DNA from: Colwellia sp.
GTDB taxonomy: Bacteria > Pseudomonadota > Gammaproteobacteria > Enterobacterales > Alteromonadaceae
Length of the DNA stretch: 64,000 nucleotides
Assembly: GCA_026196955.1 (NCBI GenBank)
Contig: JAPHTO010000043.1
Coordinates: 1-64,000 of the forward strand
Direction of reading: 5' to 3'
Shown in pieces: positions 1-64,000 of the stretch. The notes beneath the pieces are model-generated. The model worked only from the letters and a program-made list of their open reading frames with translations. It was not told the origin of the DNA and did not search any database. A program made the translations under genes and the position numbers. The stretch's first letter is position 1. Each line of letters begins with the position of its first letter.

Positions 1-334
1 AACGCCCTAACGCTGGGTCGTAATAACGGCGCCAGTTATAATCTAACCCAGATTCTTCATCAAAGTATTGTCCAAGAAAGCGCAGATTATTGACAATGAC
101 GTTATTGTTATTTAAGTGCGCTTGACCAAAGCTTTCAATCTGCGCGCCCCACACCACAAAACTAGTATTGTCGATGATTTTATAGGGCGTACCTAAATGA
201 TCATTTTGATAATAATACACTTGCTTGCTGTCAGGGTTAGTAATGCTGGCAGTTTCAATAAACACTGGCTTGGTGCCCCAAGCGATATTAGCCAGCCAGA
301 AGCTAGAAAAGACTATAAGTAAAAATTTTCTCAT
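1..334 (-). CDS. RHS repeat-associated core protein with signal peptide (partial, runs off the window)
   Basis: Read from the ATG at 332-334 down to base 1, this open frame gives 111 codons and continues off the window. Residues 1-20 (MRKFLLIVFSSFWLANIAWG) look like a Sec signal peptide. From about residue 40 the protein reads YYYQNDHLGTPYKIID, then RFLGQYFDEESGLDYNWRRY and YDPALGR, which is the RHS repeat-associated core signature. Normal RHS proteins exceed 1000 residues, with many YD repeats before the core; here the core follows the signal peptide almost directly. In RHS systems a variable, often toxic, C-terminal region follows the core, but that part lies outside the window. An AAGG sits about 9 nt before the start. 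Family call is firm; function is not. Confidence 0.8.
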   Translation of the reverse strand, partial: MRKFLLIVFSSFWLANIAWGTKPVFIETASITNPDSKQVYYYQNDHLGTPYKIIDNTSFVVWGAQIESFGQAHLNNNNVIVNNLRFLGQYFDEESGLDYNWRRYYDPALGR

Positions 335-648
335 TGTTTGCTACCTTGCACTATTGTCATCAATTATTCCTTTTTTGATGTTGCCGCTTTCAACTCAACT
401 ATTAGGGATTACACTAGCAGCTGTTGGCATTGGCTTAAATGGTAGAGGTAAGTGGCGCTCTGGCAAAACTCTCTCTGACAAAAAACAGAACAAGATCATC
501 TCACTATAATTAATGTTTCCTGACGTAGTCACTCTGTAGAGTTATGAATTACCCTAAAATCTATATTGCTTGAAAGTAAAATTTATAACAAGTTAAAATA
601 CCTGAAATTTTATGCTTTAACGCGCTGTCATATCAGCAATAATACTTA
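335..648. other. Intergenic region with possible membrane-protein gene remnant
   Basis: A 314-base stretch without a credible complete gene. On the plus strand, about 348-509 reads in frame as a hydrophobic segment (FLMLPLSTQLLGITLAAVGI) followed by a basic tail and a stop, much like the end of a membrane transporter. Upstream the frame continues only as antisense of the RHS fragment and no ribosome site precedes it. It could be the tail of a gene whose front was lost when the RHS gene arrived, or chance. The rest, 510-648, is AT-rich and presumably carries the promoter of the next gene. Confidence 0.3.
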
Positions 649-663
649 TTGAGTGATGATAAA

Positions 664-1203
664 ATGCAGCAAGGCCAAAAAATTACAGACATACAATTGC
701 CCACTATTGATGGTAAACAGTTTAGTACTAAACATTTACAAGGTAAGCGTTACTTGTTGACCTTTTTCCGTTTTGCCACTTGTCCTTTTTGCAATATGCG
801 CTTGGCGCAACTGGTGGCATTGAAAAACCAGTTAAGCCAAGAGTTACCAGAGCAAACTGAAATAGTGGCAATATTTTCTGCCCAATTAACGCACTTACAA
901 CAACATGCCAATAAACATGTTACTCAACTGCCTATTTTAGCCGACGAGGATAATAAGTATTATGAACAATTCGGCGTTAAAAAATCTTTATGGGGCCTGA
1001 TAAAAGGCGCTGTACTGCGTTTTCCTACCGCAATAAAAGGATTAATGCGTGGCTATATCCCCAAAGAAATATCATCGAGATTATTAATTATGCCACTCTC
1101 ATTACTGGTTGATGACGAAGGGGTTATTCAAAGCGTTTATCATGGCAAAGATGAAGGTGATCATATACCTTTAACGCAGGTAATTTCGTTTTTGAAGCAA
1201 TAA
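664..1203 (+). CDS. Peroxiredoxin-like (AhpC/TSA, thioredoxin-fold) protein
   Basis: A 179-residue thioredoxin-fold protein of the AhpC/TSA peroxiredoxin-like type, probably a cytosolic thiol peroxidase or thiol-disulfide reductase. The N-terminus has the typical layout (IQLPTIDGKQFSTKHLQGK) leading into FFRFATCPFCNMRL. The CPFC motif at residues 40-43 places a resolving cysteine two residues after the peroxidatic one, as in thioredoxins. No signal peptide is visible. An in-frame TTG at 649 would add five residues; ATG at 664 is preferred because the homologous part starts here and no ribosome site supports the TTG. It converges with the YbaN-like gene, leaving three bases between them. Substrate unknown. 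Confidence 0.75.
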   Translation: MQQGQKITDIQLPTIDGKQFSTKHLQGKRYLLTFFRFATCPFCNMRLAQLVALKNQLSQELPEQTEIVAIFSAQLTHLQQHANKHVTQLPILADEDNKYYEQFGVKKSLWGLIKGAVLRFPTAIKGLMRGYIPKEISSRLLIMPLSLLVDDEGVIQSVYHGKDEGDHIPLTQVISFLKQ

Positions 1204-1206
1204 GAA

Positions 1207-1647
1207 TTATTTGCTCACTGGCAGTCGCCATAAAAAAACAAATGGCCCTATAACGAGTGCAACAACCAAAAGCGTTAACATGATATCTTGCAGTAAATAC
1301 CCTGACCAAACAACTGAAAGGATTATCATGAGTAGGGCTACTCTTTTGGCTTTTCTTGGAATACTACGGTGTTGTTGCCACTCATGAATAAGCGGGCCAA
1401 AGGTTTTATTATTAAGTAATTTACGCTGCATACTGGGTGAAGATTTAGCAAAACACCCTGTCGCCATAATAAGAAAAACCGTAGTAGGTAAAATAGGAAG
1501 CATGGCGCCTAGAATAGCCAAACCTACACAAAAGATCCCTGCACTTTTCCATACGAATATTTTAACCTTGCTGCGAGTTTTTACTGGCACAGGGCATTCA
1601 TCTATGGTGTTACTCGGTTTTGCTGTAGATTGCTGATGTTGGCTCAC
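1207..1647 (-). CDS. YbaN-type DUF454 inner-membrane protein
   Basis: A 146-residue membrane protein of the DUF454 (YbaN) family. The diagnostic stretch is at about residues 35-65: GLAILGAMLPILPTTVFLIM followed by ATGCFAKSSP, then a cytosolic segment with FGPLIHEW and a basic IPRKAKR, then two close hydrophobic helices at about 100-138. The first 28 residues are polar and not conserved in the family. The start is GTG at 1647 with a GAGAG upstream. The gene lies 28 bases after the methyltransferase gene and may be co-transcribed with it. The biochemical role of the family is not established. Confidence 0.8.
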   Translation of the reverse strand: MSQHQQSTAKPSNTIDECPVPVKTRSKVKIFVWKSAGIFCVGLAILGAMLPILPTTVFLIMATGCFAKSSPSMQRKLLNNKTFGPLIHEWQQHRSIPRKAKRVALLMIILSVVWSGYLLQDIMLTLLVVALVIGPFVFLWRLPVSK

Positions 1648-1675
1648 AACACACTCTCTTTATGCGGTACAAATA

Positions 1676-2299
1676 TCATCCGCGCTCTGCATTCACTTTT
1701 GTTAGTACTTTAACCTTATTATTCGTATCTCGACTTTTTCGAATTAAAGTAATATCGCTTTCCGTTTGATTCTGCTCAACCAAGGATTTAGCTAATCGAT
1801 CATACAACAATACATTTACTGAGGCAGCTAAATTCATACAACCAACAGTAGGAACATAAACCACTTCATCGGCGCAATCAATGACGGCTTGGCTAATGGT
1901 GCCATCTTCAGGGCCAAAAATATAAAACGCCTGCGCAGGATGCTCAAAATGTGGTAACGGTGTTGCACCTTCAACTAAATCTACACAAATAATTTTAGTG
2001 CTAGGCGACAAATTTTCCAATTGCTCTTTAACATGTACAAAGTCATCAATGGCAAGCAATGGTATTTTATCGCGGGCATTTTTTGTATCGGTATTATGTT
2101 TAGCGCCACTATACTTGGCAGCATTGGCATAACGTTGCCCTGTATACAGTACTTGATCAACACTATAGCAGCCTGCTGCACGCATCACTGCACCAACATT
2201 ACTTGGGCTTTTAGGGTTTGTTAAGCCTACGCTTACATGGCTGTTTTCAACTTGTAACTGTTTACCTAATGCCATGGTTGATAATAAAAGTTTGCTCAT
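1676..2299 (-). CDS. SpoU/TrmH-family RNA 2'-O-methyltransferase
   Basis: A 207-residue SPOUT-fold methyltransferase that should use S-adenosylmethionine to methylate a ribose 2'-OH in RNA. The three SpoU motifs are in order: NPKSPSNVGAVMRAAGCY near residue 30, IFGPEDGTIS near 128, and VPTVGCMNLAASVNVLLYDR near 150 forming the trefoil knot. No N-terminal RNA-binding extension is present, so it is a minimal single-domain form. Its ATG overlaps the mazG stop by four bases, so the two are translationally coupled. The C-terminal tail (about 180-207) is basic. Target RNA cannot be told from sequence alone. Confidence 0.85.
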   Translation of the reverse strand: MSKLLLSTMALGKQLQVENSHVSVGLTNPKSPSNVGAVMRAAGCYSVDQVLYTGQRYANAAKYSGAKHNTDTKNARDKIPLLAIDDFVHVKEQLENLSPSTKIICVDLVEGATPLPHFEHPAQAFYIFGPEDGTISQAVIDCADEVVYVPTVGCMNLAASVNVLLYDRLAKSLVEQNQTESDITLIRKSRDTNNKVKVLTKVNAERG

Positions 2300-3120
2300 T
2301 GGCTTTTCTCTTGCGCTTTAACTTGCTGCCAATAGGCTTCTAATTGTACTAAATCATGTTCAGTGAAGTCTTTACCTGAGTCTCTCACTTGCGCCTCTAC
2401 ACCGTGAAAACGTTTAGTAAATTTTTGATTCGCATGACGCAGTAATGTTTCTGGGTCTTGCTTAGCATGACGACATAAATTTACTACCGCAAACATTAAA
2501 TCCCCCAATTCTTCGCCTAGCGCTGCTTGGTTAATTGTTTCAGCATCAAGTTCAGCTTTAACTTCTTGCACTTCTTCTTCAATCTTTGCAAATACATCGC
2601 CAATATCATGCCAATCAAAGCCAACATGTGAACAACGCTTTTGGATTTTTGCTGCTTGCGATAAGGCGGGTAAATTTTTTGGAATATCAGCAAGAATACT
2701 TAACTCTTGTTGGTTATTCTTAATTTTTCGTTCTTTCGACTTTTCATTTTCCCAGTTCGCTTTGATTTGCGCATCACTACTTAAATCAATATCACTAAAT
2801 ACATGTGGATGGCGACGAATAAGCTTTTCACATATAGAGTCAACAACACTATCAAAATCAAACAACTGCTGCTCTTGACCAAGTTGACTATAAAAGATCA
2901 CTTGAAATAACAAGTCACCTAGCTCTTTATTGAGCTCAGTAAAATCTTGCTGCTCTATCGCATCAACAACTTCGTAAGCTTCTTCAATGGTATGTGCTGT
3001 AATCGAAGTAAAGCTTTGCTTGATATCCCATGGGCAGCCTGTTTGCGGATCGCGAAGCTTAGACATAATCCAACGCAGTTTTTCTATTGACGGTTTACTA
3101 TCAACATTAAGGTTTAACAT
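2296..3120 (-). CDS. mazG: Nucleoside triphosphate pyrophosphohydrolase MazG
   Basis: MazG hydrolyses (d)NTPs to NMPs plus pyrophosphate and, in E. coli, lowers ppGpp effects during starvation. The 274-residue protein has two MazG repeats. The first, with CPWDIKQSFTSI at about 29-40, has an EExxE plus ELGDLLFQ metal-binding set near residues 47-75. The second has EEEVQEVKAEL and EELGDLMFAVVNL near 180-215. The length is close to the E. coli protein. It lies directly downstream of relA in the same direction, as in E. coli, and overlaps the next gene by ATGA. An AAGAG precedes the start. Confidence 0.95.
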   Translation of the reverse strand: MLNLNVDSKPSIEKLRWIMSKLRDPQTGCPWDIKQSFTSITAHTIEEAYEVVDAIEQQDFTELNKELGDLLFQVIFYSQLGQEQQLFDFDSVVDSICEKLIRRHPHVFSDIDLSSDAQIKANWENEKSKERKIKNNQQELSILADIPKNLPALSQAAKIQKRCSHVGFDWHDIGDVFAKIEEEVQEVKAELDAETINQAALGEELGDLMFAVVNLCRHAKQDPETLLRHANQKFTKRFHGVEAQVRDSGKDFTEHDLVQLEAYWQQVKAQEKSQ

Positions 3121-3165
3121 TTTATTCTCTTAACAATAATTAATTTTGTCGCATTAATTCACGAC

Positions 3166-5385
3166 CTAAATACGCTTCACTTGTACAACATCATCAAGTT
3201 GGCGTAATTTTTCTAATACTCTGGTCAATAATTCTGTGCTAATTACTTCCATTTTTACCGTCATACTCATGGTTTGCTTCACGGGATCAGTATGACTTTC
3301 AATACCAACGATACTAATTTTCTCATTGGCAATAATGGTAGATATATCGCGAAACAAGCCTTGTCGATCACTGGCAATAATTTGCGCACTCGCTTGATAA
3401 CTTTGTTTATCATCAATCCCCCACTGCACTTCTACTTGCCTTTCAGGCTGTTGATTGAGCGAGTTGGCGAGTTGCTCGCAATCTATTCTGTGCACTGAAA
3501 TACCGCGACCTTGGGTAATAAAACCTAAAATATTATCACCGGGTACAGGAGAGCAACATTTAGCCATATGAGTAAGCAAGTTGCCGACACCTGATACGGT
3601 AATGCCGTTATTATCAGCAGAGAGACTCTTTTCTGTTGTCGGTGCTCTTACTAAGCTTTGCGGATCAATCTCTTCAGCAGGCTTTAGTTTATTTTCTAGT
3701 TGTAAAAAGTAGTTCACGACTTGCTGTAATCGGGCATTACCAGAGCCAATAGCGGCATATAAATCATCGATGGTTTTAACATTAAAGCGCTCAGCAGCAC
3801 TTTTCAGCTCACCTTGATTAACCGTTAAATGACTTAATTTGGCTAACTCAGCATCAAGTGCTTCTTTACCTTGGGCAAGGTGCTTATCTCTGTCTTGCAG
3901 TTTAAAAAAGTGCTGAACCTTCGCTCTTGCTCTTGATGAATGAATATAGTTTAAACTAGGGTTTAACCAATCTCGACTAGGATTGGCCTGCTTACTGGTT
4001 AAAATTTCAACTTGATCGCCCGTTTTCAACCTATGCGTGAAAGGCACAATTTTGCCAAACACTTTCGCACCAATACAGCAGTGGCCAACATTTGAATGGA
4101 TATAATAAGCAAAATCTAAAGGGGTTGCTCCCATAGGCAAGTCGATCACATCACCACCAGGAGTAAAAACATAAATTCTATCTTCAAAAACTTGGCTGCG
4201 CAGTTCATCCAACAGTGCACCACTTTCAGAAACATCATCTTGCCATTGCAATATTTTTCTTAGCCAACCCACTTTTTCATCAAAACTTCCGGCTTTATCA
4301 GCACTTTTACCTGTTGATGCTCCCTCTTTATAGCGCCAATGAGCGGCAACACCAAGCTCGGCATCTTGGTGCATTTTCTCTGTTCGAATTTGTATTTCAA
4401 TAGACTTACCATCAGGGCCAAGCACAACCGTATGAATTGACTGGTAACCATTTGGTTTTGGCGTCGCCACATAATCAGAGAACTCGTTCGACAAGTGGCG
4501 CCATTGGGTATGCACTATACCTAAAGCGGAATAACAATCTTGAATTTCATCAACAACAATGCGTACCGCTCGCACATCAAATAATTGTTCAAAATCAAGA
4601 GACTTTTGCTGCATTTTTTTCCAAATGCTATAAATGTGTTTTGGGCGACCATAAACAGTCCCATTAATCTGCAAATTTTGTAACTGCTGATTTAGGTGAT
4701 CGACAAAGTCACGCATGTATTGCTCGCGTTCAAGACGAGTTTCATCAAGCCACTTGGCAATTTTTTTATACACTTGTGGGTGCAGGTAGCGAAAAGAAAT
4801 ATCTTCTAACTCCCACTTTAATTGCCCTATGCCTAAACGGTTAGCGAGTGGAGCATAAATATTAGCACTTTCTTTTGCGGCTAAAACACGGCTTTCTTCA
4901 TCGCTGTTTTTTTGGCTGCGTAAATCACATAATCGTTCAGCAAGCTTTATTACTACCGCACGAACATCTTCAACCATGGCCAATAACATACGGCGGATAT
5001 TATCTATATTACTGGCATTATTTGGGCTAACATTTTGTCCTTTGCTAAGTTCTTTAATGGCCGCCATTTGCTCAACTCCGTGACAAAGCAAAACCACAGG
5101 CTGACTAAAATTTTCATTTAAAAAGTCTTGAGAAACTATGTCATTTTCTAATAAAGGCGTTAAAAAAGCGGCCACAAGTGAGTCTTTATCTAAATTAAGG
5201 CTAGATAAAATTTCCACCATTTCCATCGCTTTGAGTAAGTATTCTTCTCGGTTTTGAAATTTCGTCGAAACTAACTGCCATAATTGTAGAAGCGCTTGTT
5301 GCTTACCATCAGACACGGATAGCTCTGCCAACCAATGCTGGAAATTAATACTAACAACTTGATGAGATTTACGCACCGAAACCAT
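3166..5385 (-). CDS. relA: GTP pyrophosphokinase RelA, (p)ppGpp synthetase I
   Basis: Ribosome-associated stringent-response synthetase transferring pyrophosphate from ATP to GTP/GDP. The 739-residue length and order match RelA: an N-terminal pseudo-hydrolase domain, synthetase domain (about 230-370, with YGRPKHIYSIWKKM and KPNGYQSIHTVV), TGS domain (about 405-465, with RIYVFTPGGDVIDLPMGATP), helical/zinc-finger region with CCSPVPGD near 610, and an ACT domain to the end. The hydrolase HD signature is replaced by CHGVEQM, so this is RelA rather than bifunctional SpoT. AAGGA lies six bases before the ATG. It sits between rlmD and mazG on the same strand, the conserved order. Confidence 0.97.
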   Translation of the reverse strand: MVSVRKSHQVVSINFQHWLAELSVSDGKQQALLQLWQLVSTKFQNREEYLLKAMEMVEILSSLNLDKDSLVAAFLTPLLENDIVSQDFLNENFSQPVVLLCHGVEQMAAIKELSKGQNVSPNNASNIDNIRRMLLAMVEDVRAVVIKLAERLCDLRSQKNSDEESRVLAAKESANIYAPLANRLGIGQLKWELEDISFRYLHPQVYKKIAKWLDETRLEREQYMRDFVDHLNQQLQNLQINGTVYGRPKHIYSIWKKMQQKSLDFEQLFDVRAVRIVVDEIQDCYSALGIVHTQWRHLSNEFSDYVATPKPNGYQSIHTVVLGPDGKSIEIQIRTEKMHQDAELGVAAHWRYKEGASTGKSADKAGSFDEKVGWLRKILQWQDDVSESGALLDELRSQVFEDRIYVFTPGGDVIDLPMGATPLDFAYYIHSNVGHCCIGAKVFGKIVPFTHRLKTGDQVEILTSKQANPSRDWLNPSLNYIHSSRARAKVQHFFKLQDRDKHLAQGKEALDAELAKLSHLTVNQGELKSAAERFNVKTIDDLYAAIGSGNARLQQVVNYFLQLENKLKPAEEIDPQSLVRAPTTEKSLSADNNGITVSGVGNLLTHMAKCCSPVPGDNILGFITQGRGISVHRIDCEQLANSLNQQPERQVEVQWGIDDKQSYQASAQIIASDRQGLFRDISTIIANEKISIVGIESHTDPVKQTMSMTVKMEVISTELLTRVLEKLRQLDDVVQVKRI

Positions 5386-5436
5386 GTTTTTTCCTTTTAT
5401 AAAACAAGCGAAAACGTGAGCTACAAAAACTAAATT

Positions 5437-6795
5437 CTATTTACTAAACAATACCATAGTCTCGACATGCTTTGTGTGTGAGAACATGTCAATGACACCA
5501 ATTTTTACAATTCTATACCCTTGAGCAAGCAACAATTTACTGTCTCTTGCTAGGGTTGCAGGATCGCAACTAACATATAACACTGACGGTATAGCCAATG
5601 TAGCTAATTGTAATACCGCTTGTTCAGCCCCTGCTCTGGCTGGATCAAGTAATACTTTTGTATATTGACTTTTTGCCCAAGGTTGCTCAAGCCAATGACT
5701 ATTTAAATCGGCCTGATAGAATTGGCAATTATCTAATTGGTTATTAATAGCATTCGCTTTGGCTTTATCTACCATCGCTTGAACCCCTTCAACGCCAATT
5801 ACTTTATCGACTTTTTTGGCTATAGGTAAGCTAAAATTTCCTAAACCACAAAATAAATCTAACACCTGATCGCTAGGCTCAAGGGCAAGCCAATCAAGTG
5901 CTTGCGCAACCATTGCCTCATTGACCTCTTGGTTAACTTGAATAAAATCATCATCGGTAAATGTGATGGCAATATTATTTGCTAATGTATAACGTAACGA
6001 TTGCTCAGCACTGAGGTGTTCCTTTTGTCCATTACCCAAGTCAAAAATAACCTGCCATTGGTATTGCTGTGCATACGTTTGCCATAACAAACGATCTTGC
6101 TCATTTAGCCCCCTTACCTGCCTAACAACAAGAGTAAGTACCCGCTCACTTTGTTGCCCTTGCGTGCTAATCATTTCAATATGACCAATCGCCTTCTTGA
6201 CACTAAGCTTGGCAATTAATTCTCTCAAAACAACAAAAATATCATTGAGAGGTTTCACTAATGTTGGGCATGACTTTATCGCGACTAATTGATTAGTAGA
6301 TTTTTGACGAAAGCCAATTATAGCTTGAGATTTTTTGTCAAACTGCACGCCAATTCGCGCTTTTCTACGATAATGCCAAACTTGACTCGCAATAGGTTTT
6401 TGCCAGGGTAAGTGACTAATAATATCATTATCGATAATATTGCGTGATAGTAGCTCAGTAATTTTTCCTTGTTTGAATACCAGTTGCTGCTGATACGCAA
6501 GATGCTGCAAATCACAACCACCACATTGGCTAAAGTGCTGACATTGAATGTTTACTCTGTGGTTACTGGCAGTATTAACCTTTACTAACTTACCACGCGA
6601 AAATTTATTTTTTTGTTCAATAAGGCGCGTTTCAACACTTTCTTGAGGCAAACAGCCATCCACAAAAATAGGTTTATTCTGATAACGACCAACACCACAA
6701 CCATTCATATCGAGTTTATCAATATTAATCACTACATTGGATTTAACTTTGCCTTTGGCTGGCTTTTTATCACTGGCTTTAAAAAAGTTTGCCAC
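5437..6795 (-). CDS. rlmD: 23S rRNA (uracil-1939-C5)-methyltransferase RlmD
   Basis: A 452-residue SAM-dependent enzyme that makes m5U1939 in 23S rRNA. An N-terminal TRAM domain (about 18-75) is followed by the 4Fe-4S cluster motif CQHFSQCGGCD (about 84-94), with the fourth cysteine in IKSCPTL. The Rossmann part carries LDLFCGLGNFSLPIA and the catalytic region LLDPARAGAE plus YVSCDPATLARD with the nucleophile cysteine. The start is GTG at 6795; the ATG a few bases upstream is in another frame, while an AAGGA ten bases before the GTG supports the choice. It diverges from barA and leads the rlmD-relA-mazG run. Confidence 0.95.
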   Translation of the reverse strand: MANFFKASDKKPAKGKVKSNVVINIDKLDMNGCGVGRYQNKPIFVDGCLPQESVETRLIEQKNKFSRGKLVKVNTASNHRVNIQCQHFSQCGGCDLQHLAYQQQLVFKQGKITELLSRNIIDNDIISHLPWQKPIASQVWHYRRKARIGVQFDKKSQAIIGFRQKSTNQLVAIKSCPTLVKPLNDIFVVLRELIAKLSVKKAIGHIEMISTQGQQSERVLTLVVRQVRGLNEQDRLLWQTYAQQYQWQVIFDLGNGQKEHLSAEQSLRYTLANNIAITFTDDDFIQVNQEVNEAMVAQALDWLALEPSDQVLDLFCGLGNFSLPIAKKVDKVIGVEGVQAMVDKAKANAINNQLDNCQFYQADLNSHWLEQPWAKSQYTKVLLDPARAGAEQAVLQLATLAIPSVLYVSCDPATLARDSKLLLAQGYRIVKIGVIDMFSHTKHVETMVLFSK

Positions 6796-6928
6796 GAGTC
6801 ATTTTTCCTTCATTTATAAGCTGTATATTCTGGCATGTTTATGACATGATAAGTGTATTATTTTACACTAGTTCCTCCATGAGTTCTCTTGCTAACTCAT
6901 AATAAGTTAAAGAGATAAAACACACGTA

Positions 6929-9745
6929 ATGCATAAAATAAGCCTAAAAGACTGGGTTATATTACTTACTATTGTGCCAACCGCGTTGATTGGATTTGGG
7001 CTTGCGGGATATTTTTCTTACAGTCGCAATGCTGAAATGGATGAAGTGTTAGATTTAAGAGCTCAAAGCATTATTGAGCCACTTACCATTGTTGGTAAGG
7101 ATCCTCTGATAAACAATAATCGCGAAAAATTACGTCAAATTATTAGTTTTGCTCACCGCAGCCAATCAAGCATTATTAAAAGCATTGCGGTATTCACCTT
7201 AGATAATCAAGTATTTGTCACCAGTGCTTACCATGGCGACACTAACTCTATGCGTTTAAAAGCTGGTGAAAAACTGCCTTCTTATACCCAAGCTGAAAAG
7301 ATTAATGACTTTATTATTTATCGAAGTCCGATCATTGATGAATCTCAGGCGACTGTAAATGACAGTAATCACGGCCCCAATTTAGCGACTAAATCGCCCT
7401 ATATCCTTGGTTATATTGCCATTCAGATTGATCAAAGTAGGATGAAATTCAAGCAACAAAGCCAATACTTAATTGCATTTACTATGGCGTTTTTAGGCGC
7501 AGTTCTTAGCAGTATTTTTGCGATAAAATTAATCAGTAACGTTGCCAAACCTGTCAATTCAATGGTGCAAGCAATTGATAGAATTAGAGAAGGAAAGCTT
7601 GAAAGCCGGGTCAGTGGTCAACTCATTGGCGAATTGAACTTTCTTAAAAATGGTATTAATACCATGGCACAATCTTTAGGTAATTATCAAAATGAAATGC
7701 AAGGCAGTATTGACCAAGCGACCATTGATTTACGAGAGAGCTTGGAGCAATTTGAGATTCAAAACGTTGAGCTAAGTATTGCCAAGAAAAAAGCGCAAGA
7801 TGCCAATAGAATCAAATCTGAATTTTTAGCCAATATGAGTCATGAATTACGAACACCGCTAAATGGTGTTATTGGCTTTACGCGTCAGGTATTAAAAACA
7901 CCTTTAAGTGATCCACAACGAGATTACCTGCAAACTATCGATAGATCAGCAAATAATTTACTAGCCATTATCAATGATATTCTCGATTTCTCTAAGCTTG
8001 ATGCAGGTAAAATGGTCATAGAAAGCATTCCCTTTTCTTTGCGTGAAGCAATTGAAGATAGTCTCGTTTTACTTGCTCCAAGTGCCCATAAAAAGAATAT
8101 AGAGTTATCCATTAATATTGACGCTTCAATTCCTGACTCTTTACTTGGTGATGCTATGCGCATCAAGCAAATCATGAGTAATTTAATCAGCAATGCCATA
8201 AAATTTACTCAGCAAGGCTCAGTGGTCATTGATATTACCCACAAAAATATTGCCGCTAAGCGTACAGCAATAAAAATCACGGTAACAGATACTGGTATTG
8301 GTATGAATAGTGAGCAGCAGCAAACTATTTTTAAAGCCTTTGCTCAGGCAGATCAAAGCATCACTCGCCTATATGGTGGAACAGGCTTAGGCTTGGTCAT
8401 TTGCCAGCGCTTAGCCTATGAAATGAAAGGAGATATAGGCTTTCGCAGCAATCCAAATCAAGGCTCCACGTTTTGGTTTGATTTTGAATGTGAAGTTAAC
8501 TCTCTGCCGCTTAATATTGAGTTAGACTCACACCAACTAGTCAACAAAAGTATTTTATATTACGAGCCGCACCCTCATACGCGAGCGGCAACTAATGATA
8601 TTTTATCGGGCTTGCAAATGCAGGTAACAAGTGTCGACACCTTATCTCAGCTAGAGCAAGCAGCAAGTGAAAAGACTTTTGATTTTGCTCTTATTGGCCA
8701 CAATAATACGGCAACCGCGTTGAGTGAGCTGAAAAAAATCATCATTCAACTTAAACCACGTATAAATCAAATTCATTTAGCCATTAATAGCAACTCGCCA
8801 AGTTTGCACGAAGCATTAACCTCTAACGGTGCTTTTAATTGCTTAAGCAAACCTGTCACAAGCAATAAACTGAAACTTGCCCTGCTCACCAAAGAGCAAA
8901 CTCAACTTACAGCCAATAACAAGATATTGCCAATTAAAGTACTAGCAGTAGATGATAACGAAGCAAACTTAAAATTAATCAATGCCTTATTACTTGAACA
9001 AGTGGCCGAAGTTGCCTTAGCCGATGATGGTCTAAAGGCTTTAGAGTTATGTAAGCATGAAAATTTCTCTTTGATTTTCATGGATATTCAAATGCCAATA
9101 ATGGATGGCATTAGCACCCTAAAAGCAATTAAAAGTGGCTCACTTAATGAACAAACACCTATTATTGCAGTCACCGCTCATGCGCTAAGCGGTGAAAAAG
9201 AAAAAATGCAGCAACAAGGTTTTAATGCCTACATGACAAAACCAATTGATGAAACCATGCTTAGCCATATTATTTATGAATATTGCGATTTTGAACAATT
9301 TACTAATCACGCTAATGTAGACTCTCCTGCTTTACTTGATGAAAAAACACCCAGATTACCAGTAGCAAAACAAGACAAGCATAACTCTACTATTATTAAT
9401 TGGTCATTAGCACTGGAACGCACAGGGGGTAAAGAAGCCTTAGCCAAGGAAATGTTGATAGGTTTACTAGAGAGCTTAACCAGCAATAAACAGTCTATTA
9501 AGCAGGCTTTAGCCAATGAAGACTCAAAAGCGTTAAAGCGCTTAATTCATAAGCTTAACGGTGCTTGTTGTTATACTGGTGTGCCAAATTTAGGAGATAT
9601 ATGCCATCAACTTGAAACACAACTCAAGAATAATAGTGCTTTAGAGGATTTAGAGCCTGAATTTTTAGAATTATTTGAGCACATTGAACAAGTACTCGCA
9701 GAAGCGCCAAAGTTGTTGTCGACATTAGATGAAAAGGTTTCGTAA
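6929..9745 (+). CDS. barA: Hybrid sensor histidine kinase BarA
   Basis: Tripartite sensor kinase of the BarA/UvrY (GacS/GacA) system controlling Csr small RNAs; the known E. coli signals are short-chain fatty acids. The 938-residue protein has a first transmembrane helix at about 9-28, a periplasmic loop, a second helix at about 174-196, and HAMP (about 200-252). HisKA carries His305 in MSHELRTPLNG; the ATPase has DTGIGM and GGTGLGLVICQ. A degenerate receiver-like stretch (about 540-650) precedes the true receiver with Asp719 in FMDIQMPIMDG, and a C-terminal HPt with His874 in IHKLNGAC. It diverges from rlmD as in E. coli. No response regulator gene is adjacent, which is normal for BarA. Confidence 0.93.
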   Translation: MHKISLKDWVILLTIVPTALIGFGLAGYFSYSRNAEMDEVLDLRAQSIIEPLTIVGKDPLINNNREKLRQIISFAHRSQSSIIKSIAVFTLDNQVFVTSAYHGDTNSMRLKAGEKLPSYTQAEKINDFIIYRSPIIDESQATVNDSNHGPNLATKSPYILGYIAIQIDQSRMKFKQQSQYLIAFTMAFLGAVLSSIFAIKLISNVAKPVNSMVQAIDRIREGKLESRVSGQLIGELNFLKNGINTMAQSLGNYQNEMQGSIDQATIDLRESLEQFEIQNVELSIAKKKAQDANRIKSEFLANMSHELRTPLNGVIGFTRQVLKTPLSDPQRDYLQTIDRSANNLLAIINDILDFSKLDAGKMVIESIPFSLREAIEDSLVLLAPSAHKKNIELSINIDASIPDSLLGDAMRIKQIMSNLISNAIKFTQQGSVVIDITHKNIAAKRTAIKITVTDTGIGMNSEQQQTIFKAFAQADQSITRLYGGTGLGLVICQRLAYEMKGDIGFRSNPNQGSTFWFDFECEVNSLPLNIELDSHQLVNKSILYYEPHPHTRAATNDILSGLQMQVTSVDTLSQLEQAASEKTFDFALIGHNNTATALSELKKIIIQLKPRINQIHLAINSNSPSLHEALTSNGAFNCLSKPVTSNKLKLALLTKEQTQLTANNKILPIKVLAVDDNEANLKLINALLLEQVAEVALADDGLKALELCKHENFSLIFMDIQMPIMDGISTLKAIKSGSLNEQTPIIAVTAHALSGEKEKMQQQGFNAYMTKPIDETMLSHIIYEYCDFEQFTNHANVDSPALLDEKTPRLPVAKQDKHNSTIINWSLALERTGGKEALAKEMLIGLLESLTSNKQSIKQALANEDSKALKRLIHKLNGACCYTGVPNLGDICHQLETQLKNNSALEDLEPEFLELFEHIEQVLAEAPKLLSTLDEKVS

Positions 9746-9757
9746 AGAGGTGAAAAC

Positions 9758-10006
9758 TCAATCGCGAATTTTAATATTGGGAGAGGTATTAATATCACCA
9801 TCTTCAGTGATTACCGCAACACCAGAGCTACAAGTAAGCACAGCCAAACTTCGTCCTTGCTCGTTGCGAACAAAAGATAATTCATAACCAAATTTGCCTA
9901 GGCTACTAGCTGAAAATTTCTGCGCTAGTGACAGCTTATTCCACCATATAGATTGCTCTGGTGATGCTTGCCGTCTTTCCAACATAGGCTTCTCTTGTGC
10001 TTGCAT
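9758..10006 (-). CDS. Conserved small protein of unknown function (82 aa)
   Basis: An 82-residue soluble protein that I do not recognise by family name. It has a polar N-terminus, a central WWNKLSLAQKFSASSLGKFG segment, then a beta-rich half (YELSFVRNEQGRSLAVLTCS and GVAVITEDGDI). AAGG lies about six bases before the ATG and AGGAG a little further up, so it looks truly translated. It is convergent with barA, ending 12 bases from the barA stop, and is followed by a 164-base gap before acpS. Similar short ORFs next to barA or acpS in related marine genera would strengthen the call. No signal peptide or membrane segment. Confidence 0.6.
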   Translation of the reverse strand: MQAQEKPMLERRQASPEQSIWWNKLSLAQKFSASSLGKFGYELSFVRNEQGRSLAVLTCSSGVAVITEDGDINTSPNIKIRD

Positions 10007-10170
10007 TATTGCCTTACTCCTACTCTCATTCCATTGACTGAGTTACTGAAAAAATAAAAACAAGCCCTTACTTTCGCAAGCGCCCTAGCTTGAGTGTAGT
10101 ACAAAAATCGTACAATTAAAAAGTAAGTTATATAAATATTTGTAGCTTACTTTGCAATTATTGATTAAGC

Positions 10171-10548
10171 CTATGAAAGTGTTACAAAAGCAGTAGCATA
10201 ATATTTTTCATCTGCAAGAGATATATGCCAACAGCTCGCATTTAGTGCTTTTGCTAGTTCTAACGCTCTATCGCTAAATACTAAGGTTGGCTGACCGCTC
10301 GCTAGTGAGATGATGCGAATATGCTGAAAAGAAACACCGTCAGCGATCCCCGTTCCTAGCGCTTTAGCTGCCGCTTCCTTCCCTGCCCAACGCTTTGCTA
10401 AATAGCGCTCTGGGTGTTTGGTCTGTTGATAATATTGATACTCTTCTGGTGTCAGCACCCTTTTCGCAAGGCGATCACGGGTGCTATCAGGCATATTTGC
10501 AATGCGGCTGATTTCAATTATATCTGTGCCAATACCCACAACTGGCAT
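10171..10548 (-). CDS. acpS: Holo-[acyl-carrier-protein] synthase AcpS
   Basis: Transfers 4'-phosphopantetheine from CoA to the serine of acyl carrier protein. The 125-residue protein has the two family motifs: GIGTDIIEISRI at residues 5-16, whose aspartate binds Mg2+, and RWAGKEAAAKALGTGI at about 53-68 with the conserved Glu and Lys. The C-terminus with WHISLADEKYYATAFV matches the last strand of the fold. It is one base downstream of pdxJ, the classic gammaproteobacterial pair, so the two are surely co-transcribed. Confidence 0.96.
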   Translation of the reverse strand: MPVVGIGTDIIEISRIANMPDSTRDRLAKRVLTPEEYQYYQQTKHPERYLAKRWAGKEAAAKALGTGIADGVSFQHIRIISLASGQPTLVFSDRALELAKALNASCWHISLADEKYYATAFVTLS

Positions 10549-10549
10549 G

Positions 10550-11287
10550 TTAAAGGCCGCTTCTTGCTGCTAACATGAGTGCCTTCATATCACGTACTGC
10601 TTTTTCTAAACCATCTATAACTGCACGAGCAATAATGGCATGTCCTATATTAAGCTCAATAATTTCTTCAATGGCAGCAATAGGCTTAACATTAAAATAG
10701 TTCAACCCATGGCCAGCATTGACTTTAAGGCCTATGCTATGGGCATATTTGATACCATCTGTTAAGCGTACTAATTCAGCTTGTTGCGCATTTTCTGAGG
10801 TAGCATCAGCATAGTGGCCAGTATGTATTTCAATATAAGGTGCACCACTCGCTAAAGCAGCATCAATTTGCGCTTTATCAGCATCTATAAATAAGCTCAC
10901 TTGCGTACCAACGCTAGTAAGTTTTTCAACCGCACTGGTTACTTTACTTAACTGACCAACAACATCTAACCCACCCTCTGTGGTTAGCTCTTCTCTTTTT
11001 TCAGGAACTAGGCAACAAAATGCTGGCTTTACGTCACATGCAATAGCAACCATTTCATCTGTCACTGCCATTTCAAAGTTCATCCGTGTGTGCAATGTTT
11101 GCTTAAGTACATGAATATCTCTATCTTGAATATGGCGTCTATCTTCACGCAAGTGCACAGTAATACCATCAGCACCAGCATGCTCAGCAACACTGGCAGC
11201 ATAAACAGGATCGGGATAATTAGTTCCACGGGCTTGACGCAAGGTAGCAATATGATCGACATTGACACCGAGTAGGATTTCTTTCAT
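10550..11287 (-). CDS. pdxJ: Pyridoxine 5'-phosphate synthase PdxJ
   Basis: Condenses 1-deoxyxylulose 5-phosphate with 3-amino-2-oxopropyl phosphate to make pyridoxine 5'-phosphate in the DXP-dependent vitamin B6 route. The 245-residue TIM barrel begins [20 protein letters not shown] with the substrate-binding DHIATLR motif. [18 protein letters not shown] near residue 40 holds the catalytic residues, and [11 protein letters not shown] near 190 the phosphate-binding region. The DXP it needs is made by Dxs, whose gene lies at 30915 in this window. It precedes acpS by one base; a 166-base gap upstream separates it from recO. Confidence 0.97.
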
Positions 11288-11453
11288 GTTTTATCTCTTA
11301 TTTTAATATACTCAAACCAACTTAAGATGTAGGATTTTCTGAGAGTTAATGGGCTTAAAGGCAAGGCTTTGATTGTAGAGAATGGCTAATCCCTTGTCAA
11401 AATCAATCACCTTATCTTTTCCTTTCTACACTCGTCTTTGGAACAAGTTGTAA

Positions 11454-12206
11454 TCAGTCTGCGTTAAACTTTTTCTTGATTTGACTTGAGTAAAGCTTAC
11501 GACTATTTAATGGTTTTCCATCAAGTAAATGATCAATAACACTGCGCATCAGCAATTTAAAAGTATTTTCAATCTCAACATTATGAATAGGTTTTTCATG
11601 ATGAATATACGCTGCAATGGCTTGTAAGTGATCGGTGCTAAAGTATGGCGTTGTTATATGATTAATTGCATATTTATAAGCAGGCATAAAGCCTTGCTCG
11701 GCTACAAAATAAAAACCAACAACCTTGTCGCTATTGTCCGTATAGATTGGCTCAAAGTCGAAGGATAAACCTAACTCATCAAGTAAAGATAATTCAAATT
11801 TTCTAAGTTGAGCAGCAATGGGCAAGTCTTGGGATAATGCCGAAATGGCGTGCTGATAGTGGGCAAATAATGACTCACACACGATGTCATCATTTAATAA
11901 GCGTACTAATAACTCATTGATATAAAAGGCGCTATATAAGCTGCTTTTGCTTAAAGGGTAGGATTTAGCACTTGCTTCAACGCTGATGATCCTTTTTAAG
12001 CTGCTACCTTGCTCTTTAAGTATTAGCCGCAAGGGTAAAAAAGGTTGGATCAAGCCCTTTTTAATAGAGCGTTTGGACTGACCAACATATACCAACGCAG
12101 AAACTTTGCCATTATGCTCTGTTAAAAGCTCAACCAATTGTTGATTCTCTTGAAACGGGCGAGAATGGAGTACGTAGGCACTTTGCTCTAGCAGATTATT
12201 GGACAT
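11454..12206 (-). CDS. recO: DNA repair protein RecO
   Basis: RecO helps RecR and RecF load RecA on gapped DNA and anneals single strands. At 250 residues it has the OB-fold N-terminus (AYVLHSRPFQENQQLVELLT, then GKVSALVYVGQSKRSIKKGL with basic DNA-binding residues), a helical middle (FYINELLVRLL) and a C-terminal helical part. No zinc-finger cysteines are seen, as in other gammaproteobacterial RecO proteins. The location between era and pdxJ matches E. coli. It starts 55 bases after era on the same strand. Confidence 0.94.
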   Translation of the reverse strand: MSNNLLEQSAYVLHSRPFQENQQLVELLTEHNGKVSALVYVGQSKRSIKKGLIQPFLPLRLILKEQGSSLKRIISVEASAKSYPLSKSSLYSAFYINELLVRLLNDDIVCESLFAHYQHAISALSQDLPIAAQLRKFELSLLDELGLSFDFEPIYTDNSDKVVGFYFVAEQGFMPAYKYAINHITTPYFSTDHLQAIAAYIHHEKPIHNVEIENTFKLLMRSVIDHLLDGKPLNSRKLYSSQIKKKFNAD

Positions 12207-12261
12207 GTCTACTATATATTAAGGAAGTTTTCATCATATCACGTCAGCCCCACATCTTTGC

Positions 12262-13173
12262 TTAACCTGAATAATCATCACCATAACCTAAACTACGCAA
12301 AGCTCGCTCATCATCAGCCCAGCCTGACTTAACTTTCACCCACGTCTCTAGAAAAACTTTAGCATCAAATAGATTTTCCATATCACGTCGAGCTTCTTGG
12401 CCAATAGTTTTTAAGCGCTCGCCTTTGTTACCTATTACCATACGTTTTTGACTATCTCGTTCAACCAATACTAAAGCATTTATATGAATAACACCTTTGT
12501 CATCCATTTTAAATTGCTCTATCTCTACCGTAGTCGAATAAGGTAGCTCATCACCGGTAAAGCGAATGAGTTTCTCTCTAATGATTTCTGAGGCCATAAA
12601 GCGACTTGAACGATCGGTGATATGATCTTCTGGAAACCAAAAATCACTTTCCGGCAAACTCTCTAAACAAAGCTTGGTAATAGTATCGACACCGTTACCT
12701 TTACTGGCTGAAATAGGCACTATGTCGCTAAAGTTATGCATAGCCCCAAGCTTTTGCAAATGCGGCAATAAATCATCTTTTTCAGCAATATTATCAATTT
12801 TATTAACCACTAAAATACAAGGTGAGCCACTTTTCTTAACCTTATTTAGCACTAACTCATCGTCAGTTGTCCAGTGGGTGCCTTCAACAAGAAAGACAAC
12901 CAACTCAACTTCAGCAATTGAGCTTGCTGCAGCGCGATTCATTAAACGATTAATAGCCCTCTTTTCCTCGGAATGTAAGCCAGGAGTATCGACTAAAACA
13001 GCTTGCTTATTGGCTTCAGTTAAAATGCCTAATATACGGTGACGTGTCGTTTGTGGCTTACGTGAGGTGATACTAATTTTTTGGCCTAACATGGCATTAA
13101 GCAAGGTGGATTTACCCACATTAGGGCGACCAACAATGGCAATTAAACCTGCGTGAGTAGTTTCATTTTTCAT
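12262..13173 (-). CDS. era: GTPase Era
   Basis: Essential GTPase for 30S ribosome assembly and 16S rRNA 3'-end maturation. At 303 residues it has G1 [16 protein letters not shown] at about 15-30, the effector region [12 protein letters not shown]3 DTPG near 61 and G4 NKID near 125. The C-terminal KH RNA-binding domain includes [19 protein letters not shown], and the protein ends with [20 protein letters not shown], the usual Era tail. It follows rnc by three bases, so rnc-era are one transcript, as in most Proteobacteria. Confidence 0.97.
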
Positions 13174-13176
13174 CTG

Positions 13177-13959
13177 TTATTTTGCCTTTTGAACGCGTTG
13201 AGTAATCACACTTTTCTCTTGCTTTTTAATATTTTTCTTTGCAGTCTTTTTATCTCCAGCCTGTGCAGAGATAATAGCTAGCACTTGTTGTGCAGCCTCC
13301 TGCTCAGCTTTTCGTCTACTGGTGCCTTTAGCAATGACTTCATGATCAATAACGTCTGTGCTGCATCGAACAGTAAATTGCTGATTATGAGATTGACCTG
13401 TAGTATCAATAACGTCGTAGACTGGTAAAGGGATTCTTCGGCCTTGCAAATATTCTTGTAAACGCGTTTTAGGATCTTTTTGCTCTTGCCCTGGTTTTAT
13501 CGCACTCAAACGTTTGGCAAACCAAGCTAAAATTAATGCTTTGCAAACGCTAATATCTGAGTCTAAATAAACAGCACCTATAATAGCTTCAATAGCATCT
13601 TCTAATATTGATTCGCGGCGGTGACCACCACTTTTTAACTCACCTGGGCCTAGAATTAAATACTCACCTAACTTAAAATCACGTCCTATTTCAGCTAACG
13701 TAACCCCCTTAACCAAACTCGAACGCATCCGCGTTAAATCGCCTTCATCATGTTTGGGAAATTGTTCAAATAAGGCTTCAGCAATAACAAAGCCTAAAAT
13801 GGAGTCACCTAAAAACTCTAATCTTTCGTTATGCAGACCCTTAGCGCTACGGTGTGTTACCGCTTGAATCAATAAGTTGGGATCTTTAAAGCTATAACCA
13901 ATACTCTTTGATAAGCGTGCAATCGCTTGTTTATTATTGGCTTGTACATGCAATGCCAT
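13177..13959 (-). CDS. rnc: Ribonuclease III
   Basis: Double-strand-specific endoribonuclease that processes rRNA precursors and regulatory duplexes. The RIII domain (about 15-150) carries the signature [18 protein letters not shown] and the downstream catalytic stretch [15 protein letters not shown] dsRNA-binding domain follows (about 163-235, [13 protein letters not shown] to [10 protein letters not shown]). At 260 residues it is about 34 longer than E. coli RNase III because of a lysine-rich tail (residues 236-260). The ATG overlaps the lepB stop in a TAATG, so translation is coupled. Confidence 0.96.
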
Positions 13960-14879
13960 TAGTTAATAGCACCAATGCGCTCAAAGCGTACATTTGTCGG
14001 TACCCAATGAGGTAATAGGCTATCAGCTGTGCGGTTGAAATCAAAACTCATCCAAATAGCAACCGCTTCTCCAACAAGGTTCTCTTCTGGTACAAAACCC
14101 CAAAAGCGTCCATCTAAGGAATTGTCACGGTTATCACCCATAACAAAATAATGGCCTGCCGGAACTAAGAATTCATCCTTTGCCGTTCCATCTTGTTGAA
14201 AATAATGATTGGTTCTGGGCATGGTATATTGATCATTTAAGATATTATGACTCTTATTCAGCATAGTCGCTTTAAACTGATTCATACCAAATTCGGCATC
14301 AGGTCCTTCATATTTATTAGTGAAGGTATTGATCACTTGAGTATATTCAGGACATTTTGCATCAGATGCTTTACAAGCAGGTTTAATATAAAGCGACTTA
14401 TTTTTATAAATAACTCTATCGCCAGGTAAACCTATTACGCGTTTAATGTAATCAATACGTGGATCTTGAGGGTATTTGAACACGACTACATCACCACGCT
14501 CAGGTAAACTGACATCAAAAAATTTGTTACGAGCTACTGGATCTTTTAAGCCATAATTAAATTTATTGACTAAGATAAAATCGCCGTCAAGTAAGGTTGG
14601 CATCATAGAGCCTGAGGGAATTTGAAAAGGCTCATACAAAAATGAGCGTAAAACTAAAACAAAGGCAATGACAGGAAAAATTTGTACTGAAGTATCAACT
14701 AAAGGAGATGGCTCCATTAATGTTGCAACGGTTTCTTCTGGTAGCTCTACTGTGCTTTGCTCCTGTGCTGACGCGACATTTAACTTGCGTTGTGGTGCTA
14801 AATAGAACTTATCTGCAAGCCAAACAATACCAGTAATAACGGTAATCGCCACCAAAATAATTGAAAAATATACTGCCAT
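13959..14879 (-). CDS. lepB: Signal peptidase I
   Basis: Inner-membrane serine protease that removes Sec/Tat signal peptides. The 306-residue protein has an N-terminal helix at about 3-22, a cytosolic loop and a second helix near 68-82. The catalytic serine lies in [11 protein letters not shown] just after it, and the lysine base in [13 protein letters not shown]. The conserved [14 protein letters not shown] box is near the C-terminus. A family-typical insertion with a short Cys loop ([11 protein letters not shown]) sits in the periplasmic domain. It lies between lepA and rnc, as in E. coli. Confidence 0.96.
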
Positions 14880-14967
14880 ACTTATCCTATTGTAATTCTT
14901 TTGTAATACGCAACGAATAACGAACTTTCACTTATCGATAACCGTTACTTAAACTTTTTCTTTCTGC

Positions 14968-16758
14968 TTACTTGTCTAACTTAAGCACGGCTAAAAACGC
15001 TTCTTGAGGCACTTCAACATTACCCACTTGCTTCATGCGTTTTTTACCTTCTTTCTGCTTTTGTAATAATTTCTTCTTACGACTCACATCACCACCGTAA
15101 CATTTAGCGGTAACATTTTTGCGTAACTGTTTAACGGTTGTTCGAGCAATAACGTTATTACCAATCGCCGCTTGTATTGCAATATCAAACATTTGGCGAT
15201 GAATAAGCTCTTTTAGCTTGTCTACTAACATTCGACCACGAGACACAGAGTTAGTTCTGTGAGTGATCATGGCGAGCGCATCAACTCTGTCACCATTAAT
15301 CATGACATCAACGCGTACCATATCTGCCGCTTCAAAGCGTAAGAAGTGATAATCAAGCGAAGCATAGCCGCGACTCGTTGATTTTAACTTATCAAAAAAG
15401 TCCATCACCACTTCTGCCATAGGTAATTCATAAGTTACCGCAACTTGGTTGCCATGATAAATAAGATCTTTTTGTACACCACGCTTTTCAATACATAAGG
15501 TAATTACGCTACCTAAGTACTCTTGTGGCACTAATATATTAGCTTGTACGATAGGCTCACGGATTTCATTGATATTATTAATAGCAGGTAAATCTGCTGG
15601 GTTATCTATAGATAACACGTCACCATTAGTACAAGCAATTTCATAGTTTACCGTTGGCGCCGTGGTAATTAAGTCTAGATCATATTCACGCGCTAATCGC
15701 TCTTGAATAATTTCCATGTGTAACATACCGAGGAAGCCAATACGGAAACCAAAACCAAGCGCTGATGAATTTTCAGGTTCGAAAAAGAGAGAAGCATCAT
15801 TCAAGCTCAATTTGTTTAACGCATCACGAAAATTTTCATAATCATCAGAGCTGATAGGGAAAATACCCGCATACACTTGCGGTTGTGCTTTTTTAAAACC
15901 AGCCAATGGCTTTTCCGTTTCCTTTTTACTGATGGTGATAGTATCACCAACAGGAGCACCGTGAATTTCTTTAATACCCGCAATAATAAAGCCTACTTCA
16001 CCTGCGCGTAAAACACCTGTTTCAGTTTGTTTAGGCGTGAAAATACCCACTTTATCAATTTGGTGAACTTGCCCTGTCGACATAACCAACATTTTATCGC
16101 CGCGCTTTACTTCACCATTCATTACTCGAACTAAAGAGACTACCCCTTGATAATTATCAAACCATGAGTCAACGATCAACGCTTGCAAGTTAGCTGAAGG
16201 ATCGCCTTGTGGAGCAGGAATATTTTCAACAATTGTTTCTAATACATCTTCAATGCCAATACCGGTTTTTGCCGAGCAAGTTACCGCATCAGTAGCATCT
16301 ATGCCGATAATATGCTCAATTTCTTCACTAACACGTTCAGGATCTGCTTGCGGTAAATCTATTTTATTTAAAATAGGTAAAACTTCTAAATCCATCTCAA
16401 TGGCGGTATAACAGTTAGCTACCGTTTGGGCTTCTACCCCCTGACCAGCATCAACCACTAATAAGGCACCTTCACATGAGGCCAATGAGCGTGAAACTTC
16501 ATAAGAAAAGTCCACATGCCCAGGTGTGTCAATAAAGTTCAATTGATAGATTTCGCCATCTTTCGCTTTATAGTCTAAGGTGACACTTTGTGATTTAATG
16601 GTAATACCACGTTCACGTTCAAGATCCATGGAATCAAGAACTTGCGCTTCCATTTCACGGTCTTGCAAACCACCACAATGTTGAATTAAGCGATCAGATA
16701 AAGTTGATTTGCCATGATCAATATGGGCGATAATAGAGAAATTTCGAATGTTTTTCAT
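14968..16758 (-). CDS. lepA: Elongation factor 4 (LepA)
   Basis: Ribosomal GTPase that back-translocates or remodels stalled ribosomes and helps 30S biogenesis. The 596-residue length matches the family. The G domain starts at residue 1 with [17 protein letters not shown], switch I region [25 protein letters not shown] and [13 protein letters not shown]. Domains II, III and V follow, then the LepA-specific C-terminal domain ([20 protein letters not shown], then [17 protein letters not shown]). It precedes lepB with an 88-base gap, the standard lepAB order. Confidence 0.97.
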
Positions 16759-16869
16759 AGATGGAAGTTCAAATAAAAAGCTACAACGATAGCGAGTAAA
16801 ATCGGGAATGGCGTGATTTTAACGAATTTAGCGCGCTGGGGCTATCTTTTGTTCAGAAATTTACTTGTT

Positions 16870-17364
16870 TTATCTATTTGTAACATCAATAGGCTTAGTT
16901 AAAATCCGCAGTATTTCAGGCTGTAATTTAGCAATTCTATTGGGTTTGTTTTGCAAGTACTTGGCCAATCTATGTCCACAGTAGCCCCCTAAAATCCCCA
17001 CTAACAACGCCTGTAATTCATGTGTTAATGCTTGTTGACTTAACAACCATTGACCCAATGCAGAAAATATAAACAAGCCCAGTAAAGGTAACAAGTAGAC
17101 TTGCCAAGCACTTTGCAAAACATCTCCTTCAGGTAAAGATAAAACAACACAATCACCAACATTGATAGTTGTATCATTAATATCGCTTGAGATAGATTGG
17201 GGGTAAGGCAAGATAAAAGATAGCTTTTTATGAGGAATAGCTTTGGCCACTTGACCGCTCGCGCAACTATCAACTTGTGAGCAGCTATTACAGCTTGACT
17301 TAACTTGGCTAACTAGCGTTATTTGGGTGTCGTTAATCGCTACAACTTCTGCCAGCTCTTCCAT
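16870..17364 (-). CDS. rseC: SoxR-reducing system / sigma-E regulatory protein RseC
   Basis: Small inner-membrane redox protein, part of the SoxR-reducing machinery and a mild modulator of sigma-E. The cytosolic N-terminus has the cysteine cluster SSCNSCSQVDSCASG (about 23-37), C-x2-C-x5-C, as in RsxC/RseC proteins. Two transmembrane helices follow at about 86-105 and 112-132 (VYLLPLLGLFIFSALGQWLL and a second hydrophobic stretch). The total is 164 residues. Its ATG overlaps the rseB stop in TAATG, so it is the last gene of rpoE-rseA-rseB-rseC. Confidence 0.92.
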   Translation of the reverse strand: MEELAEVVAINDTQITLVSQVKSSCNSCSQVDSCASGQVAKAIPHKKLSFILPYPQSISSDINDTTINVGDCVVLSLPEGDVLQSAWQVYLLPLLGLFIFSALGQWLLSQQALTHELQALLVGILGGYCGHRLAKYLQNKPNRIAKLQPEILRILTKPIDVTNR

Positions 17365-18422
17365 TATGGCGTAGTAGGTTTGTGAGTAAAGCTAACGGAA
17401 TTAACAATTTTCTTTGCACTTGCTAAAGGGATTTTTCCGACAACACTCACTTCAACATTATTCACCACCTGATTTAACACTAATGTTGCGCCATCATTGG
17501 CGTACTCAATCGCTCTTTTCTTCTCTGCACTTGGATTAACATAAACTGATATATCAATTAAACCATCATTAAATAGCATAAACTCAACAGCTTGCTTACT
17601 ACCATTAATTCTATGTCTGTCTGATTTAATCTCCTTAAAACCACTGGGTAACCAATTAACTTGCCAAGCGAAATCTGTGCTAGTGTTTTTGGCTGAAAGC
17701 TCAATCACTTTTGGTAATTCTGTTACATATAGATTCTTTAAATTGTCAGACAAGGTTTCGCTGATCTCTAGGTGAGTAAATTGAATTTGCTCAAGTAATT
17801 TTCCCTTACGAGTGATCACTGCCAGTTTTAACATTAAGCCACTGTCTTGATCTAACCATAACCAATAACCATAGCGGTGCTCGTCTTGTGGGACAATGCG
17901 GATCAATTGTGCCGCTCTACCTAAAACGCGACTTTTTCCGACAGAAACAAAATGATAATTGCTATCTAATATGCTGATATCACGCCCAAAAACAGCAGGA
18001 ATTGGGCCACTAATTTGCGAAGAATCTATAGAGTATGGTGCATACTCAGGTTCGATATAACTCACAGTATTGCCAATGCGTAAAATATCTCGGCGAGGGC
18101 CATTTAATAACGCTAAGATTTCTAGCTCTACTTTTTTAATAACCGTTTCACGCTCACCTTTCGAGCTTTCTCCATCATTAACATTCTTGTTTTCAGGCGC
18201 ATCAACTACGCCGTGTAACCAATGATAAGGCTCAGCTTGGTTATTTTTTACAACAACAAATGAAGTATTAAAATTTAACTCACGAAGTGATTTTGATAAG
18301 CGTTCTAATGATAATCGTGCTTGCTCAGCATCTGCTGCAATAGCAGAAAAACTAAAGCAGGCAGAAATCAAAAAGTGTAGGGAAAATAGTTTAGTAAGCA
18401 GTTTAGGAGATAAGATCTTCAT
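17364..18422 (-). CDS. rseB: Sigma-E negative regulator RseB (periplasmic)
   Basis: Periplasmic sensor that binds RseA, blocks DegS cleavage and releases when it binds mislocalised LPS or lipoproteins. At 352 residues it has a signal peptide (about 1-29, ending SAIAADA), a large MucB/RseB N-terminal lipid-binding domain (about 35-225, with RRDILRIGNTVSYIEPEYAP and LGRAAQLIRIVPQDEHRYGY), and a smaller C-terminal domain (about 235-345, with WLPSGFKEI). A possible lipobox-like ISAC inside the signal sequence is probably chance. It lies between rseA and rseC. Confidence 0.94.
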   Translation of the reverse strand: MKILSPKLLTKLFSLHFLISACFSFSAIAADAEQARLSLERLSKSLRELNFNTSFVVVKNNQAEPYHWLHGVVDAPENKNVNDGESSKGERETVIKKVELEILALLNGPRRDILRIGNTVSYIEPEYAPYSIDSSQISGPIPAVFGRDISILDSNYHFVSVGKSRVLGRAAQLIRIVPQDEHRYGYWLWLDQDSGLMLKLAVITRKGKLLEQIQFTHLEISETLSDNLKNLYVTELPKVIELSAKNTSTDFAWQVNWLPSGFKEIKSDRHRINGSKQAVEFMLFNDGLIDISVYVNPSAEKKRAIEYANDGATLVLNQVVNNVEVSVVGKIPLASAKKIVNSVSFTHKPTTP

Positions 18423-18474
18423 GCGTTCTCAAGAATAGATTGCAAAGCAAGTGAATAACTGAATTATTCACTAT

Positions 18475-19095
18475 TTAGTCATCTTTTTCTAGCAATGATT
18501 GTTTTGCTTCTTTTGATTGTGCTGATTTGGCGGCACTTAATTTAACTTGTTGTTGGTGATCAGATAATAATGCTTGAAAACGACGCTGTTGTTCAATTCT
18601 TTGCTCAATGACAGCTTGTTTTTGAGATTGAGAATTTTGCTGAAAATTAAAGCTCACTGGATTGGCAAAACCCGCTAAAGGTTTAGTTTGCACAACTTGA
18701 CTAGGCGTTATAACTTCATTCGTGTCAGCGGTGTTTTGTTGAACACCAATAATCATTAAACCTGCTGCAGAGGCAGCTATAGCTAACTGTCCAAAAGGTC
18801 TTATTAATTGTACAACTTTCGCTTTAAAAGTTTGTTGGCTGCTATTATTTACAGACTTTGGCGCTAAAATACTAGGTTCATCGGCGATGGCTTCGGCAAT
18901 TTGTGCTGATAAATCTAATTGTAATGTTTGTGGAATTTCATCACGAATAACATCACCAATTAAATGGTATTGTTGCCATGTTGCAGATAAGTGTTCATCC
19001 TTGAGCATGTCATCAATAGCCTGTTCAGAGCTTTGCTCATCAACACGGTAGTTATCAACTAATGATGATATTGTCTCAAACTTACTTTCACTCAT
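18475..19095 (-). CDS. rseA: Anti-sigma-E factor RseA
   Basis: Single-pass membrane protein that sequesters RpoE until DegS, RseP and ClpXP degrade it. The cytosolic N-terminal domain (about 1-95) has the family look: ETISSLVDNYRVDEQ, then TWQQYHLIGDVIRDEIPQT. A transmembrane helix at about 101-118 (QLAIAASAAGLMIIGVQ) leads to a Gln-rich periplasmic tail (about 150-206) with a coiled-coil tendency, the part that would bind RseB. It starts 61 bases after rpoE. Confidence 0.93.
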   Translation of the reverse strand: MSESKFETISSLVDNYRVDEQSSEQAIDDMLKDEHLSATWQQYHLIGDVIRDEIPQTLQLDLSAQIAEAIADEPSILAPKSVNNSSQQTFKAKVVQLIRPFGQLAIAASAAGLMIIGVQQNTADTNEVITPSQVVQTKPLAGFANPVSFNFQQNSQSQKQAVIEQRIEQQRRFQALLSDHQQQVKLSAAKSAQSKEAKQSLLEKDD

Positions 19096-19156
19096 ACGTT
19101 AACCTTTAAACTCATAAAATAATTTATAAAAACGGGTAATCTAGCAATTCACTCTG

Positions 19157-19735
19157 TTATTTATGAAGCAGGGGCGATATCTTTTTATCGATAGCATCAC
19201 GAGCTCTAAAAATACGGGAGCGTACTGTACCTACAGGGCAATCCATAATGGTCGCTATTTCTTCATAACTTAAACCTTCAATTTCACGAAAGTTTATAGC
19301 AATACGCAAATCATCCGGTAATTGCTCTATTGTCTTAAAAATAACAGTTTTAATTTCTTCCGTGAGTAACACTTTTTCAGGTGATGCATTTTCTCTTAAT
19401 GCTTCTCCACCATCATAAAACTCTGCATCTTCTACTTCAACATCATTGCTTGGCGGTTTACGGCCAAGTGCAACACTGTGATTCTTAGCACAATTAACCG
19501 CAATACGATATAACCAGGTGTAAAATGCGCTATCACCTCTAAAATTAGGTAAGGCGCGATAAGCTTTTATAAAAGCTTCCTGCACTATATCAGGTACGTC
19601 GCTATTGTTGCTTACATAACGTGACACTAAATTTGCCACCTTATGCTGATATTTTGTTACTAACAGGTTAAAGGCATTTTTATCGCCTTTTTGCACCCGT
19701 TCAACCAATACTTGGTCGACGTTCTGTTCGCTCAT
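19157..19735 (-). CDS. rpoE: RNA polymerase sigma factor RpoE (sigma-24)
   Basis: Extracytoplasmic-function sigma factor for envelope stress. I place the start at the second ATG (19735), giving MSEQNVDQVLVERVQKGDKN and 192 residues, nearly the E. coli protein in length and first residues. An ATG at 19744 would add three residues but sits only two or three bases from the AGGAG. Region 2 has VANLVSRYVSNNSDVPDIVQ EAFIKAYRAL (about 30-60) and region 4 has EIEGLSYEEIATIMDCPVGT (about 150-170). A sigma-E-like promoter lies upstream (19832-19858), which suggests autoregulation. It diverges from nadB as in E. coli. Confidence 0.97.
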   Translation of the reverse strand: MSEQNVDQVLVERVQKGDKNAFNLLVTKYQHKVANLVSRYVSNNSDVPDIVQEAFIKAYRALPNFRGDSAFYTWLYRIAVNCAKNHSVALGRKPPSNDVEVEDAEFYDGGEALRENASPEKVLLTEEIKTVIFKTIEQLPDDLRIAINFREIEGLSYEEIATIMDCPVGTVRSRIFRARDAIDKKISPLLHK

Positions 19736-19831
19736 TTGAGCCATATCTCCTACATACTACAGCTATATACACCGATAAAATAAGGGGTATAAACTCATTT
19801 ACTACATTTGGCTCATAACAAACGCATCAAT

Positions 19832-19858
19832 TAAGACTACGCAATTTTAAAAAAGTTC
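19832..19858 (-). promoter_or_regulatory. Predicted sigma-E promoter of rpoE-rseABC
   Basis: On the minus strand GAACTT (19853-19858) is followed after exactly 16 bases by TCTTA (19832-19836). The sigma-E consensus is GAACTT, 16-17 bases, then TCTGA or similar. This leaves a leader of roughly 90 bases before the rpoE start. Positive autoregulation of rpoE from such a site is known in E. coli; its action here is inferred. Confidence 0.7.
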
Positions 19859-19976
19859 TAAAATAATTTACTTTTTTTTAATTTTAGACTTAATACTGTT
19901 CCCAAGCACCAATAAACGGTAAAATTCATTCAATAACATTATTATATCCGAAAAAACATCTGAAAATCATTTTTAT

Positions 19977-21590
19977 ATGAATCATCAAAACAACTGTGAC
20001 GTATTAATTATCGGTAGTGGTGCCGCAGGCTTAACCCTTGCTTTGCATTTGGCTAAAAGTGCCGATGTGGTTATTTTAAGTAAAGGACCGCTTAATGAAG
20101 GGTCGACTTTCTATGCTCAAGGAGGCATAGCCGCAGTATTTGATGAAAATGATAGCATTGAAGCGCATGTTTCTGACACCCTAGTTGCTGGAGCAGGCTT
20201 ATGCAACGAACAAGCGGTGCAATACACAGCACAAAATGCTAAAGCTTGCCTAGAATGGTTAATCGCACAAGGTGTTGAGTTTGATAAAGAGGAATCAGAA
20301 CAAGGTGAAGAAAAATATCACCTAACCCGTGAAGGCGGACATAGCCACAGACGTATTTTGCATGCCGCTGATGCTACTGGCAAAGTGATCCAAACAACAT
20401 TAGCTCAACGTGTTAAGCAACATTCTCGTATTCGCGTATTTGAACGCTACAATGCGATTGACCTTATTTGTCAAGATGTCGAAAGTCATACATCAGAAAA
20501 ACAATGTATTGGTGCTTATCTTTGGAACCGAAATAGCGAAAGAGTAGAAAGTATCTACGCACAAAAAACGATACTTGCCACAGGCGGCGCCAGCAAAGTT
20601 TATCAATATACCTCTAACCCGGATGTTGCCAGTGGCGATGGTATAGCCATGGCATGGCGCGCCGGTTGTCGTGTCGCTAATATGGAGTTTAACCAATTCC
20701 ACCCAACTTGCTTATTTCATCCTGAAGCCGGAAATTTTTTACTTACCGAAGCTTTACGTGGAGAAGGTGCTAAATTAAGGCGTCCTGACGGTAGCCGCTT
20801 TATGCCGGCCTTTGATAAAAGAGCTGAATTAGCACCTCGAGATATTGTTGCCCGTGCCATAGATTATGAAATGAAACGTCTAGGTGTTGATTGTATGTAC
20901 CTTGATATTAGTCACAAGCCTGCAGCTTTTATCAAACAACATTTTCCTACTATTTATCAACGAACCAAAGCCCTTGGCATCGATATCACTAAACAGCCTA
21001 TGCCAGTTGTGCCAGCCGCCCATTATACCTGTGGAGGCGTCATGATAGATCAACATGGCAAAACTGATATAGAGCAGCTTTATGCTATTGGTGAAATGTC
21101 TTACACGGGTCTGCACGGTGCAAATCGCTTGGCCAGTAACTCCCTTTTAGAGTGTTTAGTCTTTGCCCGAGCTGCGGCTTTGGAAATAAGTGACTCACTT
21201 ATACAAACTAACAGCTTTCCAACCTTGCCACGTTGGGACGAAAGCCGTGTTACCGATTCCGACGAAGAAGTGGTTATTCAACACAACTGGCATGAACTAC
21301 GCCTATTTATGTGGGACTATGTGGGTATTGTAAGAACCACCAAACGGCTTGAACGCGCTTTACACAGAGTAGAATTATTGCAGCAAGAAATTCAAGATTA
21401 TTATCAACACTTTAAAGTCAGTAACAACTTACTCGAGCTGAGGAATTTAGTCCAAGTGGCAGAGTTGATAATTCGCTGTGCCATGGAAAGAAAAGAAAGC
21501 AGAGGTTTACACTACACCTTAGATTTTCCTAATACTCTAGACATTGCTGAGCCAACAGTATTAACGCCACAGCAAACTTTTCTTAAATAA
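19977..21590 (+). CDS. nadB: L-aspartate oxidase NadB
   Basis: FAD enzyme that oxidises L-aspartate to iminoaspartate, the first step of de novo NAD synthesis. The 537-residue protein starts with the dinucleotide-binding [18 protein letters not shown] (about 9-26), then [20 protein letters not shown] with the flavin-contacting residues. The active-site region contains THREGG-type sequence ([12 protein letters not shown]) and [15 protein letters not shown]. Near 380 is [20 protein letters not shown], and a helical C-terminus follows. It diverges from rpoE with a 232-base gap. No nadA or nadC lies nearby. Confidence 0.96.
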
Positions 21591-21628
21591 AGCAGGTTAA
21601 AGTTAACTACATGAAAGGAAGCGGTGAC

Positions 21629-22126
21629 TCAACTTTGCTGAGGGTAGCTAACCTTAGTCAGGTTTCTTAAGACTTGCGATAACCGAGAAAAGTCTTGCTC
21701 AGTTAAACTGTCTCTAAATATAAAAAGCTGCTTTGCTTTATCCCCCGAGCACTTATTTTCTGTTGTGGGAAGTAACATTAGCCAACAGCCGAAAAAGCTA
21801 AATCGACTGCTTGCGTGCAACTGATAATATTCATTACCATTAAAAAGACACAGGCCCTGTTGGTTTAATTCAAATTGATACAGGCATTTTGCGTCTTTCT
21901 GGCGGTGTTTAGTGCGTTGCTGGCTATAAAGCACTCCCAATACCAATAGTGTTAGTGTGGCAACAACGAGGGCAAGGAAATATGCATAACTAAAATACAA
22001 TACCAGCAACAATAAAAAAAATACCGTCAAGCCATAAATGACCAATAACTTGTTGCGGGATTCATTAACTTGAATATTAAACTTTGACGCGGTTGAGAAT
22101 AAATTGCACCATGGTGTTGAGTTCAT
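21629..22126 (-). CDS. ygfX: YgfX (CptA)-like membrane protein
   Basis: Probable YgfX, the small inner-membrane protein paired with SdhE; in E. coli it has been reported as toxin CptA affecting FtsZ and MreB. From an ATG at 22126 it has 165 residues, with two close transmembrane helices at about 30-72 (YGLTVFFLLLLVLYFSYAYF and LALVVATLTLLVLGVLYS). A soluble C-terminal part follows, with GLCLFNGNEYYQLHASSRFS and a W near WLMLLP. The start is uncertain: ATG 22126 overlaps sdhE by 50 bases, a further ATG lies at 22162, and no ATG occurs just past the sdhE stop. The sdhE-ygfX order is conserved. Confidence 0.7.
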   Translation of the reverse strand: MNSTPWCNLFSTASKFNIQVNESRNKLLVIYGLTVFFLLLLVLYFSYAYFLALVVATLTLLVLGVLYSQQRTKHRQKDAKCLYQFELNQQGLCLFNGNEYYQLHASSRFSFFGCWLMLLPTTENKCSGDKAKQLFIFRDSLTEQDFSRLSQVLRNLTKVSYPQQS

Positions 22127-22346
22127 CGTCTTCACAGGTTTTATGGCCCATAAACCAAGCAAATAAGTCAGGATCTTGCTCGGTCAGTAAGCGTTCAAAT
22201 ATACGTTGATCTTCTGCTGTTAAATCATCATAAGCTTCATCAACAAAAGGAATAAATAGCACATCAAGCTCTAACATTCCTCGACGACATGCCCATTTAA
22301 GCCTTGCCTTGTTGACCACGGGTTGAGTATTTACTTCTGTTGACAT
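22077..22346 (-). CDS. sdhE: FAD assembly factor SdhE
   Basis: SdhE promotes covalent FAD attachment to succinate dehydrogenase and fumarate reductase flavoproteins. The 89-residue helical protein has the signature RGMLELDVLFIPFVDE, matching the RGxxE motif (residues 22-26), then FERLLTEQDPDLFAWFMGH. Length and motif fit the family well. It is followed by the overlapping ygfX and diverges from ygfZ, the same neighbourhood as in E. coli. Confidence 0.93.
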   Translation of the reverse strand: MSTEVNTQPVVNKARLKWACRRGMLELDVLFIPFVDEAYDDLTAEDQRIFERLLTEQDPDLFAWFMGHKTCEDDELNTMVQFILNRVKV

Positions 22347-22494
22347 ATCAAATTACCTAAAAACAAAGTTAGCCTATTGTAACAAGAACACCAGTTTACT
22401 CACCAATTAATTGTGTGTTTTTTTGGCCGCTAGCTTGATTTTTCCGCCGCTAATCCCAATTTACATCCTAACAATCATTGTATAGCGTTTCCTT

Positions 22495-23472
22495 ATGCCA
22501 ATAATTTCTGACGAGAGCCTTCCTTCTCTCGAACAATTACCCAACACTTATTTAGTGTCACTTACACATTACAGTGCCATATCGTTAGTCGGTGAAGAGC
22601 AAAGTAGTTATTTACAGGGACAAGTTACTTGTGATGTAAACAGTCTTGATGAACATCATTTATTGGTTGGTGCTCATTGCAATGCCAAGGGAAAAGTATT
22701 CAGCGCCTTTCGATTAATCAATCGCAATAACGCTCATTTACTTATTCAACCAAATAGCAGCATCACAGCATCAATGGCAGAGCTGAAAAAATTCGGCGTT
22801 TTCGCCAAAGTCGATATAAGCCAAACCAGTGATTTAAGCTTTTATGCTTTGGTTGGTGAGCAAGCAAGTGAACTTATACACACACACTTTGATCAAGTGC
22901 CAGACAGTTTAACGCCCGTCGTTCACAGCAATGGCACCACAATTATTTATATCGCCGGAAAACTAGCTCGTTATTTACTCGTTGATGAAGCAAGCAAATT
23001 AACGGCAAAACTCGACCAATTAGCGTTAACTACCTACTCGGCACCAGTCTGGGATTTATTAGAAATATCAGAAGGTTTCGCACAATTATCAGAGCAAGCA
23101 AGTGCTGAATATGTCCCTCAAATGCTTAACTTACAAGCCATTAATGGCATCAGTTTTACCAAAGGTTGCTACTTAGGACAAGAAACGGTAGCGCGCATGC
23201 AATATTTAGGTAAGAACAAGCGAGCATTATTTTCATTAACTTTTAAAGCTGATGAGTCAATCTCAAATGACGAAGCTATTGAAAAACAGCTCGGTGATAA
23301 CTGGCGTAAAGCGGGAGATATCCTAGCATCCTATCATAGTGATGATGGCTGCGGTTATGTACAAGCTATCTTAAGTAGTGATGTTGATGATACAACCCAA
23401 CTAAGGTTAAAGTCCCAACCTAATATAAAAGTATCAGTTCACCCCCTGCCCTATTCGCTAGTAGCTGAATAA
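22495..23472 (+). CDS. ygfZ: tRNA-modifying protein YgfZ (folate-binding)
   Basis: Folate-dependent protein of the GcvT/COG0354 group that supports certain Fe-S enzymes, including MiaB-type tRNA modification. The 325-residue protein contains the diagnostic motif FTKGCYLGQETVARMQYLGK at about residues 218-237, holding the essential cysteine. Upstream, GEEQSSYLQGQVTCDVNSL (about 30-50) is the typical N-terminal strand pair. It diverges from sdhE with a 148-base gap and is followed 41 bases later by slyD. Confidence 0.94.
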   Translation: MPIISDESLPSLEQLPNTYLVSLTHYSAISLVGEEQSSYLQGQVTCDVNSLDEHHLLVGAHCNAKGKVFSAFRLINRNNAHLLIQPNSSITASMAELKKFGVFAKVDISQTSDLSFYALVGEQASELIHTHFDQVPDSLTPVVHSNGTTIIYIAGKLARYLLVDEASKLTAKLDQLALTTYSAPVWDLLEISEGFAQLSEQASAEYVPQMLNLQAINGISFTKGCYLGQETVARMQYLGKNKRALFSLTFKADESISNDEAIEKQLGDNWRKAGDILASYHSDDGCGYVQAILSSDVDDTTQLRLKSQPNIKVSVHPLPYSLVAE

Positions 23473-23513
23473 CAGAATAAATCTTATATTAATTTTAAAC
23501 ACGTGGAAAAAAT

Positions 23514-24080
23514 ATGAAAATCACAAAAAACTCAGTCGTTGTTATGCACTACGCCGTATCCGACAGCGAAGGTACATTAATTGACAGTTCATACGATCAT
23601 AAGCCAATGGCCATTATCCAAGGTACAGGTTACCTAATCCCAGGCCTTGAAGACGCACTGATAGATCATCAAGAAGGCGATAAGTTTGAAGTAAGCGTGA
23701 GTTGTGAGCAAGCATACGGTCAACGTCATGATGAATACGTACAAACAGTACCGAAAGAGTTATTACAAGGGGTTGAAGAATTGGCTGTTGGCACACAATT
23801 GCGTGCTACCACTGACGAAGGTGAGCAAACGGTTATTGTGATTGATGTCAACGATGAAGAAGTTACCGTTGATGGCAATCACCCACTTTCAGGCATTGAT
23901 CTTAACTTTGACGTTGAAATTTTAGAAGTCCGTGAAGCAACAGAAGAAGAGCTTGCTCATGGTCATATTCACAGCGAAGGTGAAGGTTGTTGTGGTGGTG
24001 AACACAAACATTCAGATGATGAAGCTAAAAGCGAAGAAAAAGAAGGTTGTTGCGGCGGTGGCAGCTGCTCAAGTCACTAA
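23514..24080 (+). CDS. slyD: FKBP-type peptidyl-prolyl isomerase SlyD
   Basis: Cytosolic prolyl isomerase and metallochaperone. At 188 residues it has the split FKBP domain (residues 1-70 and 125-140) with an inserted flap (about 72-122). Key segments are DSSYDHKPMAIIQGTGYLIP GLEDAL and the flap's VEELAVGTQLRATTDEG. The last 40 residues form a histidine/cysteine-rich tail (HGHIHSEGEGCCGG, then EGCCGGGSCSSH), the nickel-binding region used in hydrogenase and urease maturation in E. coli. AT-poor codons are avoided as in highly expressed genes. An inverted repeat follows at 24099-24144. Confidence 0.94.
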   Translation: MKITKNSVVVMHYAVSDSEGTLIDSSYDHKPMAIIQGTGYLIPGLEDALIDHQEGDKFEVSVSCEQAYGQRHDEYVQTVPKELLQGVEELAVGTQLRATTDEGEQTVIVIDVNDEEVTVDGNHPLSGIDLNFDVEILEVREATEEELAHGHIHSEGEGCCGGEHKHSDDEAKSEEKEGCCGGGSCSSH

Positions 24081-24098
24081 AGAGTTAAAAGCATGTCT

Positions 24099-24144
24099 TA
24101 AGTTACGAAGTACTATTTTATTCAAAAGGTATCTTCGTAACTTA
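24099..24144. terminator. Inverted repeat between slyD and yajQ, possible terminator
   Basis: A perfect 12-bp stem, TAAGTTACGAAG at 24099-24110 pairing with its complement at 24133-24144, encloses a 22-base loop. It lies between two convergent genes, where a bidirectional terminator is expected. No strong T-run follows on either strand, so termination is inferred rather than shown. Confidence 0.45.
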
Positions 24145-24166
24145 GCTAGCGTCTTGTGTGCAAAAG

Positions 24167-24649
24167 TTAATCTTTAAAGTTAGTAAACTGGAAAGATTGC
24201 TCTAGCTCCGCTTTACGAATCATAGCCATCACAGCCTGTAATTCATCACGTTTTTTCCCGGTTACTCTTACTTGCTCGCCTTGAATAGCAGCTTGAACTT
24301 TAAACTTTTCAGCTTTGATTAATTTTACCACTTTCTTGGCAACATCTTGCTCTATACCTTCTTTAAAGGTAACTTGCTGACTCCAATTTTTCCCGCTTGC
24401 AGAGGCTGCTCCTAGCGTCATCGCTTTTGCATCCACTTGACGCTTAGTCAATTGACTACGCAACATATCAGCAAGCTGTTTTAATTGAAAATCCCCTTCT
24501 GCTTTAATAGTGACAACAGGTTTTTTCCATTCAAAACTGGCTTCAACACCGCGAAAATCAAAACGATTAGTTAACTCACGATTGGCATTATCAACTGCAT
24601 TACGCACTTCTTCAATATTGATTTCAGATACTATATCCATTGATGGCAT
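24167..24649 (-). CDS. yajQ: YajQ-family nucleotide-binding protein
   Basis: A 160-residue member of the YajQ (UPF0234) family, some of which bind cyclic di-GMP. It starts [20 protein letters not shown] and continues with [15 protein letters not shown], then the tandem alpha-beta folds ending [20 protein letters not shown] and FQFTNFKD, the typical family end. The length equals that of other YajQ proteins. It converges with slyD. Role here is unknown beyond family membership. Confidence 0.93.
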
Positions 24650-24776
24650 GACTTGATCTCTTTAACGTTTTCTAAATAATTAAGCGCTATTATACCTAGA
24701 GAGAAATACCAAACAAGCAAGCATTTACTAACCATGATATTATCGAGATCTGTTAACTTAACTAAAGCTATTTGTA

Positions 24777-25199
24777 GTGAAAGCTCGTCACCACTTATTA
24801 TTTTTTATCCTATTACTCATCGCTGCATGCTTATTATTTTTTTCCAGCGCATTGTTATTGCCCACAGAGCTCAAAAATGCAGTTTTTCGCTCACCTCAAA
24901 TTGATACCATAGGTCACTTTATTGGCTTTTTTGTCTTAGCTTGGTTAATGCACTCTATACTCAAAACCACACTAGTTTCGACATTCTTTAGCTTATCTTT
25001 CTATGCTTGTTTAAGTGAATTAGGGCAATACTACCTAGGGTTTCGAAACGGAGAATTTAGTGATTTTTTCGCCGATATAGCGGGGATAGCCTTGTTTATT
25101 TTGCTTAAAGTACTTTATTTATTTTATAAAAAAGCGCTACTTGCCAAGCTGTCAGCTAATCAAAGTAATTCTGCATTCACAGCAAAGGTAGACTCATGA
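24777..25199 (+). CDS. VanZ-like membrane protein
   Basis: A 140-residue protein with three or four membrane helices (about 7-27, 40-60, 64-80 and 98-116) and the VanZ-like pattern DTIGHFIGFFVLAWLMHS followed by FRNGEFSDFFADIAGIALF, whose conserved DxxAD-type residues are visible. The start is GTG at 24777. Its TGA overlaps the ATG of the ketopantoate reductase gene (ATGA), so the two are coupled. VanZ-family proteins are linked to teicoplanin tolerance in Gram-positives, but function in marine gammaproteobacteria is unknown. Confidence 0.75.
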   Translation: MKARHHLLFFILLLIAACLLFFSSALLLPTELKNAVFRSPQIDTIGHFIGFFVLAWLMHSILKTTLVSTFFSLSFYACLSELGQYYLGFRNGEFSDFFADIAGIALFILLKVLYLFYKKALLAKLSANQSNSAFTAKVDS

Positions 25200-26122
25200 A
25201 TTGGTTAGTGGTTGGTCAAGGAGCAATGGGGCTATTGTGGTACCATCATCTGCACCAGAGCCTGAAAACTAAAAGTAATCACAACATGCTTAGTTTACTG
25301 GCATCGAAACAGCAAGATTTACAGCAGAATCAATACCAGTTTACCGACTTAGATAAATGTGCACACCGCAACACACTAAATTATGCGTCAATTGAACAGG
25401 TAAAAAATGCCGACACGGTTTTTCTTTGCTTAAAGTCATATCAAATAGCACCTGCGATTAAGCAGATTGCAGCGCAGTTAAAGGATAACTGCAGCATTAT
25501 TCTTGCTCATAATGGGATGGGAACATTAGAGCGCCTTCCGCAAGACTTTATTGAAAAGCACACTCTCTATGCCCTGTTAACCACGCACGGCTGCTTGCGA
25601 AATGCACCATTAAACATCGCTCATACTGGCGCAGGCGAAACGAGTTTAGGGTTAATATCAGGGCAATCAGATAAAACAAAAGAAACGCAGTTAACCTTGA
25701 CGCTAGATGAGGCTTTACCCAAGGTAAGCTTTGAAAATAATATCTTAAAGAAACAATGGCTAAAATTAGCAATTAACTGTGCTATAAACCCAATAACAGC
25801 ACTGCATAATATTGATAATGGCGGCGTCAATAACAGTCAATTTAATCAACAAATATCAGCCTTATTAAGTGAGATTGTTGTCGTTGCTAAAGCAGAAGGG
25901 ATCGAGCTCATTAAAGAAGAGCTACAAGCGAATGTACAGAAGGTTGCGCAGGCAACAGCTAAAAATTGTTCATCGATGCGTTGTGATATTTTAGAAAACA
26001 GACAAACAGAGATTGATTATATCAACGGCTATATTCATCGATTAGGATTAAAGCATGCCCTTGCCACACCAGAAAATAGTAAGGTGTGGCAGGCAATCAA
26101 ACATTTAGAAACTAACTTTTAG
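25196..26122 (+). CDS. panE: 2-dehydropantoate 2-reductase (ketopantoate reductase)
   Basis: NADPH-dependent reduction of ketopantoate to pantoate on the route to CoA. At 308 residues it has an N-terminal Rossmann motif WLVVGQGAMGLLW (about 3-15), VFLCLKSYQ near 80 with the catalytic lysine, and ILAHNGMGTLE near 102. The C-terminal helical domain has KKQWLKLAINCAINPITALH (about 185-205), the family signature with the key Lys and Asn. It overlaps the VanZ-like gene by four bases and converges with thiI. Confidence 0.9.
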   Translation: MNWLVVGQGAMGLLWYHHLHQSLKTKSNHNMLSLLASKQQDLQQNQYQFTDLDKCAHRNTLNYASIEQVKNADTVFLCLKSYQIAPAIKQIAAQLKDNCSIILAHNGMGTLERLPQDFIEKHTLYALLTTHGCLRNAPLNIAHTGAGETSLGLISGQSDKTKETQLTLTLDEALPKVSFENNILKKQWLKLAINCAINPITALHNIDNGGVNNSQFNQQISALLSEIVVVAKAEGIELIKEELQANVQKVAQATAKNCSSMRCDILENRQTEIDYINGYIHRLGLKHALATPENSKVWQAIKHLETNF

Positions 26123-26147
26123 CGACTAGCTTCTTAATGCTACAAGC

Positions 26148-27602
26148 TTAAGGACGATACACTTTTACGTTACTAAAGCCATTATCAAGCAAGTAAAGGG
26201 CTTGTAACTTACTCATCACCCCATGATCACAGTAAAGTAAATAGTCCTTGCTCATGTCTAAATCGCCAAACTGAGTGGCTAATTTATAAAATGGGATATG
26301 TTTAACGTTTACATTGTCAATTTCTAGTGGGTTTTCTTCTTCTTCCTCAGGCGAGCGAATATCAACAACTATTGCGTTTTCGCCGATGTTCTCCACTAAA
26401 TCTACGGCCGTAATTTCTGCTTCCGTTTCTTTACCAATATCACGAATATCAAAAACACGCGTTTCTTCTACAACCTTGTCTAAAATGGAAAAATCAAAAT
26501 TATCTTCTTCTGCTTCCACTTTTGAAAGCACAGCTTTTACTGTCGGCTTTTTAGAAATAACACCACAATACTCAGGGATGGTTTTAGCAAAGTCTTCTGT
26601 CCCTATTTTACGCGCAATATCAATAATATCTTGCTTATCGTAAGCGCCTAAAGGACGTAAAATAAGCGTGTCAGTGACACGATTGATCACATTGAGGTTG
26701 GTTAATGTTTGGCTCGACACTTGCCCTAAACTTTCCCCGGTAACCAAGGCTTGAATTTTGCCCTTCTCTGCAATTTTACTGGCTGCACGCATCATCATAC
26801 GCTTGAGCACTACACCCATTTGGCCGTTTTCTACTTTTTCTAAAATTTCTGCTACCACAGGCTCAAAATCAACAGCAAAAAACTTTACTTTATGAGAAGC
26901 GCCAAATTTGTCCCACAAATAATAACTCACTTGTTTGACACCCACTTCATGGGCTGAGCCGCCTAAATTAAAGAAACAAAAATGAGTACGGGCGCCTTTT
27001 TTGATCATCTGATAACTGGCAACCCCAGAGTCAAAACCACCAGACATTAGTGATAAAACATCTTCTTGAGTCGCTATTGGGAAGCCGCCTAAACCTTGAT
27101 GACGATCAGTAACAATAAAGAGATCATTGTTTTTAACCTCTAATCGAATCGTGACTTCAGGTTTTTTAAGTTTCACCTTCGCGCTGTCAACCGCTTGATT
27201 TAAACCACCACCAACGTATTGCTCAATTTTCAGGGAATTAAAGTCATGAGAGCCTGTGCGTTTAACCCGCACACAAAACGTTTTATTTTCAATGGTTTTA
27301 GCGTGAACAGCTAAGGTTTTTTCAAAAATATCATGTAGATCAGTAAAAGGTGTCTGTTGAACTTCTAAAAATAATGGCACCCCAGGGATACTCTTTAGTG
27401 CTTCCACTAATCGTTCACGGTTTTTAGGGCTATTATCTTTCGTATTAACCTCAACATTATCCCAATTCATACGGGTGGTGACTTGCTCGTCAACACGGCG
27501 TAAAACATTTTTAATGTTCGACTCTAAAATTTTAGTAAAACGTTTACGCACTGGGCGTGATTTTATAGTGATTTCAGCTTGCAGCTTTACGATAAATTTC
27601 AT
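26148..27602 (-). CDS. thiI: tRNA 4-thiouridine synthase / thiazole sulfur carrier ThiI
   Basis: Makes s4U8 in tRNA and passes sulfur for thiamine thiazole. I start at the ATG at 27602 ([20 protein letters not shown]), giving 484 residues against 482 in E. coli; a longer frame has no family support. It has NFLD/THUMP domains to about 165, the PP-loop [15 protein letters not shown] near 185, the first catalytic cysteine in [15 protein letters not shown] near 344, and a C-terminal rhodanese domain with [20 protein letters not shown] whose cysteine is at about 457. Both catalytic cysteines are present, so it should serve both pathways. Upstream is a clear terminator ending the pomAB unit. Confidence 0.95.
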
Positions 27603-27654
27603 CGATGATGACCTAAAAATAATAACAGTGGAAATATTGGCGCACATTATACAC

Positions 27655-27690
27655 GAAAAAAGCTGTCAGTATTACGCTGACAGCTTTTTT
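27655..27690 (-). terminator. Rho-independent terminator after pomAB
   Basis: A perfect 9-bp stem (AGCTGTCAG at 27661-27669, CTGACAGCT at 27677-27685) with a 7-base loop, flanked by A-runs and T-runs that extend the pairing. On the minus strand it follows the pomB stop by about 20 bases and ends in a U-run, so it should end the pomA-pomB transcript and separate it from thiI. Confidence 0.85.
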
Positions 27691-27708
27691 CTCAGACAAG
27701 TGATTTTA

Positions 27709-28653
27709 CTACTCTTGGATAACTTGAATAGGATCAGTTTCTTTTGCTTTACCTTGGTTAATAGCAATCTCGACACGTCGATTTCTACGGCGGTTTAAGG
27801 CATTTGTATTTGGTACTAATGGACGAGTATCTGCATGCCCTGCAACCACTAAACGCGTTTGATCAAAACCCGGCACTTTAATTAACTCATGAGCAATAGC
27901 AACCGCACGCTTACTCGATAAATCCCAGTTAGAGCTAAAGAGTTCAGAGTCTAGACCTCGATTATCGGTATTACCTGAGACCATGATTTCACCGGGTACG
28001 GTATTTAATAGTTCACCTATCTCTTTAATGATAGGCCTAAACTTAGGCTGTAAAAAGGCAGAGCCTGATGGAAAGGAACCATTTTCACGAATACGAATGA
28101 TCACTTGCTGACCCAAAGACTCTAACTCAATGGCGCCATCTTGAATTTGCTGCTCAAGTTGCTCAGCAATTTTTTTCACTAAATCATTAACTTGCTCTTG
28201 CGCAGCATTTTCCATTTGCTCTTGAGCTTGTTGTAAAGCCTGTGCTGATAATGCATCTTCTGTATTTTGCGATTGACCACCACGTTCAGTACCACGCTGC
28301 TCTTGTCGACCGCCAGCTGACGTTTCATCACCCGCTTGAAACTCTAGCATTTGCTGAGTCATTTCCATGGTTTGCTGTTGAATCACTTCAATAGGCGTAG
28401 GCTCAGGCTTACCCGGTCTAAATTCCTGCGCAATAATACTAGTCCCTTTAGGAATATCTTTAACTTCAATTTTATTTTGCACACCAAAGGCAAACTTCAT
28501 CGACCCTGCAATTTGCTTAAACTTTAAGACATCCATTTCTGAGAAAGATAATAACAATACAAAGAAGCACATCAGTAGCGACATGAGATCGGCAAAAGTG
28601 CCCATCCATGCAGGTAACCCCGGCGGTGGACATTTACATTCTTGTTCAGCCAT
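27709..28653 (-). CDS. pomB: Flagellar stator protein PomB (MotB family, Na+-type)
   Basis: Peptidoglycan-anchored half of the polar-flagellum stator. The 314-residue protein has a short N-terminus with PPPGLPAWMGTFADLMSLLM, where Asp22 in the single transmembrane helix (about 19-40) is the ion-binding residue. A Gln-rich linker (about 70-155) and a C-terminal OmpA-like domain (about 180-305, with VSGNTDNRGL and RRRNRRVEIAI) follow. The CxC plus PPPGLPAWM front end is that of the PomB group rather than H+ MotB. It lies 57 bases after pomA. Confidence 0.9.
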   Translation of the reverse strand: MAEQECKCPPPGLPAWMGTFADLMSLLMCFFVLLLSFSEMDVLKFKQIAGSMKFAFGVQNKIEVKDIPKGTSIIAQEFRPGKPEPTPIEVIQQQTMEMTQQMLEFQAGDETSAGGRQEQRGTERGGQSQNTEDALSAQALQQAQEQMENAAQEQVNDLVKKIAEQLEQQIQDGAIELESLGQQVIIRIRENGSFPSGSAFLQPKFRPIIKEIGELLNTVPGEIMVSGNTDNRGLDSELFSSNWDLSSKRAVAIAHELIKVPGFDQTRLVVAGHADTRPLVPNTNALNRRRNRRVEIAINQGKAKETDPIQVIQE

Positions 28654-28710
28654 ATATAACCTCTAACATAAGCGCCCTAACATAAGCATCTGCTCGCATA
28701 AGTGCCCCCA

Positions 28711-29475
28711 CTACTCTTCAGTAGTATCAATAGCGCGTTTACCTTCGGCAAGGTAGTTTTTCAACAGGCCTTCAATGACCCGAGGGTTTTGACCATCTTG
28801 TATGCCTAATACTGCATCAAGCACCAATTCCTGATTCATTTTCTCTTCTGCCATACGCAGTTTTAATTTTGAGGCAATTGGAATAGCGATAACGTTCGCT
28901 AAAAAGGCACCATAAAGTGTAGTTAATAAGGCAACCGCCATGGCAGGACCGATTGATTTTGGATCATCCATATTTGACAACATAGCCACCAAGCCAATTA
29001 GCGTACCTATCATACCCATAGCAGGAGCGACATCGGCTAGCGACATCATCATATTCGACCCTGTTTCGTGGCGCTCGGTGGTGAGGTTAATATCTTTTTG
29101 TAACGTAGCGCGTACTACATCTGCGTCATGCCCATCAACAAGCATATCGACACCCTTTTGCATAAAAGGGTTGGTGATTTCAGCTTCTTCCAAAGCAAGA
29201 AAACCGCCTTTTCGTGCTGCATCAGCCATATCAACAGCTTTTTCAATTAGCTCTTCAGGTTTTTCTAACTTGAACATAAAGGCTTTAGCAATGATTTTTC
29301 CGATACCGAAAAATTGGCTTAAATTATAATTCGATAAAACAATGAAAATTGAACCACAAAATACAATTAGCACTGATTGAGTATCAGCAAACATCATGAT
29401 GTCGCCAGACAAAACCATTGCCATCGCAAGTAGACCGATAGCACCAAGGATACCTATTAACGTTGCTAAATCCAC
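28711..29475 (-). CDS. pomA: Flagellar stator protein PomA (MotA family, Na+-type)
   Basis: Four-helix stator subunit that forms the ion channel with PomB and pushes on FliG. At 254 residues it has helices at about 4-24, 29-49, 150-170 and 180-200, with the cytosolic loop between helices 2 and 3 bearing the charged residues EKPEELIEKAVDMADAARKG. The conserved MMSLADVAPAMGMIGTLIGL and DDPKSIGPAMAVALLTTLYG are clear. It has the same gene order as Vibrio pomAB, next to xseB in the opposite direction. Confidence 0.93.
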   Translation of the reverse strand: MDLATLIGILGAIGLLAMAMVLSGDIMMFADTQSVLIVFCGSIFIVLSNYNLSQFFGIGKIIAKAFMFKLEKPEELIEKAVDMADAARKGGFLALEEAEITNPFMQKGVDMLVDGHDADVVRATLQKDINLTTERHETGSNMMMSLADVAPAMGMIGTLIGLVAMLSNMDDPKSIGPAMAVALLTTLYGAFLANVIAIPIASKLKLRMAEEKMNQELVLDAVLGIQDGQNPRVIEGLLKNYLAEGKRAIDTTEE

Positions 29476-29716
29476 AAAACTCTCCTAAAACTACAAACCT
29501 AAATAGCACTCATAAAAAGAATAGTACATGATGCAAAAAATATTCGCTAATACTTCTACATCGATAAATCATATTATCGCCCATACAGTCAATAACTTAA
29601 TAGCTTGTTTTGAATTAATTTTAGCTCAACAAAAGCAAGTCCCACATTGACCAATGCGCCTAGCTAAGGTAAGTTTGCGCCTAGAGTTTTTATATGGCTA
29701 GCCTTGAGTAAAAATA

Positions 29717-29983
29717 ATGGCAAAGAAAAAATTAGAAAACCTTAGTTTTGAAGAATCGCTAGTCGAGCTTGATACTATTGTGCAAAACCTTGAGCAAGGT
29801 GAATTAAGCTTAGAAGAGTCTATGGCTCTGTTTGAACGTGGTTTAAATTTAAGTCAGGTAAGCCAAACAAAGCTACAAGCGGCTGAGCAAAAAGTGAAAA
29901 TATTGCTTGAGAAAAATGGTGAGCAAACATTATCAGACTTTAACTTATCCAAAGATGATAATGCTTCAGGTGAGCTTTTGTGA
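29717..29983 (+). CDS. xseB: Exodeoxyribonuclease VII small subunit
   Basis: XseB binds XseA to form exonuclease VII, which degrades single-stranded DNA. The 88-residue helical protein shows SFEESLVELDTIVQNLEQGE and LSLEESMALFERGLNLSQ, the two-helix signature of the family. The acidic tail (about 72-88) is variable. Its TGA overlaps the ispA start in GTGA, so ispA is translationally coupled. The upstream 241-base gap separates it from the divergent pomA. Confidence 0.96.
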   Translation: MAKKKLENLSFEESLVELDTIVQNLEQGELSLEESMALFERGLNLSQVSQTKLQAAEQKVKILLEKNGEQTLSDFNLSKDDNASGELL

Positions 29984-30870
29984 GTACATTAGCCAATCAC
30001 CAACAATACCAGCAAAGAATCAATGACTTTTTAGCCGCTCAACTTGACAAATTATCGGTTAATGATGAAAAACTGCTTGAAGCAATGCGTTATGGCTTGC
30101 TTATCGGTGGCAAGCGTATGCGCCCCTATTTAGCCTATATTACTGGTGAATCTTTAGGTGCTGCCCAAACGGATATAGACGCTATAGCTGGCGCGCTAGA
30201 GTGTATTCATGCCTACTCTTTATTACATGATGATTTACCCGCCATGGATGATGATGATTTAAGACGTGGCAAGCCTACATGTCATAAAGCCTTTGATGAG
30301 GCATCTGCTATTTTGGCTGGCGACGCATTACAAACACTTGCTTTTGATATTCTCGCCAACCATCAATTTTCGGACAAAATACAGCCGAAACAAATAATAT
30401 TGATACAACAATTGATTTCCGCCTCTGGCTACCAAGGCATGTGTGGCGGGCAAGCATTAGATTTATCAGCCACCGATAAAACCATTGATTTAGCGCAATT
30501 AGAAAAATTACACTCATTAAAAACAGGTGCCTTGTTAGAAGCCAGTGTGTTAATGGCAGCAGAATGCGCTAGCCAAATTAGCAGTCAAGATAAGCAAGCA
30601 CTAAAAAAATATGCTCAGCTCGTCGGCTTAGCCTATCAAGTGCAAGATGACATTATTGATATTACTTCTAGTGAAGAAGAGCTAGGAAAGCCTAAAGGCT
30701 CTGACTTAGCAGCTAATAAAAGTACCTACCCTGCACTATTGGGTTTACAAGGAGCACAAGAAAAAGCTGAAAACTTATTTCAACAAGCGCTTCAAGCTTT
30801 GGCCAGTTTGCCTTACAATACGCAGTCTTTGGCTGATTTTGCCACTTTTATTGTTAAACGAAGCCATTAG
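29980..30870 (+). CDS. ispA: (2E,6E)-farnesyl diphosphate synthase IspA
   Basis: Condenses IPP with DMAPP and GPP to give farnesyl diphosphate for ubiquinone, undecaprenyl and haem O chains. At 296 residues it has the first aspartate-rich motif DDLPAMDDDDLRRG (about 83-96), the second DDIID near 223, and GGKRMRPYLAY near 42. The start is GTG at 29980, overlapping the xseB stop. It lies between xseB and dxs, the normal gammaproteobacterial order. Confidence 0.95.
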   Translation: MSTLANHQQYQQRINDFLAAQLDKLSVNDEKLLEAMRYGLLIGGKRMRPYLAYITGESLGAAQTDIDAIAGALECIHAYSLLHDDLPAMDDDDLRRGKPTCHKAFDEASAILAGDALQTLAFDILANHQFSDKIQPKQIILIQQLISASGYQGMCGGQALDLSATDKTIDLAQLEKLHSLKTGALLEASVLMAAECASQISSQDKQALKKYAQLVGLAYQVQDDIIDITSSEEELGKPKGSDLAANKSTYPALLGLQGAQEKAENLFQQALQALASLPYNTQSLADFATFIVKRSH

Positions 30871-30914
30871 AAGCGCGAAGCAGATAAGCTAACTTAAACC
30901 TAAACAGAATAACT

Positions 30915-32792
30915 ATGACTACAAATCTTGCTGATTACCCTTTACTAGCTCAAATTAATTCGCCAAAAGACTTGCGTAATATTGCTCAAGAGCAATTACC
31001 GCGGATCAGCAATGAATTACGTAATTATTTATTGAATTCAGTGAGTAAAAGTAGCGGGCACTTTGCTTCTGGTTTAGGTACTATCGAGCTTACCGTTGCT
31101 CTACATTATGTTTACAATACCCCTTTTGATCATCTTATTTGGGATGTTGGCCATCAAGCTTACCCTCATAAAATATTAACGGGTCGCCGCGATCAACTGC
31201 ACACCATCAGACAAAAAAATGGCTTACACCCTTTTCCTTGGCGTGAAGAAAGCGAATATGACACCCTCAGTGTTGGTCATTCAAGCACCTCAATTTCAGC
31301 TGCTTTAGGCTTAGCGGTTGCGGCTGAAAAAGAAGGGCATAATAGAAAAACTGTCGCGGTTATTGGTGATGGTGCTATGACAGCGGGTATGGCTTTTGAA
31401 GCCTTAAACCATGCTGGCGACATTCGAAAAGACATGTTGGTTATTTTAAATGATAACGAAATGTCTATCTCTGAAAATGTTGGCGCCCTTAACAACCATC
31501 TCGCCAAAATGTTATCAGGTAGTCTTTATACAGGTTTACGTGAAGGTAGTAAGCGTATTTTAAATAACCTTCCGCCCATTAAAGAGCTAGCGAGTCGTGC
31601 TGAAGAGCACTTAAAAGGCATGGTAGTGCCAAGTACGTTTTTCGAAGAGTTAGGTTTTAACTATATTGGCCCTATTGATGGTCACGATGTCAATGGCCTC
31701 GTTGAAACCATTAAGAATATGCGTAACTTAAAAGGGCCACAGCTATTACATATCGCCACTAAAAAAGGCAAAGGCTACCATGCTGCTGAGCAAGATCCGA
31801 TAAAGTATCATGCTGTGCCTAAGTTCAACCCGAGCGATGCAAATTTACCTAAGTCCAAGCCTGCCCTACCAACCTATTCACAAATTTTCGGTGATTGGTT
31901 ATGTAAAATGGCTACTGTAGATAAAGACCTAGTGGCTATCACACCTGCCATGCGTGAAGGCTCTGGTATGGTTGAGTTTAGCCAACGTTTTCCTGAGCAA
32001 TATTATGACGTTGCTATAGCAGAGCAACACGCCGTGACTTATGCCGCAGGTCTAGCGATTGGTGGTCAAAACCCCGTTGTCGCAATTTACTCTAGTTTTC
32101 TACAACGTGGTTATGATCAACTTATTCACGATGTCGCCATACAAAACCTGCCAGTATTATTTGCCGTAGACAGAGCTGGTATTGTTGGCGCAGATGGCGC
32201 CACTCATCAAGGCTCTTTCGATTTAAGTTTTTTACGCTGTATTCCTAATATGACCATTATGGCCCCAGCCAATGAGCGTGAATGCCAATTAATGCTCAAT
32301 ACAGGTCATAAACTCTCATCACCCGCCGTTGTTCGTTATCCACGTGGTAATGGTACTGGAGAAGCGCTACCTTCTATTAATGACACCATTGAAATAGGTA
32401 AAGGCAGAGCCATTCTTCAAGGTAAAGCGCAAGTGGGTAATAAAATTGCCTTACTTAACTTTGGCACCATGCTAGGCGAAGCAACGAAAGCAGCAACTGC
32501 ATTAGAGGCAACCCTTGTTGATATGCGCTTTATAAAACCACTCGATACACAGCTTATTGATGAAATAGCAGCTTCACATGACTTCATCGTCACTATTGAA
32601 GACAATGCTATTGCTGGTGGTGCAGGCTCTGGGGTGAATGAATATATTTTGGCTCAAGGAAAGGCCATCAAGGTGCTTAACATTGGCATTCCTGATCAAT
32701 TTGTTAAGCACGGGACACAAGAAGAAGTGCATCAAGAGTTACAACTAGATAGTAGTGGAATTATCGCTAAAGTTAATAAATTTATCTCCTAA
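30915..32792 (+). CDS. dxs: 1-deoxy-D-xylulose-5-phosphate synthase Dxs
   Basis: TPP-dependent enzyme making DXP from pyruvate and glyceraldehyde 3-phosphate, feeding the MEP isoprenoid, thiamine and B6 pathways. The 625-residue protein has [15 protein letters not shown] near 80, the TPP motif [19 protein letters not shown] (about 150-168) with the metal ligand Asp, [14 protein letters not shown] near 180, and the transketolase central domain with [14 protein letters not shown] and [17 protein letters not shown]. The C-terminal domain ends with the conserved [12 protein letters not shown] terminator follows at 32822. Confidence 0.97.
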
Positions 32793-32821
32793 TACGGTAC
32801 GCTTAAATTAATAGTTCAAAC

Positions 32822-32860
32822 AAAAGGAGATAACGAATATACGATTCATTATCTCCTTTT
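32822..32860 (+). terminator. Terminator after dxs
   Basis: A perfect 12-bp stem (AAAAGGAGATAA at 32822-32833, complement at 32849-32860) with further partial pairing inside the loop, ending in TTTT on the plus strand. It sits 30 bases after the dxs stop and also just before the convergent gene ending at 32880, so it may work both ways. Confidence 0.75.
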
Positions 32861-32879
32861 AACATGCTAAATCTCGAGT

Positions 32880-33230
32880 TTAAAGTGTTGTTCTTCCAGG
32901 ACCAAGTAAAGGGCATAAGAAGAATTTATCCCCTGAGTCCATGACACCATCACTATTGACATCTATCCACCAACGGCCACCTAAATGCCCCACTTCTCCT
33001 GGACCATATTCAGTAGTCAAACCATTCATTGTTGGCACAAGCTGCTGAAACTCCCCTTTCATGGGTAAATCTGTCACTACGATTGAATCGTAATACAAAC
33101 CTTGTGAAGTGACGTAAACAACAGGCGCCCCTTCTGAGCCACGACCTTTCTTTTTTGCTACTGCTGGATTATTCACTAAAGTAATAGCAGCAACCATTAC
33201 AATTACTACAATAAGACTAAATTTATTCAT
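32880..33230 (-). CDS. Small secreted protein with EF-hand-like loop, function unknown
   Basis: A 116-residue protein I do not recognise. Residues 1-25 form a signal peptide ending PAVAKK; a polar stretch KKKGRGSEG follows. The C-terminal half holds GHLGGRWWIDVNSDGVMDSG and continues DKFFLCP: the D-x-N-x-D-G-x-x-D spacing matches a calcium-binding EF-hand or dockerin loop, though only one copy is present. GGGAGAGATCAC before the ATG is a good ribosome site. It is the first accessory gene after the conserved dxs, adjoining the repeat element. Likely periplasmic or exported; binding of Ca2+ is inference. Confidence 0.65.
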   Translation of the reverse strand: MNKFSLIVVIVMVAAITLVNNPAVAKKKGRGSEGAPVVYVTSQGLYYDSIVVTDLPMKGEFQQLVPTMNGLTTEYGPGEVGHLGGRWWIDVNSDGVMDSGDKFFLCPLLGPGRTTL

Positions 33231-33371
33231 GTGATCTCTCCCGTTTTATTAAGTAAACAATTACCTGCTTTAGTATCAACAAGAGTTATCACAAAAGAAT
33301 CACAAAATGGTCACTTGTATATAACATATAAAAAATCAATTAAATTTACTCTACCCCTCTAATATCATCAT

Positions 33372-33490
33372 TGGTTAGTGATAAACTCAAAAGCTTGGTG
33401 CTTTATTCTCTGTCTGGCGTCGACATCCCCTTTGTAATGGTTAGTGATAAACTCAATAGTTTGGCGCTTTATTCTCTGTCTGGCGTCGCG
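33372..33490. repeat. Two-copy tandem repeat, 66-base period
   Basis: TGGTTAGTGATAAACTCAA begins at 33372 and again at 33438. The next ~34 bases also match, with three or so changes, up to CTGGCGTCG. The conserved unit is about 53 bases, with a non-repeated spacer of 13 bases. The period is a multiple of three, so a repeated peptide appears in translation, but nothing else supports coding. Confidence 0.85.
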
Positions 33491-33544
33491 GTGGCGACGA
33501 CACCCAAAGGGGCGTTACACGCCAAAAGCCCCTTTGGAATCCCC
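33485..33544. repeat. Left hairpin module of inverted pair
   Basis: Begins GTCGCGGTGGCGACGACACC and holds a perfect 10-bp stem (CCAAAGGGGC at 33504-33513, complement at 33528-33537). Its reverse complement matches the module at 33935-33992 on both sides of the loop, with different loop sequence. Confidence 0.8.
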
Positions 33545-33630
33545 GTGGCGCCCAACTCAGCAGAACATTCAATAACAAACTCGCGTAACCCACGATACCT
33601 GCCGATTTATCATCCATGAACAACGGCAGC

Positions 33631-33656
33631 CCTCGACGTCCTGTCTCGGGTCGAGG
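33631..33656. repeat. Hairpin within the element
   Basis: CCTCGAC at 33631-33637 pairs with GTCGAGG at 33650-33656 around a 12-base loop. It is GC-rich compared with its surroundings and lies between the left hairpin module and the branched structure. Confidence 0.65.
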
Positions 33657-33811
33657 CCTACCCTTGCTCATTTGTCATTTCATTGCTGAGATGGGAATGG
33701 GTATTTGTGACTTTTCTTATTTTCAAAAGCAACAGTAGAGTTCTTTAATAGTTAAAATGACACTGTATCAACAAGCACCAAGTCTGCTTGAACAAACGCT
33801 GAAATGAATGA

Positions 33812-33899
33812 AAGTGTTCACGTATGTTCATCAGGGATGATGAACAAAGCGCTGTTGGCACATGGATGTGCCATCAGCGTCGTTACGTCGAAAACACTT
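33812..33899. repeat. Predicted three-way-junction (branched inverted repeats)
   Basis: Closing stem: AAGTGTT 33812-33818 with AACACTT 33893-33899, then ACGTA 33820-33824 with TACGT 33884-33888. Arm 1: TGTTCATC 33825-33832 with GATGAACA 33839-33846, loop AGGGAT. Arm 2: CGCTG 33850-33854 with CAGCG 33875-33879, then GGCACAT 33857-33863 with ATGTGCC 33866-33872. All stems are perfect within themselves. Whether it acts as RNA or as folded single-stranded DNA is unknown. Confidence 0.6.
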
Positions 33900-33934
33900 G
33901 AATGAATGTAAGGTTAAGTTTGTTAGCAGCTCCG

Positions 33935-33992
33935 AGGGATTCCAAAGGGAGGCCGGAGGCAGCCTCCCTTTGGGTGTCGTCGCCACCGCGAC
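33935..33992. repeat. Right hairpin module of inverted pair
   Basis: A perfect 12-bp stem (CCAAAGGGAGGC 33942-33953, complement 33962-33973, 8-base loop) followed by GTGTCGTCGCCACCGCGAC, the reverse complement of the start of the module at 33485. It ends one base before the right 19-bp direct repeat. Confidence 0.8.
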
Positions 33993-34092
33993 AAATCAAT
34001 TAAATTTACTCCGACCTAATTCTCCCTTGTTGGCCATTATAGAGAAACGATAACTAGCTGTTATTTTCCTGCTTAATTAACTTGATAAATGG

Positions 34093-35118
34093 TTAACTGT
34101 GCAAATACAAATAAGTAGCAGCAATCCCCGCAACTATATTTAATACTAATGACCAAATTGTTTGCTTAATGAATGTTTTTCCATGCTTTTTGTTTATATC
34201 TATTGCTTCAGCATTTGCTTTTTTATCTCCCGAGGTAAGTGAAAAAACCACTTTTTGACCGTTTATATCATCTAATGCACCATAAACACGACTTGCGAGG
34301 ATATGACCAATTTTACCAACAGGGTTAAAACCATATAAGCCTAAAAATAACCAAATGGCAGTAATTTTGACAGTCATATCACCAGAATATTGGTGAGTAT
34401 TTATCCACAAAAAACTCGAAACCCATAATAAAGCATACATTAAAGTCACGGAATGATGAGTCAACTCTGCTAATCTTTGACGACGCTTCTTAAACCAATA
34501 ATAGAAGTCTGTTATTAATGCAGGCTCTTTTCTTGCCTTAACCCAATCAGTAACTTCATTGATTAACTCTTTACTTATTTGTGCGTTAATAAAATCAACT
34601 CTACAAAATGCAGGAGCTGTAAGTACATCGACTTGGTCAAAATCATCAGAGTTTCCAGAAGCCATCATTTGCATAAACTTTCCAGGTTTCATATCTGATG
34701 ATATTCTTACTAGAAGTGTATGCCTCTGAGGGGATTCATAACCTTGGATATCAACCATAAAGTCCCACTTAATTACGACTTCTTCAACGCACTCTGGAGC
34801 TTGCCAATGATGCTCTTGAAACTCAGCCCAAGTTCCAAACTCTTGCATATCAGAATCTTCATAACCAATATTTAGTGAAGTAATTTTAGCGTCTATATTA
34901 TGTATTTGTAGCTTCCTACTAATACAATCATTTAACTCAATAATATCACTAACCTCTAAGTAAAGTGGCTTATGATAAACCTTAATCCTTGAATCTGGCT
35001 TGCCAGCAAAAAAATAGAACAATGATTTAAGTTGCTCTTTAGGCATTTTTGCAACAACTCCACCAGATTTTTTGACTGAGTCCTCATCCATTTCAATTAC
35101 AGCATTTCCATGAGTCAT
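34093..35118 (-). CDS. Unrecognised 341-residue protein with C-terminal membrane region
   Basis: I cannot assign a family. The first ~215 residues look soluble and mixed alpha-beta (for example KVYHKPLYLEVSDIIELND and EEVVIKWDFMVDIQGYES). A basic patch YYWFKKRRQRLAEL precedes a membrane region of about three helices: near 228-245 (LMYALLWVSSFLWI), 254-272 (VKITAIWLFLGLYGFNP) and 320-339 (LVLNIVAGIAATYLYL). There is no signal peptide, so the soluble part should face the cytosol. AAGGAGAATTAAGAG before the ATG is a good ribosome site. It stands alone between the repeat element and the nqr maturation genes, so it looks like accessory gene content. Sensor, effector or immunity roles are all open. 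Confidence 0.6.
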   Translation of the reverse strand: MTHGNAVIEMDEDSVKKSGGVVAKMPKEQLKSLFYFFAGKPDSRIKVYHKPLYLEVSDIIELNDCISRKLQIHNIDAKITSLNIGYEDSDMQEFGTWAEFQEHHWQAPECVEEVVIKWDFMVDIQGYESPQRHTLLVRISSDMKPGKFMQMMASGNSDDFDQVDVLTAPAFCRVDFINAQISKELINEVTDWVKARKEPALITDFYYWFKKRRQRLAELTHHSVTLMYALLWVSSFLWINTHQYSGDMTVKITAIWLFLGLYGFNPVGKIGHILASRVYGALDDINGQKVVFSLTSGDKKANAEAIDINKKHGKTFIKQTIWSLVLNIVAGIAATYLYLHS

Positions 35119-35252
35119 CTCTTAATTCTCCTTGTCATTTACCAATGTCATGTTATATAAGCATCTAGGTGCTCCCACCTACTTGATTACATAAGAAGTC
35201 AAGAGAGCCACTAGCTAAAAATATAAACTAACACGCTCCCCTCAAAAAAAAC

Positions 35253-35282
35253 ATTACAAGGTATTACAAGGCATTAAAAGGT
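35253..35282. repeat. Three tandem 10-base repeats
   Basis: ATTACAAGGT, ATTACAAGGC, ATTAAAAGGT stand in direct succession. A 10-base period puts equal faces on one side of the helix, as in regulator sites, about 135 bases upstream of the gene starting at 35118. No regulator can be named. Confidence 0.5.
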
Positions 35283-35351
35283 TTAAGCTAATAGCCAATC
35301 CATTAGATGCCATAAAAGTAAAGGGCACACATTTATGTCTCCAATGCGCAC

Positions 35352-35365
35352 AAAGTGATCACTTT
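35352..35365. promoter_or_regulatory. Perfect 14-bp palindrome, possible operator
   Basis: AAAGTGATCACTTT reads the same on both strands. It sits about 235 bases upstream of the 341-residue gene. It recalls a compact CRP/FNR-like half-site pair but with wrong spacing, so the binding protein is unknown. Confidence 0.35.
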
Positions 35366-35418
35366 AAATAAAACACTATCATTGATTGAACCAGCTAAAA
35401 TTGAGCTAAAGCCAAGCC

Positions 35419-35449
35419 AAAAAAAAAGGCAGGTGATTAATCACCTGCC
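35419..35449 (-). terminator. Terminator after nqrM
   Basis: GGCAGGTGATT at 35428-35438 pairs with AATCACCTGCC at 35439-35449. On the minus strand it is followed by nine T residues (A-run 35419-35427). It lies about 50 bases past the nqrM stop. Confidence 0.88.
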
Positions 35450-35497
35450 CATTCTATCTAAATTAGCGTTATCACGCTCAAAAATAGTACGATAAAA

Positions 35498-35728
35498 CTA
35501 CAAATTTTCCACATCAATTCTATTGTTTAAATTCTCTTCTAATGCAGCTTTGCGCTCACGCTCTTGGCGTTTTTCACATGGATTCTCACAATTACACTCT
35601 TTCTCAATACCGACACTCGCTAGACCACCACAGCTTCCCGCGAGGGTTTTATGCTGAAAAATATAACCCACTGCCATAGCGGCACCTACAACGAGGAAGA
35701 AACCAAAGGTTATTAAAAAAATCATCAT
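35498..35728 (-). CDS. nqrM: Na+-NQR maturation protein NqrM
   Basis: Small membrane protein (DUF539) needed to assemble the iron centre between NqrD and NqrE. At 76 residues it has one helix at about 3-23 (FLITFGFFLVVGAAMAVGYI) and then the cysteine set SCGGLASVGIEKECNCENPC, with four cysteines (C-x11-C-x-C-x3-C spacing) that would hold iron. It lies just after apbE on the same strand, as in Vibrio, and ends at a strong terminator. Confidence 0.93.
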   Translation of the reverse strand: MMIFLITFGFFLVVGAAMAVGYIFQHKTLAGSCGGLASVGIEKECNCENPCEKRQERERKAALEENLNNRIDVENL

Positions 35729-35789
35729 AATAATTGTGCGCCTATCAATATTTATTGCCTTCGAGACTAAAAACTATCAACTCGAAATG

Positions 35790-36821
35790 TTACTTGAGAT
35801 ATTGCTTGAATTTTACCGTAAACCGCTCTTTAAAGCCATGTTCAGTTTTAGAAATAAATAAAGCAGCTAGGTTATTGTCTTGGGCAAATGTCAGCCCTTG
35901 CTCTGCCCCCATAACCATCAGTGTTGTCGATAAGCCATCAGCAGTCATTGACGATGGTGCTATAACCGTTACAGAGACAAGGTTATGATTGATAGGCTTG
36001 CCAGTAGCGGGATCAATAATATGCGAGAAGCGCTGCCCATCAGCCTCAAAGTAATTTCGATAATCGCCTGAGGTTGCCACAGCATTATCTTTAGGGATAA
36101 TCACTTGGTGCACAGCACGCTGCTCACCAGAGGGATCTAAAATGGGTTTTTCAATCGCAATAGCCCACAGCTCACCCGTATGCTTAAAGCCCTTTAAGCG
36201 CATTTCTCCGCCTATTTCCACTAAATAGTTACTTATCCCATTCGCTTCAATTAACTCTGCAACCACATCAACACCGTAACCTTTCGCTGTGGTTGACAAA
36301 TCAATGTAGAGGTTGGGAATATCTTTAGAGAGCTGATTACCGTTTAGATGAAGATTTTTCAAGCCAATACGTGCACGAGTACTTGCTAATATTTCCTCAC
36401 TTGGCACTGTCTCTGGACGTTGCTCAGGGCCAAAGCCCCAAAGGTTCACTAAGGGGCCAACCGTGATATCCAACTTGCCAGCACTTAACTCACCCAGACG
36501 GATAGACTCTTTTAATACACGTGCAAAACCAGTCGATATTTCCATCGCTGCCGTTGAATTAGATTGGTTAAAGCGAGAAATTTCAGAGTCAGGAATATAA
36601 GTCGACATCTCCTGATTAACTTGCTGTAACACTGCATCAATCTTCTCTTGCAGTTTTAACGATGCTACCTGTTCAAGCGTAGAAACCACCTTAATATTAT
36701 AAGTAGTTCCCATAGTGCGCCCTTGTAATAAAACTTCAGTTTTTGCTGAATTATTACTGGGAAAACAAGCCGCAAGGGTAATAGCGAAAGCCATTATTAG
36801 CATCAATTTAATTGTATTCAT
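35790..36821 (-). CDS. apbE: FAD:protein FMN transferase ApbE
   Basis: Periplasmic lipoprotein that attaches FMN through a phosphoester to threonines in NqrB and NqrC. At 343 residues it has a lipoprotein signal (MNTIKLMLIMAFAITLAACF, Cys at about 19). The FAD/Mg2+ region includes TMGTTYNIKV, WGFGPEQRPE near 132, DLSTTAKGYGVDVVAELIEA near 180-200, and GGEMRLKG. HIIDPATGKPINH near 270 and TADGLSTTLMVMGAEQGL with metal ligands follow. It sits between the nqr operon and nqrM. Confidence 0.95.
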   Translation of the reverse strand: MNTIKLMLIMAFAITLAACFPSNNSAKTEVLLQGRTMGTTYNIKVVSTLEQVASLKLQEKIDAVLQQVNQEMSTYIPDSEISRFNQSNSTAAMEISTGFARVLKESIRLGELSAGKLDITVGPLVNLWGFGPEQRPETVPSEEILASTRARIGLKNLHLNGNQLSKDIPNLYIDLSTTAKGYGVDVVAELIEANGISNYLVEIGGEMRLKGFKHTGELWAIAIEKPILDPSGEQRAVHQVIIPKDNAVATSGDYRNYFEADGQRFSHIIDPATGKPINHNLVSVTVIAPSSMTADGLSTTLMVMGAEQGLTFAQDNNLAALFISKTEHGFKERFTVKFKQYLK

Positions 36822-36881
36822 TGTTCATACCCAAATTTATTATTTAACTAATAAAACTATCGTTAATTTAATTAGTTAAAT

Positions 36882-36909
36882 AATAAAGACGACCGAAGTC
36901 GTCTTTATT
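36882..36909 (-). terminator. Terminator after nqrF
   Basis: A perfect 12-bp stem with tetraloop: AATAAAGACGAC at 36882-36893, loop CGAA, complement at 36898-36909. It lies about 130 bases past the nqrF stop on the minus strand and just upstream of apbE. Partial readthrough to apbE is possible since no long U-run follows. Confidence 0.75.
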
Positions 36910-37041
36910 GCATATTCATAGTAATTAAACTGTAATTTAAAGATAGTTCGTTCTAGAGCAAAGAGAAGGCACGGAGTTGACGCTAGTCAATGAGCACCTT
37001 CGATGCAGATATCGGACGAAATATCGAAAAATTCAGCTTAA

Positions 37042-38265
37042 TTAGCCACCGAAGTCATCTAATAGGATGTTTTCATCTTCTACGCCTAAATCTTTAAGCA
37101 TATTGATAACCGCAGCATTCATCATTGGTGGACCACACATGTAGTATTCACAATCTTCTGGTGCTTCATGATCTTTCAAGTAGTTTTCATAAAGAACATT
37201 ATGAATGAAACCTGTCATACCATCCCAGTTATCTTCTGGTTGAGGATCTGAAAGCGCTACATGCCATTCAAAATTATCATTTTCAGCGGCAAGCATATTG
37301 TAATCATCTTCATAGAACATTTCACGAAGTGAACGTGCACCGTACCAGAAGCTCATCTTACGCTTAGACTTAAGACGCTTAAGTTGATCAAAGATATGAG
37401 AACGCATTGGCGCCATACCTGCACCACCACCGATAAATACCATTTCATTATCAGTTTCTTTAGCGAAGAACTCACCAAATGGACCAGAAATAGTTACCTT
37501 ATCACCAGGCTTAAGATTAAAGATAAACGAAGACATTTTACCTGCTGGTAAATGTAACTTCCCAGGAGGCGGCGTAGCAATACGCACGTTAAGCATAATA
37601 ATGCCTTCTTCTTCTGGATAGTTAGCCATTGAGTAAGCACGAAGTGTATCAGTATCAACTTTTGATTCTACATCAAAGAATCCAAAGTGTTCCCAATCAC
37701 CACGATACTGCTCTTCAATATCAAAATCTTTGTACTTAACATGATGTGCTGGTGCTTCAATTTGAATATAACCACCGGCTTTAAATGGTACAGATTCACC
37801 ATTAGGAATTTGAAGCTTAAGCTCTTTAATAAACGTTGCTTTGTTATCGTTAGAGATAACTTCACACTGCCATTGCTGAACACCAAAGATTTCATCTTCT
37901 ACTTCAATTTCCATGTCTTGCTTAACAGCAACTTGACAGGCTAGACGACAACCTTCTTTCGCTTCACGCTTAGTGATATGACCTAACTCAGTTGGCAGAA
38001 TATCACCACCACCTGAATGAACGTCTACACGACACTGACCACAAGTACCACCGCCACCACAAGCTGAAGGTACAAAAATACCTTGATCAGCTAATGCGCC
38101 TAATAACTTGCCACCTGCAGCAGTTGTTACTGCTTTTTCAGGGTCACCATTAATACTGATCGTTACGTCACCACTAGAAACTAATTTAGATTTAGCAAAT
38201 AAAATGACTAAAACTAATGCTAGTACTATCGCGGTAAACATCGATACGCCGAGAATAATTTCCAT
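37042..38265 (-). CDS. nqrF: Na+-translocating NADH:quinone reductase subunit F
   Basis: NADH-oxidising entry subunit of Na+-NQR. At 407 residues it has one N-terminal helix (about 3-24), then a 2Fe-2S ferredoxin domain with [16 protein letters not shown] (about 68-83) and the last cysteine in [10 protein letters not shown]. The FAD domain has [10 protein letters not shown] near 210 (RxYS motif), and the NADH domain has [20 protein letters not shown] and [13 protein letters not shown]. It ends the nqrABCDEF operon. AAGGA lies seven bases before the ATG. Confidence 0.97.
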
Positions 38266-38327
38266 CGACTTTTCCTTAAAACTTCTCTAAGGGTGTAGCG
38301 TTAATAAAAACACTACACCAACCAAAC

Positions 38328-38951
38328 TTATAGGGAAATACCACCGAAAGACAAAAAGCCAAAGGCCATTAGTCCAGCAGTAATAAATGTAATGCCTAAC
38401 CCTTTCAAACCATTAGGTACATCGGAATACTTCATTTTCTCGCGAATACCTGCAAGTAAAACGATAGCCAATGCCCAACCAATACCAGAGCCAATACCGT
38501 AAACTACCGATTCACCTAGCGTTAAGTTTTTAGCGACCATGAAAGATACAGCACCAAAAATTGCACAGTTAACAGTAATTAAAGGTAAGAAAATGCCTAG
38601 TGCTTGGTATAAAGCAGGAAAGTATTTATCGAGTACCATTTCAAGAATTTGAACAAGTGCAGCAATGACACCAATAAAGGTAATAAATGATAAAAAGCTC
38701 AAATCAATTGATTGAGTAGGATCAGTAATACCTAACACGCTATCTAAAGCACCTGGCGCTAACACTGCTTGATAAATGATTTGGTTTGCAGGAACCGCAA
38801 TACCAAGTACAACAACAACAGCAACACCTAAACCAATGGCAGTATCTACTTTTTTCGATACCGCAAGGAAGGTACACATACCTAAGAAGAAAGATAGTGC
38901 GATGTTTTCAATAAAGATAGTCTTAACTAATAGACTTAAATAATGTTCCAT
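38328..38951 (-). CDS. nqrE: Na+-NQR subunit E
   Basis: Membrane subunit that with NqrD holds an iron centre at their interface. At 207 residues it has six hydrophobic helices. The near-symmetric cysteine sites are in [14 protein letters not shown] (about residue 26) and [13 protein letters not shown] (about residue 120), one in each inverted half. It follows nqrD by five bases. Confidence 0.96.
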
Positions 38952-38956
38952 TACGA

Positions 38957-39580
38957 TTAGTCCTTCTCTACTTGTTCAGGTTTCCACTGGCGAATTGCCC
39001 AGATGATAAAACCTATAATGAAGAATGAGCTAAATGGTAAAACTAATAAACCATTTGCTTGATACCAACCGTCATTTTGAATTAGTGGTAAAATTTCGAT
39101 ACCGAAAAGGGTACCAAAACCAAATAATTCACGGAAGAAAGCAACGGTCATTAAAATAAAACCATAACCTAGACCATTACCAACACCATCCCAAAAACTA
39201 ACACCAGGTTTTTCTTTCATGGCGAAAGCTTCAGCACGGCCCATAACAATACAGTTAGTAATAATCAAGCCAACAAATACTGACAGCTCTTTTGATAATT
39301 GGTATGAAAATGCCTTAAGCACTTGGTCAACCACTATTACTAATGAGGCGATAATCGCCATTTGCACGATAATACGTACACTAGATGGGATATGGTTACG
39401 AATAATAGAGATAAATAAGTTCGAAAAAGCAGTTACCAAGACAACGGCTAGCGTCATTACTAAGGCGTTAGCCATTGAACTTGTTACCGCTAATGCAGAA
39501 CAAATACCTAATACTTGTAAGGCAATTGGGTTATTGTCAACAATCGGTTGAGTTAAAACTTTTTTAGCTTCAGATGACAT
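38957..39580 (-). CDS. nqrD: Na+-NQR subunit D
   Basis: Six-helix membrane partner of NqrE, the same length (207 residues) and related by descent. The equivalent cysteines are in [13 protein letters not shown] (about residue 27) and [16 protein letters not shown] (about residue 110). Its ATG overlaps the nqrC stop in TAATG. The C-terminus after the last helix is short and charged. Confidence 0.96.
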
Positions 39581-40359
39581 TAGTTAACACCCCCTGCGCG
39601 ATATTTAGCAATAAAAGGGGCATACCCTTCTTCACCAAACCAAAATTGTAATGTGCGTGTAACACCGTTACTCGTTAAGGTAGCACCAGATAAAGCATCA
39701 ACACCGTGAATATCACCAGATTTAGCACCGCCTTTAACTAGGCTAGCTTTCACTTCACCTGCACCGTTATAGATTTTCTTACCTGGCCATAAAGCTTTCC
39801 ACTTAGGGTTCATAACTTCAGCGCCTAAGCCTGGAGTTTCCTTATGGTCAGAATAAACAACGCTACGTACAGTGTTTAAATCAGCTTCTAAACCAACATA
39901 ACCATACATAAGATCCCATAAACCTGAGCCAACGATAGGTAGAACAACTGTTTCTACTTTACCGGCTTCGTTGCGAACTAAATATACAACAGCATCTTTA
40001 GAACGACGGTTAATGCCGGCAATATCATCCTTAGGTTTATCTGATTTAGTCACATCACGTGAATTACGACGCTCATCAAACAACTCTGGGTTGCCTTCAA
40101 TGAAGTCACCTGAGTCTAAATCAATCATTTTTGCATCAACTAGTTTTGCAAACGTTGCTTTGATTGCTTTAGAGCTGCCATCAGTAGTCGCTAATAAGCC
40201 AGAAGCTTCTAAAATTTTAGTTTGTTGATCAAGTAATTTGTTTTCTACTTGTAACGGTTTCAATTGAATTGCTGAAACAGAAACCAAAGCCGCACAAACT
40301 AAACAGACTATAAATACAAAACCAACCGTTTTGCCGAATGTTTCTTTATTACTAGACAT
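39580..40359 (-). CDS. nqrC: Na+-NQR subunit C (covalent FMN)
   Basis: Membrane-anchored flavoprotein with FMN on a threonine. I start at ATG 40359 ([20 protein letters not shown]), giving 259 residues, overlapping the nqrB stop by eight bases; a longer frame up to 40431 lies inside nqrB. One N-terminal helix (about 11-33) is followed by a periplasmic FMN-binding domain, with the flavinylation motif [13 protein letters not shown] near residue 218, threonine in SGAT. ApbE encoded at 35790 would carry out this attachment. Confidence 0.96.
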
Positions 40360-41554
40360 TGCGTGCAAGCCTCCGTTTAATGTTGCCTTTAACGACAAAG
40401 TAGTCAAACAATGGTGCGAACAAGTTAGCAAATAAAATAGCTAACATCATACCTTCTGGGAAGGCAGGGTTTACAACACGAACCAATACCACCATGACAC
40501 CAACTAATGCACCAAACCAGTATTTACCAGTGTTAGTGAAAGAAGCTGAAACAGGGTCAGTTGCCATAAACATCATACCAAACGCAAAACCACCAACAAC
40601 TAAGTGCCAGTACCAAGGCATAGCAAACATATGGTTTGTATCACTACCTACGGCATTGAATAAAAATGCTGTAACAACCATGCCGCCAAACACCCCTAGC
40701 ACGATACGCCATGACGCAATACCTTTATAAAGTATGTAAGCACCACCTAATAAAATGGCAAACGTTGATACTTCACCTACAGAGCCAGGAATAAAGCCCC
40801 AGAATGCATTCCACCAATCAGCGTTCATTGAATAGTCAACAAGGCCTTGGTTAGCAGCACTTAGTGCCGTAGCACCAGAGAAGCCATCAGCAGCAACCCA
40901 AACAGCATCACCTGAAATTTCAGCAGGGTAAGCGAAGAATAAAAACGCTCTGCCGGCTAAAGCTGGGTTTAAGAAGTTCTTACCTGTACCACCAAAAATT
41001 TCCTTGGCAACAACAATACCAAAAGTGATACCGATAGCCACTTGCCATAACGGAATAGTTGCCGGCACGATAAGCGCAAATAAAATAGAAGAAACGAAGA
41101 AACCTTCATTCACTTCATGACCACGTACCGCGGCAAATAATACTTCCCAGAAGCCACCCACAATAAAGGTAACCGCATAAATAGGCAGGAAGAACATAGC
41201 GCCATAGAACATCATGCTGAACCAACCAGAGTCAGCATTTAATGTTCCACCTAGCATAGCAAATAAGGCAGTTTGCCAAGTATCAGGCATTGCATATCCA
41301 TTAGCTAAAGCATCAACCGCTTGGAAACCAATGTTATACATACCAAAGAACATGGCAGGGAAAACCGCTAGCCATACAGTGATCATGATACGTTTTAAGT
41401 CGATGCTATCACGTACGTGCGTTTTACCTTTGTTTACTTGCCCAGGGGTAAATAAACCAGTAGCAACGGCTTCGTATAAAGCAAACCACTTCTCATGTTT
41501 GCCGCCTTTTTCAAAATGCGGCTCAATATCTTCAATAAACTTTTTCAAGCCCAT
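40352..41554 (-). CDS. nqrB: Na+-NQR subunit B (covalent FMN, Na+ channel)
   Basis: Large membrane subunit with ten helices, quinone site and Na+ path. I start at ATG 41554 ([20 protein letters not shown]), which gives 400 residues and sits two bases after nqrA; the longer frame to 41587 overlaps nqrA. The FMN attachment motif is [13 protein letters not shown] near residue 220. A glycine-rich stretch [20 protein letters not shown] near 190 is also conserved in the family. The end overlaps nqrC. Confidence 0.96.
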
Positions 41555-41556
41555 GA

Positions 41557-42894
41557 CTAACCTTCCTTCTCGATTGTGGTTAGGCAATCACGAAGGTGAA
41601 CGCCGTAATCTGTTTTGCCTGGGCAAACAAATGTACAAAGCGCTAAATCTTCTTCGTCTAGCTCTAAGGCACCAAGTTGTTGTGCTGTGTCGGTATCACC
41701 GGCAACTAAATCACGCAATAACATGGTAGGTAAAATATCTAAAGGCATAACACGTTCAAAGTTACCAATTGGCACCATCGCACGTTCACTACCATTGGTA
41801 GTAGTGGTCATATTGAACAACTTCTTCGGGAAGAAATGTGCCATATATGCACGTGTTACAGAGAATTTATTCGGTCCTGGGTACATATAACCAACAAACT
41901 CTTTTTCACGGCCTTCAAGGATCAATACCACTTGTACGTGATAACGTCCTAAGTAACCATGAACTGCCGAGGCGGTTGAGCCCATTAATAATGAACCAGA
42001 GACTACACGTAATTCACCATCATTTGCTTCACCAGCCGTTAGCTCCTCAGTACTAGCACCAAGTATGGTACGTACTAAACGAGGATTTTTAGCCGCTGGG
42101 CCTGCAAGTGAGATAACACGTGTGCTATCTAATTCACCTGAAGTAAATAACTTACCGAATGCGATAACGTCTTGGTAACCTAAGTGCCAAACAAATTTGT
42201 CAGCGCTAACAGGTTTTAAGAAGTGAATATGCGTACCCACTAAACCTGCAGGATGTTTACCCTCAAATTCATTAACTTGTACCGTATCTGCAACGGGAAT
42301 ATTTGCTCCCGGTGCTTTACTAACAAACACTTCACCGTCAGTTAAACGAGATAGAACTGTTAAGCCATTTTTGAATGCCTCGCTTTGCTCACCAATAACA
42401 ACTTCTGGATTGGCAGCAAGAGGATTAGTATCCATGGCACTAACAAATATCGCACTGGCAGTAGAGTCTATTGCTGGTACTTTGCTAAATGGGCGAGTTC
42501 TCAAGGCAGTCCACAAGCCTGACTCAACTAAGTTATTCACCACATCTTCACGTGATATTGAACTTAATTCGCTGGCTGAGTAACTGGTAAATGTTTCTTG
42601 ATCATAGCCATCAACTTCGATAACTACCGACTGTAAAACACGTTTTTCACCACGGTTAATTTCTTTAACAACACCGGCAGCTTGAGCTGTGAATTTAACG
42701 CCTGGATTCTTTTTATCACTAAAAATCACCTGACCTTTTTTAACGCGATCACCCACTTTTACAAACATGGTTGGACGCATACCCACAAACTCTTCACCTA
42801 ATGTTGCGACGGTTTTGATGGACGGACCATCATGGATTACCTGCTGAGGAGCACCTTTAACAGGAACATCTAAGCCTTTTTTTATTGTAATCAT
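41557..42894 (-). CDS. nqrA: Na+-NQR subunit A
   Basis: Peripheral quinone-binding subunit, first gene of the operon. I start at ATG 42894 ([20 protein letters not shown]), giving 445 residues; 21 extra upstream codons have no family match. The early RnfC-like barrel has [20 protein letters not shown] and [20 protein letters not shown]. The Rossmann part has [15 protein letters not shown], and the C-terminus [16 protein letters not shown]. The operon is nqrA-B-C-D-E-F with overlaps or tiny gaps throughout. Confidence 0.97.
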
Positions 42895-43383
42895 AAACAC
42901 TTGCACTACTTTTGATGGGAGTATTAAAATCGCACACTTTTCAACAATTAAAACCAAATAAACATTTACGTTTTAAAAACCTGTAAGCGATTGATTTCAG
43001 TGTATTTCAGTAGAGAACAAATTCTTTCTTTCAAAAGAAAAAGACCCACTGGCTCTAAGTTAAATTTTTCTGGCGCGAATTCTAGCACAAAATGCCCTTT
43101 TTATTCTACGGTCATACGAAACTTTTCATTACAATTTAGACTATAGTTGCATGTTTCGGCTGAAAAACAGCCAAAAGTACAATTTCACTTTTTAGTGCTA
43201 CATGATATCTCTCTGTTTAATTAAGGAAATTCAACTAAGCTCTTCGAAGTTAAAATGGAATTTTAGATAGTCGACATTGACTGCCTGAAAGTGAAATTTT
43301 GTCTTTTTTCCTTGATAAAGCAAATTTGATTTGTACGTTTTTTGCACTACACTCTGTTCACTGAGTAAATTAAGGAGCGTAAT
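42895..43383. other. 489-base divergent control region of nqr and the globin gene
   Basis: No gene seen. It must hold the nqr operon promoter on the minus strand and the globin promoter on the plus strand. A small hairpin GGCTG (43158-43162) with CAGCC (43168-43172) is present. The stretch is AT-rich, with A-runs and T-runs that could give curvature. No clear operator was found. Confidence 0.6.
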
Positions 43384-43743
43384 ATGTCACTCTATGAGCG
43401 ATTAGGTGCAAGTGAAGGCATTAAAACCATCGTCAATGACATTGTTGACAACCATTTAACCAATGCGGCAGTTGCCCCTCGTTTTCAAAATATGAAAATG
43501 ACACCAGATGAATTAAAGCATGCTGCAACCATGTTTTTTATTGCTGGAACTGGTGGTCCAAATGATTATCAAGGGCAAGATATGCTAGCAGCTCACAAAG
43601 GCATGAATATTTCTGCATTAGAGTTTATGGCAGTACTCGATGATGCGCTTTCAGCATTAGTTAAAAATAATGTTGGTCAACGCGAGCAAGAAGAAGTGTT
43701 ATTTATCCTTTATAGTATGAGAGCAGAAATCATCTTAGTATAA
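43384..43743 (+). CDS. Truncated haemoglobin (group I-like globin)
   Basis: A 119-residue 2-on-2 globin, probably O2 or NO binding. It opens SLYERLGASEGIKTIVNDIV, the standard N-terminus of group I truncated globins. The proximal histidine is in MLAAHKGMNIS near residue 77, matching the LxxxHxGM pattern. AAGGAG with seven-base spacing precedes the ATG at 43384. It stands alone between the nqr operon (divergent) and fabV (convergent), with a shared terminator. Known members detoxify NO or store O2; here that is inferred. Confidence 0.9.
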   Translation: MSLYERLGASEGIKTIVNDIVDNHLTNAAVAPRFQNMKMTPDELKHAATMFFIAGTGGPNDYQGQDMLAAHKGMNISALEFMAVLDDALSALVKNNVGQREQEEVLFILYSMRAEIILV

Positions 43744-43763
43744 TCAACAATGGCACTAAATAA

Positions 43764-43799
43764 AAAAGGTGAACCCATTAACTGAGTTCACCTTTATTT
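43764..43799. terminator. Bidirectional terminator between globin gene and fabV
   Basis: AAAGGTGAAC at 43765-43774 pairs with GTTCACCTTT at 43786-43795 around an 11-base loop, with an A-run before and T-rich sequence after. The flanking genes converge, and the symmetry fits use from both sides. Confidence 0.85.
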
Positions 43800-43825
43800 T
43801 ATTCGCAATTAGCAATTAGCAACGA

Positions 43826-45013
43826 TTATAAATTGTTAATCTCAACGACTGGGCTAACGTCAGCATCATAATCAACACCATCAACACCAAAGCCAAACAA
43901 TTTTAAAAACTCATTGTGATAACCAACATAATCAGTCATCTCATCAATGGTCTCTGTATCAACGCTATTCCAGATATCAGTAACACGTTGTTGAACACTG
44001 TCCTCTAGCTCTTTATAGTTTTGACGGAAACGTCCTTGATCATCTAAACGTGGCGTTTCGCTGTAAATATTTTCTTTAAATAAATTAGCAATTTGCTCAA
44101 TACAACCTTCATAAGTACCGTCAGCTTTCATCACTTTAAACATAGCTGAAATATAAAGCGGCATAATTGGAATGGCAGAGCTTGCTTGTGTTACTACCGC
44201 ATTAAGTGAAGTTACTCGCGCTTGGCCATTGATACTCGCTGTTGCAGCGTTAATGGCAGAAGCCGCTCTATCTAAATCTTCTTTCGCTTTACCAATAGTC
44301 GCTTTACCATAAATTGGCCATGTTAACTCTTTACCAATATAGGTATAAGCAACGGTTTTAACACCTTCAGCCAAGACATCAGCTTCTTTAAGTGCGTTTA
44401 GCCATAATTCCCAATCAGCACCACCCATGACATCAATTGTGCCTTGAATTTCAGCGTCATTAGCTGCTTCAACTGACACTGAGTCGATAATGCGTTTCGA
44501 GGTATTTAAGTTTTTAGTAGTAACACTTTCACCGATAGGTTTAAGTGTTGACGAATATACTTCGCCGGTATCAGGATCGGTTCTGCGGGGTGAGGCTAAT
44601 GAATAAATCACTAAATCAATTTTACCCATATCCGCTTTAATAGTTTCAATCGCTTGTGCTTTAATCTCATGAGAAAAGGCATCACCATTAATGTTTTTTG
44701 AATAAATGCCTGCATTATCAGCGGCTTTTTGAAAAGCCGCGGTATTGTACCAACCCGCAGACGCGGTTTTCTTTTCTGTTGGTGGCTTTTCAAAGAAAAT
44801 GCCTAAAGTACTAGCATTATGACCAAATGCAGCGGTAATACGTGACGCCAAACCATAACCCGTAGAAGCACCAATAACTAAAACATTTTTAGGGCCATTG
44901 TCGCTAGACGCTTGATCTTTAACATAAGCTATTTGTTCGTTAACGTGAGCTTCACAACCTGCTGGATGTGCATTAGTACAAATAAAACCACGAATTTTTG
45001 GCTTGATTACCAT
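43826..45013 (-). CDS. fabV: Enoyl-[acyl-carrier-protein] reductase FabV (NADH)
   Basis: Reduces trans-2-enoyl-ACP in the last step of fatty-acid elongation; the FabV type is insensitive to triclosan. At 395 residues it has KPKIRGFICTNAHPAGCEAH at the start, the nucleotide-binding VIGASTGYGLASRITAAFG (about 46-64), and the catalytic Y-x8-K in IYGKATIGKAKEDL near 235. YSLASPRRTDPDTGEVYSS near 140 is typical of FabV. AAGG lies before the ATG. It is monocistronic, ending at the shared terminator. Confidence 0.97.
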   Translation of the reverse strand: MVIKPKIRGFICTNAHPAGCEAHVNEQIAYVKDQASSDNGPKNVLVIGASTGYGLASRITAAFGHNASTLGIFFEKPPTEKKTASAGWYNTAAFQKAADNAGIYSKNINGDAFSHEIKAQAIETIKADMGKIDLVIYSLASPRRTDPDTGEVYSSTLKPIGESVTTKNLNTSKRIIDSVSVEAANDAEIQGTIDVMGGADWELWLNALKEADVLAEGVKTVAYTYIGKELTWPIYGKATIGKAKEDLDRAASAINAATASINGQARVTSLNAVVTQASSAIPIMPLYISAMFKVMKADGTYEGCIEQIANLFKENIYSETPRLDDQGRFRQNYKELEDSVQQRVTDIWNSVDTETIDEMTDYVGYHNEFLKLFGFGVDGVDYDADVSPVVEINNL

Positions 45014-45148
45014 AAGAAAACCTTTTTAGATTGTTTATACCAAGTGAATTAATTGGCATCATAAGAGTATAAATTTTCGCTATTGTACCTTGCTATTAAA
45101 TTAAAGAGGTACGAGCAGTTAAAAACTTGCTGTGCGAGTGTAGGTAAA

Positions 45149-45178
45149 AAAAGTACCGCTCGCAATAGCAGTACTTTT
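45149..45178 (-). terminator. Terminator after bolA
   Basis: AAAAGTAC (45149-45156) pairs with GTACTTTT (45171-45178). On the minus strand a T-run continues past the stem. It lies about 30 bases beyond the bolA stop and in front of the fabV promoter region. Confidence 0.75.
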
Positions 45179-45205
45179 ATATCGTTATATTATTTTAACT
45201 ATGAA

Positions 45206-45520
45206 TTATTTTCCACCACCTAAACAGTTAGGCGATAGCGGCATATTATCAGCATAATAATCATGCCATTCCTTTTCCGTATAAGTATGTAATGCTAAGG
45301 CATGGATTTTATCTGCTAACTCTTCTGACAATACTGAGTTAACTGCCCGGTGACGCTTAATCAAGCGTTCATCTTCAAAGTCTTTAGAAACAATAGTCAC
45401 TTTAAAGTGTGACTCGCTTCCCGGTGGTACATTATGGTTATTGCTTTCATTGACAACGTCTAAATGCAATGGTGAAAAGGCGGATAGTAATTTTTCTTCA
45501 ATAGTGGCGGCAATAGTCAT
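45206..45520 (-). CDS. bolA: BolA family protein
   Basis: BolA is a morphology and stress regulator that partners with monothiol glutaredoxins in Fe-S handling. I start at ATG 45520 (MTIAATIEEKLLSAFSPLHL), giving 104 residues, the normal length. The family core is SESHFKVTIVSKDFEDERLI then KRHRAVNSVLSEEL and IHALALHTYTEKEW with the conserved C-terminal His. It diverges from rlmG. In E. coli bolA sits next to yajG and ampG, and both of those lie in this same neighbourhood here. Confidence 0.94.
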   Translation of the reverse strand: MTIAATIEEKLLSAFSPLHLDVVNESNNHNVPPGSESHFKVTIVSKDFEDERLIKRHRAVNSVLSEELADKIHALALHTYTEKEWHDYYADNMPLSPNCLGGGK

Positions 45521-45744
45521 TATCTTTCTCGTAAACGTGGGAGACACTGGTAATTTTAGCTAATCTAACCCCATATGCCATACAAAAAGGCGACTATCGA
45601 GTAATTATCAGTTAACTTAATGGTGTAATTAGGGTTTTATTTTAATAAATTTTCTTAACACCAAGCAACAAAAATTAACGCTATGCAAAAGTAAATATGT
45701 CACAATAACGCATCTTTATTTATAATGTGTAAATCATCAAAACC

Positions 45745-46917
45745 ATGCTAAGCCCCTTCTTTGTTAATGACCAACAATTAACACTTGTCCGTTTTCCAGT
45801 AGCTCAGGTTAATCGTAGCTTGCAAGCATGGGATGCTGCCGATGAGTATTTACTGAACTATACTCACCAAGAGCAACTCATTACAGATAATGCTCGAGTT
45901 GTCATTTTTAACGATGCCTTTGGCGCAGTGACCACACACTTTTGTAGTGAGGCATTGATACAGAAAAATCTCGATGTTTATTGTGTTAATGACTCTTACA
46001 TTAGCCAGCAGGGTATTGCTTATAATATTAAACACAACCAACTTAATCACGAGCACATCACTCAACTCACGTGTTTGGACTCGCTACCAAGCAATATAGA
46101 TATCATTTTGTTCAAAATCCCCAAGAGTAAGTCACTACTCATCGAACAGTTAATACAAATCAAAAATAATGCAGGGCAAGATACCGTTTTTATTGCGGCT
46201 GATAGAGCAAAAGAGATCCACAGCTCAACGTTAAAGTTATTTGAAAAATATTTAGGTACAACCAAAACATCACTAGCCGTTAAAAAAGCTCGACTAGTTT
46301 TTTGTCAGCTTGATCAAGTGCAAGCGCATAAATCCCCTTTTCCAACGCTATGGTCTCTCCCTAATGCCACTTTAGGTTGCGATTTTTCTATTAGTAATCA
46401 CGCCAATGTTTATTCACGAGAAAAATTAGATATCGGCGCTCGATACTTTATTGAAAATTTACCAAGCGTAGCGGCAAATAGCCAAGTGATTGATTTAGGC
46501 TGTGGTAATGGTGTTATTGGCTTAACAGTACTTGCCAGTCAACCCAGTGCGAAAATACAATTTTTTGATGAATCTCATATGGCTATTAGCTCAGCAGAGA
46601 TAAATATTAACAATAACCTTCCCGACTTAGCGTCACAGTGTCAGTTTCACCTAAATGACTGTTTAACGGATGTAGCAAGTAACAGTGTTGACTTAATCTT
46701 ATGCAACCCCCCATTTCATCAAAATACCGCAACAACAGATCATATTGCCTGGCAAATGTTTAAAGATAGCCATAGGGTGTTGAAAAAAGGAGGAGAATTA
46801 CGCATTATTGGCAATCGTCAATTGGCCTATCACATAAAGTTAAAACGGATCTTTGGTAATGAAAGGCTCATTGCCAGTAATGAAAAGTTTGTTACGCAAT
46901 CAGCCATCAAGCGTTAA
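45745..46917 (+). CDS. rlmG: 23S rRNA (guanine-1835-N2)-methyltransferase RlmG
   Basis: Makes m2G1835 in 23S rRNA. The 390-residue protein has a duplicated Rossmann build: a degenerate N-terminal half (to about 190) and the active C-terminal half with VIDLGCGNGVIGLTVLASQP (about 248-267) and the N2-guanine signature LILCNPPFHQ near 315. The catalytic half is shared with RsmC, but the N-terminal half and length fit RlmG better. It diverges from bolA and precedes yajG by 46 bases. Confidence 0.92.
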   Translation: MLSPFFVNDQQLTLVRFPVAQVNRSLQAWDAADEYLLNYTHQEQLITDNARVVIFNDAFGAVTTHFCSEALIQKNLDVYCVNDSYISQQGIAYNIKHNQLNHEHITQLTCLDSLPSNIDIILFKIPKSKSLLIEQLIQIKNNAGQDTVFIAADRAKEIHSSTLKLFEKYLGTTKTSLAVKKARLVFCQLDQVQAHKSPFPTLWSLPNATLGCDFSISNHANVYSREKLDIGARYFIENLPSVAANSQVIDLGCGNGVIGLTVLASQPSAKIQFFDESHMAISSAEININNNLPDLASQCQFHLNDCLTDVASNSVDLILCNPPFHQNTATTDHIAWQMFKDSHRVLKKGGELRIIGNRQLAYHIKLKRIFGNERLIASNEKFVTQSAIKR

Positions 46918-46963
46918 TACTTTTGTTCAGCCTTTGACCTATAAACTATCGAGAACTAAAAAA

Positions 46964-47536
46964 ATGCCCCTAATAAAAATGAAATTTCTAGTCACTCTAG
47001 CCCTTGCCCTTTTAGTAAGTGCGTGCGCTACTATGCCAAGCCATTTAATTGTGGCTCCAGATGTCCTTGTTACCCCACATCTGCAATATAATGATAAACA
47101 GACTCAACTAGAAGTTATCGATATGCGTACAGCAAACCATATCGTACAAATATTGCAAGAAGGTGAAGCGGCCACCTTAATTTCAGCGCAAGAGCGCCTT
47201 GAAAAAATCATCACGCAAACATTAACTGAGCAATGGCAAAAGCAAGGATTAACCGTTATTCCATTAGCGACAAACACCATAAGCATCACAATTGAGAAGG
47301 CCGTGATCAGCGTTACCCAACAAGCAGTGAATTATCAATCGCAAACTGAAATAGTGTTGAAAGTATCAGTAAATAACGGTCAGCAAACACTCACAAGCAC
47401 GTTTAAAAACAGAGGTAATTCAAAAGGGCCATTGCAAGCTGACATTGCGGTACTTGAGCGAAACTTTAATCGACGACTAGCAAGTTTAATTACGCAAATT
47501 TTAGCCAATGAAAAAATTAACAACTTTATTAAATAA
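46964..47536 (+). CDS. yajG: YajG-family outer-membrane lipoprotein
   Basis: A 190-residue lipoprotein of the YajG family. The ATG at 46964 follows a GAGA eight or nine bases upstream; the longer frame from 46853 lies inside rlmG. The signal sequence ends LLVSAC, with the lipobox cysteine at about residue 24. The rest has repeated Thr/Gln-rich strands and a conserved INNF end. Residue +2 is alanine, not aspartate, so outer-membrane sorting is expected. It lies between rlmG and a cyclophilin gene; in E. coli yajG is next to ampG. Confidence 0.85.
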   Translation: MPLIKMKFLVTLALALLVSACATMPSHLIVAPDVLVTPHLQYNDKQTQLEVIDMRTANHIVQILQEGEAATLISAQERLEKIITQTLTEQWQKQGLTVIPLATNTISITIEKAVISVTQQAVNYQSQTEIVLKVSVNNGQQTLTSTFKNRGNSKGPLQADIAVLERNFNRRLASLITQILANEKINNFIK

Positions 47537-47562
47537 AAAGCCCAACCAAAGAGCATAAATTA

Positions 47563-48168
47563 ATGAATATTATTTCCAAACTTGTTGCAAGCTTAATACT
47601 GTTAAGCTTATTGCTCACGTCATATCAAAGCTCGGCTCAAAATGTAGCGATAGATCCGACTAATATATTCCCAAAAGTTAAACTAGAAACGTCTATGGGC
47701 ATTATTGTTGTTGAACTTGATCGGGTAAAAGCGCCTATCACGGTCGATAACTTTTTAATGTATGTAGTCACGGGCGAATATGACAACACTGTTTTTCACC
47801 GTATTGTCACCGACTTTATTGTGCAAGGTGGTGGTTATGATGCCGATTATTCTGCAAAAAAACTCAATAAAGATATTGTCAATGAATCAGGCAATGGTCT
47901 TAAAAATGAAATGGGCACTATTGCTATGGCTAAAGAGAGTCGACCTCATACTGCCAATCGACAGTTCTTTTTCAATATAAATGACAACAGTAATTTAGAT
48001 CCGGGTCGCCATTGGGGCTATGCAGTCTTTGGCGCTATTGTTGAAGGTGAAGACGTTTTAGAAGCGATGGCCAAAGTTAAAACAGATTATAATGACGCTC
48101 TAGGCTGGGAAGATGTACCTATTGAGCCTGTAATGCTAATTAAAGCGACTCTTTTGCCTGCTGAATAA
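47563..48168 (+). CDS. Periplasmic peptidyl-prolyl cis-trans isomerase, cyclophilin type
   Basis: Cyclophilin of the PpiA type, helping proline isomerisation during periplasmic folding. At 201 residues it has a signal peptide (about 1-25, ending SSAQN) followed by the cyclophilin core: PITVDNFLMYV, then NTVFHRIVTDFIVQGGGYD with the catalytic arginine and phenylalanine, GTIAMAKESRPHTANRQFFF and the final WGYAVFGAIVEGEDVLEAMA. It follows yajG by 26 bases and probably shares its transcript. Confidence 0.92.
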   Translation: MNIISKLVASLILLSLLLTSYQSSAQNVAIDPTNIFPKVKLETSMGIIVVELDRVKAPITVDNFLMYVVTGEYDNTVFHRIVTDFIVQGGGYDADYSAKKLNKDIVNESGNGLKNEMGTIAMAKESRPHTANRQFFFNINDNSNLDPGRHWGYAVFGAIVEGEDVLEAMAKVKTDYNDALGWEDVPIEPVMLIKATLLPAE

Positions 48169-48293
48169 TCACATCAACTTTCGCACAGCTAAATATTGAC
48201 TAAAAAGTTACGAATTTAATCGTAACAAATACATTAACTTAAAATTAGTTGTGCTCTTTTAGCCTTTTATTACAAAAAAATTACGCTTTTTTT

Positions 48294-48322
48294 TTGACAA
48301 ACACGCTATTGTCACCGATAAA
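48294..48322 (+). promoter_or_regulatory. Predicted sigma-70 promoter
   Basis: TTGACA at 48294-48299 is a perfect -35 element; ATAAAT at 48317-48322 after 17 bases is an acceptable -10. Transcription would start near 48330, leaving about 165 bases of leader before the ATG at 48495. Confidence 0.55.
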
Positions 48323-48463
48323 TAAGGTATACGCTAATCGTTGTAGCATGTAGTTTTTAGTTTTAATTTTTGTTAAAAATATTATCAAAGCATTTGCCTA
48401 AACAAAATAAAATAAGAAATTCTCACCTAGCTAACCGGTTCATTATTAAATAGAAATACTTTT

Positions 48464-48483
48464 AGGACACCTATATGTGTCTT
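48464..48483 (+). promoter_or_regulatory. Leader hairpin next to the ribosome site
   Basis: AGGACAC (48464-48470) can pair with GTGTCTT (48477-48483), one wobble, with a six-base loop, directly before AAGGA. A fold so close to the ribosome site might adjust translation; this is inferred from position alone. Confidence 0.35.
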
Positions 48484-48494
48484 AAGGATAAGCC

Positions 48495-48824
48495 ATGATA
48501 ATTGAGCAGTTTATCAATGATAAAATTGTACAAATCACCAACTACACTGGTGCTGTTATCGATCAAACACTACATTATACTGAGTTAGATAATTTCATTC
48601 TTGATACCATGGAAGAATGGGCATCATTAAACGTAACCGATGAAACACCAAGCAATGCCCAAGAGCGTGTTTTTTGGCATTTAATACATGAAGTCAGCTT
48701 GCATGGTGCACAGGCTTTGCATCAAGATTTATTTTTCAAAAGTGAGATGAACACCTGCCTTGATTTTTTTAATGGCATTGGTAGCTACCCAATTGATTGC
48801 ATTGGCTGGCGTCCAATTGCTTAG
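48495..48824 (+). CDS. Orphan acidic 109-residue protein, function unknown
   Basis: I do not recognise a family. The protein is soluble and acidic, with an N-terminal strand-like part (FINDKIVQITNYTGAVID), a helical middle (NFILDTMEEWASLN, then RVFWHLIHEVSLHGAQAL HQDLFF) and an end with GIGSYPIDCIGWRPIA. Two cysteines (about residues 88 and 102) are present but not in a known motif. AAGGA lies seven bases before the ATG. It has its own promoter with a long leader and sits between the cyclophilin and AmpG genes. A lineage-specific protein seems likely. Confidence 0.55.
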   Translation: MIIEQFINDKIVQITNYTGAVIDQTLHYTELDNFILDTMEEWASLNVTDETPSNAQERVFWHLIHEVSLHGAQALHQDLFFKSEMNTCLDFFNGIGSYPIDCIGWRPIA

Positions 48825-48912
48825 AACCTATTATTATCTTTAAAACTATTTAGTTGGGTTTCATCATCAGCTTTGCTAATCTAGTACTTTCCCTATTTCA
48901 GTACCCGTTTTA

Positions 48913-50529
48913 ATGTCTTCAAGCCACTCTATCAAGCACACGTTAAGTTATTTTAAAAATCCTCGCTTACTCAGTATATTTTGCTTTGGCATAGCCAGTG
49001 GTTTTCCTTGGGTAATGATTGGCTCAGCCATGAGTGGCTGGTTAAAAGATGAAGGGCTAAGCCGTTCTAGCATAGGGTTATTCGGTTTAATTTTTGTTGC
49101 TTATAGTATTAATTTTTTATGGTCACCTTTAGTCGACAGGCTTAAAATTCCTCTGCTAACAACTTGGTTAGGCCAACGAAGAAGTTGGATATTTAGTGCA
49201 CAATGTTTAGTGCTCCTAAGTGCTTTGCAACTAAGTCAACTTGATGCCAGTAGCCAGCTCAATTTGATGGCCTTATTTGGCTTATTTATCGCAATTACAG
49301 GTGCTACCCAAGACATTGCAATTGATGCCTATAGAATTGATATCCTAGCAGATCAAGACAGCAACGCTATGGCGGCAGGCTCAGCAATGGCAACGGCTGG
49401 TTGGTGGACGGGTTACGCAGGCCTTGGCAGTATCCCGTTTATTTTAGTAGACCAGCCCAATTGGCATTGGCCACAAGTGTATTTAGTGTTAGCAGCCATA
49501 ATGAGCGTGTTAATGCTAACAGCAATTATCGTTACTGAGCCGAAGAGTCAGCGAGAACAAGCGCATAAATTAATAGAACAAAACTATTTACAAGCCTTGG
49601 TACAACAAGGCAATAAGCCTTTGCTCATTTTACTCATACTACCGTTAATCATAGGTACTATCTTTTACGCAAATATCGGCTACCCAGCTTGGCCAGAGCA
49701 TATTATAGGCAAAGACTACCGTTTTACTGCTATATCTTTATTCATTTTAACCCTGCTGATTATTTTTACCCGTCAGCTCGCACAGTTAAATAATAGCCAG
49801 CACTTAACGGGTACTAATATCTCGGTTGACAACATCTCGGTTGACAACATCGCGATAGCAACAAACAAATTGAGTTATCGCGTAACAGCTTGGCTATTAA
49901 GCACTATGGTTGCCCCCATACAAGAATTTTTTCAGCGTAATGGCACCCGCTTAGCACTCTCCATTTTATTGTTCATCTTTTTATTCAAACTGGGCGAAGC
50001 GTATTTAGGAAGAATGTCGATTGTTTTTTATCGTGAAGTAGGCTTTTCAAATTCTGATATTGCTTATTATTCTAAAATGATCAATTGGGCTGTAACCATA
50101 GTTTTCTCATTAATAGGCAGTGTATTTACCATTAGGTATGGCATTTTAAAAGGGCTATTCATCGGTGGCATTGCTATGGCAAGTAGTAACCTGTTATTCG
50201 CTTTAATGGCTTTAGTCGGTCCAGATAAAACCTTATTTGCTTTTACCGTTTTTGTTGATGGCTTTACTTCAGCCTGGGGCTCTGTTGCATTTGTTGCACT
50301 ACTTTCAGTGTTATGTAATAAAAGTTTTACTGCAAGTCAGTATGCCTTGATGGCATCGCTAGGCACCTTTGGTCGCGTGATGCTAGGCTCGTATTCTGGC
50401 ATTATGGTAGATTGGCTTGATGGTAACTGGGTACTGTTTTTCATCTTGACCGCCCTAATGGTAGTACCTAGTTTGCTATTTTTATACGCGATAAGAAAAC
50501 CATTAACGGCATTAATTGAAAAAAATTAG
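48913..50529 (+). CDS. ampG: AmpG-family muropeptide MFS permease
   Basis: Imports GlcNAc-anhydroMurNAc peptides for cell-wall recycling. The 538-residue protein has about 14 hydrophobic helices. The N-terminus matches AmpG (GIASGFPWVMIGSAMSGWLK, then FSINFLWSPLVDR-like sequence and GQRRSWIF). ATQDIAIDAYRIDIL near 135 is a strong family marker. A loop at about 300-315 carries a duplicated ISVDN pentapeptide caused by a 15-bp tandem repeat. The gene is somewhat longer than E. coli ampG. Its neighbourhood with yajG and bolA supports orthology. Confidence 0.88.
   Translation: MSSSHSIKHTLSYFKNPRLLSIFCFGIASGFPWVMIGSAMSGWLKDEGLSRSSIGLFGLIFVAYSINFLWSPLVDRLKIPLLTTWLGQRRSWIFSAQCLVLLSALQLSQLDASSQLNLMALFGLFIAITGATQDIAIDAYRIDILADQDSNAMAAGSAMATAGWWTGYAGLGSIPFILVDQPNWHWPQVYLVLAAIMSVLMLTAIIVTEPKSQREQAHKLIEQNYLQALVQQGNKPLLILLILPLIIGTIFYANIGYPAWPEHIIGKDYRFTAISLFILTLLIIFTRQLAQLNNSQHLTGTNISVDNISVDNIAIATNKLSYRVTAWLLSTMVAPIQEFFQRNGTRLALSILLFIFLFKLGEAYLGRMSIVFYREVGFSNSDIAYYSKMINWAVTIVFSLIGSVFTIRYGILKGLFIGGIAMASSNLLFALMALVGPDKTLFAFTVFVDGFTSAWGSVAFVALLSVLCNKSFTASQYALMASLGTFGRVMLGSYSGIMVDWLDGNWVLFFILTALMVVPSLLFLYAIRKPLTALIEKN
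49821..49850 (+). repeat. Exact 15-bp tandem duplication inside ampG
   Basis: CTCGGTTGACAACAT occurs twice without a break. It keeps the reading frame and repeats five residues (SVDNI) in a predicted loop between helices. It is probably a recent slippage event. Confidence 0.85.
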
Positions 50530-50597
50530 CATTAAACTCAGACAAGTCTTACAAATTAATCTATGATAAAAAGACCAATCACAAAACAAGTAAGCTT

Positions 50598-50768
50598 ATG
50601 ATCCGATTGTTCTTTTTATTACCTATACTAATGTGCGCAATTTGGTGGTGGTACCTTAATAGCCATGGTTATAGCTTAAAAGACGGCCTTAAAGGCTTTA
50701 TTTACATTTTATCTTTTAACGCCGTTATCGTGCTGTTTTTCGTTATGATGCTTTATGTAACACATTAA
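50598..50768 (+). CDS. Small membrane protein, 56 residues
   Basis: An ATG at 50598 opens a 56-codon frame ending TAA at 50766-50768. It has two membrane helices: about 3-20 (LFFLLPILMCAIWWWYL) and about 34-53 (FIYILSFNAVIVLFFVMMLY), joined by NSHGYSLKDGLKG. The hydrophobic-loop-hydrophobic plan and clean codon use argue that it is real, although the ribosome site is weak. It follows ampG by 68 bases and ends four bases before the convergent ATP-grasp gene. Function unknown. Confidence 0.6.
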   Translation: MIRLFFLLPILMCAIWWWYLNSHGYSLKDGLKGFIYILSFNAVIVLFFVMMLYVTH

Positions 50769-50772
50769 CATT

Positions 50773-51666
50773 TTACTCTTGTATACCTGCAACAAAAGCT
50801 CTCGCAAAACGTTGGGCAGCTTTATCATCCATATTAAAATATAACGATGGCTCAATTAACTCTGCTTCCATTAGCGCGAATTGCTCATCATTTTCTAAAT
50901 TTGACGTTCTCACGTAATCAAGGCGCGCATACAAAGGCGTTTCTTCTACTTCATGGGCAATGGCTAATAAAGTAGCTTGTGCTTGGGTAAGTAACCTTGA
51001 CTCAGGCGAAATTGTCTGTAGACGACCACCGTGTTCTTCTTGCACTCTAAAATCATCTTGCTTAGGTGTTTTCAAAATAGCGTGGCTGTATTCACCATTA
51101 AAGAAGAATAATGAAAACTCACCTTCTTCTATAACACTACTGATAAATGGCTGCACCATAAAATCACTGTGAGAAAATACCGCATTGAGTTGCGCAATTG
51201 AATCTTCTGCTGTTGCTTGTTTAAGCCAAAAAGTATTATCTGCATTGGCACTAATTCTTGGTTTAATCACCAGTTGCTGACAATCAAAATAGTTAAAAAA
51301 TTCAGCTAAATCTTCAGCAAGAAAATTTGAGCGCCATAACGTAGGGACAATTGAGACTTGTTGCTCTGCTAACGATTGTAAGTATATTTTATCAATATTC
51401 CAACGCACCGTTGTTAAGGAGTTTTGTAATACCGCACTTGATTGCTCTATTTGCTCTAACACTGAAATAAATGCAGTAGCGTCATCTTGATAATCCCAAG
51501 GGCTGCGAATGATCACAGCATCAAATTGCTGCCAATCAACATTTTTTTTGCGCCATGAAACAAGCTGGGTTTGCCAGCCAAGTGCTGCTAGAGGGGCATC
51601 AAGTAAATTGTCGTAACATTCAAAGTCACTTAAATTGTCCATGGTTAAAATAGCGCACTGTTTCAT
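50773..51666 (-). CDS. ATP-grasp domain protein (glutathione synthase-like fold)
   Basis: An ATP-dependent carboxylate-amine or similar ligase of unknown substrate. Starting at ATG 51666 (MKQCAILTMDNLSDFECYDN) gives 297 residues; 15 codons further up lack support. It has an N-terminal pre-ATP-grasp domain with FDAVIIRSPWDYQDD near 57-71, the ATP-grasp middle with LVIKPRISANADNTFWL near 130-147, FMVQPFISSVIEEGEFSLFF near 170-190, and ARLDYVRT near 253 for metal binding, ending ELIEPSLYF. This set recurs in ATP-grasp proteins annotated as glutathione synthetase-like or RimK-like. No partner gene is adjacent. Confidence 0.8.
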   Translation of the reverse strand: MKQCAILTMDNLSDFECYDNLLDAPLAALGWQTQLVSWRKKNVDWQQFDAVIIRSPWDYQDDATAFISVLEQIEQSSAVLQNSLTTVRWNIDKIYLQSLAEQQVSIVPTLWRSNFLAEDLAEFFNYFDCQQLVIKPRISANADNTFWLKQATAEDSIAQLNAVFSHSDFMVQPFISSVIEEGEFSLFFFNGEYSHAILKTPKQDDFRVQEEHGGRLQTISPESRLLTQAQATLLAIAHEVEETPLYARLDYVRTSNLENDEQFALMEAELIEPSLYFNMDDKAAQRFARAFVAGIQE

Positions 51667-51897
51667 CACATCTCCAAAGGGTATACAATATAATGCGCAG
51701 CATCTTATCAAACAATCCCACTATAATTAAGCAATAATCCTTGGAATATCACCACGTTTTCGCCATCTCGCACTAAAAATAGTGTTATCTAACCTGAACT
51801 CGGTTTAAGATATTTTTAACTAACTGAAATACATAAATTAAATTTCAACAATATCTTTAGTTAGAGAGTAATTTATTAAGCCGAGCTCAGCTTATCG

Positions 51898-51935
51898 ATG
51901 TAAACCATCCAAGTCATGACCGTGATGGTTTACAT
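51898..51935. terminator. Inverted repeat after the RND pump gene
   Basis: ATGTAAACCATC (51898-51909) pairs perfectly with its complement at 51924-51935, with a 14-base loop. It lies ten bases beyond the pump stop codon on the minus strand. No T-run follows, so it may protect the transcript end rather than terminate. Confidence 0.5.
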
Positions 51936-51944
51936 GGCACTTAC

Positions 51945-54900
51945 TCATCGACGGGTAAAAACGCCATGAATATCATCTTTGATCAAATACAAAGCGGGAA
52001 TTAAAAACAAAGTGATCACGGTCGCAAACACAATACCAAATCCTAATGATATTGCCATAGGGATAATAAATTGAGCCTGTAAACTTTGCTCAAAATAGAG
52101 CGGAAAGATACCGAAAAAGGTCGTTAAGGATGTTAATAGGATCGCCCTAAAACGTGCCGTGCCAGCACCAATGACCACATCCATCATGCGTTGCCCTGTT
52201 GCTTTAGCCTTATTAATAAAATCCACCATGATCAACGAATCATTCACCACCACGCCCGTTAAGGCAATAAAACCATAGATAGACATCATATTAATGGTTT
52301 TCCCCATCAACCAGTGCCCAAATATAGCGCCGATAATACCAAAAGGGATCACTGACATGATGACTAATGGCTGTGCGTAAGATTTAGTCGGAATGGCGAT
52401 CAAACCATAAATTAAAAATAACGCACCAATTGCCGCTAAGCCCAGTTGATTTAAAAAGTCTGCTTGCTCTTTACTTGCGCCTTCAACCCCATATTTAACG
52501 GTAGGATAGTTGGCTAAAACTTCAGGTATACTGACCTCATTCATTTCACTGATAACTTTTCTTGATTCTACTTTTTGAGCATCAATATCAGCTGAAATAG
52601 TAATAGAGCGTTTTTGATTTACCCGGGTAATGGTCGAAAACCCCTGCCCGATACTTATATCTGCCACCTGATAAAAGGGAACTTGATCACCATTGGGTGT
52701 GCGGATCCACATATCTTCCAAATCACTCACCGACACGCGATTCTCTTTAGGGTAACGCACCATAACTTTTAACTCATCTCTACCACGTTGAATACGTTGA
52801 GCTTCTTCACCATAAAAAGCTTGGCGCACCTGTTTGGCTAAATCTGCAAGCGCTAACCCTAATACTTCTGCTTCAGGTTTAATACTTAATTGAATTTCTT
52901 GACTACCACGACTAAACGAATTTCGAATATCATAAACACCATCATAAGCGCTAAGCTTGCTTTGAATATCTTGGGCGGCAGACTCTAGCGCAACATAATC
53001 TTTTCCGGTTAACTGAAACTCAATGGCAGCGCCACCACCGGCATTAGCGCCAGCAAAAAAGCGTAGTTCTTTAGTGCCCGGAATTTCACCTATTTCATCA
53101 CGCCAAAGTTTCTCTATTTCATAAGCATCCAATTCACGCTGCTCCGGCTTAACAAGCTCTAATAGAAATGTTGCACTGGTATTGCCATTGGTAAACACCA
53201 TGGAGTGTTTTATAAACTCAAGCCCTTGATGGGGATTATTTTTAGCAATCGTTTTAGCGGCATTTTGTATACGTTCAATAACTTTGTTGCGTTCACTCAC
53301 GGCGCTGCCATCCACCATAGTTAAATTGCCTTGAATAAAGTCACTCGGCACAGACGGAAAGACTTCTAATTTAACAAAGCCGCCAATCAATAAACCAACG
53401 GAAAGTATCAAAATAGCAATAAAGCTCGCCATAGTGTTATACCTAGCGGTTAAGGCTTTTTCTAACCAAGGTTTATAGCGGTTATAGATAAAATTATCTA
53501 AGCCCTCTTTAAACTTAATTTGCTGCTTTTCAAGCCAATTACTATTTTCTGGCGTCAGATGGATATATTTCATATGCACCAAATGGGCAGGTAAAATCCA
53601 CTTAGATTCAATTAAAGAAAACATCAAACAGAAAGAAACGACTAAAGCGATAGCCCGAAAAAATGCGGCAAAAGTCGCATCTATCATCAACAATGGAGCA
53701 AAGGCGGCAATTGTGGTTAACACCCCAAACGTTGCAGGCATAGCAACACGCATGGTGCCATTAATGATATTTTCAGTGGAATGCCCATAGCGTTGAATTT
53801 CAGCATAAGCGCTTTCACCAATAACAATGGCGTCGTCAACCACAATCCCCAGCACCATGATAAAGGCAAATAAACTGATAAGATTGATTGAAACTGACCA
53901 TTCACCAAACAAAGGCATCATGATAAAGGCGCCAAAAAAACTAATAGGAATCCCTAGCATGACCCAAAATGCTATTCTGATACGTAAAAACAGCGTTAAG
54001 ACAATAAACACTAATAAGGATCCCATCAGCAAGTTAGAGATCATCATATCTAAGCGCGCATTTAAATAGTATGAGGAGTCTCCCCAAACAGTGAGCTTAG
54101 CACCTTCGGGTAGGTTGGGATTTTTCTCTGCAACATAGGCTTTTATCTCTCTTGCAATATCCAAATCATTTTGATCTCCCGTTGATTGCACCATAATGCT
54201 AGAAGTGTGCTCACCATTAAATAAGGCAAAATCTTCTTGCTCAACAAAACCATCTTTTACTGTCGCAATATCGCTCAGCACTAACCGCGTACCATTATTG
54301 TCTGTGCGTAGTACTAATTTAGAGAATTCATCCCCCGTGTACGCCTGCCCTGTAGTGCGTAATAAAATATCGCCACCTTGAGTTTTAATCGTACCACCGG
54401 GTAAATCAATCGATGAGCGCTTGATTGCTTGGGCCACATCATCAAAGGTTAACTGGTACTTTTGCAGTTTTTCTTCCGCTAATTCAATTGAGATTTCATA
54501 ATCACGGCTACCAACAATCTCGGCAATATTAACGCTCGGTAAGGATATAATTTCATCTCGAATATCTTGTGCCATCACCTGTCTTGAGCGTCTGTCCATC
54601 GAGCCACTCACTGATAACCACATCACTTGTGATTTAAATTCTTGTTTAGCAATAATGGGCTTTTCTGTTTGTTCAGGAAAAGTTGTGATGGCATCCACTT
54701 GCATTTGCACTTCATCAAGCTTTTCTGACATTGAATAACCAGACTGCAACTCTATGGTAACGATACCCACGCCTTCAAGTGCTCGTGAAGTGATTTTTTT
54801 AATGCCTTCAATATCTTCTAATGATTCTTCAACTTTAAGGATCACCCCCAGCTCAACTTCTTCAGGAGCAGCACCTAAATGAGGCACAGTGACTTGAATA

Positions 54901-55085
54901 CTATTAACGTTAAATTCTGGAAAGGTTTTTTTATTTAGGTTTTGATAAGAATAAAAGCCTGCTGTTAGAATGAAAATCATCAATAAATTAGCAGCAACAC
55001 TATTGTGTGCAAACCAAGCAATTATACCTGTATGCTTAGTCGTTGTTGGTTTTCCAGCGTCTTGATTTGTACTGAAATCACTCAT
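51945..55085 (-). CDS. RND-family efflux permease (AcrB/HAE1-like)
   Basis: Proton-driven inner-membrane exporter. The 1046-residue protein has the twelve-helix, two-porter layout. Helix 1 is at about 28-47, and the proton-relay GIVVDDAIVIGESAYAEIQR in helix 4 lies near 405. The second half has the matching ALTGVVVNDSLIMVDFINKA near 950. The porter regions carry the usual SVTVPHLGAAPEEVELGVI-like start (QVTVPHLGAAPEEVELGV) and GADQNDLDIAR-like sequences. It overlaps the fusion-protein gene by ATGA. No TolC-type gene is adjacent, so a general outer-membrane channel is probably shared. Substrate unknown. Confidence 0.92.
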   Translation of the reverse strand: MSDFSTNQDAGKPTTTKHTGIIAWFAHNSVAANLLMIFILTAGFYSYQNLNKKTFPEFNVNSIQVTVPHLGAAPEEVELGVILKVEESLEDIEGIKKITSRALEGVGIVTIELQSGYSMSEKLDEVQMQVDAITTFPEQTEKPIIAKQEFKSQVMWLSVSGSMDRRSRQVMAQDIRDEIISLPSVNIAEIVGSRDYEISIELAEEKLQKYQLTFDDVAQAIKRSSIDLPGGTIKTQGGDILLRTTGQAYTGDEFSKLVLRTDNNGTRLVLSDIATVKDGFVEQEDFALFNGEHTSSIMVQSTGDQNDLDIAREIKAYVAEKNPNLPEGAKLTVWGDSSYYLNARLDMMISNLLMGSLLVFIVLTLFLRIRIAFWVMLGIPISFFGAFIMMPLFGEWSVSINLISLFAFIMVLGIVVDDAIVIGESAYAEIQRYGHSTENIINGTMRVAMPATFGVLTTIAAFAPLLMIDATFAAFFRAIALVVSFCLMFSLIESKWILPAHLVHMKYIHLTPENSNWLEKQQIKFKEGLDNFIYNRYKPWLEKALTARYNTMASFIAILILSVGLLIGGFVKLEVFPSVPSDFIQGNLTMVDGSAVSERNKVIERIQNAAKTIAKNNPHQGLEFIKHSMVFTNGNTSATFLLELVKPEQRELDAYEIEKLWRDEIGEIPGTKELRFFAGANAGGGAAIEFQLTGKDYVALESAAQDIQSKLSAYDGVYDIRNSFSRGSQEIQLSIKPEAEVLGLALADLAKQVRQAFYGEEAQRIQRGRDELKVMVRYPKENRVSVSDLEDMWIRTPNGDQVPFYQVADISIGQGFSTITRVNQKRSITISADIDAQKVESRKVISEMNEVSIPEVLANYPTVKYGVEGASKEQADFLNQLGLAAIGALFLIYGLIAIPTKSYAQPLVIMSVIPFGIIGAIFGHWLMGKTINMMSIYGFIALTGVVVNDSLIMVDFINKAKATGQRMMDVVIGAGTARFRAILLTSLTTFFGIFPLYFEQSLQAQFIIPMAISLGFGIVFATVITLFLIPALYLIKDDIHGVFTRR

Positions 55086-56368
55086 AAGCTATCACGCTCT
55101 GTTGATGTTTCACTTTCTGCGACTAACGACTCTTCAGTTGCAGCTTCTTGCTGCTTTTCTTGCTCACCGTCAACACGCAATAACATGTTCGCAATAGGCG
55201 TTGCTAACTTAGTTAAAATAAGCCGCTTATCCTCAGAAAACTCATCTCTCGTATAAGCGTAATCGGCATCCGATCTCAATATATTGATTTGTTCAATCGA
55301 CAAACGGTTCTCATCGTCTATTAAATGGATGGTATTGCCAGAATATACTGCACCTAAGGGAATAGCGGTCACGTTGGCAAGTTGCTTGCCTTTAGCTTTC
55401 GCATTCACAAACGTGCCCATGCGTATCTCTTCATGCTCACTATTGGCTAAAACACCGTATGGATCGTCAATCTGCGCAACCACATAATGTACTCGATTCG
55501 CACTATCAACAACGCCTTCATAGCGCGTTACCTTCGCTGTCCAAGCATGTCTTTCGCCTTCAAGTTGGTAAAAAAGATCTACATGAATATTGAGTTTATC
55601 GAGTTGATGGATCCGAGATAGATTTAAAAAAGCGACATCGCGTTGTTTAATTGGCAACCTCACCTCGGCATAATCAATAGCAAAGGTATTTGCTAACGCA
55701 CTTCCCATGGTGATGTATTGGCCTAAATCAGCTTGTTTACCCGTTAACATTGCATCATAAGGAGCGATAATTTTAGTGCGGGCTAATTTCACTTTAGCTT
55801 CACGTAAGTCAGCTTGTGCCGCTAGCACACTTGCTTCCGCTTTTTTAAGCTGTGGCAGCCGTAATGCAAAAACAGGCGCATGATCTACAGGCTTTCCAGT
55901 TAGGCGCCATTCATCTTCCGCTTGTTTACTGCGCGCTTGCTCTTCCACTAACAATGCTTGTGCCGATTCAAGTTGCGCTTGCGCTCTTAACAAGGCAACT
56001 TGATAGGTTATATCATCAATGGTGAGTAATACTTCACCTTTTTTAAAAAAGCCGCCCACATGAAATTTCTCTGATACATGGGTGACCACGCCAGAAACTT
56101 CTGAAATTAACGTAGTTTTAGTGCGAGGCTCAACACTGCCTTGGCTGCTGATAGTAAAAATCACATCTTGCGCCTGAAGCGGCATAACATTAACCAGTGG
56201 CGCTTTCACTGCGATAGCTTTCTTCGCTGGCTTAGGGGCTAAAATTTGTAATATCACGAGAACAATAATCGCCAAAAAGACGATCGCGAAAGGCATCAGC
56301 ACATAGCGTAAAGGTACCATGCGTCTATTGTGTTTTTTGTTTGAATTAGTCGATGAAGTTGCTGACAT
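55082..56368 (-). CDS. RND efflux periplasmic adaptor (membrane fusion protein)
   Basis: Links the RND permease to an outer-membrane channel. The 428-residue protein has one N-terminal helix (about 21-45) anchoring it, a barrel-sandwich lipoyl half ISSQGSVEPRTKTTLISEVS (about 75-95), a helical hairpin (about 125-200, with QALLVEEQARSKQAEDEW), the second lipoyl half with KLARTKIIAPYDAMLTGKQ, and beta-barrel and membrane-proximal domains. The C-terminal 25 residues are Glu/Ser-rich. It is the first gene of a two-gene unit with the permease. An upstream regulator gene was not found. Confidence 0.92.
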   Translation of the reverse strand: MSATSSTNSNKKHNRRMVPLRYVLMPFAIVFLAIIVLVILQILAPKPAKKAIAVKAPLVNVMPLQAQDVIFTISSQGSVEPRTKTTLISEVSGVVTHVSEKFHVGGFFKKGEVLLTIDDITYQVALLRAQAQLESAQALLVEEQARSKQAEDEWRLTGKPVDHAPVFALRLPQLKKAEASVLAAQADLREAKVKLARTKIIAPYDAMLTGKQADLGQYITMGSALANTFAIDYAEVRLPIKQRDVAFLNLSRIHQLDKLNIHVDLFYQLEGERHAWTAKVTRYEGVVDSANRVHYVVAQIDDPYGVLANSEHEEIRMGTFVNAKAKGKQLANVTAIPLGAVYSGNTIHLIDDENRLSIEQINILRSDADYAYTRDEFSEDKRLILTKLATPIANMLLRVDGEQEKQQEAATEESLVAESETSTERDSL

Positions 56369-56432
56369 AAGCGCGCTTATAAAGAATAAAACTATGTTAT
56401 TAATTTAGCGCTTATCAAATGAAATTAATAGG

Positions 56433-56819
56433 TTAATTTTGTAAATTGTTAGTAAATTTTGCCCAGGATAACAGCAGGGTTCTAAAATCTTCTAAACCAC
56501 AAGCTGCACACTCATTTTGATCATAGTGAATATGCTCAGCAGTGAGCATTTCTGACAAAGGCTCTGCGCCATTTAAGCTTGCATTAGTTTGAATTTCTAC
56601 ATCGGTGTGGTTAATAGCCACGGAATATTCACTGCCAGTAATAACAACTTCATTTTGTTGCCCAGTTTCTACTTTATCAATGGCGGTTAATAACTGAGTT
56701 AACTTACTCGCGTCTCTCCCCAACTCTACTTCTATCCAAGGACCTACCACTTCATGCTCAAGAGAAAAGCGTGCTTTAGCTTCCCCTGTTATTGCATCAT
56801 GTAAAAATTCATATTCCAT
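56433..56819 (-). CDS. yacL: YacL-family protein (UPF0231)
   Basis: A 128-residue small acidic protein of the UPF0231 (YacL) family. The start MEYEFLHDAITGEAKARFSL and EHEVVGPWIEVELG match the E. coli YacL beginning closely in pattern. The C-terminal YDQNECAACGLEDFRTLLLS corresponds to the YacL stretch ending CGVEDF. No function has been established for the family. It stands between the RND unit and the NnrS-like operon, with gaps of 64 and 93 bases. Confidence 0.85.
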   Translation of the reverse strand: MEYEFLHDAITGEAKARFSLEHEVVGPWIEVELGRDASKLTQLLTAIDKVETGQQNEVVITGSEYSVAINHTDVEIQTNASLNGAEPLSEMLTAEHIHYDQNECAACGLEDFRTLLLSWAKFTNNLQN

Positions 56820-56912
56820 AAGCTTGCCACATAATGATTACTGATTAACCTCAGTACTAATTGTAGCAAAAAATACAGCATTTAACGTTCGAAACTCGGA
56901 ATAAACTACAAG

Positions 56913-58229
56913 CTATTCATTAACCGATAGTTTAATTTTATTCAGTGTCTTGTAATAGAGTGTTATTGCTTGGTACATCAGCTTTAATAGCCAACAAAAC
57001 TCGACAAAAAGCATGATTGATAATAACCAGTATATGCTCGGCATCATAATAGTCATCAATAAAACAATACCTGTAAAACAGTGAAAATTAAATAACCATA
57101 GGCCGTGCTTTTTTTGCAAGAACTCATGCATATGAGGGATAAACTGCATCGCTGAAAAATGGCTCAGGCAACGTTGTTGCAAGTGGGTATAACTTAAAAA
57201 AGGTAATATTTTTAATAGCATACCTTGAATAACAGAAACCAAGTAAAAATAAATAAAAAAAGCAGCGAGTATCAAGGTTTTACTGGTCAATATTTCTTGC
57301 GTTAAATAGGCTTCAGGGAAAAAATAAAAGCCATTGAACAACAATAAACTTGTTGCTGCTAATAACCAGTAACGAATAGTGTTATCTGGCACTTTACGCT
57401 TTCGTTTAGCGATCACTAAAAACAAACTTATCGCATAAACGCCATGTAATAAAACGATGATATTCAGGGTAATAGCGATATCAACAAACATGCCCAGCAA
57501 AATTAAAAATATTATCGCAGGAAGATAACGGCTAATGATTGTAGGAAAGCTTGGCGCAACATGAAACATAGGTATAACTTGAAAGCTTACAGAAATGATA
57601 AGTAAGCCGACCCAGCCCACTAGACCCCATATAGCATGACCGTCAGTCAACGCTTTGGTTGACAATTTCTCTACTAAGAATGTGGGCCAACCCCATTCAT
57701 AAAAACCTGCTTGTGTGCGCGCGAGTAATAAAAGTCCAATAAAAAACACAATAACTAACGCGGTAATAGCAAAACGAAAGCCGATAATGGCATCACCTTG
57801 ACTGAGCTTTTTCACTAAAACCCAGGCCAAGGCTGCAATATATATCCCCAACCCTAGGCTTAATAACAGAAAACTTATAACTAACAGCCAAGCGTTAGGC
57901 CAAAGAAAGTTTGCCATCAAGCTCAAAGTGCCTAAGGTAAAGAGGCCATGACAGCTAGTAGCAATTAGCCGAGGCTTGGCAATCCCAATGCCACCGATAA
58001 CAGGCAGTAGTTGTAATAATGCTCCCATCATTACCATAGTAATAAACCCTAAAGTAAAACCATGGGTAACTGCTAACGTACTTGGGTGCCACCGGCTTAG
58101 CCACATAGCTTCACCAGAAAACAAGATAATACCGGCACAAAGTAACACCAAAATGGGGGCACTGATAAAAAAGCGAAACGGTAAATCTATTGGGGGCAAG
58201 GCATTAAAAGATAAGCCAGATATATTCAT
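56913..58229 (-). CDS. NnrS-like multi-helix membrane protein
   Basis: A 438-residue integral membrane protein with about 12 helices and little outside the membrane. The stretch HPSTLAVTHGFTLGFITMVM MGALLQLLPV (about 48-77) has the histidine-and-glycine pattern found in NnrS and haem-copper-oxidase-like proteins. Later histidines in DGHAIWGLVGWVGLLIISVS (about 200-218) and QVIPMFHVAP, and in the C-terminal part, could bind haem or copper. It is the last gene of an operon with a DUF2249 protein and a hemerythrin, eight bases after the former. NnrS proteins act in nitric-oxide stress; that role is inferred here from similarity and context. Confidence 0.7.
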   Translation of the reverse strand: MNISGLSFNALPPIDLPFRFFISAPILVLLCAGIILFSGEAMWLSRWHPSTLAVTHGFTLGFITMVMMGALLQLLPVIGGIGIAKPRLIATSCHGLFTLGTLSLMANFLWPNAWLLVISFLLLSLGLGIYIAALAWVLVKKLSQGDAIIGFRFAITALVIVFFIGLLLLARTQAGFYEWGWPTFLVEKLSTKALTDGHAIWGLVGWVGLLIISVSFQVIPMFHVAPSFPTIISRYLPAIIFLILLGMFVDIAITLNIIVLLHGVYAISLFLVIAKRKRKVPDNTIRYWLLAATSLLLFNGFYFFPEAYLTQEILTSKTLILAAFFIYFYLVSVIQGMLLKILPFLSYTHLQQRCLSHFSAMQFIPHMHEFLQKKHGLWLFNFHCFTGIVLLMTIMMPSIYWLLSIMLFVEFCWLLKLMYQAITLYYKTLNKIKLSVNE

Positions 58230-58237
58230 TCGCTATT

Positions 58238-58498
58238 TTATTCGCCTAGGTCAAATACAGACTCAAATGCCTGTTGAGCCGTTGAGTGATAGATATAAAG
58301 CGTGATGTCATCTTGACTATGCACCACGCAGTGATAAGCAAAACCAGCAGAGTTAAGCTTCTCATAAAGCGGATAAGGTTGTCGTCGATGTTTTACTTGC
58401 AGGCATTGCTGTGAAGACAATTGGGCTAAATGCGAAAGGATCAAAGTCATCGGCTCTGGTGGAGCTAACTCACTCACATCAAGCGTTATTATGTCCAA
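58238..58498 (-). CDS. DUF2249-domain protein
   Basis: A small protein of 86 residues. I place the start at TTG 58498, because GGAGG lies eight bases before it and the family domain begins LDIITLDVSELAPPEPM there; the longer frame from ATG 58564 would overlap the hemerythrin gene by 41 bases. The fold is the compact alpha-beta DUF2249 (SirA/TusA-like), with PPEPM in the first loop and a strand pair (LQVKHRRQPYPLY, then DITLYIYHS). The domain is often paired with hemerythrins or NO-related genes, as here. Function not established. Confidence 0.75.
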   Translation of the reverse strand: MDIITLDVSELAPPEPMTLILSHLAQLSSQQCLQVKHRRQPYPLYEKLNSAGFAYHCVVHSQDDITLYIYHSTAQQAFESVFDLGE

Positions 58499-58523
58499 TC
58501 TAGCGTCCTCCGCATTGATATTA

Positions 58524-58955
58524 TTAATCGGCTTTAAACTGCTCAATAATTTGCTCACCATCACTTAAGTGCTGATCCATCATAGGATAAAGCATCATTT
58601 CTTCTTTCATATTATGTTGCTGCATCATAACCATTAAGGTTTCTGATAAACCAAGGTATTCATCCTTATTTTTAGCGGCAAGCGCATTATCCAGATCTTG
58701 CACAAGGGCTCGCATTTGTTGATGTTCCATACGCATCACTTGCGTTGGGCCTGATGTCATCCCTGTCGCTTGTTCAAACTCAGGAAATAATTTTCCTTCT
58801 TCTTGCTCAAAGTGTTTAGTCAATTCTTGAGCAAAGCATTGCCATTTATCAAGCGCTAATGACCAGTTTTCTTGGGCAACGGCTGCTTCAGCTTCAGAAA
58901 AAACATCATCACACTCACGATGTTTAGCGGTCATATATTCAGGGATAGAAGTCAT
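58524..58955 (-). CDS. Hemerythrin (HHE) domain protein
   Basis: A 143-residue four-helix bundle with the non-haem di-iron ligand set. The metal-binding residues recur as AKHRECDDVF (about 10-19), HFEQEEGKLFPEFE (about 52-66), MEHQQMRALV (about 81-90) and QQHNMKEEMMLYPMMDQH (about 112-129). Such proteins sense or bind O2, NO or H2O2. It is the promoter-proximal gene of the hemerythrin-DUF2249-NnrS-like operon. No DNA-binding or chemotaxis domain is attached. Confidence 0.88.
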   Translation of the reverse strand: MTSIPEYMTAKHRECDDVFSEAEAAVAQENWSLALDKWQCFAQELTKHFEQEEGKLFPEFEQATGMTSGPTQVMRMEHQQMRALVQDLDNALAAKNKDEYLGLSETLMVMMQQHNMKEEMMLYPMMDQHLSDGEQIIEQFKAD

Positions 58956-59089
58956 GGAAGATCCTGTATTAAAAATGGCTTACAGCAATCAATTGTTTAA
59001 TTACTGTTTGAATAGCCATATGTTAACGAATCAACAAATAAATGTTTTGACCTGTGTTAATAAAACAAAAAAGAGACTAATAAGCTAAC

Positions 59090-60217
59090 TTAGCTCAATT
59101 TCATTAACGCCTCTTTACTAAACGGCTCTAATTCATCCACTTTATTAGCGCGTATTTTCATTACCCATTGCGGATCAACTAACAACGCACGACCAATAGC
59201 AACCAAGTCAAATTCATCATTATTTAACCGCTCAAGTAAACCATCAATGCTAGCCGTGTTTGAGCCTCCTTTTAAATCATCATTACCTTCACCGACAAAA
59301 TCACTATCTAAACCAACACTACCAACAGTAATAACAGGTTTCCCGGTGATTTTTTTCGTCCAACCGGCAAGGTTTAAGTTTGAGCCGTCAAACTCGGGCA
59401 GCCAAAAGCGCCTCGTACTGGCATGAAATACATCGACACCCGCATCACTAAGTAGCGTTAAAAATTCGGTTAACTCTGCTGGCGTGTGGGCAAGTCGTGC
59501 CGAATAATCTTGCTGCTTCCACTGTGAAAAACGAAATACAATGGCGAAGTTTTCACCGACAGCCTTGCGCACAGCGGCAATTATTTCAACGGCAAAACGA
59601 CAACGATTGGCTAAACTACCACCATATTCATCGGTGCGTTCATTAGTGCCTTGCCAGAAGAATTGATCGATTAAATAACCATGGGCGCCATGAAGTTCAA
59701 TACCATCAAACCCGACTTCTTTCGCGTCTACTGCAGCCTGAGCAAACGAAGCAACCACGTCATCAATATCAGCCTTACTCATAGCAACACCATTTTTAGC
59801 GCCCGGCTTATATAAACCCGAGGGGCTATAAGCTGGCACACGCTTATCAGGCTCTATGCCCTCTTTCCTCACTGAGCCTACATGCCATAGCTGAGGAATT
59901 ATTTTACCACCTACAGCATGTACTTCATCGACAACGTGTTTCCAACCTGCTAATGCTTGCTCACCATAAATGGCAGGCACCCGTTCATAACCATTGGCGG
60001 CTTTATGCGAGATATAGGTACCTTCTGTAATGATTAAACCAACGTCACCTTCTGCTCGACGCCGATAATACCCGGCAACATCAGGCGTTGGCACACCGCC
60101 GGGTGAAAAAGTACGCGTCATTGGTGCCATAACAGTGCGATTTGCTAAATTTAATGATTTCACATTAAACGATGAAAATAACTTTTCAGTGCTTTGAGTT
60201 CCAGTATTGTTTGACAT
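59090..60217 (-). CDS. NADH:flavin oxidoreductase, old yellow enzyme family
   Basis: FMN TIM-barrel ene-reductase that reduces activated C=C bonds. The 375-residue protein has ANRTVMAPMTRTFSPGGVPT near 24-43, LIITEGTYIS, QLWHVGSV near 112, and DGIELHGAHGYLIDQFFW near 170-187 with the His-Ala-His type substrate motif. FMN contacts lie in ITVGSVG near 298 and VAIGRALLVDP near 343. AGGA precedes the ATG. It is the last gene of the minus-strand run that starts outside the window with the acyl-CoA dehydrogenase. Confidence 0.88.
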   Translation of the reverse strand: MSNNTGTQSTEKLFSSFNVKSLNLANRTVMAPMTRTFSPGGVPTPDVAGYYRRRAEGDVGLIITEGTYISHKAANGYERVPAIYGEQALAGWKHVVDEVHAVGGKIIPQLWHVGSVRKEGIEPDKRVPAYSPSGLYKPGAKNGVAMSKADIDDVVASFAQAAVDAKEVGFDGIELHGAHGYLIDQFFWQGTNERTDEYGGSLANRCRFAVEIIAAVRKAVGENFAIVFRFSQWKQQDYSARLAHTPAELTEFLTLLSDAGVDVFHASTRRFWLPEFDGSNLNLAGWTKKITGKPVITVGSVGLDSDFVGEGNDDLKGGSNTASIDGLLERLNNDEFDLVAIGRALLVDPQWVMKIRANKVDELEPFSKEALMKLS

Positions 60218-60262
60218 ATATATTCCTGCTGTTTATCAATTTCTTTCTTTTCTATTTACTCA

Positions 60263-61033
60263 TTAGCCTAAGAGGTAGCCGCCATCAACATTAATACAAC
60301 TCCCCGTGGTATAACTTGCTGCATCAGAGACTAGATACAAAACAGTGCCAGCCATTTCATCAGGCATAGCAACGCGATTCATCGGCACATGCGCTAGTGC
60401 TTGTTTTAAAATGGCGGGATTATTCACTAGGGTAGATGCGAATTTAGTATCCGTTGCCCCCGGCAATAACGCATTAACCCGAATATTGAACTGAGCACAC
60501 TCTTTAGCAAAAGCGTGTGTCATGGAAATAACCGCAGCTTTTGTGATCGAATAAATCCCCTGCATGTCACCGGGAATAACGCCGTTAACCGAGGCAACAT
60601 TAACAATTGCACCGCCAGCACTTTTTTTCATTAATTTAGCCCCCGTACTCGACATAAAGAAATAGCCGCGAATATTAACATCAACAGTCTTTTCAAAAGC
60701 ATCTTGTGGGGTATCAAGTATGTGACCAAAGTACGGGTTAGCGGCAGCATTGTTTACTAAAATATCAAGCTTGCCATGTTCCGCTTCAATGCTATTAAAC
60801 AACGACTCTATTTGCGCCATATCACCAATGTGACACGCAATAGCCTGCGCACTGCCACCACGAGAAATAATATCATCGACTACTTGTTGGCAACCTTCAA
60901 TTTTACGACTGGAGACAATAACGTGAGCACCACTTTGCGCTAACAACTTAGCAATACTTTCGCCAATACCTCGACTAGCACCCGTGACTAATGCGACTTT
61001 TCCTGATAAATCAAACAATGATGTTACATTCAT
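60263..61033 (-). CDS. Short-chain dehydrogenase/reductase (SDR)
   Basis: A 256-residue classical SDR. GKVALVTGASRGIGESIAKL near 11-30 is the cofactor site, NNAAANPYFG near 91 replaces the usual NNAG, and the active site is S-x12-Y-x3-K with SVNGVIPGDMQGIYSITKAA (about 147-166). The C-terminus YTTGSCINVDGGYLLG is typical of fabG/glucose-dehydrogenase-like members. It lies between the histidine phosphatase and ene-reductase genes and shares their transcript. It likely acts on 3-hydroxyacyl or other oxidised acyl intermediates of the pathway, by context. Confidence 0.88.
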   Translation of the reverse strand: MNVTSLFDLSGKVALVTGASRGIGESIAKLLAQSGAHVIVSSRKIEGCQQVVDDIISRGGSAQAIACHIGDMAQIESLFNSIEAEHGKLDILVNNAAANPYFGHILDTPQDAFEKTVDVNIRGYFFMSSTGAKLMKKSAGGAIVNVASVNGVIPGDMQGIYSITKAAVISMTHAFAKECAQFNIRVNALLPGATDTKFASTLVNNPAILKQALAHVPMNRVAMPDEMAGTVLYLVSDAASYTTGSCINVDGGYLLG

Positions 61034-61055
61034 GTTTTTCTCCCTATTAATTTCA

Positions 61056-61874
61056 CTAGAAATAACTAAGCCACTCTTGGCCTGATAATTCTAAATGACT
61101 GTAATTATTTAAATAATTCAAACGACAACCGTCTTTGGTCGCAATGATTTTACTCACACCACTATTGACTAGTTGTTGACTAAGTTGCAATGATTCTTGA
61201 GCGCCCAATTGTAGAATATGCCCTACAATCACACCAATAACGCCACCCGAGGTAAAAATCATCAACTCATTTTTACCAGATAACTTGCCACTTGCTGATT
61301 TATTGCTCACTTGCATCACAACCTCGTGCAAACTAGTGATGCATCGTTGTTGGAACTGCAGCCAAGACTCTTGATAGTCATCATAATCGCCGGTTACCCA
61401 ACGCTTCATGGCTTGAAAAAACTCTTGTTGAACAAGGCGATTTATTTGATTTTTTCCGTGACTGTTGGTTAGGCTGCTCTGCTGGTCTTGTTGTATAACA
61501 CTGTCACGCATAGCTTGAAAGCTTCGCCAATTTTCATTGTAGCGAGTTAGAATATCGACATGATCTAACTCATTAAAACCCGCATGGGTGATCACGCCGC
61601 CTTTAGGCCGAGTTAAGCTAGCACTTTGCGTTAGTGCTCGTTTTGATTCTTGCCCTAGCAAACCATTAAAAAAATGCTCTGCGGTTTGCTCATGGCGTAA
61701 TAAACTCCCCGAATAATATTGAACAAGGTCACTAGAGTCAGCTTTATGCCTTGCTAATGTCTGCCAATACTCCCCCAACATTTTGGCTTGCGCTATTCCT
61801 TTCGTTGAAAGCTTGTCATAATCTTGCTCTGCAAAAGAGGCTTGCCCGTGGCGTATTAAATAAATAGTGGTCAT
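61056..61874 (-). CDS. Histidine phosphatase family protein
   Basis: Phosphoglycerate-mutase-like phosphatase of 272 residues. It opens TIYLIRHGQASFAEQDYDKL, with the nucleophile histidine in RHG at about 7-9. YYSGSLLRHEQTAEHFF near 53 has the second arginine, and FTSGGVIGVIVGHILQLG near 209 replaces the usual second-histidine GGGH region in a looser form. The insert RYNENWRSFQAMRDSVIQQD near 115 is found in similar proteins beside acyl-CoA dehydrogenases. It is one base from the kinase gene, so the kinase and phosphatase are co-transcribed. Confidence 0.85.
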   Translation of the reverse strand: MTTIYLIRHGQASFAEQDYDKLSTKGIAQAKMLGEYWQTLARHKADSSDLVQYYSGSLLRHEQTAEHFFNGLLGQESKRALTQSASLTRPKGGVITHAGFNELDHVDILTRYNENWRSFQAMRDSVIQQDQQSSLTNSHGKNQINRLVQQEFFQAMKRWVTGDYDDYQESWLQFQQRCITSLHEVVMQVSNKSASGKLSGKNELMIFTSGGVIGVIVGHILQLGAQESLQLSQQLVNSGVSKIIATKDGCRLNYLNNYSHLELSGQEWLSYF

Positions 61875-61875
61875 A

Positions 61876-62967
61876 TTAATTGCCTACTTGCTGCGTATGA
61901 TGAGCGATCAACGCCAAGCAGCGTTGCTCTAAATATTTCCCGACAGTAACAAAATCAGCAAAACGCGCATCTTTAGTTTGACCATGGAAATAACGATAAT
62001 AAAGTTGCTGGACAATAGCCGCTAAACGGAACAAGCCATAGATTTGGTAAAAGTCAAACCGCTGACAACTAATACCTGTTTTTTCAAGATAATAGTCAAC
62101 TACTTCGCTACGCGTTAGCATACCTTCAAGGTGTGTTGGCTGGCGGCGTAGTGCTTGAAAAAACGCATCATCATCCGCTTGAACCCAATAGGCAAGACTG
62201 TTGCCTAAATCCATCAGTGGATCGCCTAAGGTTGCCATTTCCCAATCAAGTACACCAATCACTTCCAGCGGATTGTCACGGTTAAGCACGACATTATCAA
62301 AACGAAAATCATTGTGAATAATACACGTAGCTATATCATCAGGCATGTACTCATTTAGCCATAACATCACTTGATTAAAACTCACCGCATCAGGGGTGAT
62401 TGCTTGCTGGTAGCGTTTACTCCAACTTTCTATTTGGCGTTTTACATAACCTGCGCCTTTACCTAAGTCGCTAAGGCCGGCTTTTTTATAATCCACCTGA
62501 TGTAAAGCAATAAGCTTATCAATAACATTGGTGCATAACTGCCGGGTTTGTACCTTATTAAGCGTTAGCTCTTTTGGTAAATTTTTTCGTGGAATAATAC
62601 CGATGACACGTTCCATCAAGTAAAAATCACACCCCATGATTTCTTGCTGTCGCTGTTCACTCTCTTCATGTAACGCGAAAATAGCCGGAATGTCACCATA
62701 AACAGGTTTTAATGCCTGCATAATTCTCGCTTCACGCACCATGTTATGAGCCGATTTTGCCAGCTTGCCAAAGGGTGGTCTGCGCAAAATAAACTCACGG
62801 TTTTCATAACCAATTAAGTAGGTTAAATTCGAAGCGCCGTCAGGGAACTGCTTGATAATAATCTCACCCTGTAAATCAGAAAACTGCTTTTTAAGGTAGC
62901 TATCTAAAGCAGCGCTATCTAACGCTTCGCCTGCTCTTATTTCTTTTGGTGTATCAATTAACGACAT
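61876..62967 (-). CDS. APH-fold phosphotransferase (ACAD10/11- and LvaA-like kinase)
   Basis: A 363-residue aminoglycoside-phosphotransferase-fold kinase. It has the N-lobe QFPDGASNLTYLIGYENREF with the lysine lobe and LRRPPFGKLAKSAHNM near 78, the catalytic loop CIIHNDFRFDNVVLNRDN near 212 (HxDxxxxN), and the metal-binding DWEMATLGDPLMDLG near 240. This layout is that of the kinase domain of ACAD10/ACAD11 and of LvaA, which phosphorylate 4-hydroxyacyl-CoA. It lies next to a histidine phosphatase, two SDRs and an acyl-CoA dehydrogenase. Antibiotic resistance is unlikely. Confidence 0.88.
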   Translation of the reverse strand: MSLIDTPKEIRAGEALDSAALDSYLKKQFSDLQGEIIIKQFPDGASNLTYLIGYENREFILRRPPFGKLAKSAHNMVREARIMQALKPVYGDIPAIFALHEESEQRQQEIMGCDFYLMERVIGIIPRKNLPKELTLNKVQTRQLCTNVIDKLIALHQVDYKKAGLSDLGKGAGYVKRQIESWSKRYQQAITPDAVSFNQVMLWLNEYMPDDIATCIIHNDFRFDNVVLNRDNPLEVIGVLDWEMATLGDPLMDLGNSLAYWVQADDDAFFQALRRQPTHLEGMLTRSEVVDYYLEKTGISCQRFDFYQIYGLFRLAAIVQQLYYRYFHGQTKDARFADFVTVGKYLEQRCLALIAHHTQQVGN

Positions 62968-62995
62968 AGTTATTCTCGAATACTAATGATGAAAT

Positions 62996-63826
62996 TTATG
63001 AGGCAAACAACTTAGCCATTTGCTTTTTCATTACCCGCGCAAAAACAAAAGGCAGATACCGTTTTAGCAGCCACAATTTGCGCTCAGGTTTATGACTAAG
63101 CACCCAAAATTCACCCTTTTGTTGGCAGTTATAAATATCTTGGGCAACATCCTCAGCGCTGACTTTCGAATGTTCCATGACTTGAGTAATACGTTGGGTA
63201 ACACCTGTGACGGTCGACTTCATTGATTCAGTTAAATTGGTTTTAAAAAAAGCTGGGCAAACAACACTCACACCAATATTGTACTTTTCTAATTCAAATT
63301 TCAGCGTTTCAGAAATAGAAATAACGCCTGCCTTAGAAGCGTTATAACTGCTCATTTGTGGCGCGTTCATTAGCCCTGCTGCTGAGGCGATATTAATAAA
63401 ATAGCCAGAGTGTTGCTGCTTAAACAAAGCAGTAAACACTTTACAGCCGCGGGCAACACCTAATAAGTTAATATTAATCACCCAGTCCCAATCCGTCATA
63501 GAAACATCTTCAATGGAACCAGCGGTGCCAGCAACACCAGCATTATTAACGACAATATCAACACCGCCCCATAAGTCGATTAAGGCTTGCTTGGCTTTTT
63601 CTAAGTCGCTAAGTTGAGTAATATCACAATGAAGATAATGCGCCTGAATGCCCAAAGATGACAGCTCTGCTAGTACTGATAAACCGCGTTCTTCATTAAC
63701 ATCACCAATACAAACCTTATAGCCCTGCTTGGCGTAGTTAAGAGCAATCGCCTTACCTAAACCGCTTGCACCACCAGTAATAAAAATGCGTTTTTGTTTT
63801 GCACCTGCCATGTCGCATTCAGGCAT
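62996..63826 (-). CDS. Short-chain dehydrogenase/reductase (SDR)
   Basis: A 276-residue SDR. The cofactor motif is [20 protein letters not shown] near 15-34, [10 protein letters not shown] near 92 and the active site near 147-163 ([20 protein letters not shown] with Y-x3-K in YNASKAG). Compared with the other SDR it has a longer tail, with [20 protein letters not shown], which may contact membranes or substrate. The ATG at 63826 overlaps the acyl-CoA dehydrogenase stop by eight bases; an ATG at 63811 would also work. It precedes the kinase gene by 28 bases. Confidence 0.87.
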
Positions 63827-64000
63827 ATTTTTTCAACTCCAATTTAGCAATCAAGGCGCGATGCACTTCATCTGGGCCATCAGCAAGTCGTAACATTCGC
63901 GCAGCTGCAAACAGCATGGTTAATGGAAAATCATCACTCAAGCCAGCACCACCGTGAATTTGAATAGCTTGATCGGCTATGGTTTGTAAAATATTTGGCG
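63819..64000 (-). CDS. Acyl-CoA dehydrogenase, C-terminal part (runs off the window)
   Basis: Read on the minus strand from base 64000 to TGA at 63819-63821, the frame gives about 60 residues: [20 protein letters not shown], then a stretch ending [20 protein letters not shown]. These are the C-terminal marks of acyl-CoA dehydrogenases: the AIQIHGG-AG loop and the [13 protein letters not shown] end that is typical of the ACAD10/11-like subgroup. It overlaps the SDR start and is the first visible gene of the operon. The N-terminal and middle parts lie outside the window. Confidence 0.85.

Follow-up and report, generated by a model that had tools for sequence, protein, structure and literature searches.

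Between dxs and nqrM of a Colwellia sp. lies a non-coding stretch rich in repeats, which had been read from its letters alone as a 660-base element with mirrored hairpins. It raises the question of what this element is, whether its fold matters and how it came to this site. We analysed a window of 64,000 nucleotides (assembly GCA_026196955.1, contig JAPHTO010000043.1, positions 1 to 64,000, forward strand) together with further genomes. The window copy proved to be a member of a dispersed, non-coding Colwellia repeat family. We consider it probable (about 0.62) that this composite repeat carries two divergent TwoAYGGAY-type RNAs that would serve as CsrA sinks when transcribed. The element is a dispersed and paired form of an orphan RNA class, in part not annotated before, and it shows strong signs of being a CsrA sponge.

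A dispersed repeat family in Colwellia

The sequence-only reading had listed perfect 19-bp direct repeats, a 66-base tandem repeat and mirrored arms with differing loops, and all of these are present. The two 19-bp repeats are found at 33333-33351 and 33993-34011, and the tandem repeat consists of 33372-33422 and 33438-33488 (94% over 51 nt). Two pairs of perfect inverted arms, one of 27 nt (33485-33511 and 33966-33992) and one of 14 nt (33530-33543 and 33936-33949), enclose hairpin loops that differ between the sides. From 33100 to 34300, the longest direct repeat had a length of 23 and the longest inverted repeat a length of 27, compared with maxima of 17 and 18, respectively, in 500 dinucleotide shuffles. 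The facing hairpin modules of the earlier reading were confirmed in their arms and differing loops but not in their size and shape: each module measures about 210-220 nt instead of 60, and the two are multi-branched structures on opposite strands rather than simple mirrored hairpins.

BLASTN matches (E up to 1e-5) were obtained in at least 35 of the 39 genus genomes, and the window's own genome contains a second copy (L008; G000:C53, about 28262-28805). Full-length copies were collected when both terminal palindromes (up to 4 mismatches in 21) and the right anchor were present within 350-660 bp. After removal of identical cores, the set comprised 43 copies of 427-651 bp, some of them at orthologous or duplicated sites (L119 and L144, for example). 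The pieces thus recur together in the genome and in its relatives, as had been supposed, and the copies occupy unrelated genomic sites. A pattern scan of the named genomes returned 17 stretches, all from Colwellia. The halves were also treated separately. Among 53 right halves, 52 were non-redundant and 33 were aligned, 14 being left out because they fell outside 205-235 nt and 5 because of a long third hairpin. The left halves numbered 67, of which 65 were non-redundant, 51 remained after filtering for the 5' anchor and for a single palindrome, and 45 were aligned. From 32 right halves we built R1, a covariance model of the right module; it matched in 40 of 295 genomes of the order, representing 13 of 99 genera.

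The copies, which were selected for the palindromes and the right anchor, have the order palindrome GTCGCGGTGGCGAC, left module (minus strand), spacer, right module (plus strand) and palindrome GTCGCCACCGCGAC, with the two structured modules standing head to head (Table 1). The spacer is variable, with 57-170 nt in 42 copies, and a simple pattern for a CGTC-type palindrome was matched in 11 of these spacers and not in that of the window. In some copies (L111, L117 and L128, for instance), a further branched hairpin that bears additional GGA loops is inserted. Many copies have at least one unit like CTTGGAGTTT..CTGCTTGGC upstream of the left palindrome.

Table 1. Parts of the window copy and their coordinates
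Feature	Position	Strand	Remark
19-bp direct repeat, left copy	33333..33351	+	absent behind dxs in G022 and G027
Two left units, 66-bp spacing, AGTGATAAACTCAA..GCTTTATTCTCTGTCTGGCGTCG	33372..33488	+	
Left terminal palindrome GTCGCGGTGGCGAC	33485..33498	+	
Left module, TwoAYGGAY-like structured RNA (predicted)	33485..33695	-	MFE z-score -5.31 (33485-33700)
Left hairpin A, GGA, ACAGGACGU	33639..33641	-	GGA in 43/45 aligned left modules
Left hairpin B, GGA, CAUGGAUG	33613..33615	-	GGA in 45/45 aligned left modules
Left CCAAAGGGG hairpin, distal to both GGA hairpins	33504..33537	-	
Central spacer between the divergent modules	33696..33775	.	variable among copies; no convincing conserved promoter
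Right module: TwoAYGGAY RNA (predicted), CCAAAGGG hairpin and terminal palindrome	33776..33992	+	MFE z-score -6.52
Right hairpin 1, GGA, CAGGGAUG	33835..33837	+	GGA in 33/33 aligned right modules
Right hairpin 2, GGA, ACAUGGAUGU	33864..33866	+	GGA in 33/33 aligned right modules
Right CCAAAGGG hairpin	33942..33973	+	
Right terminal palindrome GTCGCCACCGCGAC	33979..33992	+	
END motif AAATCAATTAAATTTACTCCGACC, contains the right 19-bp repeat	33993..34016	+	resembles terminal repeats of some congener Y1 elements

The 19-bp repeats had been taken for the ends of the element, and this did not hold. When the 43 copies were compared, the left 19-mer of the window scored 19.0 against a control maximum of 11.0, and besides it only L027 rose above its controls, narrowly (12.5 against 12.0). 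The second copy of the own genome has a weak repeat of 28 nt (71%) at a comparable place, which was not above its controls. Terminal 19-bp direct repeats or a target-site duplication were thus clearly above control in the window copy alone, and a left END as a general boundary was ruled out. The left 19-mer is a peculiarity of the window copy and does not mark an end of the element family.

Related units were also seen in tandem. In G144, from another genus of the family, TwoAYGGAY-type units form tandem arrays with a spacing of 436-612 nt; the array L258 (3020-5106) has unit spacings of 593, 612 and 436 nt, and L259 (2532-4417) has 576 and 577 nt. In G207, four intergenic R1 matches lie around tandem lipoprotein-like genes of about 228 aa (L260, 3020-15278). 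At L041 (4431-6050), a tandem duplication joins part of a flgM-like gene (named by eye), the right module and END motifs. An integron attC array was considered for the tandem units of L041, L047 and L258 and was set aside on anatomy alone. Cargo of a phage or plasmid was also rejected, as no match to the element was found in the phage collection and the plasmid collection yielded only two 63-base matches, both on large Pseudoalteromonas records.

Fold, covariation and GGA loops

Selection on the fold, which had been suggested for the hairpins, was examined in the aligned modules. In the 33 right modules, 97.9% of the cells were paired, against 34-49% in slid controls. Both-side changes occurred at 30 of 70 pairs, compared with 18.0 after shuffling, and none of 500 shuffles was as high. 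The number of further pair types, a weaker measure, was 65 against 59.3 and was reached by 6 of 500 shuffles. G-U cells numbered 122 and A-C cells 11, and 61 of the 122 came from two nearly fixed pairs. RNAalifold predicted 40 pairs for the 45 left modules, and at 18 of these both sides have changed; since the selection of left halves required the CTGCCG..CGGCAG stem, and not GGA, the pairing in this stem is partly by construction. Together with the kept GGA loops and the low MFE z-scores (Table 1), the covarying pairs strongly support the view that the predicted fold is under selection.

The loops were then counted on both strands. In the right modules, ANGGA was found in 90 of 257 predicted hairpin loops in sense orientation (shuffle mean 6.1, maximum 9 in 20 shuffles) and in 0 of 253 in antisense. 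The left modules gave 48 of 316 in sense (shuffle mean 7.2, maximum 11 in 20 shuffles) and 2 of 343 in antisense; the 65 halves counted here were taken as stretches of 260 nt, with some spacer and a few overlaps included. As looked for in a CsrA sponge, one strand carries several ANGGA loops. Deviations were few: four of the 33 rows lack the base before GGA in right hairpin 1 (CAGGAUG), and in left hairpin A two of the 45 rows read CGA and one (L143) has no 5' arm.

The right module matched TwoAYGGAY (RF01731) over the full length at 33776-33937 with 41.6 bits, short of the gathering cut-off of 43 bits by 1.4. A gathering scan of the window returned no Rfam family at its cut-off, so other known RNA families were dropped as candidates for it. 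Homologous Colwellia copies pass the cut-off, with 51.5 (L010), 46 (L011), 45.6, 45.3, 44, 43.9, 43.7 and 43.3 bits, and it was exceeded in 7 of 61 genomes; we therefore assign the right module of the window to RF01731 by homology to these copies. It also has two AYGGAY-type loops in a closed multi-stem structure. At E up to 5, RF01731 did not match the left module (33480-33760). In the second copy of the own genome, the left half reached 28.2 bits (E 0.35), and R1 matched the left module of the window with 15 bits (E 0.08, 33692-33555, minus strand), both GGA loops being in register. To judge from this alignment, the left module is a diverged relation of TwoAYGGAY that is missed by Rfam.

The element has in common with TwoAYGGAY the pair of AYGGAY-type loop hairpins, the three-way junction and the long closing stem. 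It differs in being a head-to-head pair, the second module of which Rfam does not detect in the window, and in lying within a dispersed repeat with terminal palindromes. RF01731 belongs to the clan CL00106 together with E. coli CsrB and CsrC. The class appears without known function in a listing of 2010 (PMC2864571), and a 2014 paper by Gardner and Eldai proposes it as a CsrA-binding RNA (PMC4333381).

Occupied and empty sites and the END motif

The dxs gene is present in 39 genomes, and 30 loci were read. In 23 of them nqrM lies directly next to dxs, 66-204 nt away, so the clean empty site that had been expected in relatives exists. The element stands behind dxs in 3 loci, those of the window genome, G022 and G027. 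Of the four other loci, L283 breaks off 44 nt past the dxs match, L292 provides just 461 nt, and in L286 and L289 nqrM does not appear within 1500 nt of dxs. Because the element is common to three genomes, the insertion is not recent, and from the empty and occupied loci we infer that it took place behind dxs in an ancestor of the three species and was later inherited.

The distance from the dxs stop to the left units is about 28 nt in G022 (three units), about 72 nt in G027 (one unit plus a degenerate one) and 579 nt in the window. The extra stretch that separates dxs from the element in the window, some 500-550 bp long, holds the left 19-mer and a 116-aa ORF. This ORF (32880-33230, minus strand) has a likely signal peptide (by eye) and is not found at the dxs site of G022 and G027. 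Between the element and nqrM lies a 341-aa ORF (34093-35118, minus strand), for which the 38 other Colwellia genomes gave no match (E up to 1e-10); as it was found in 1 of the 39 genus genomes, its own, it was dismissed as a partner gene.

The left half of the window copy is closest to its counterpart in G022 (95%), and the right half is closest to the cysH-site copy of G061 (91%). Since the two halves point to different copies, halves seem to have been exchanged between copies. The region behind cysH is a second old site of the element. The site was matched in 38 of 39 genomes, and the 30 loci that were read comprise 8 with both palindromes, 5 with a partial or decayed element (L181, L183, L190, L193, L195) and 17 without an element. 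Among these 17, L196 has an isolated palindrome far off, and the flank of L182 measures only about 340 nt. In L195 (2401-2440, from G011) the left palindrome is joined straight to END and the interior is missing, which is either a deletion product or a pre-insertion form. The partial decay and rearrangement of cysH-site copies (L190, L184) argues against strong selection on every copy.

At the right flank, AAATTTACTCTGACCCC was matched loosely in 22 of the 43 copies and TTACTCTGACCC (at most 1 mismatch, within 31 nt) in 7. Inverted END motifs bound Y1 transposase genes in 4 of 40 distinct loci (L158, L159, L162, L163), which come from four other Colwellia genomes. An exact 14-mer of END occurred 7 times in the 39 genomes, against 0 for the reversed control: twice beside the element, twice beside Y1 genes, once in a 40-bp palindrome and twice in other contexts. 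The palindrome (L310, 1475-1514) consists of two END motifs without a gene and looks like a minimal relic of a Y1 element. Furthermore, GGGGTCAG fits GGGGWSAS, given as the terminal motif of TIRYT genes (PMC3733652).

No inverted END was found upstream of the 43 copies in flanks of up to 1500 nt (shorter for 20 copies), so that END stands on the right side alone and does not form terminal inverted repeats like those of a transposase element. The own genome (draft, 95.5% complete) had no match to the Y1 transposase family PF01797 at E up to 0.001. The 40 Y1 loci, with flanks of up to about 1500-2000 nt, contained no right module (R1, E up to 0.1), and none of them showed an autonomous form of the element that encloses a Y1 gene. 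Where a Y1 match and the element share a contig, the nearest pair is about 25 kb apart (by eye, among the matches listed). A 13-mer in L103 that resembles the right anchor proved isolated.

The sequence-only reading had proposed a non-autonomous element moved in trans, a Y1 gene with the same ends being one thing to look for. The empty site, the recurrence of the pieces and the lack of a PF01797 match in the own genome agree with the first part, and the END-bounded congener loci agree in part with the second. A Y1 enzyme as the mover is still a guess, because the Y1 loci have no right module and the element no matching left end, and with no PF01797 match at home the connection between END and Y1 remains a lead. 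The resemblance to known mobile elements is likewise partial. END is like the GGGGWSAS repeats of TIRYT genes, but the element, unlike a TIRtron, has no inverted END at both ends and its trans-acting transposase is putative. With REPs (GTAG, CGTC) it shares the CGTC-type palindrome end of some spacers, but not of the window's, and with REPs described as 20-40 bp it is far from them in length (PMC3733652).

CsrA and the competing explanations

In the predicted fold of each RNA, a long stem closes a three-way junction that bears two GGA-loop hairpins, and the CCAAAGGG hairpin follows downstream. A transcript would display at least two GGA loops on stable stems and would sequester CsrA dimers in the manner of CsrB, CsrC and RsmY/Z. 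We take the CsrA sink as the best reading because of the common clan, the proposal of Gardner and Eldai, the SELEX-like loops and the CsrA gene encoded by the own genome. The CsrA SELEX site is given as RUACARGGAUGU with a 6-nt loop, and the loops of the element (ACAUGGAUGU) come close to it. Most of the SELEX ligands described there have stems of four or fewer pairs, and the longer stems of the element speak against CsrA (PMC7652899).

For transcription, a consensus scan found no sigma-70-like promoter in the centre. Hexamers like a -35 box (at least 4 matches, 16-18 nt) were weakly enriched: 14 of 43 copies had one, and six control spacings gave 2-6 of 43. No GacA-box-like site was found in 42 spacers, a U-run terminator is absent after either module, and two weak terminator-like sites both lie inside the left module. 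CsrB, CsrC, RsmY and RsmZ are single-locus sRNA genes with their own promoter and terminator. The element resembles them in the GGA-loop hairpins repeated along one strand, but it is a multi-copy repeat of two divergent modules with no clear promoter or terminator. In a literature search of listings and the beginnings of abstracts, no dispersed CsrA-sponge repeat was recognised.

Other explanations were considered. The hairpins might act as single-stranded DNA in a REP- or TIR-type non-autonomous element that is moved in trans by a TIRYT/RAYT-like Y1 transposase, the likeness to an RNA being incidental. The right END shared with the inverted ends of Y1 elements, the fit of GGGGTCAG to the TIRYT motif, the gene-less palindrome of L310 and the empty dxs-nqrM site would all suit this, and a transposase of single-stranded DNA could also read strand-specific hairpin loops. 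We nevertheless regard it as unlikely. The motif is confined to the right side, in 22 of 43 copies loosely and in 7 strictly; END on both sides was found in just 4 of 40 Y1 loci and the right module in none, and PF01797 is not matched at home. Moreover, with modules on opposite strands one DNA strand shows one set of GGA loops, and a function as ends would leave the 30 covarying pairs inside the modules unexplained.

The last point also bears on a rival explanation in which the family is selfish, decaying and at present without function, and conservation would come from recent spread and recombination between copies. Its merits are the remnants at the cysH site and the halves of the window, L010 and L025 copies, which point to different relatives. 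Most halves (47 of 52 right, 46 of 51 left) had their nearest relative in a different genome, and same-genome neighbours (5 and 5) were above the shuffled means of 1.3 and 1.0 and below the maxima of 7. Since neutral spread does not predict GGA loops that are kept while stems change in compensated pairs, this explanation seems quite improbable. A structured RNA of the TwoAYGGAY class with another ligand is conceivable, as CsrA is proposed here from the loop motif and the clan; with a loop motif near the CsrA consensus and CsrA present in the genome, we give it very little credence.

We therefore keep to a pair of divergent RNAs as putative CsrA sinks. A further step, which we regard as doubtful, is that the element multiplies such sinks. 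Each insertion would contribute another divergent RNA pair, with further hairpins gained or exchanged in modular fashion, so that a global post-transcriptional regulator would be tuned by the number of copies and the genes beside them, and Y1 transposases recognising END would help the spread in trans. If the CsrA hypothesis is correct, repetitive elements are able to spread regulator sponges across a genome. In the window the Rfam model reaches one half of the element alone, just under its cut-off. The CsrA hypothesis for TwoAYGGAY is directly testable in Colwellia, where dozens of copies form a natural series: stems have changed in compensated pairs, GGA loops are kept, sites are either occupied or empty, and decayed remnants are found as well.
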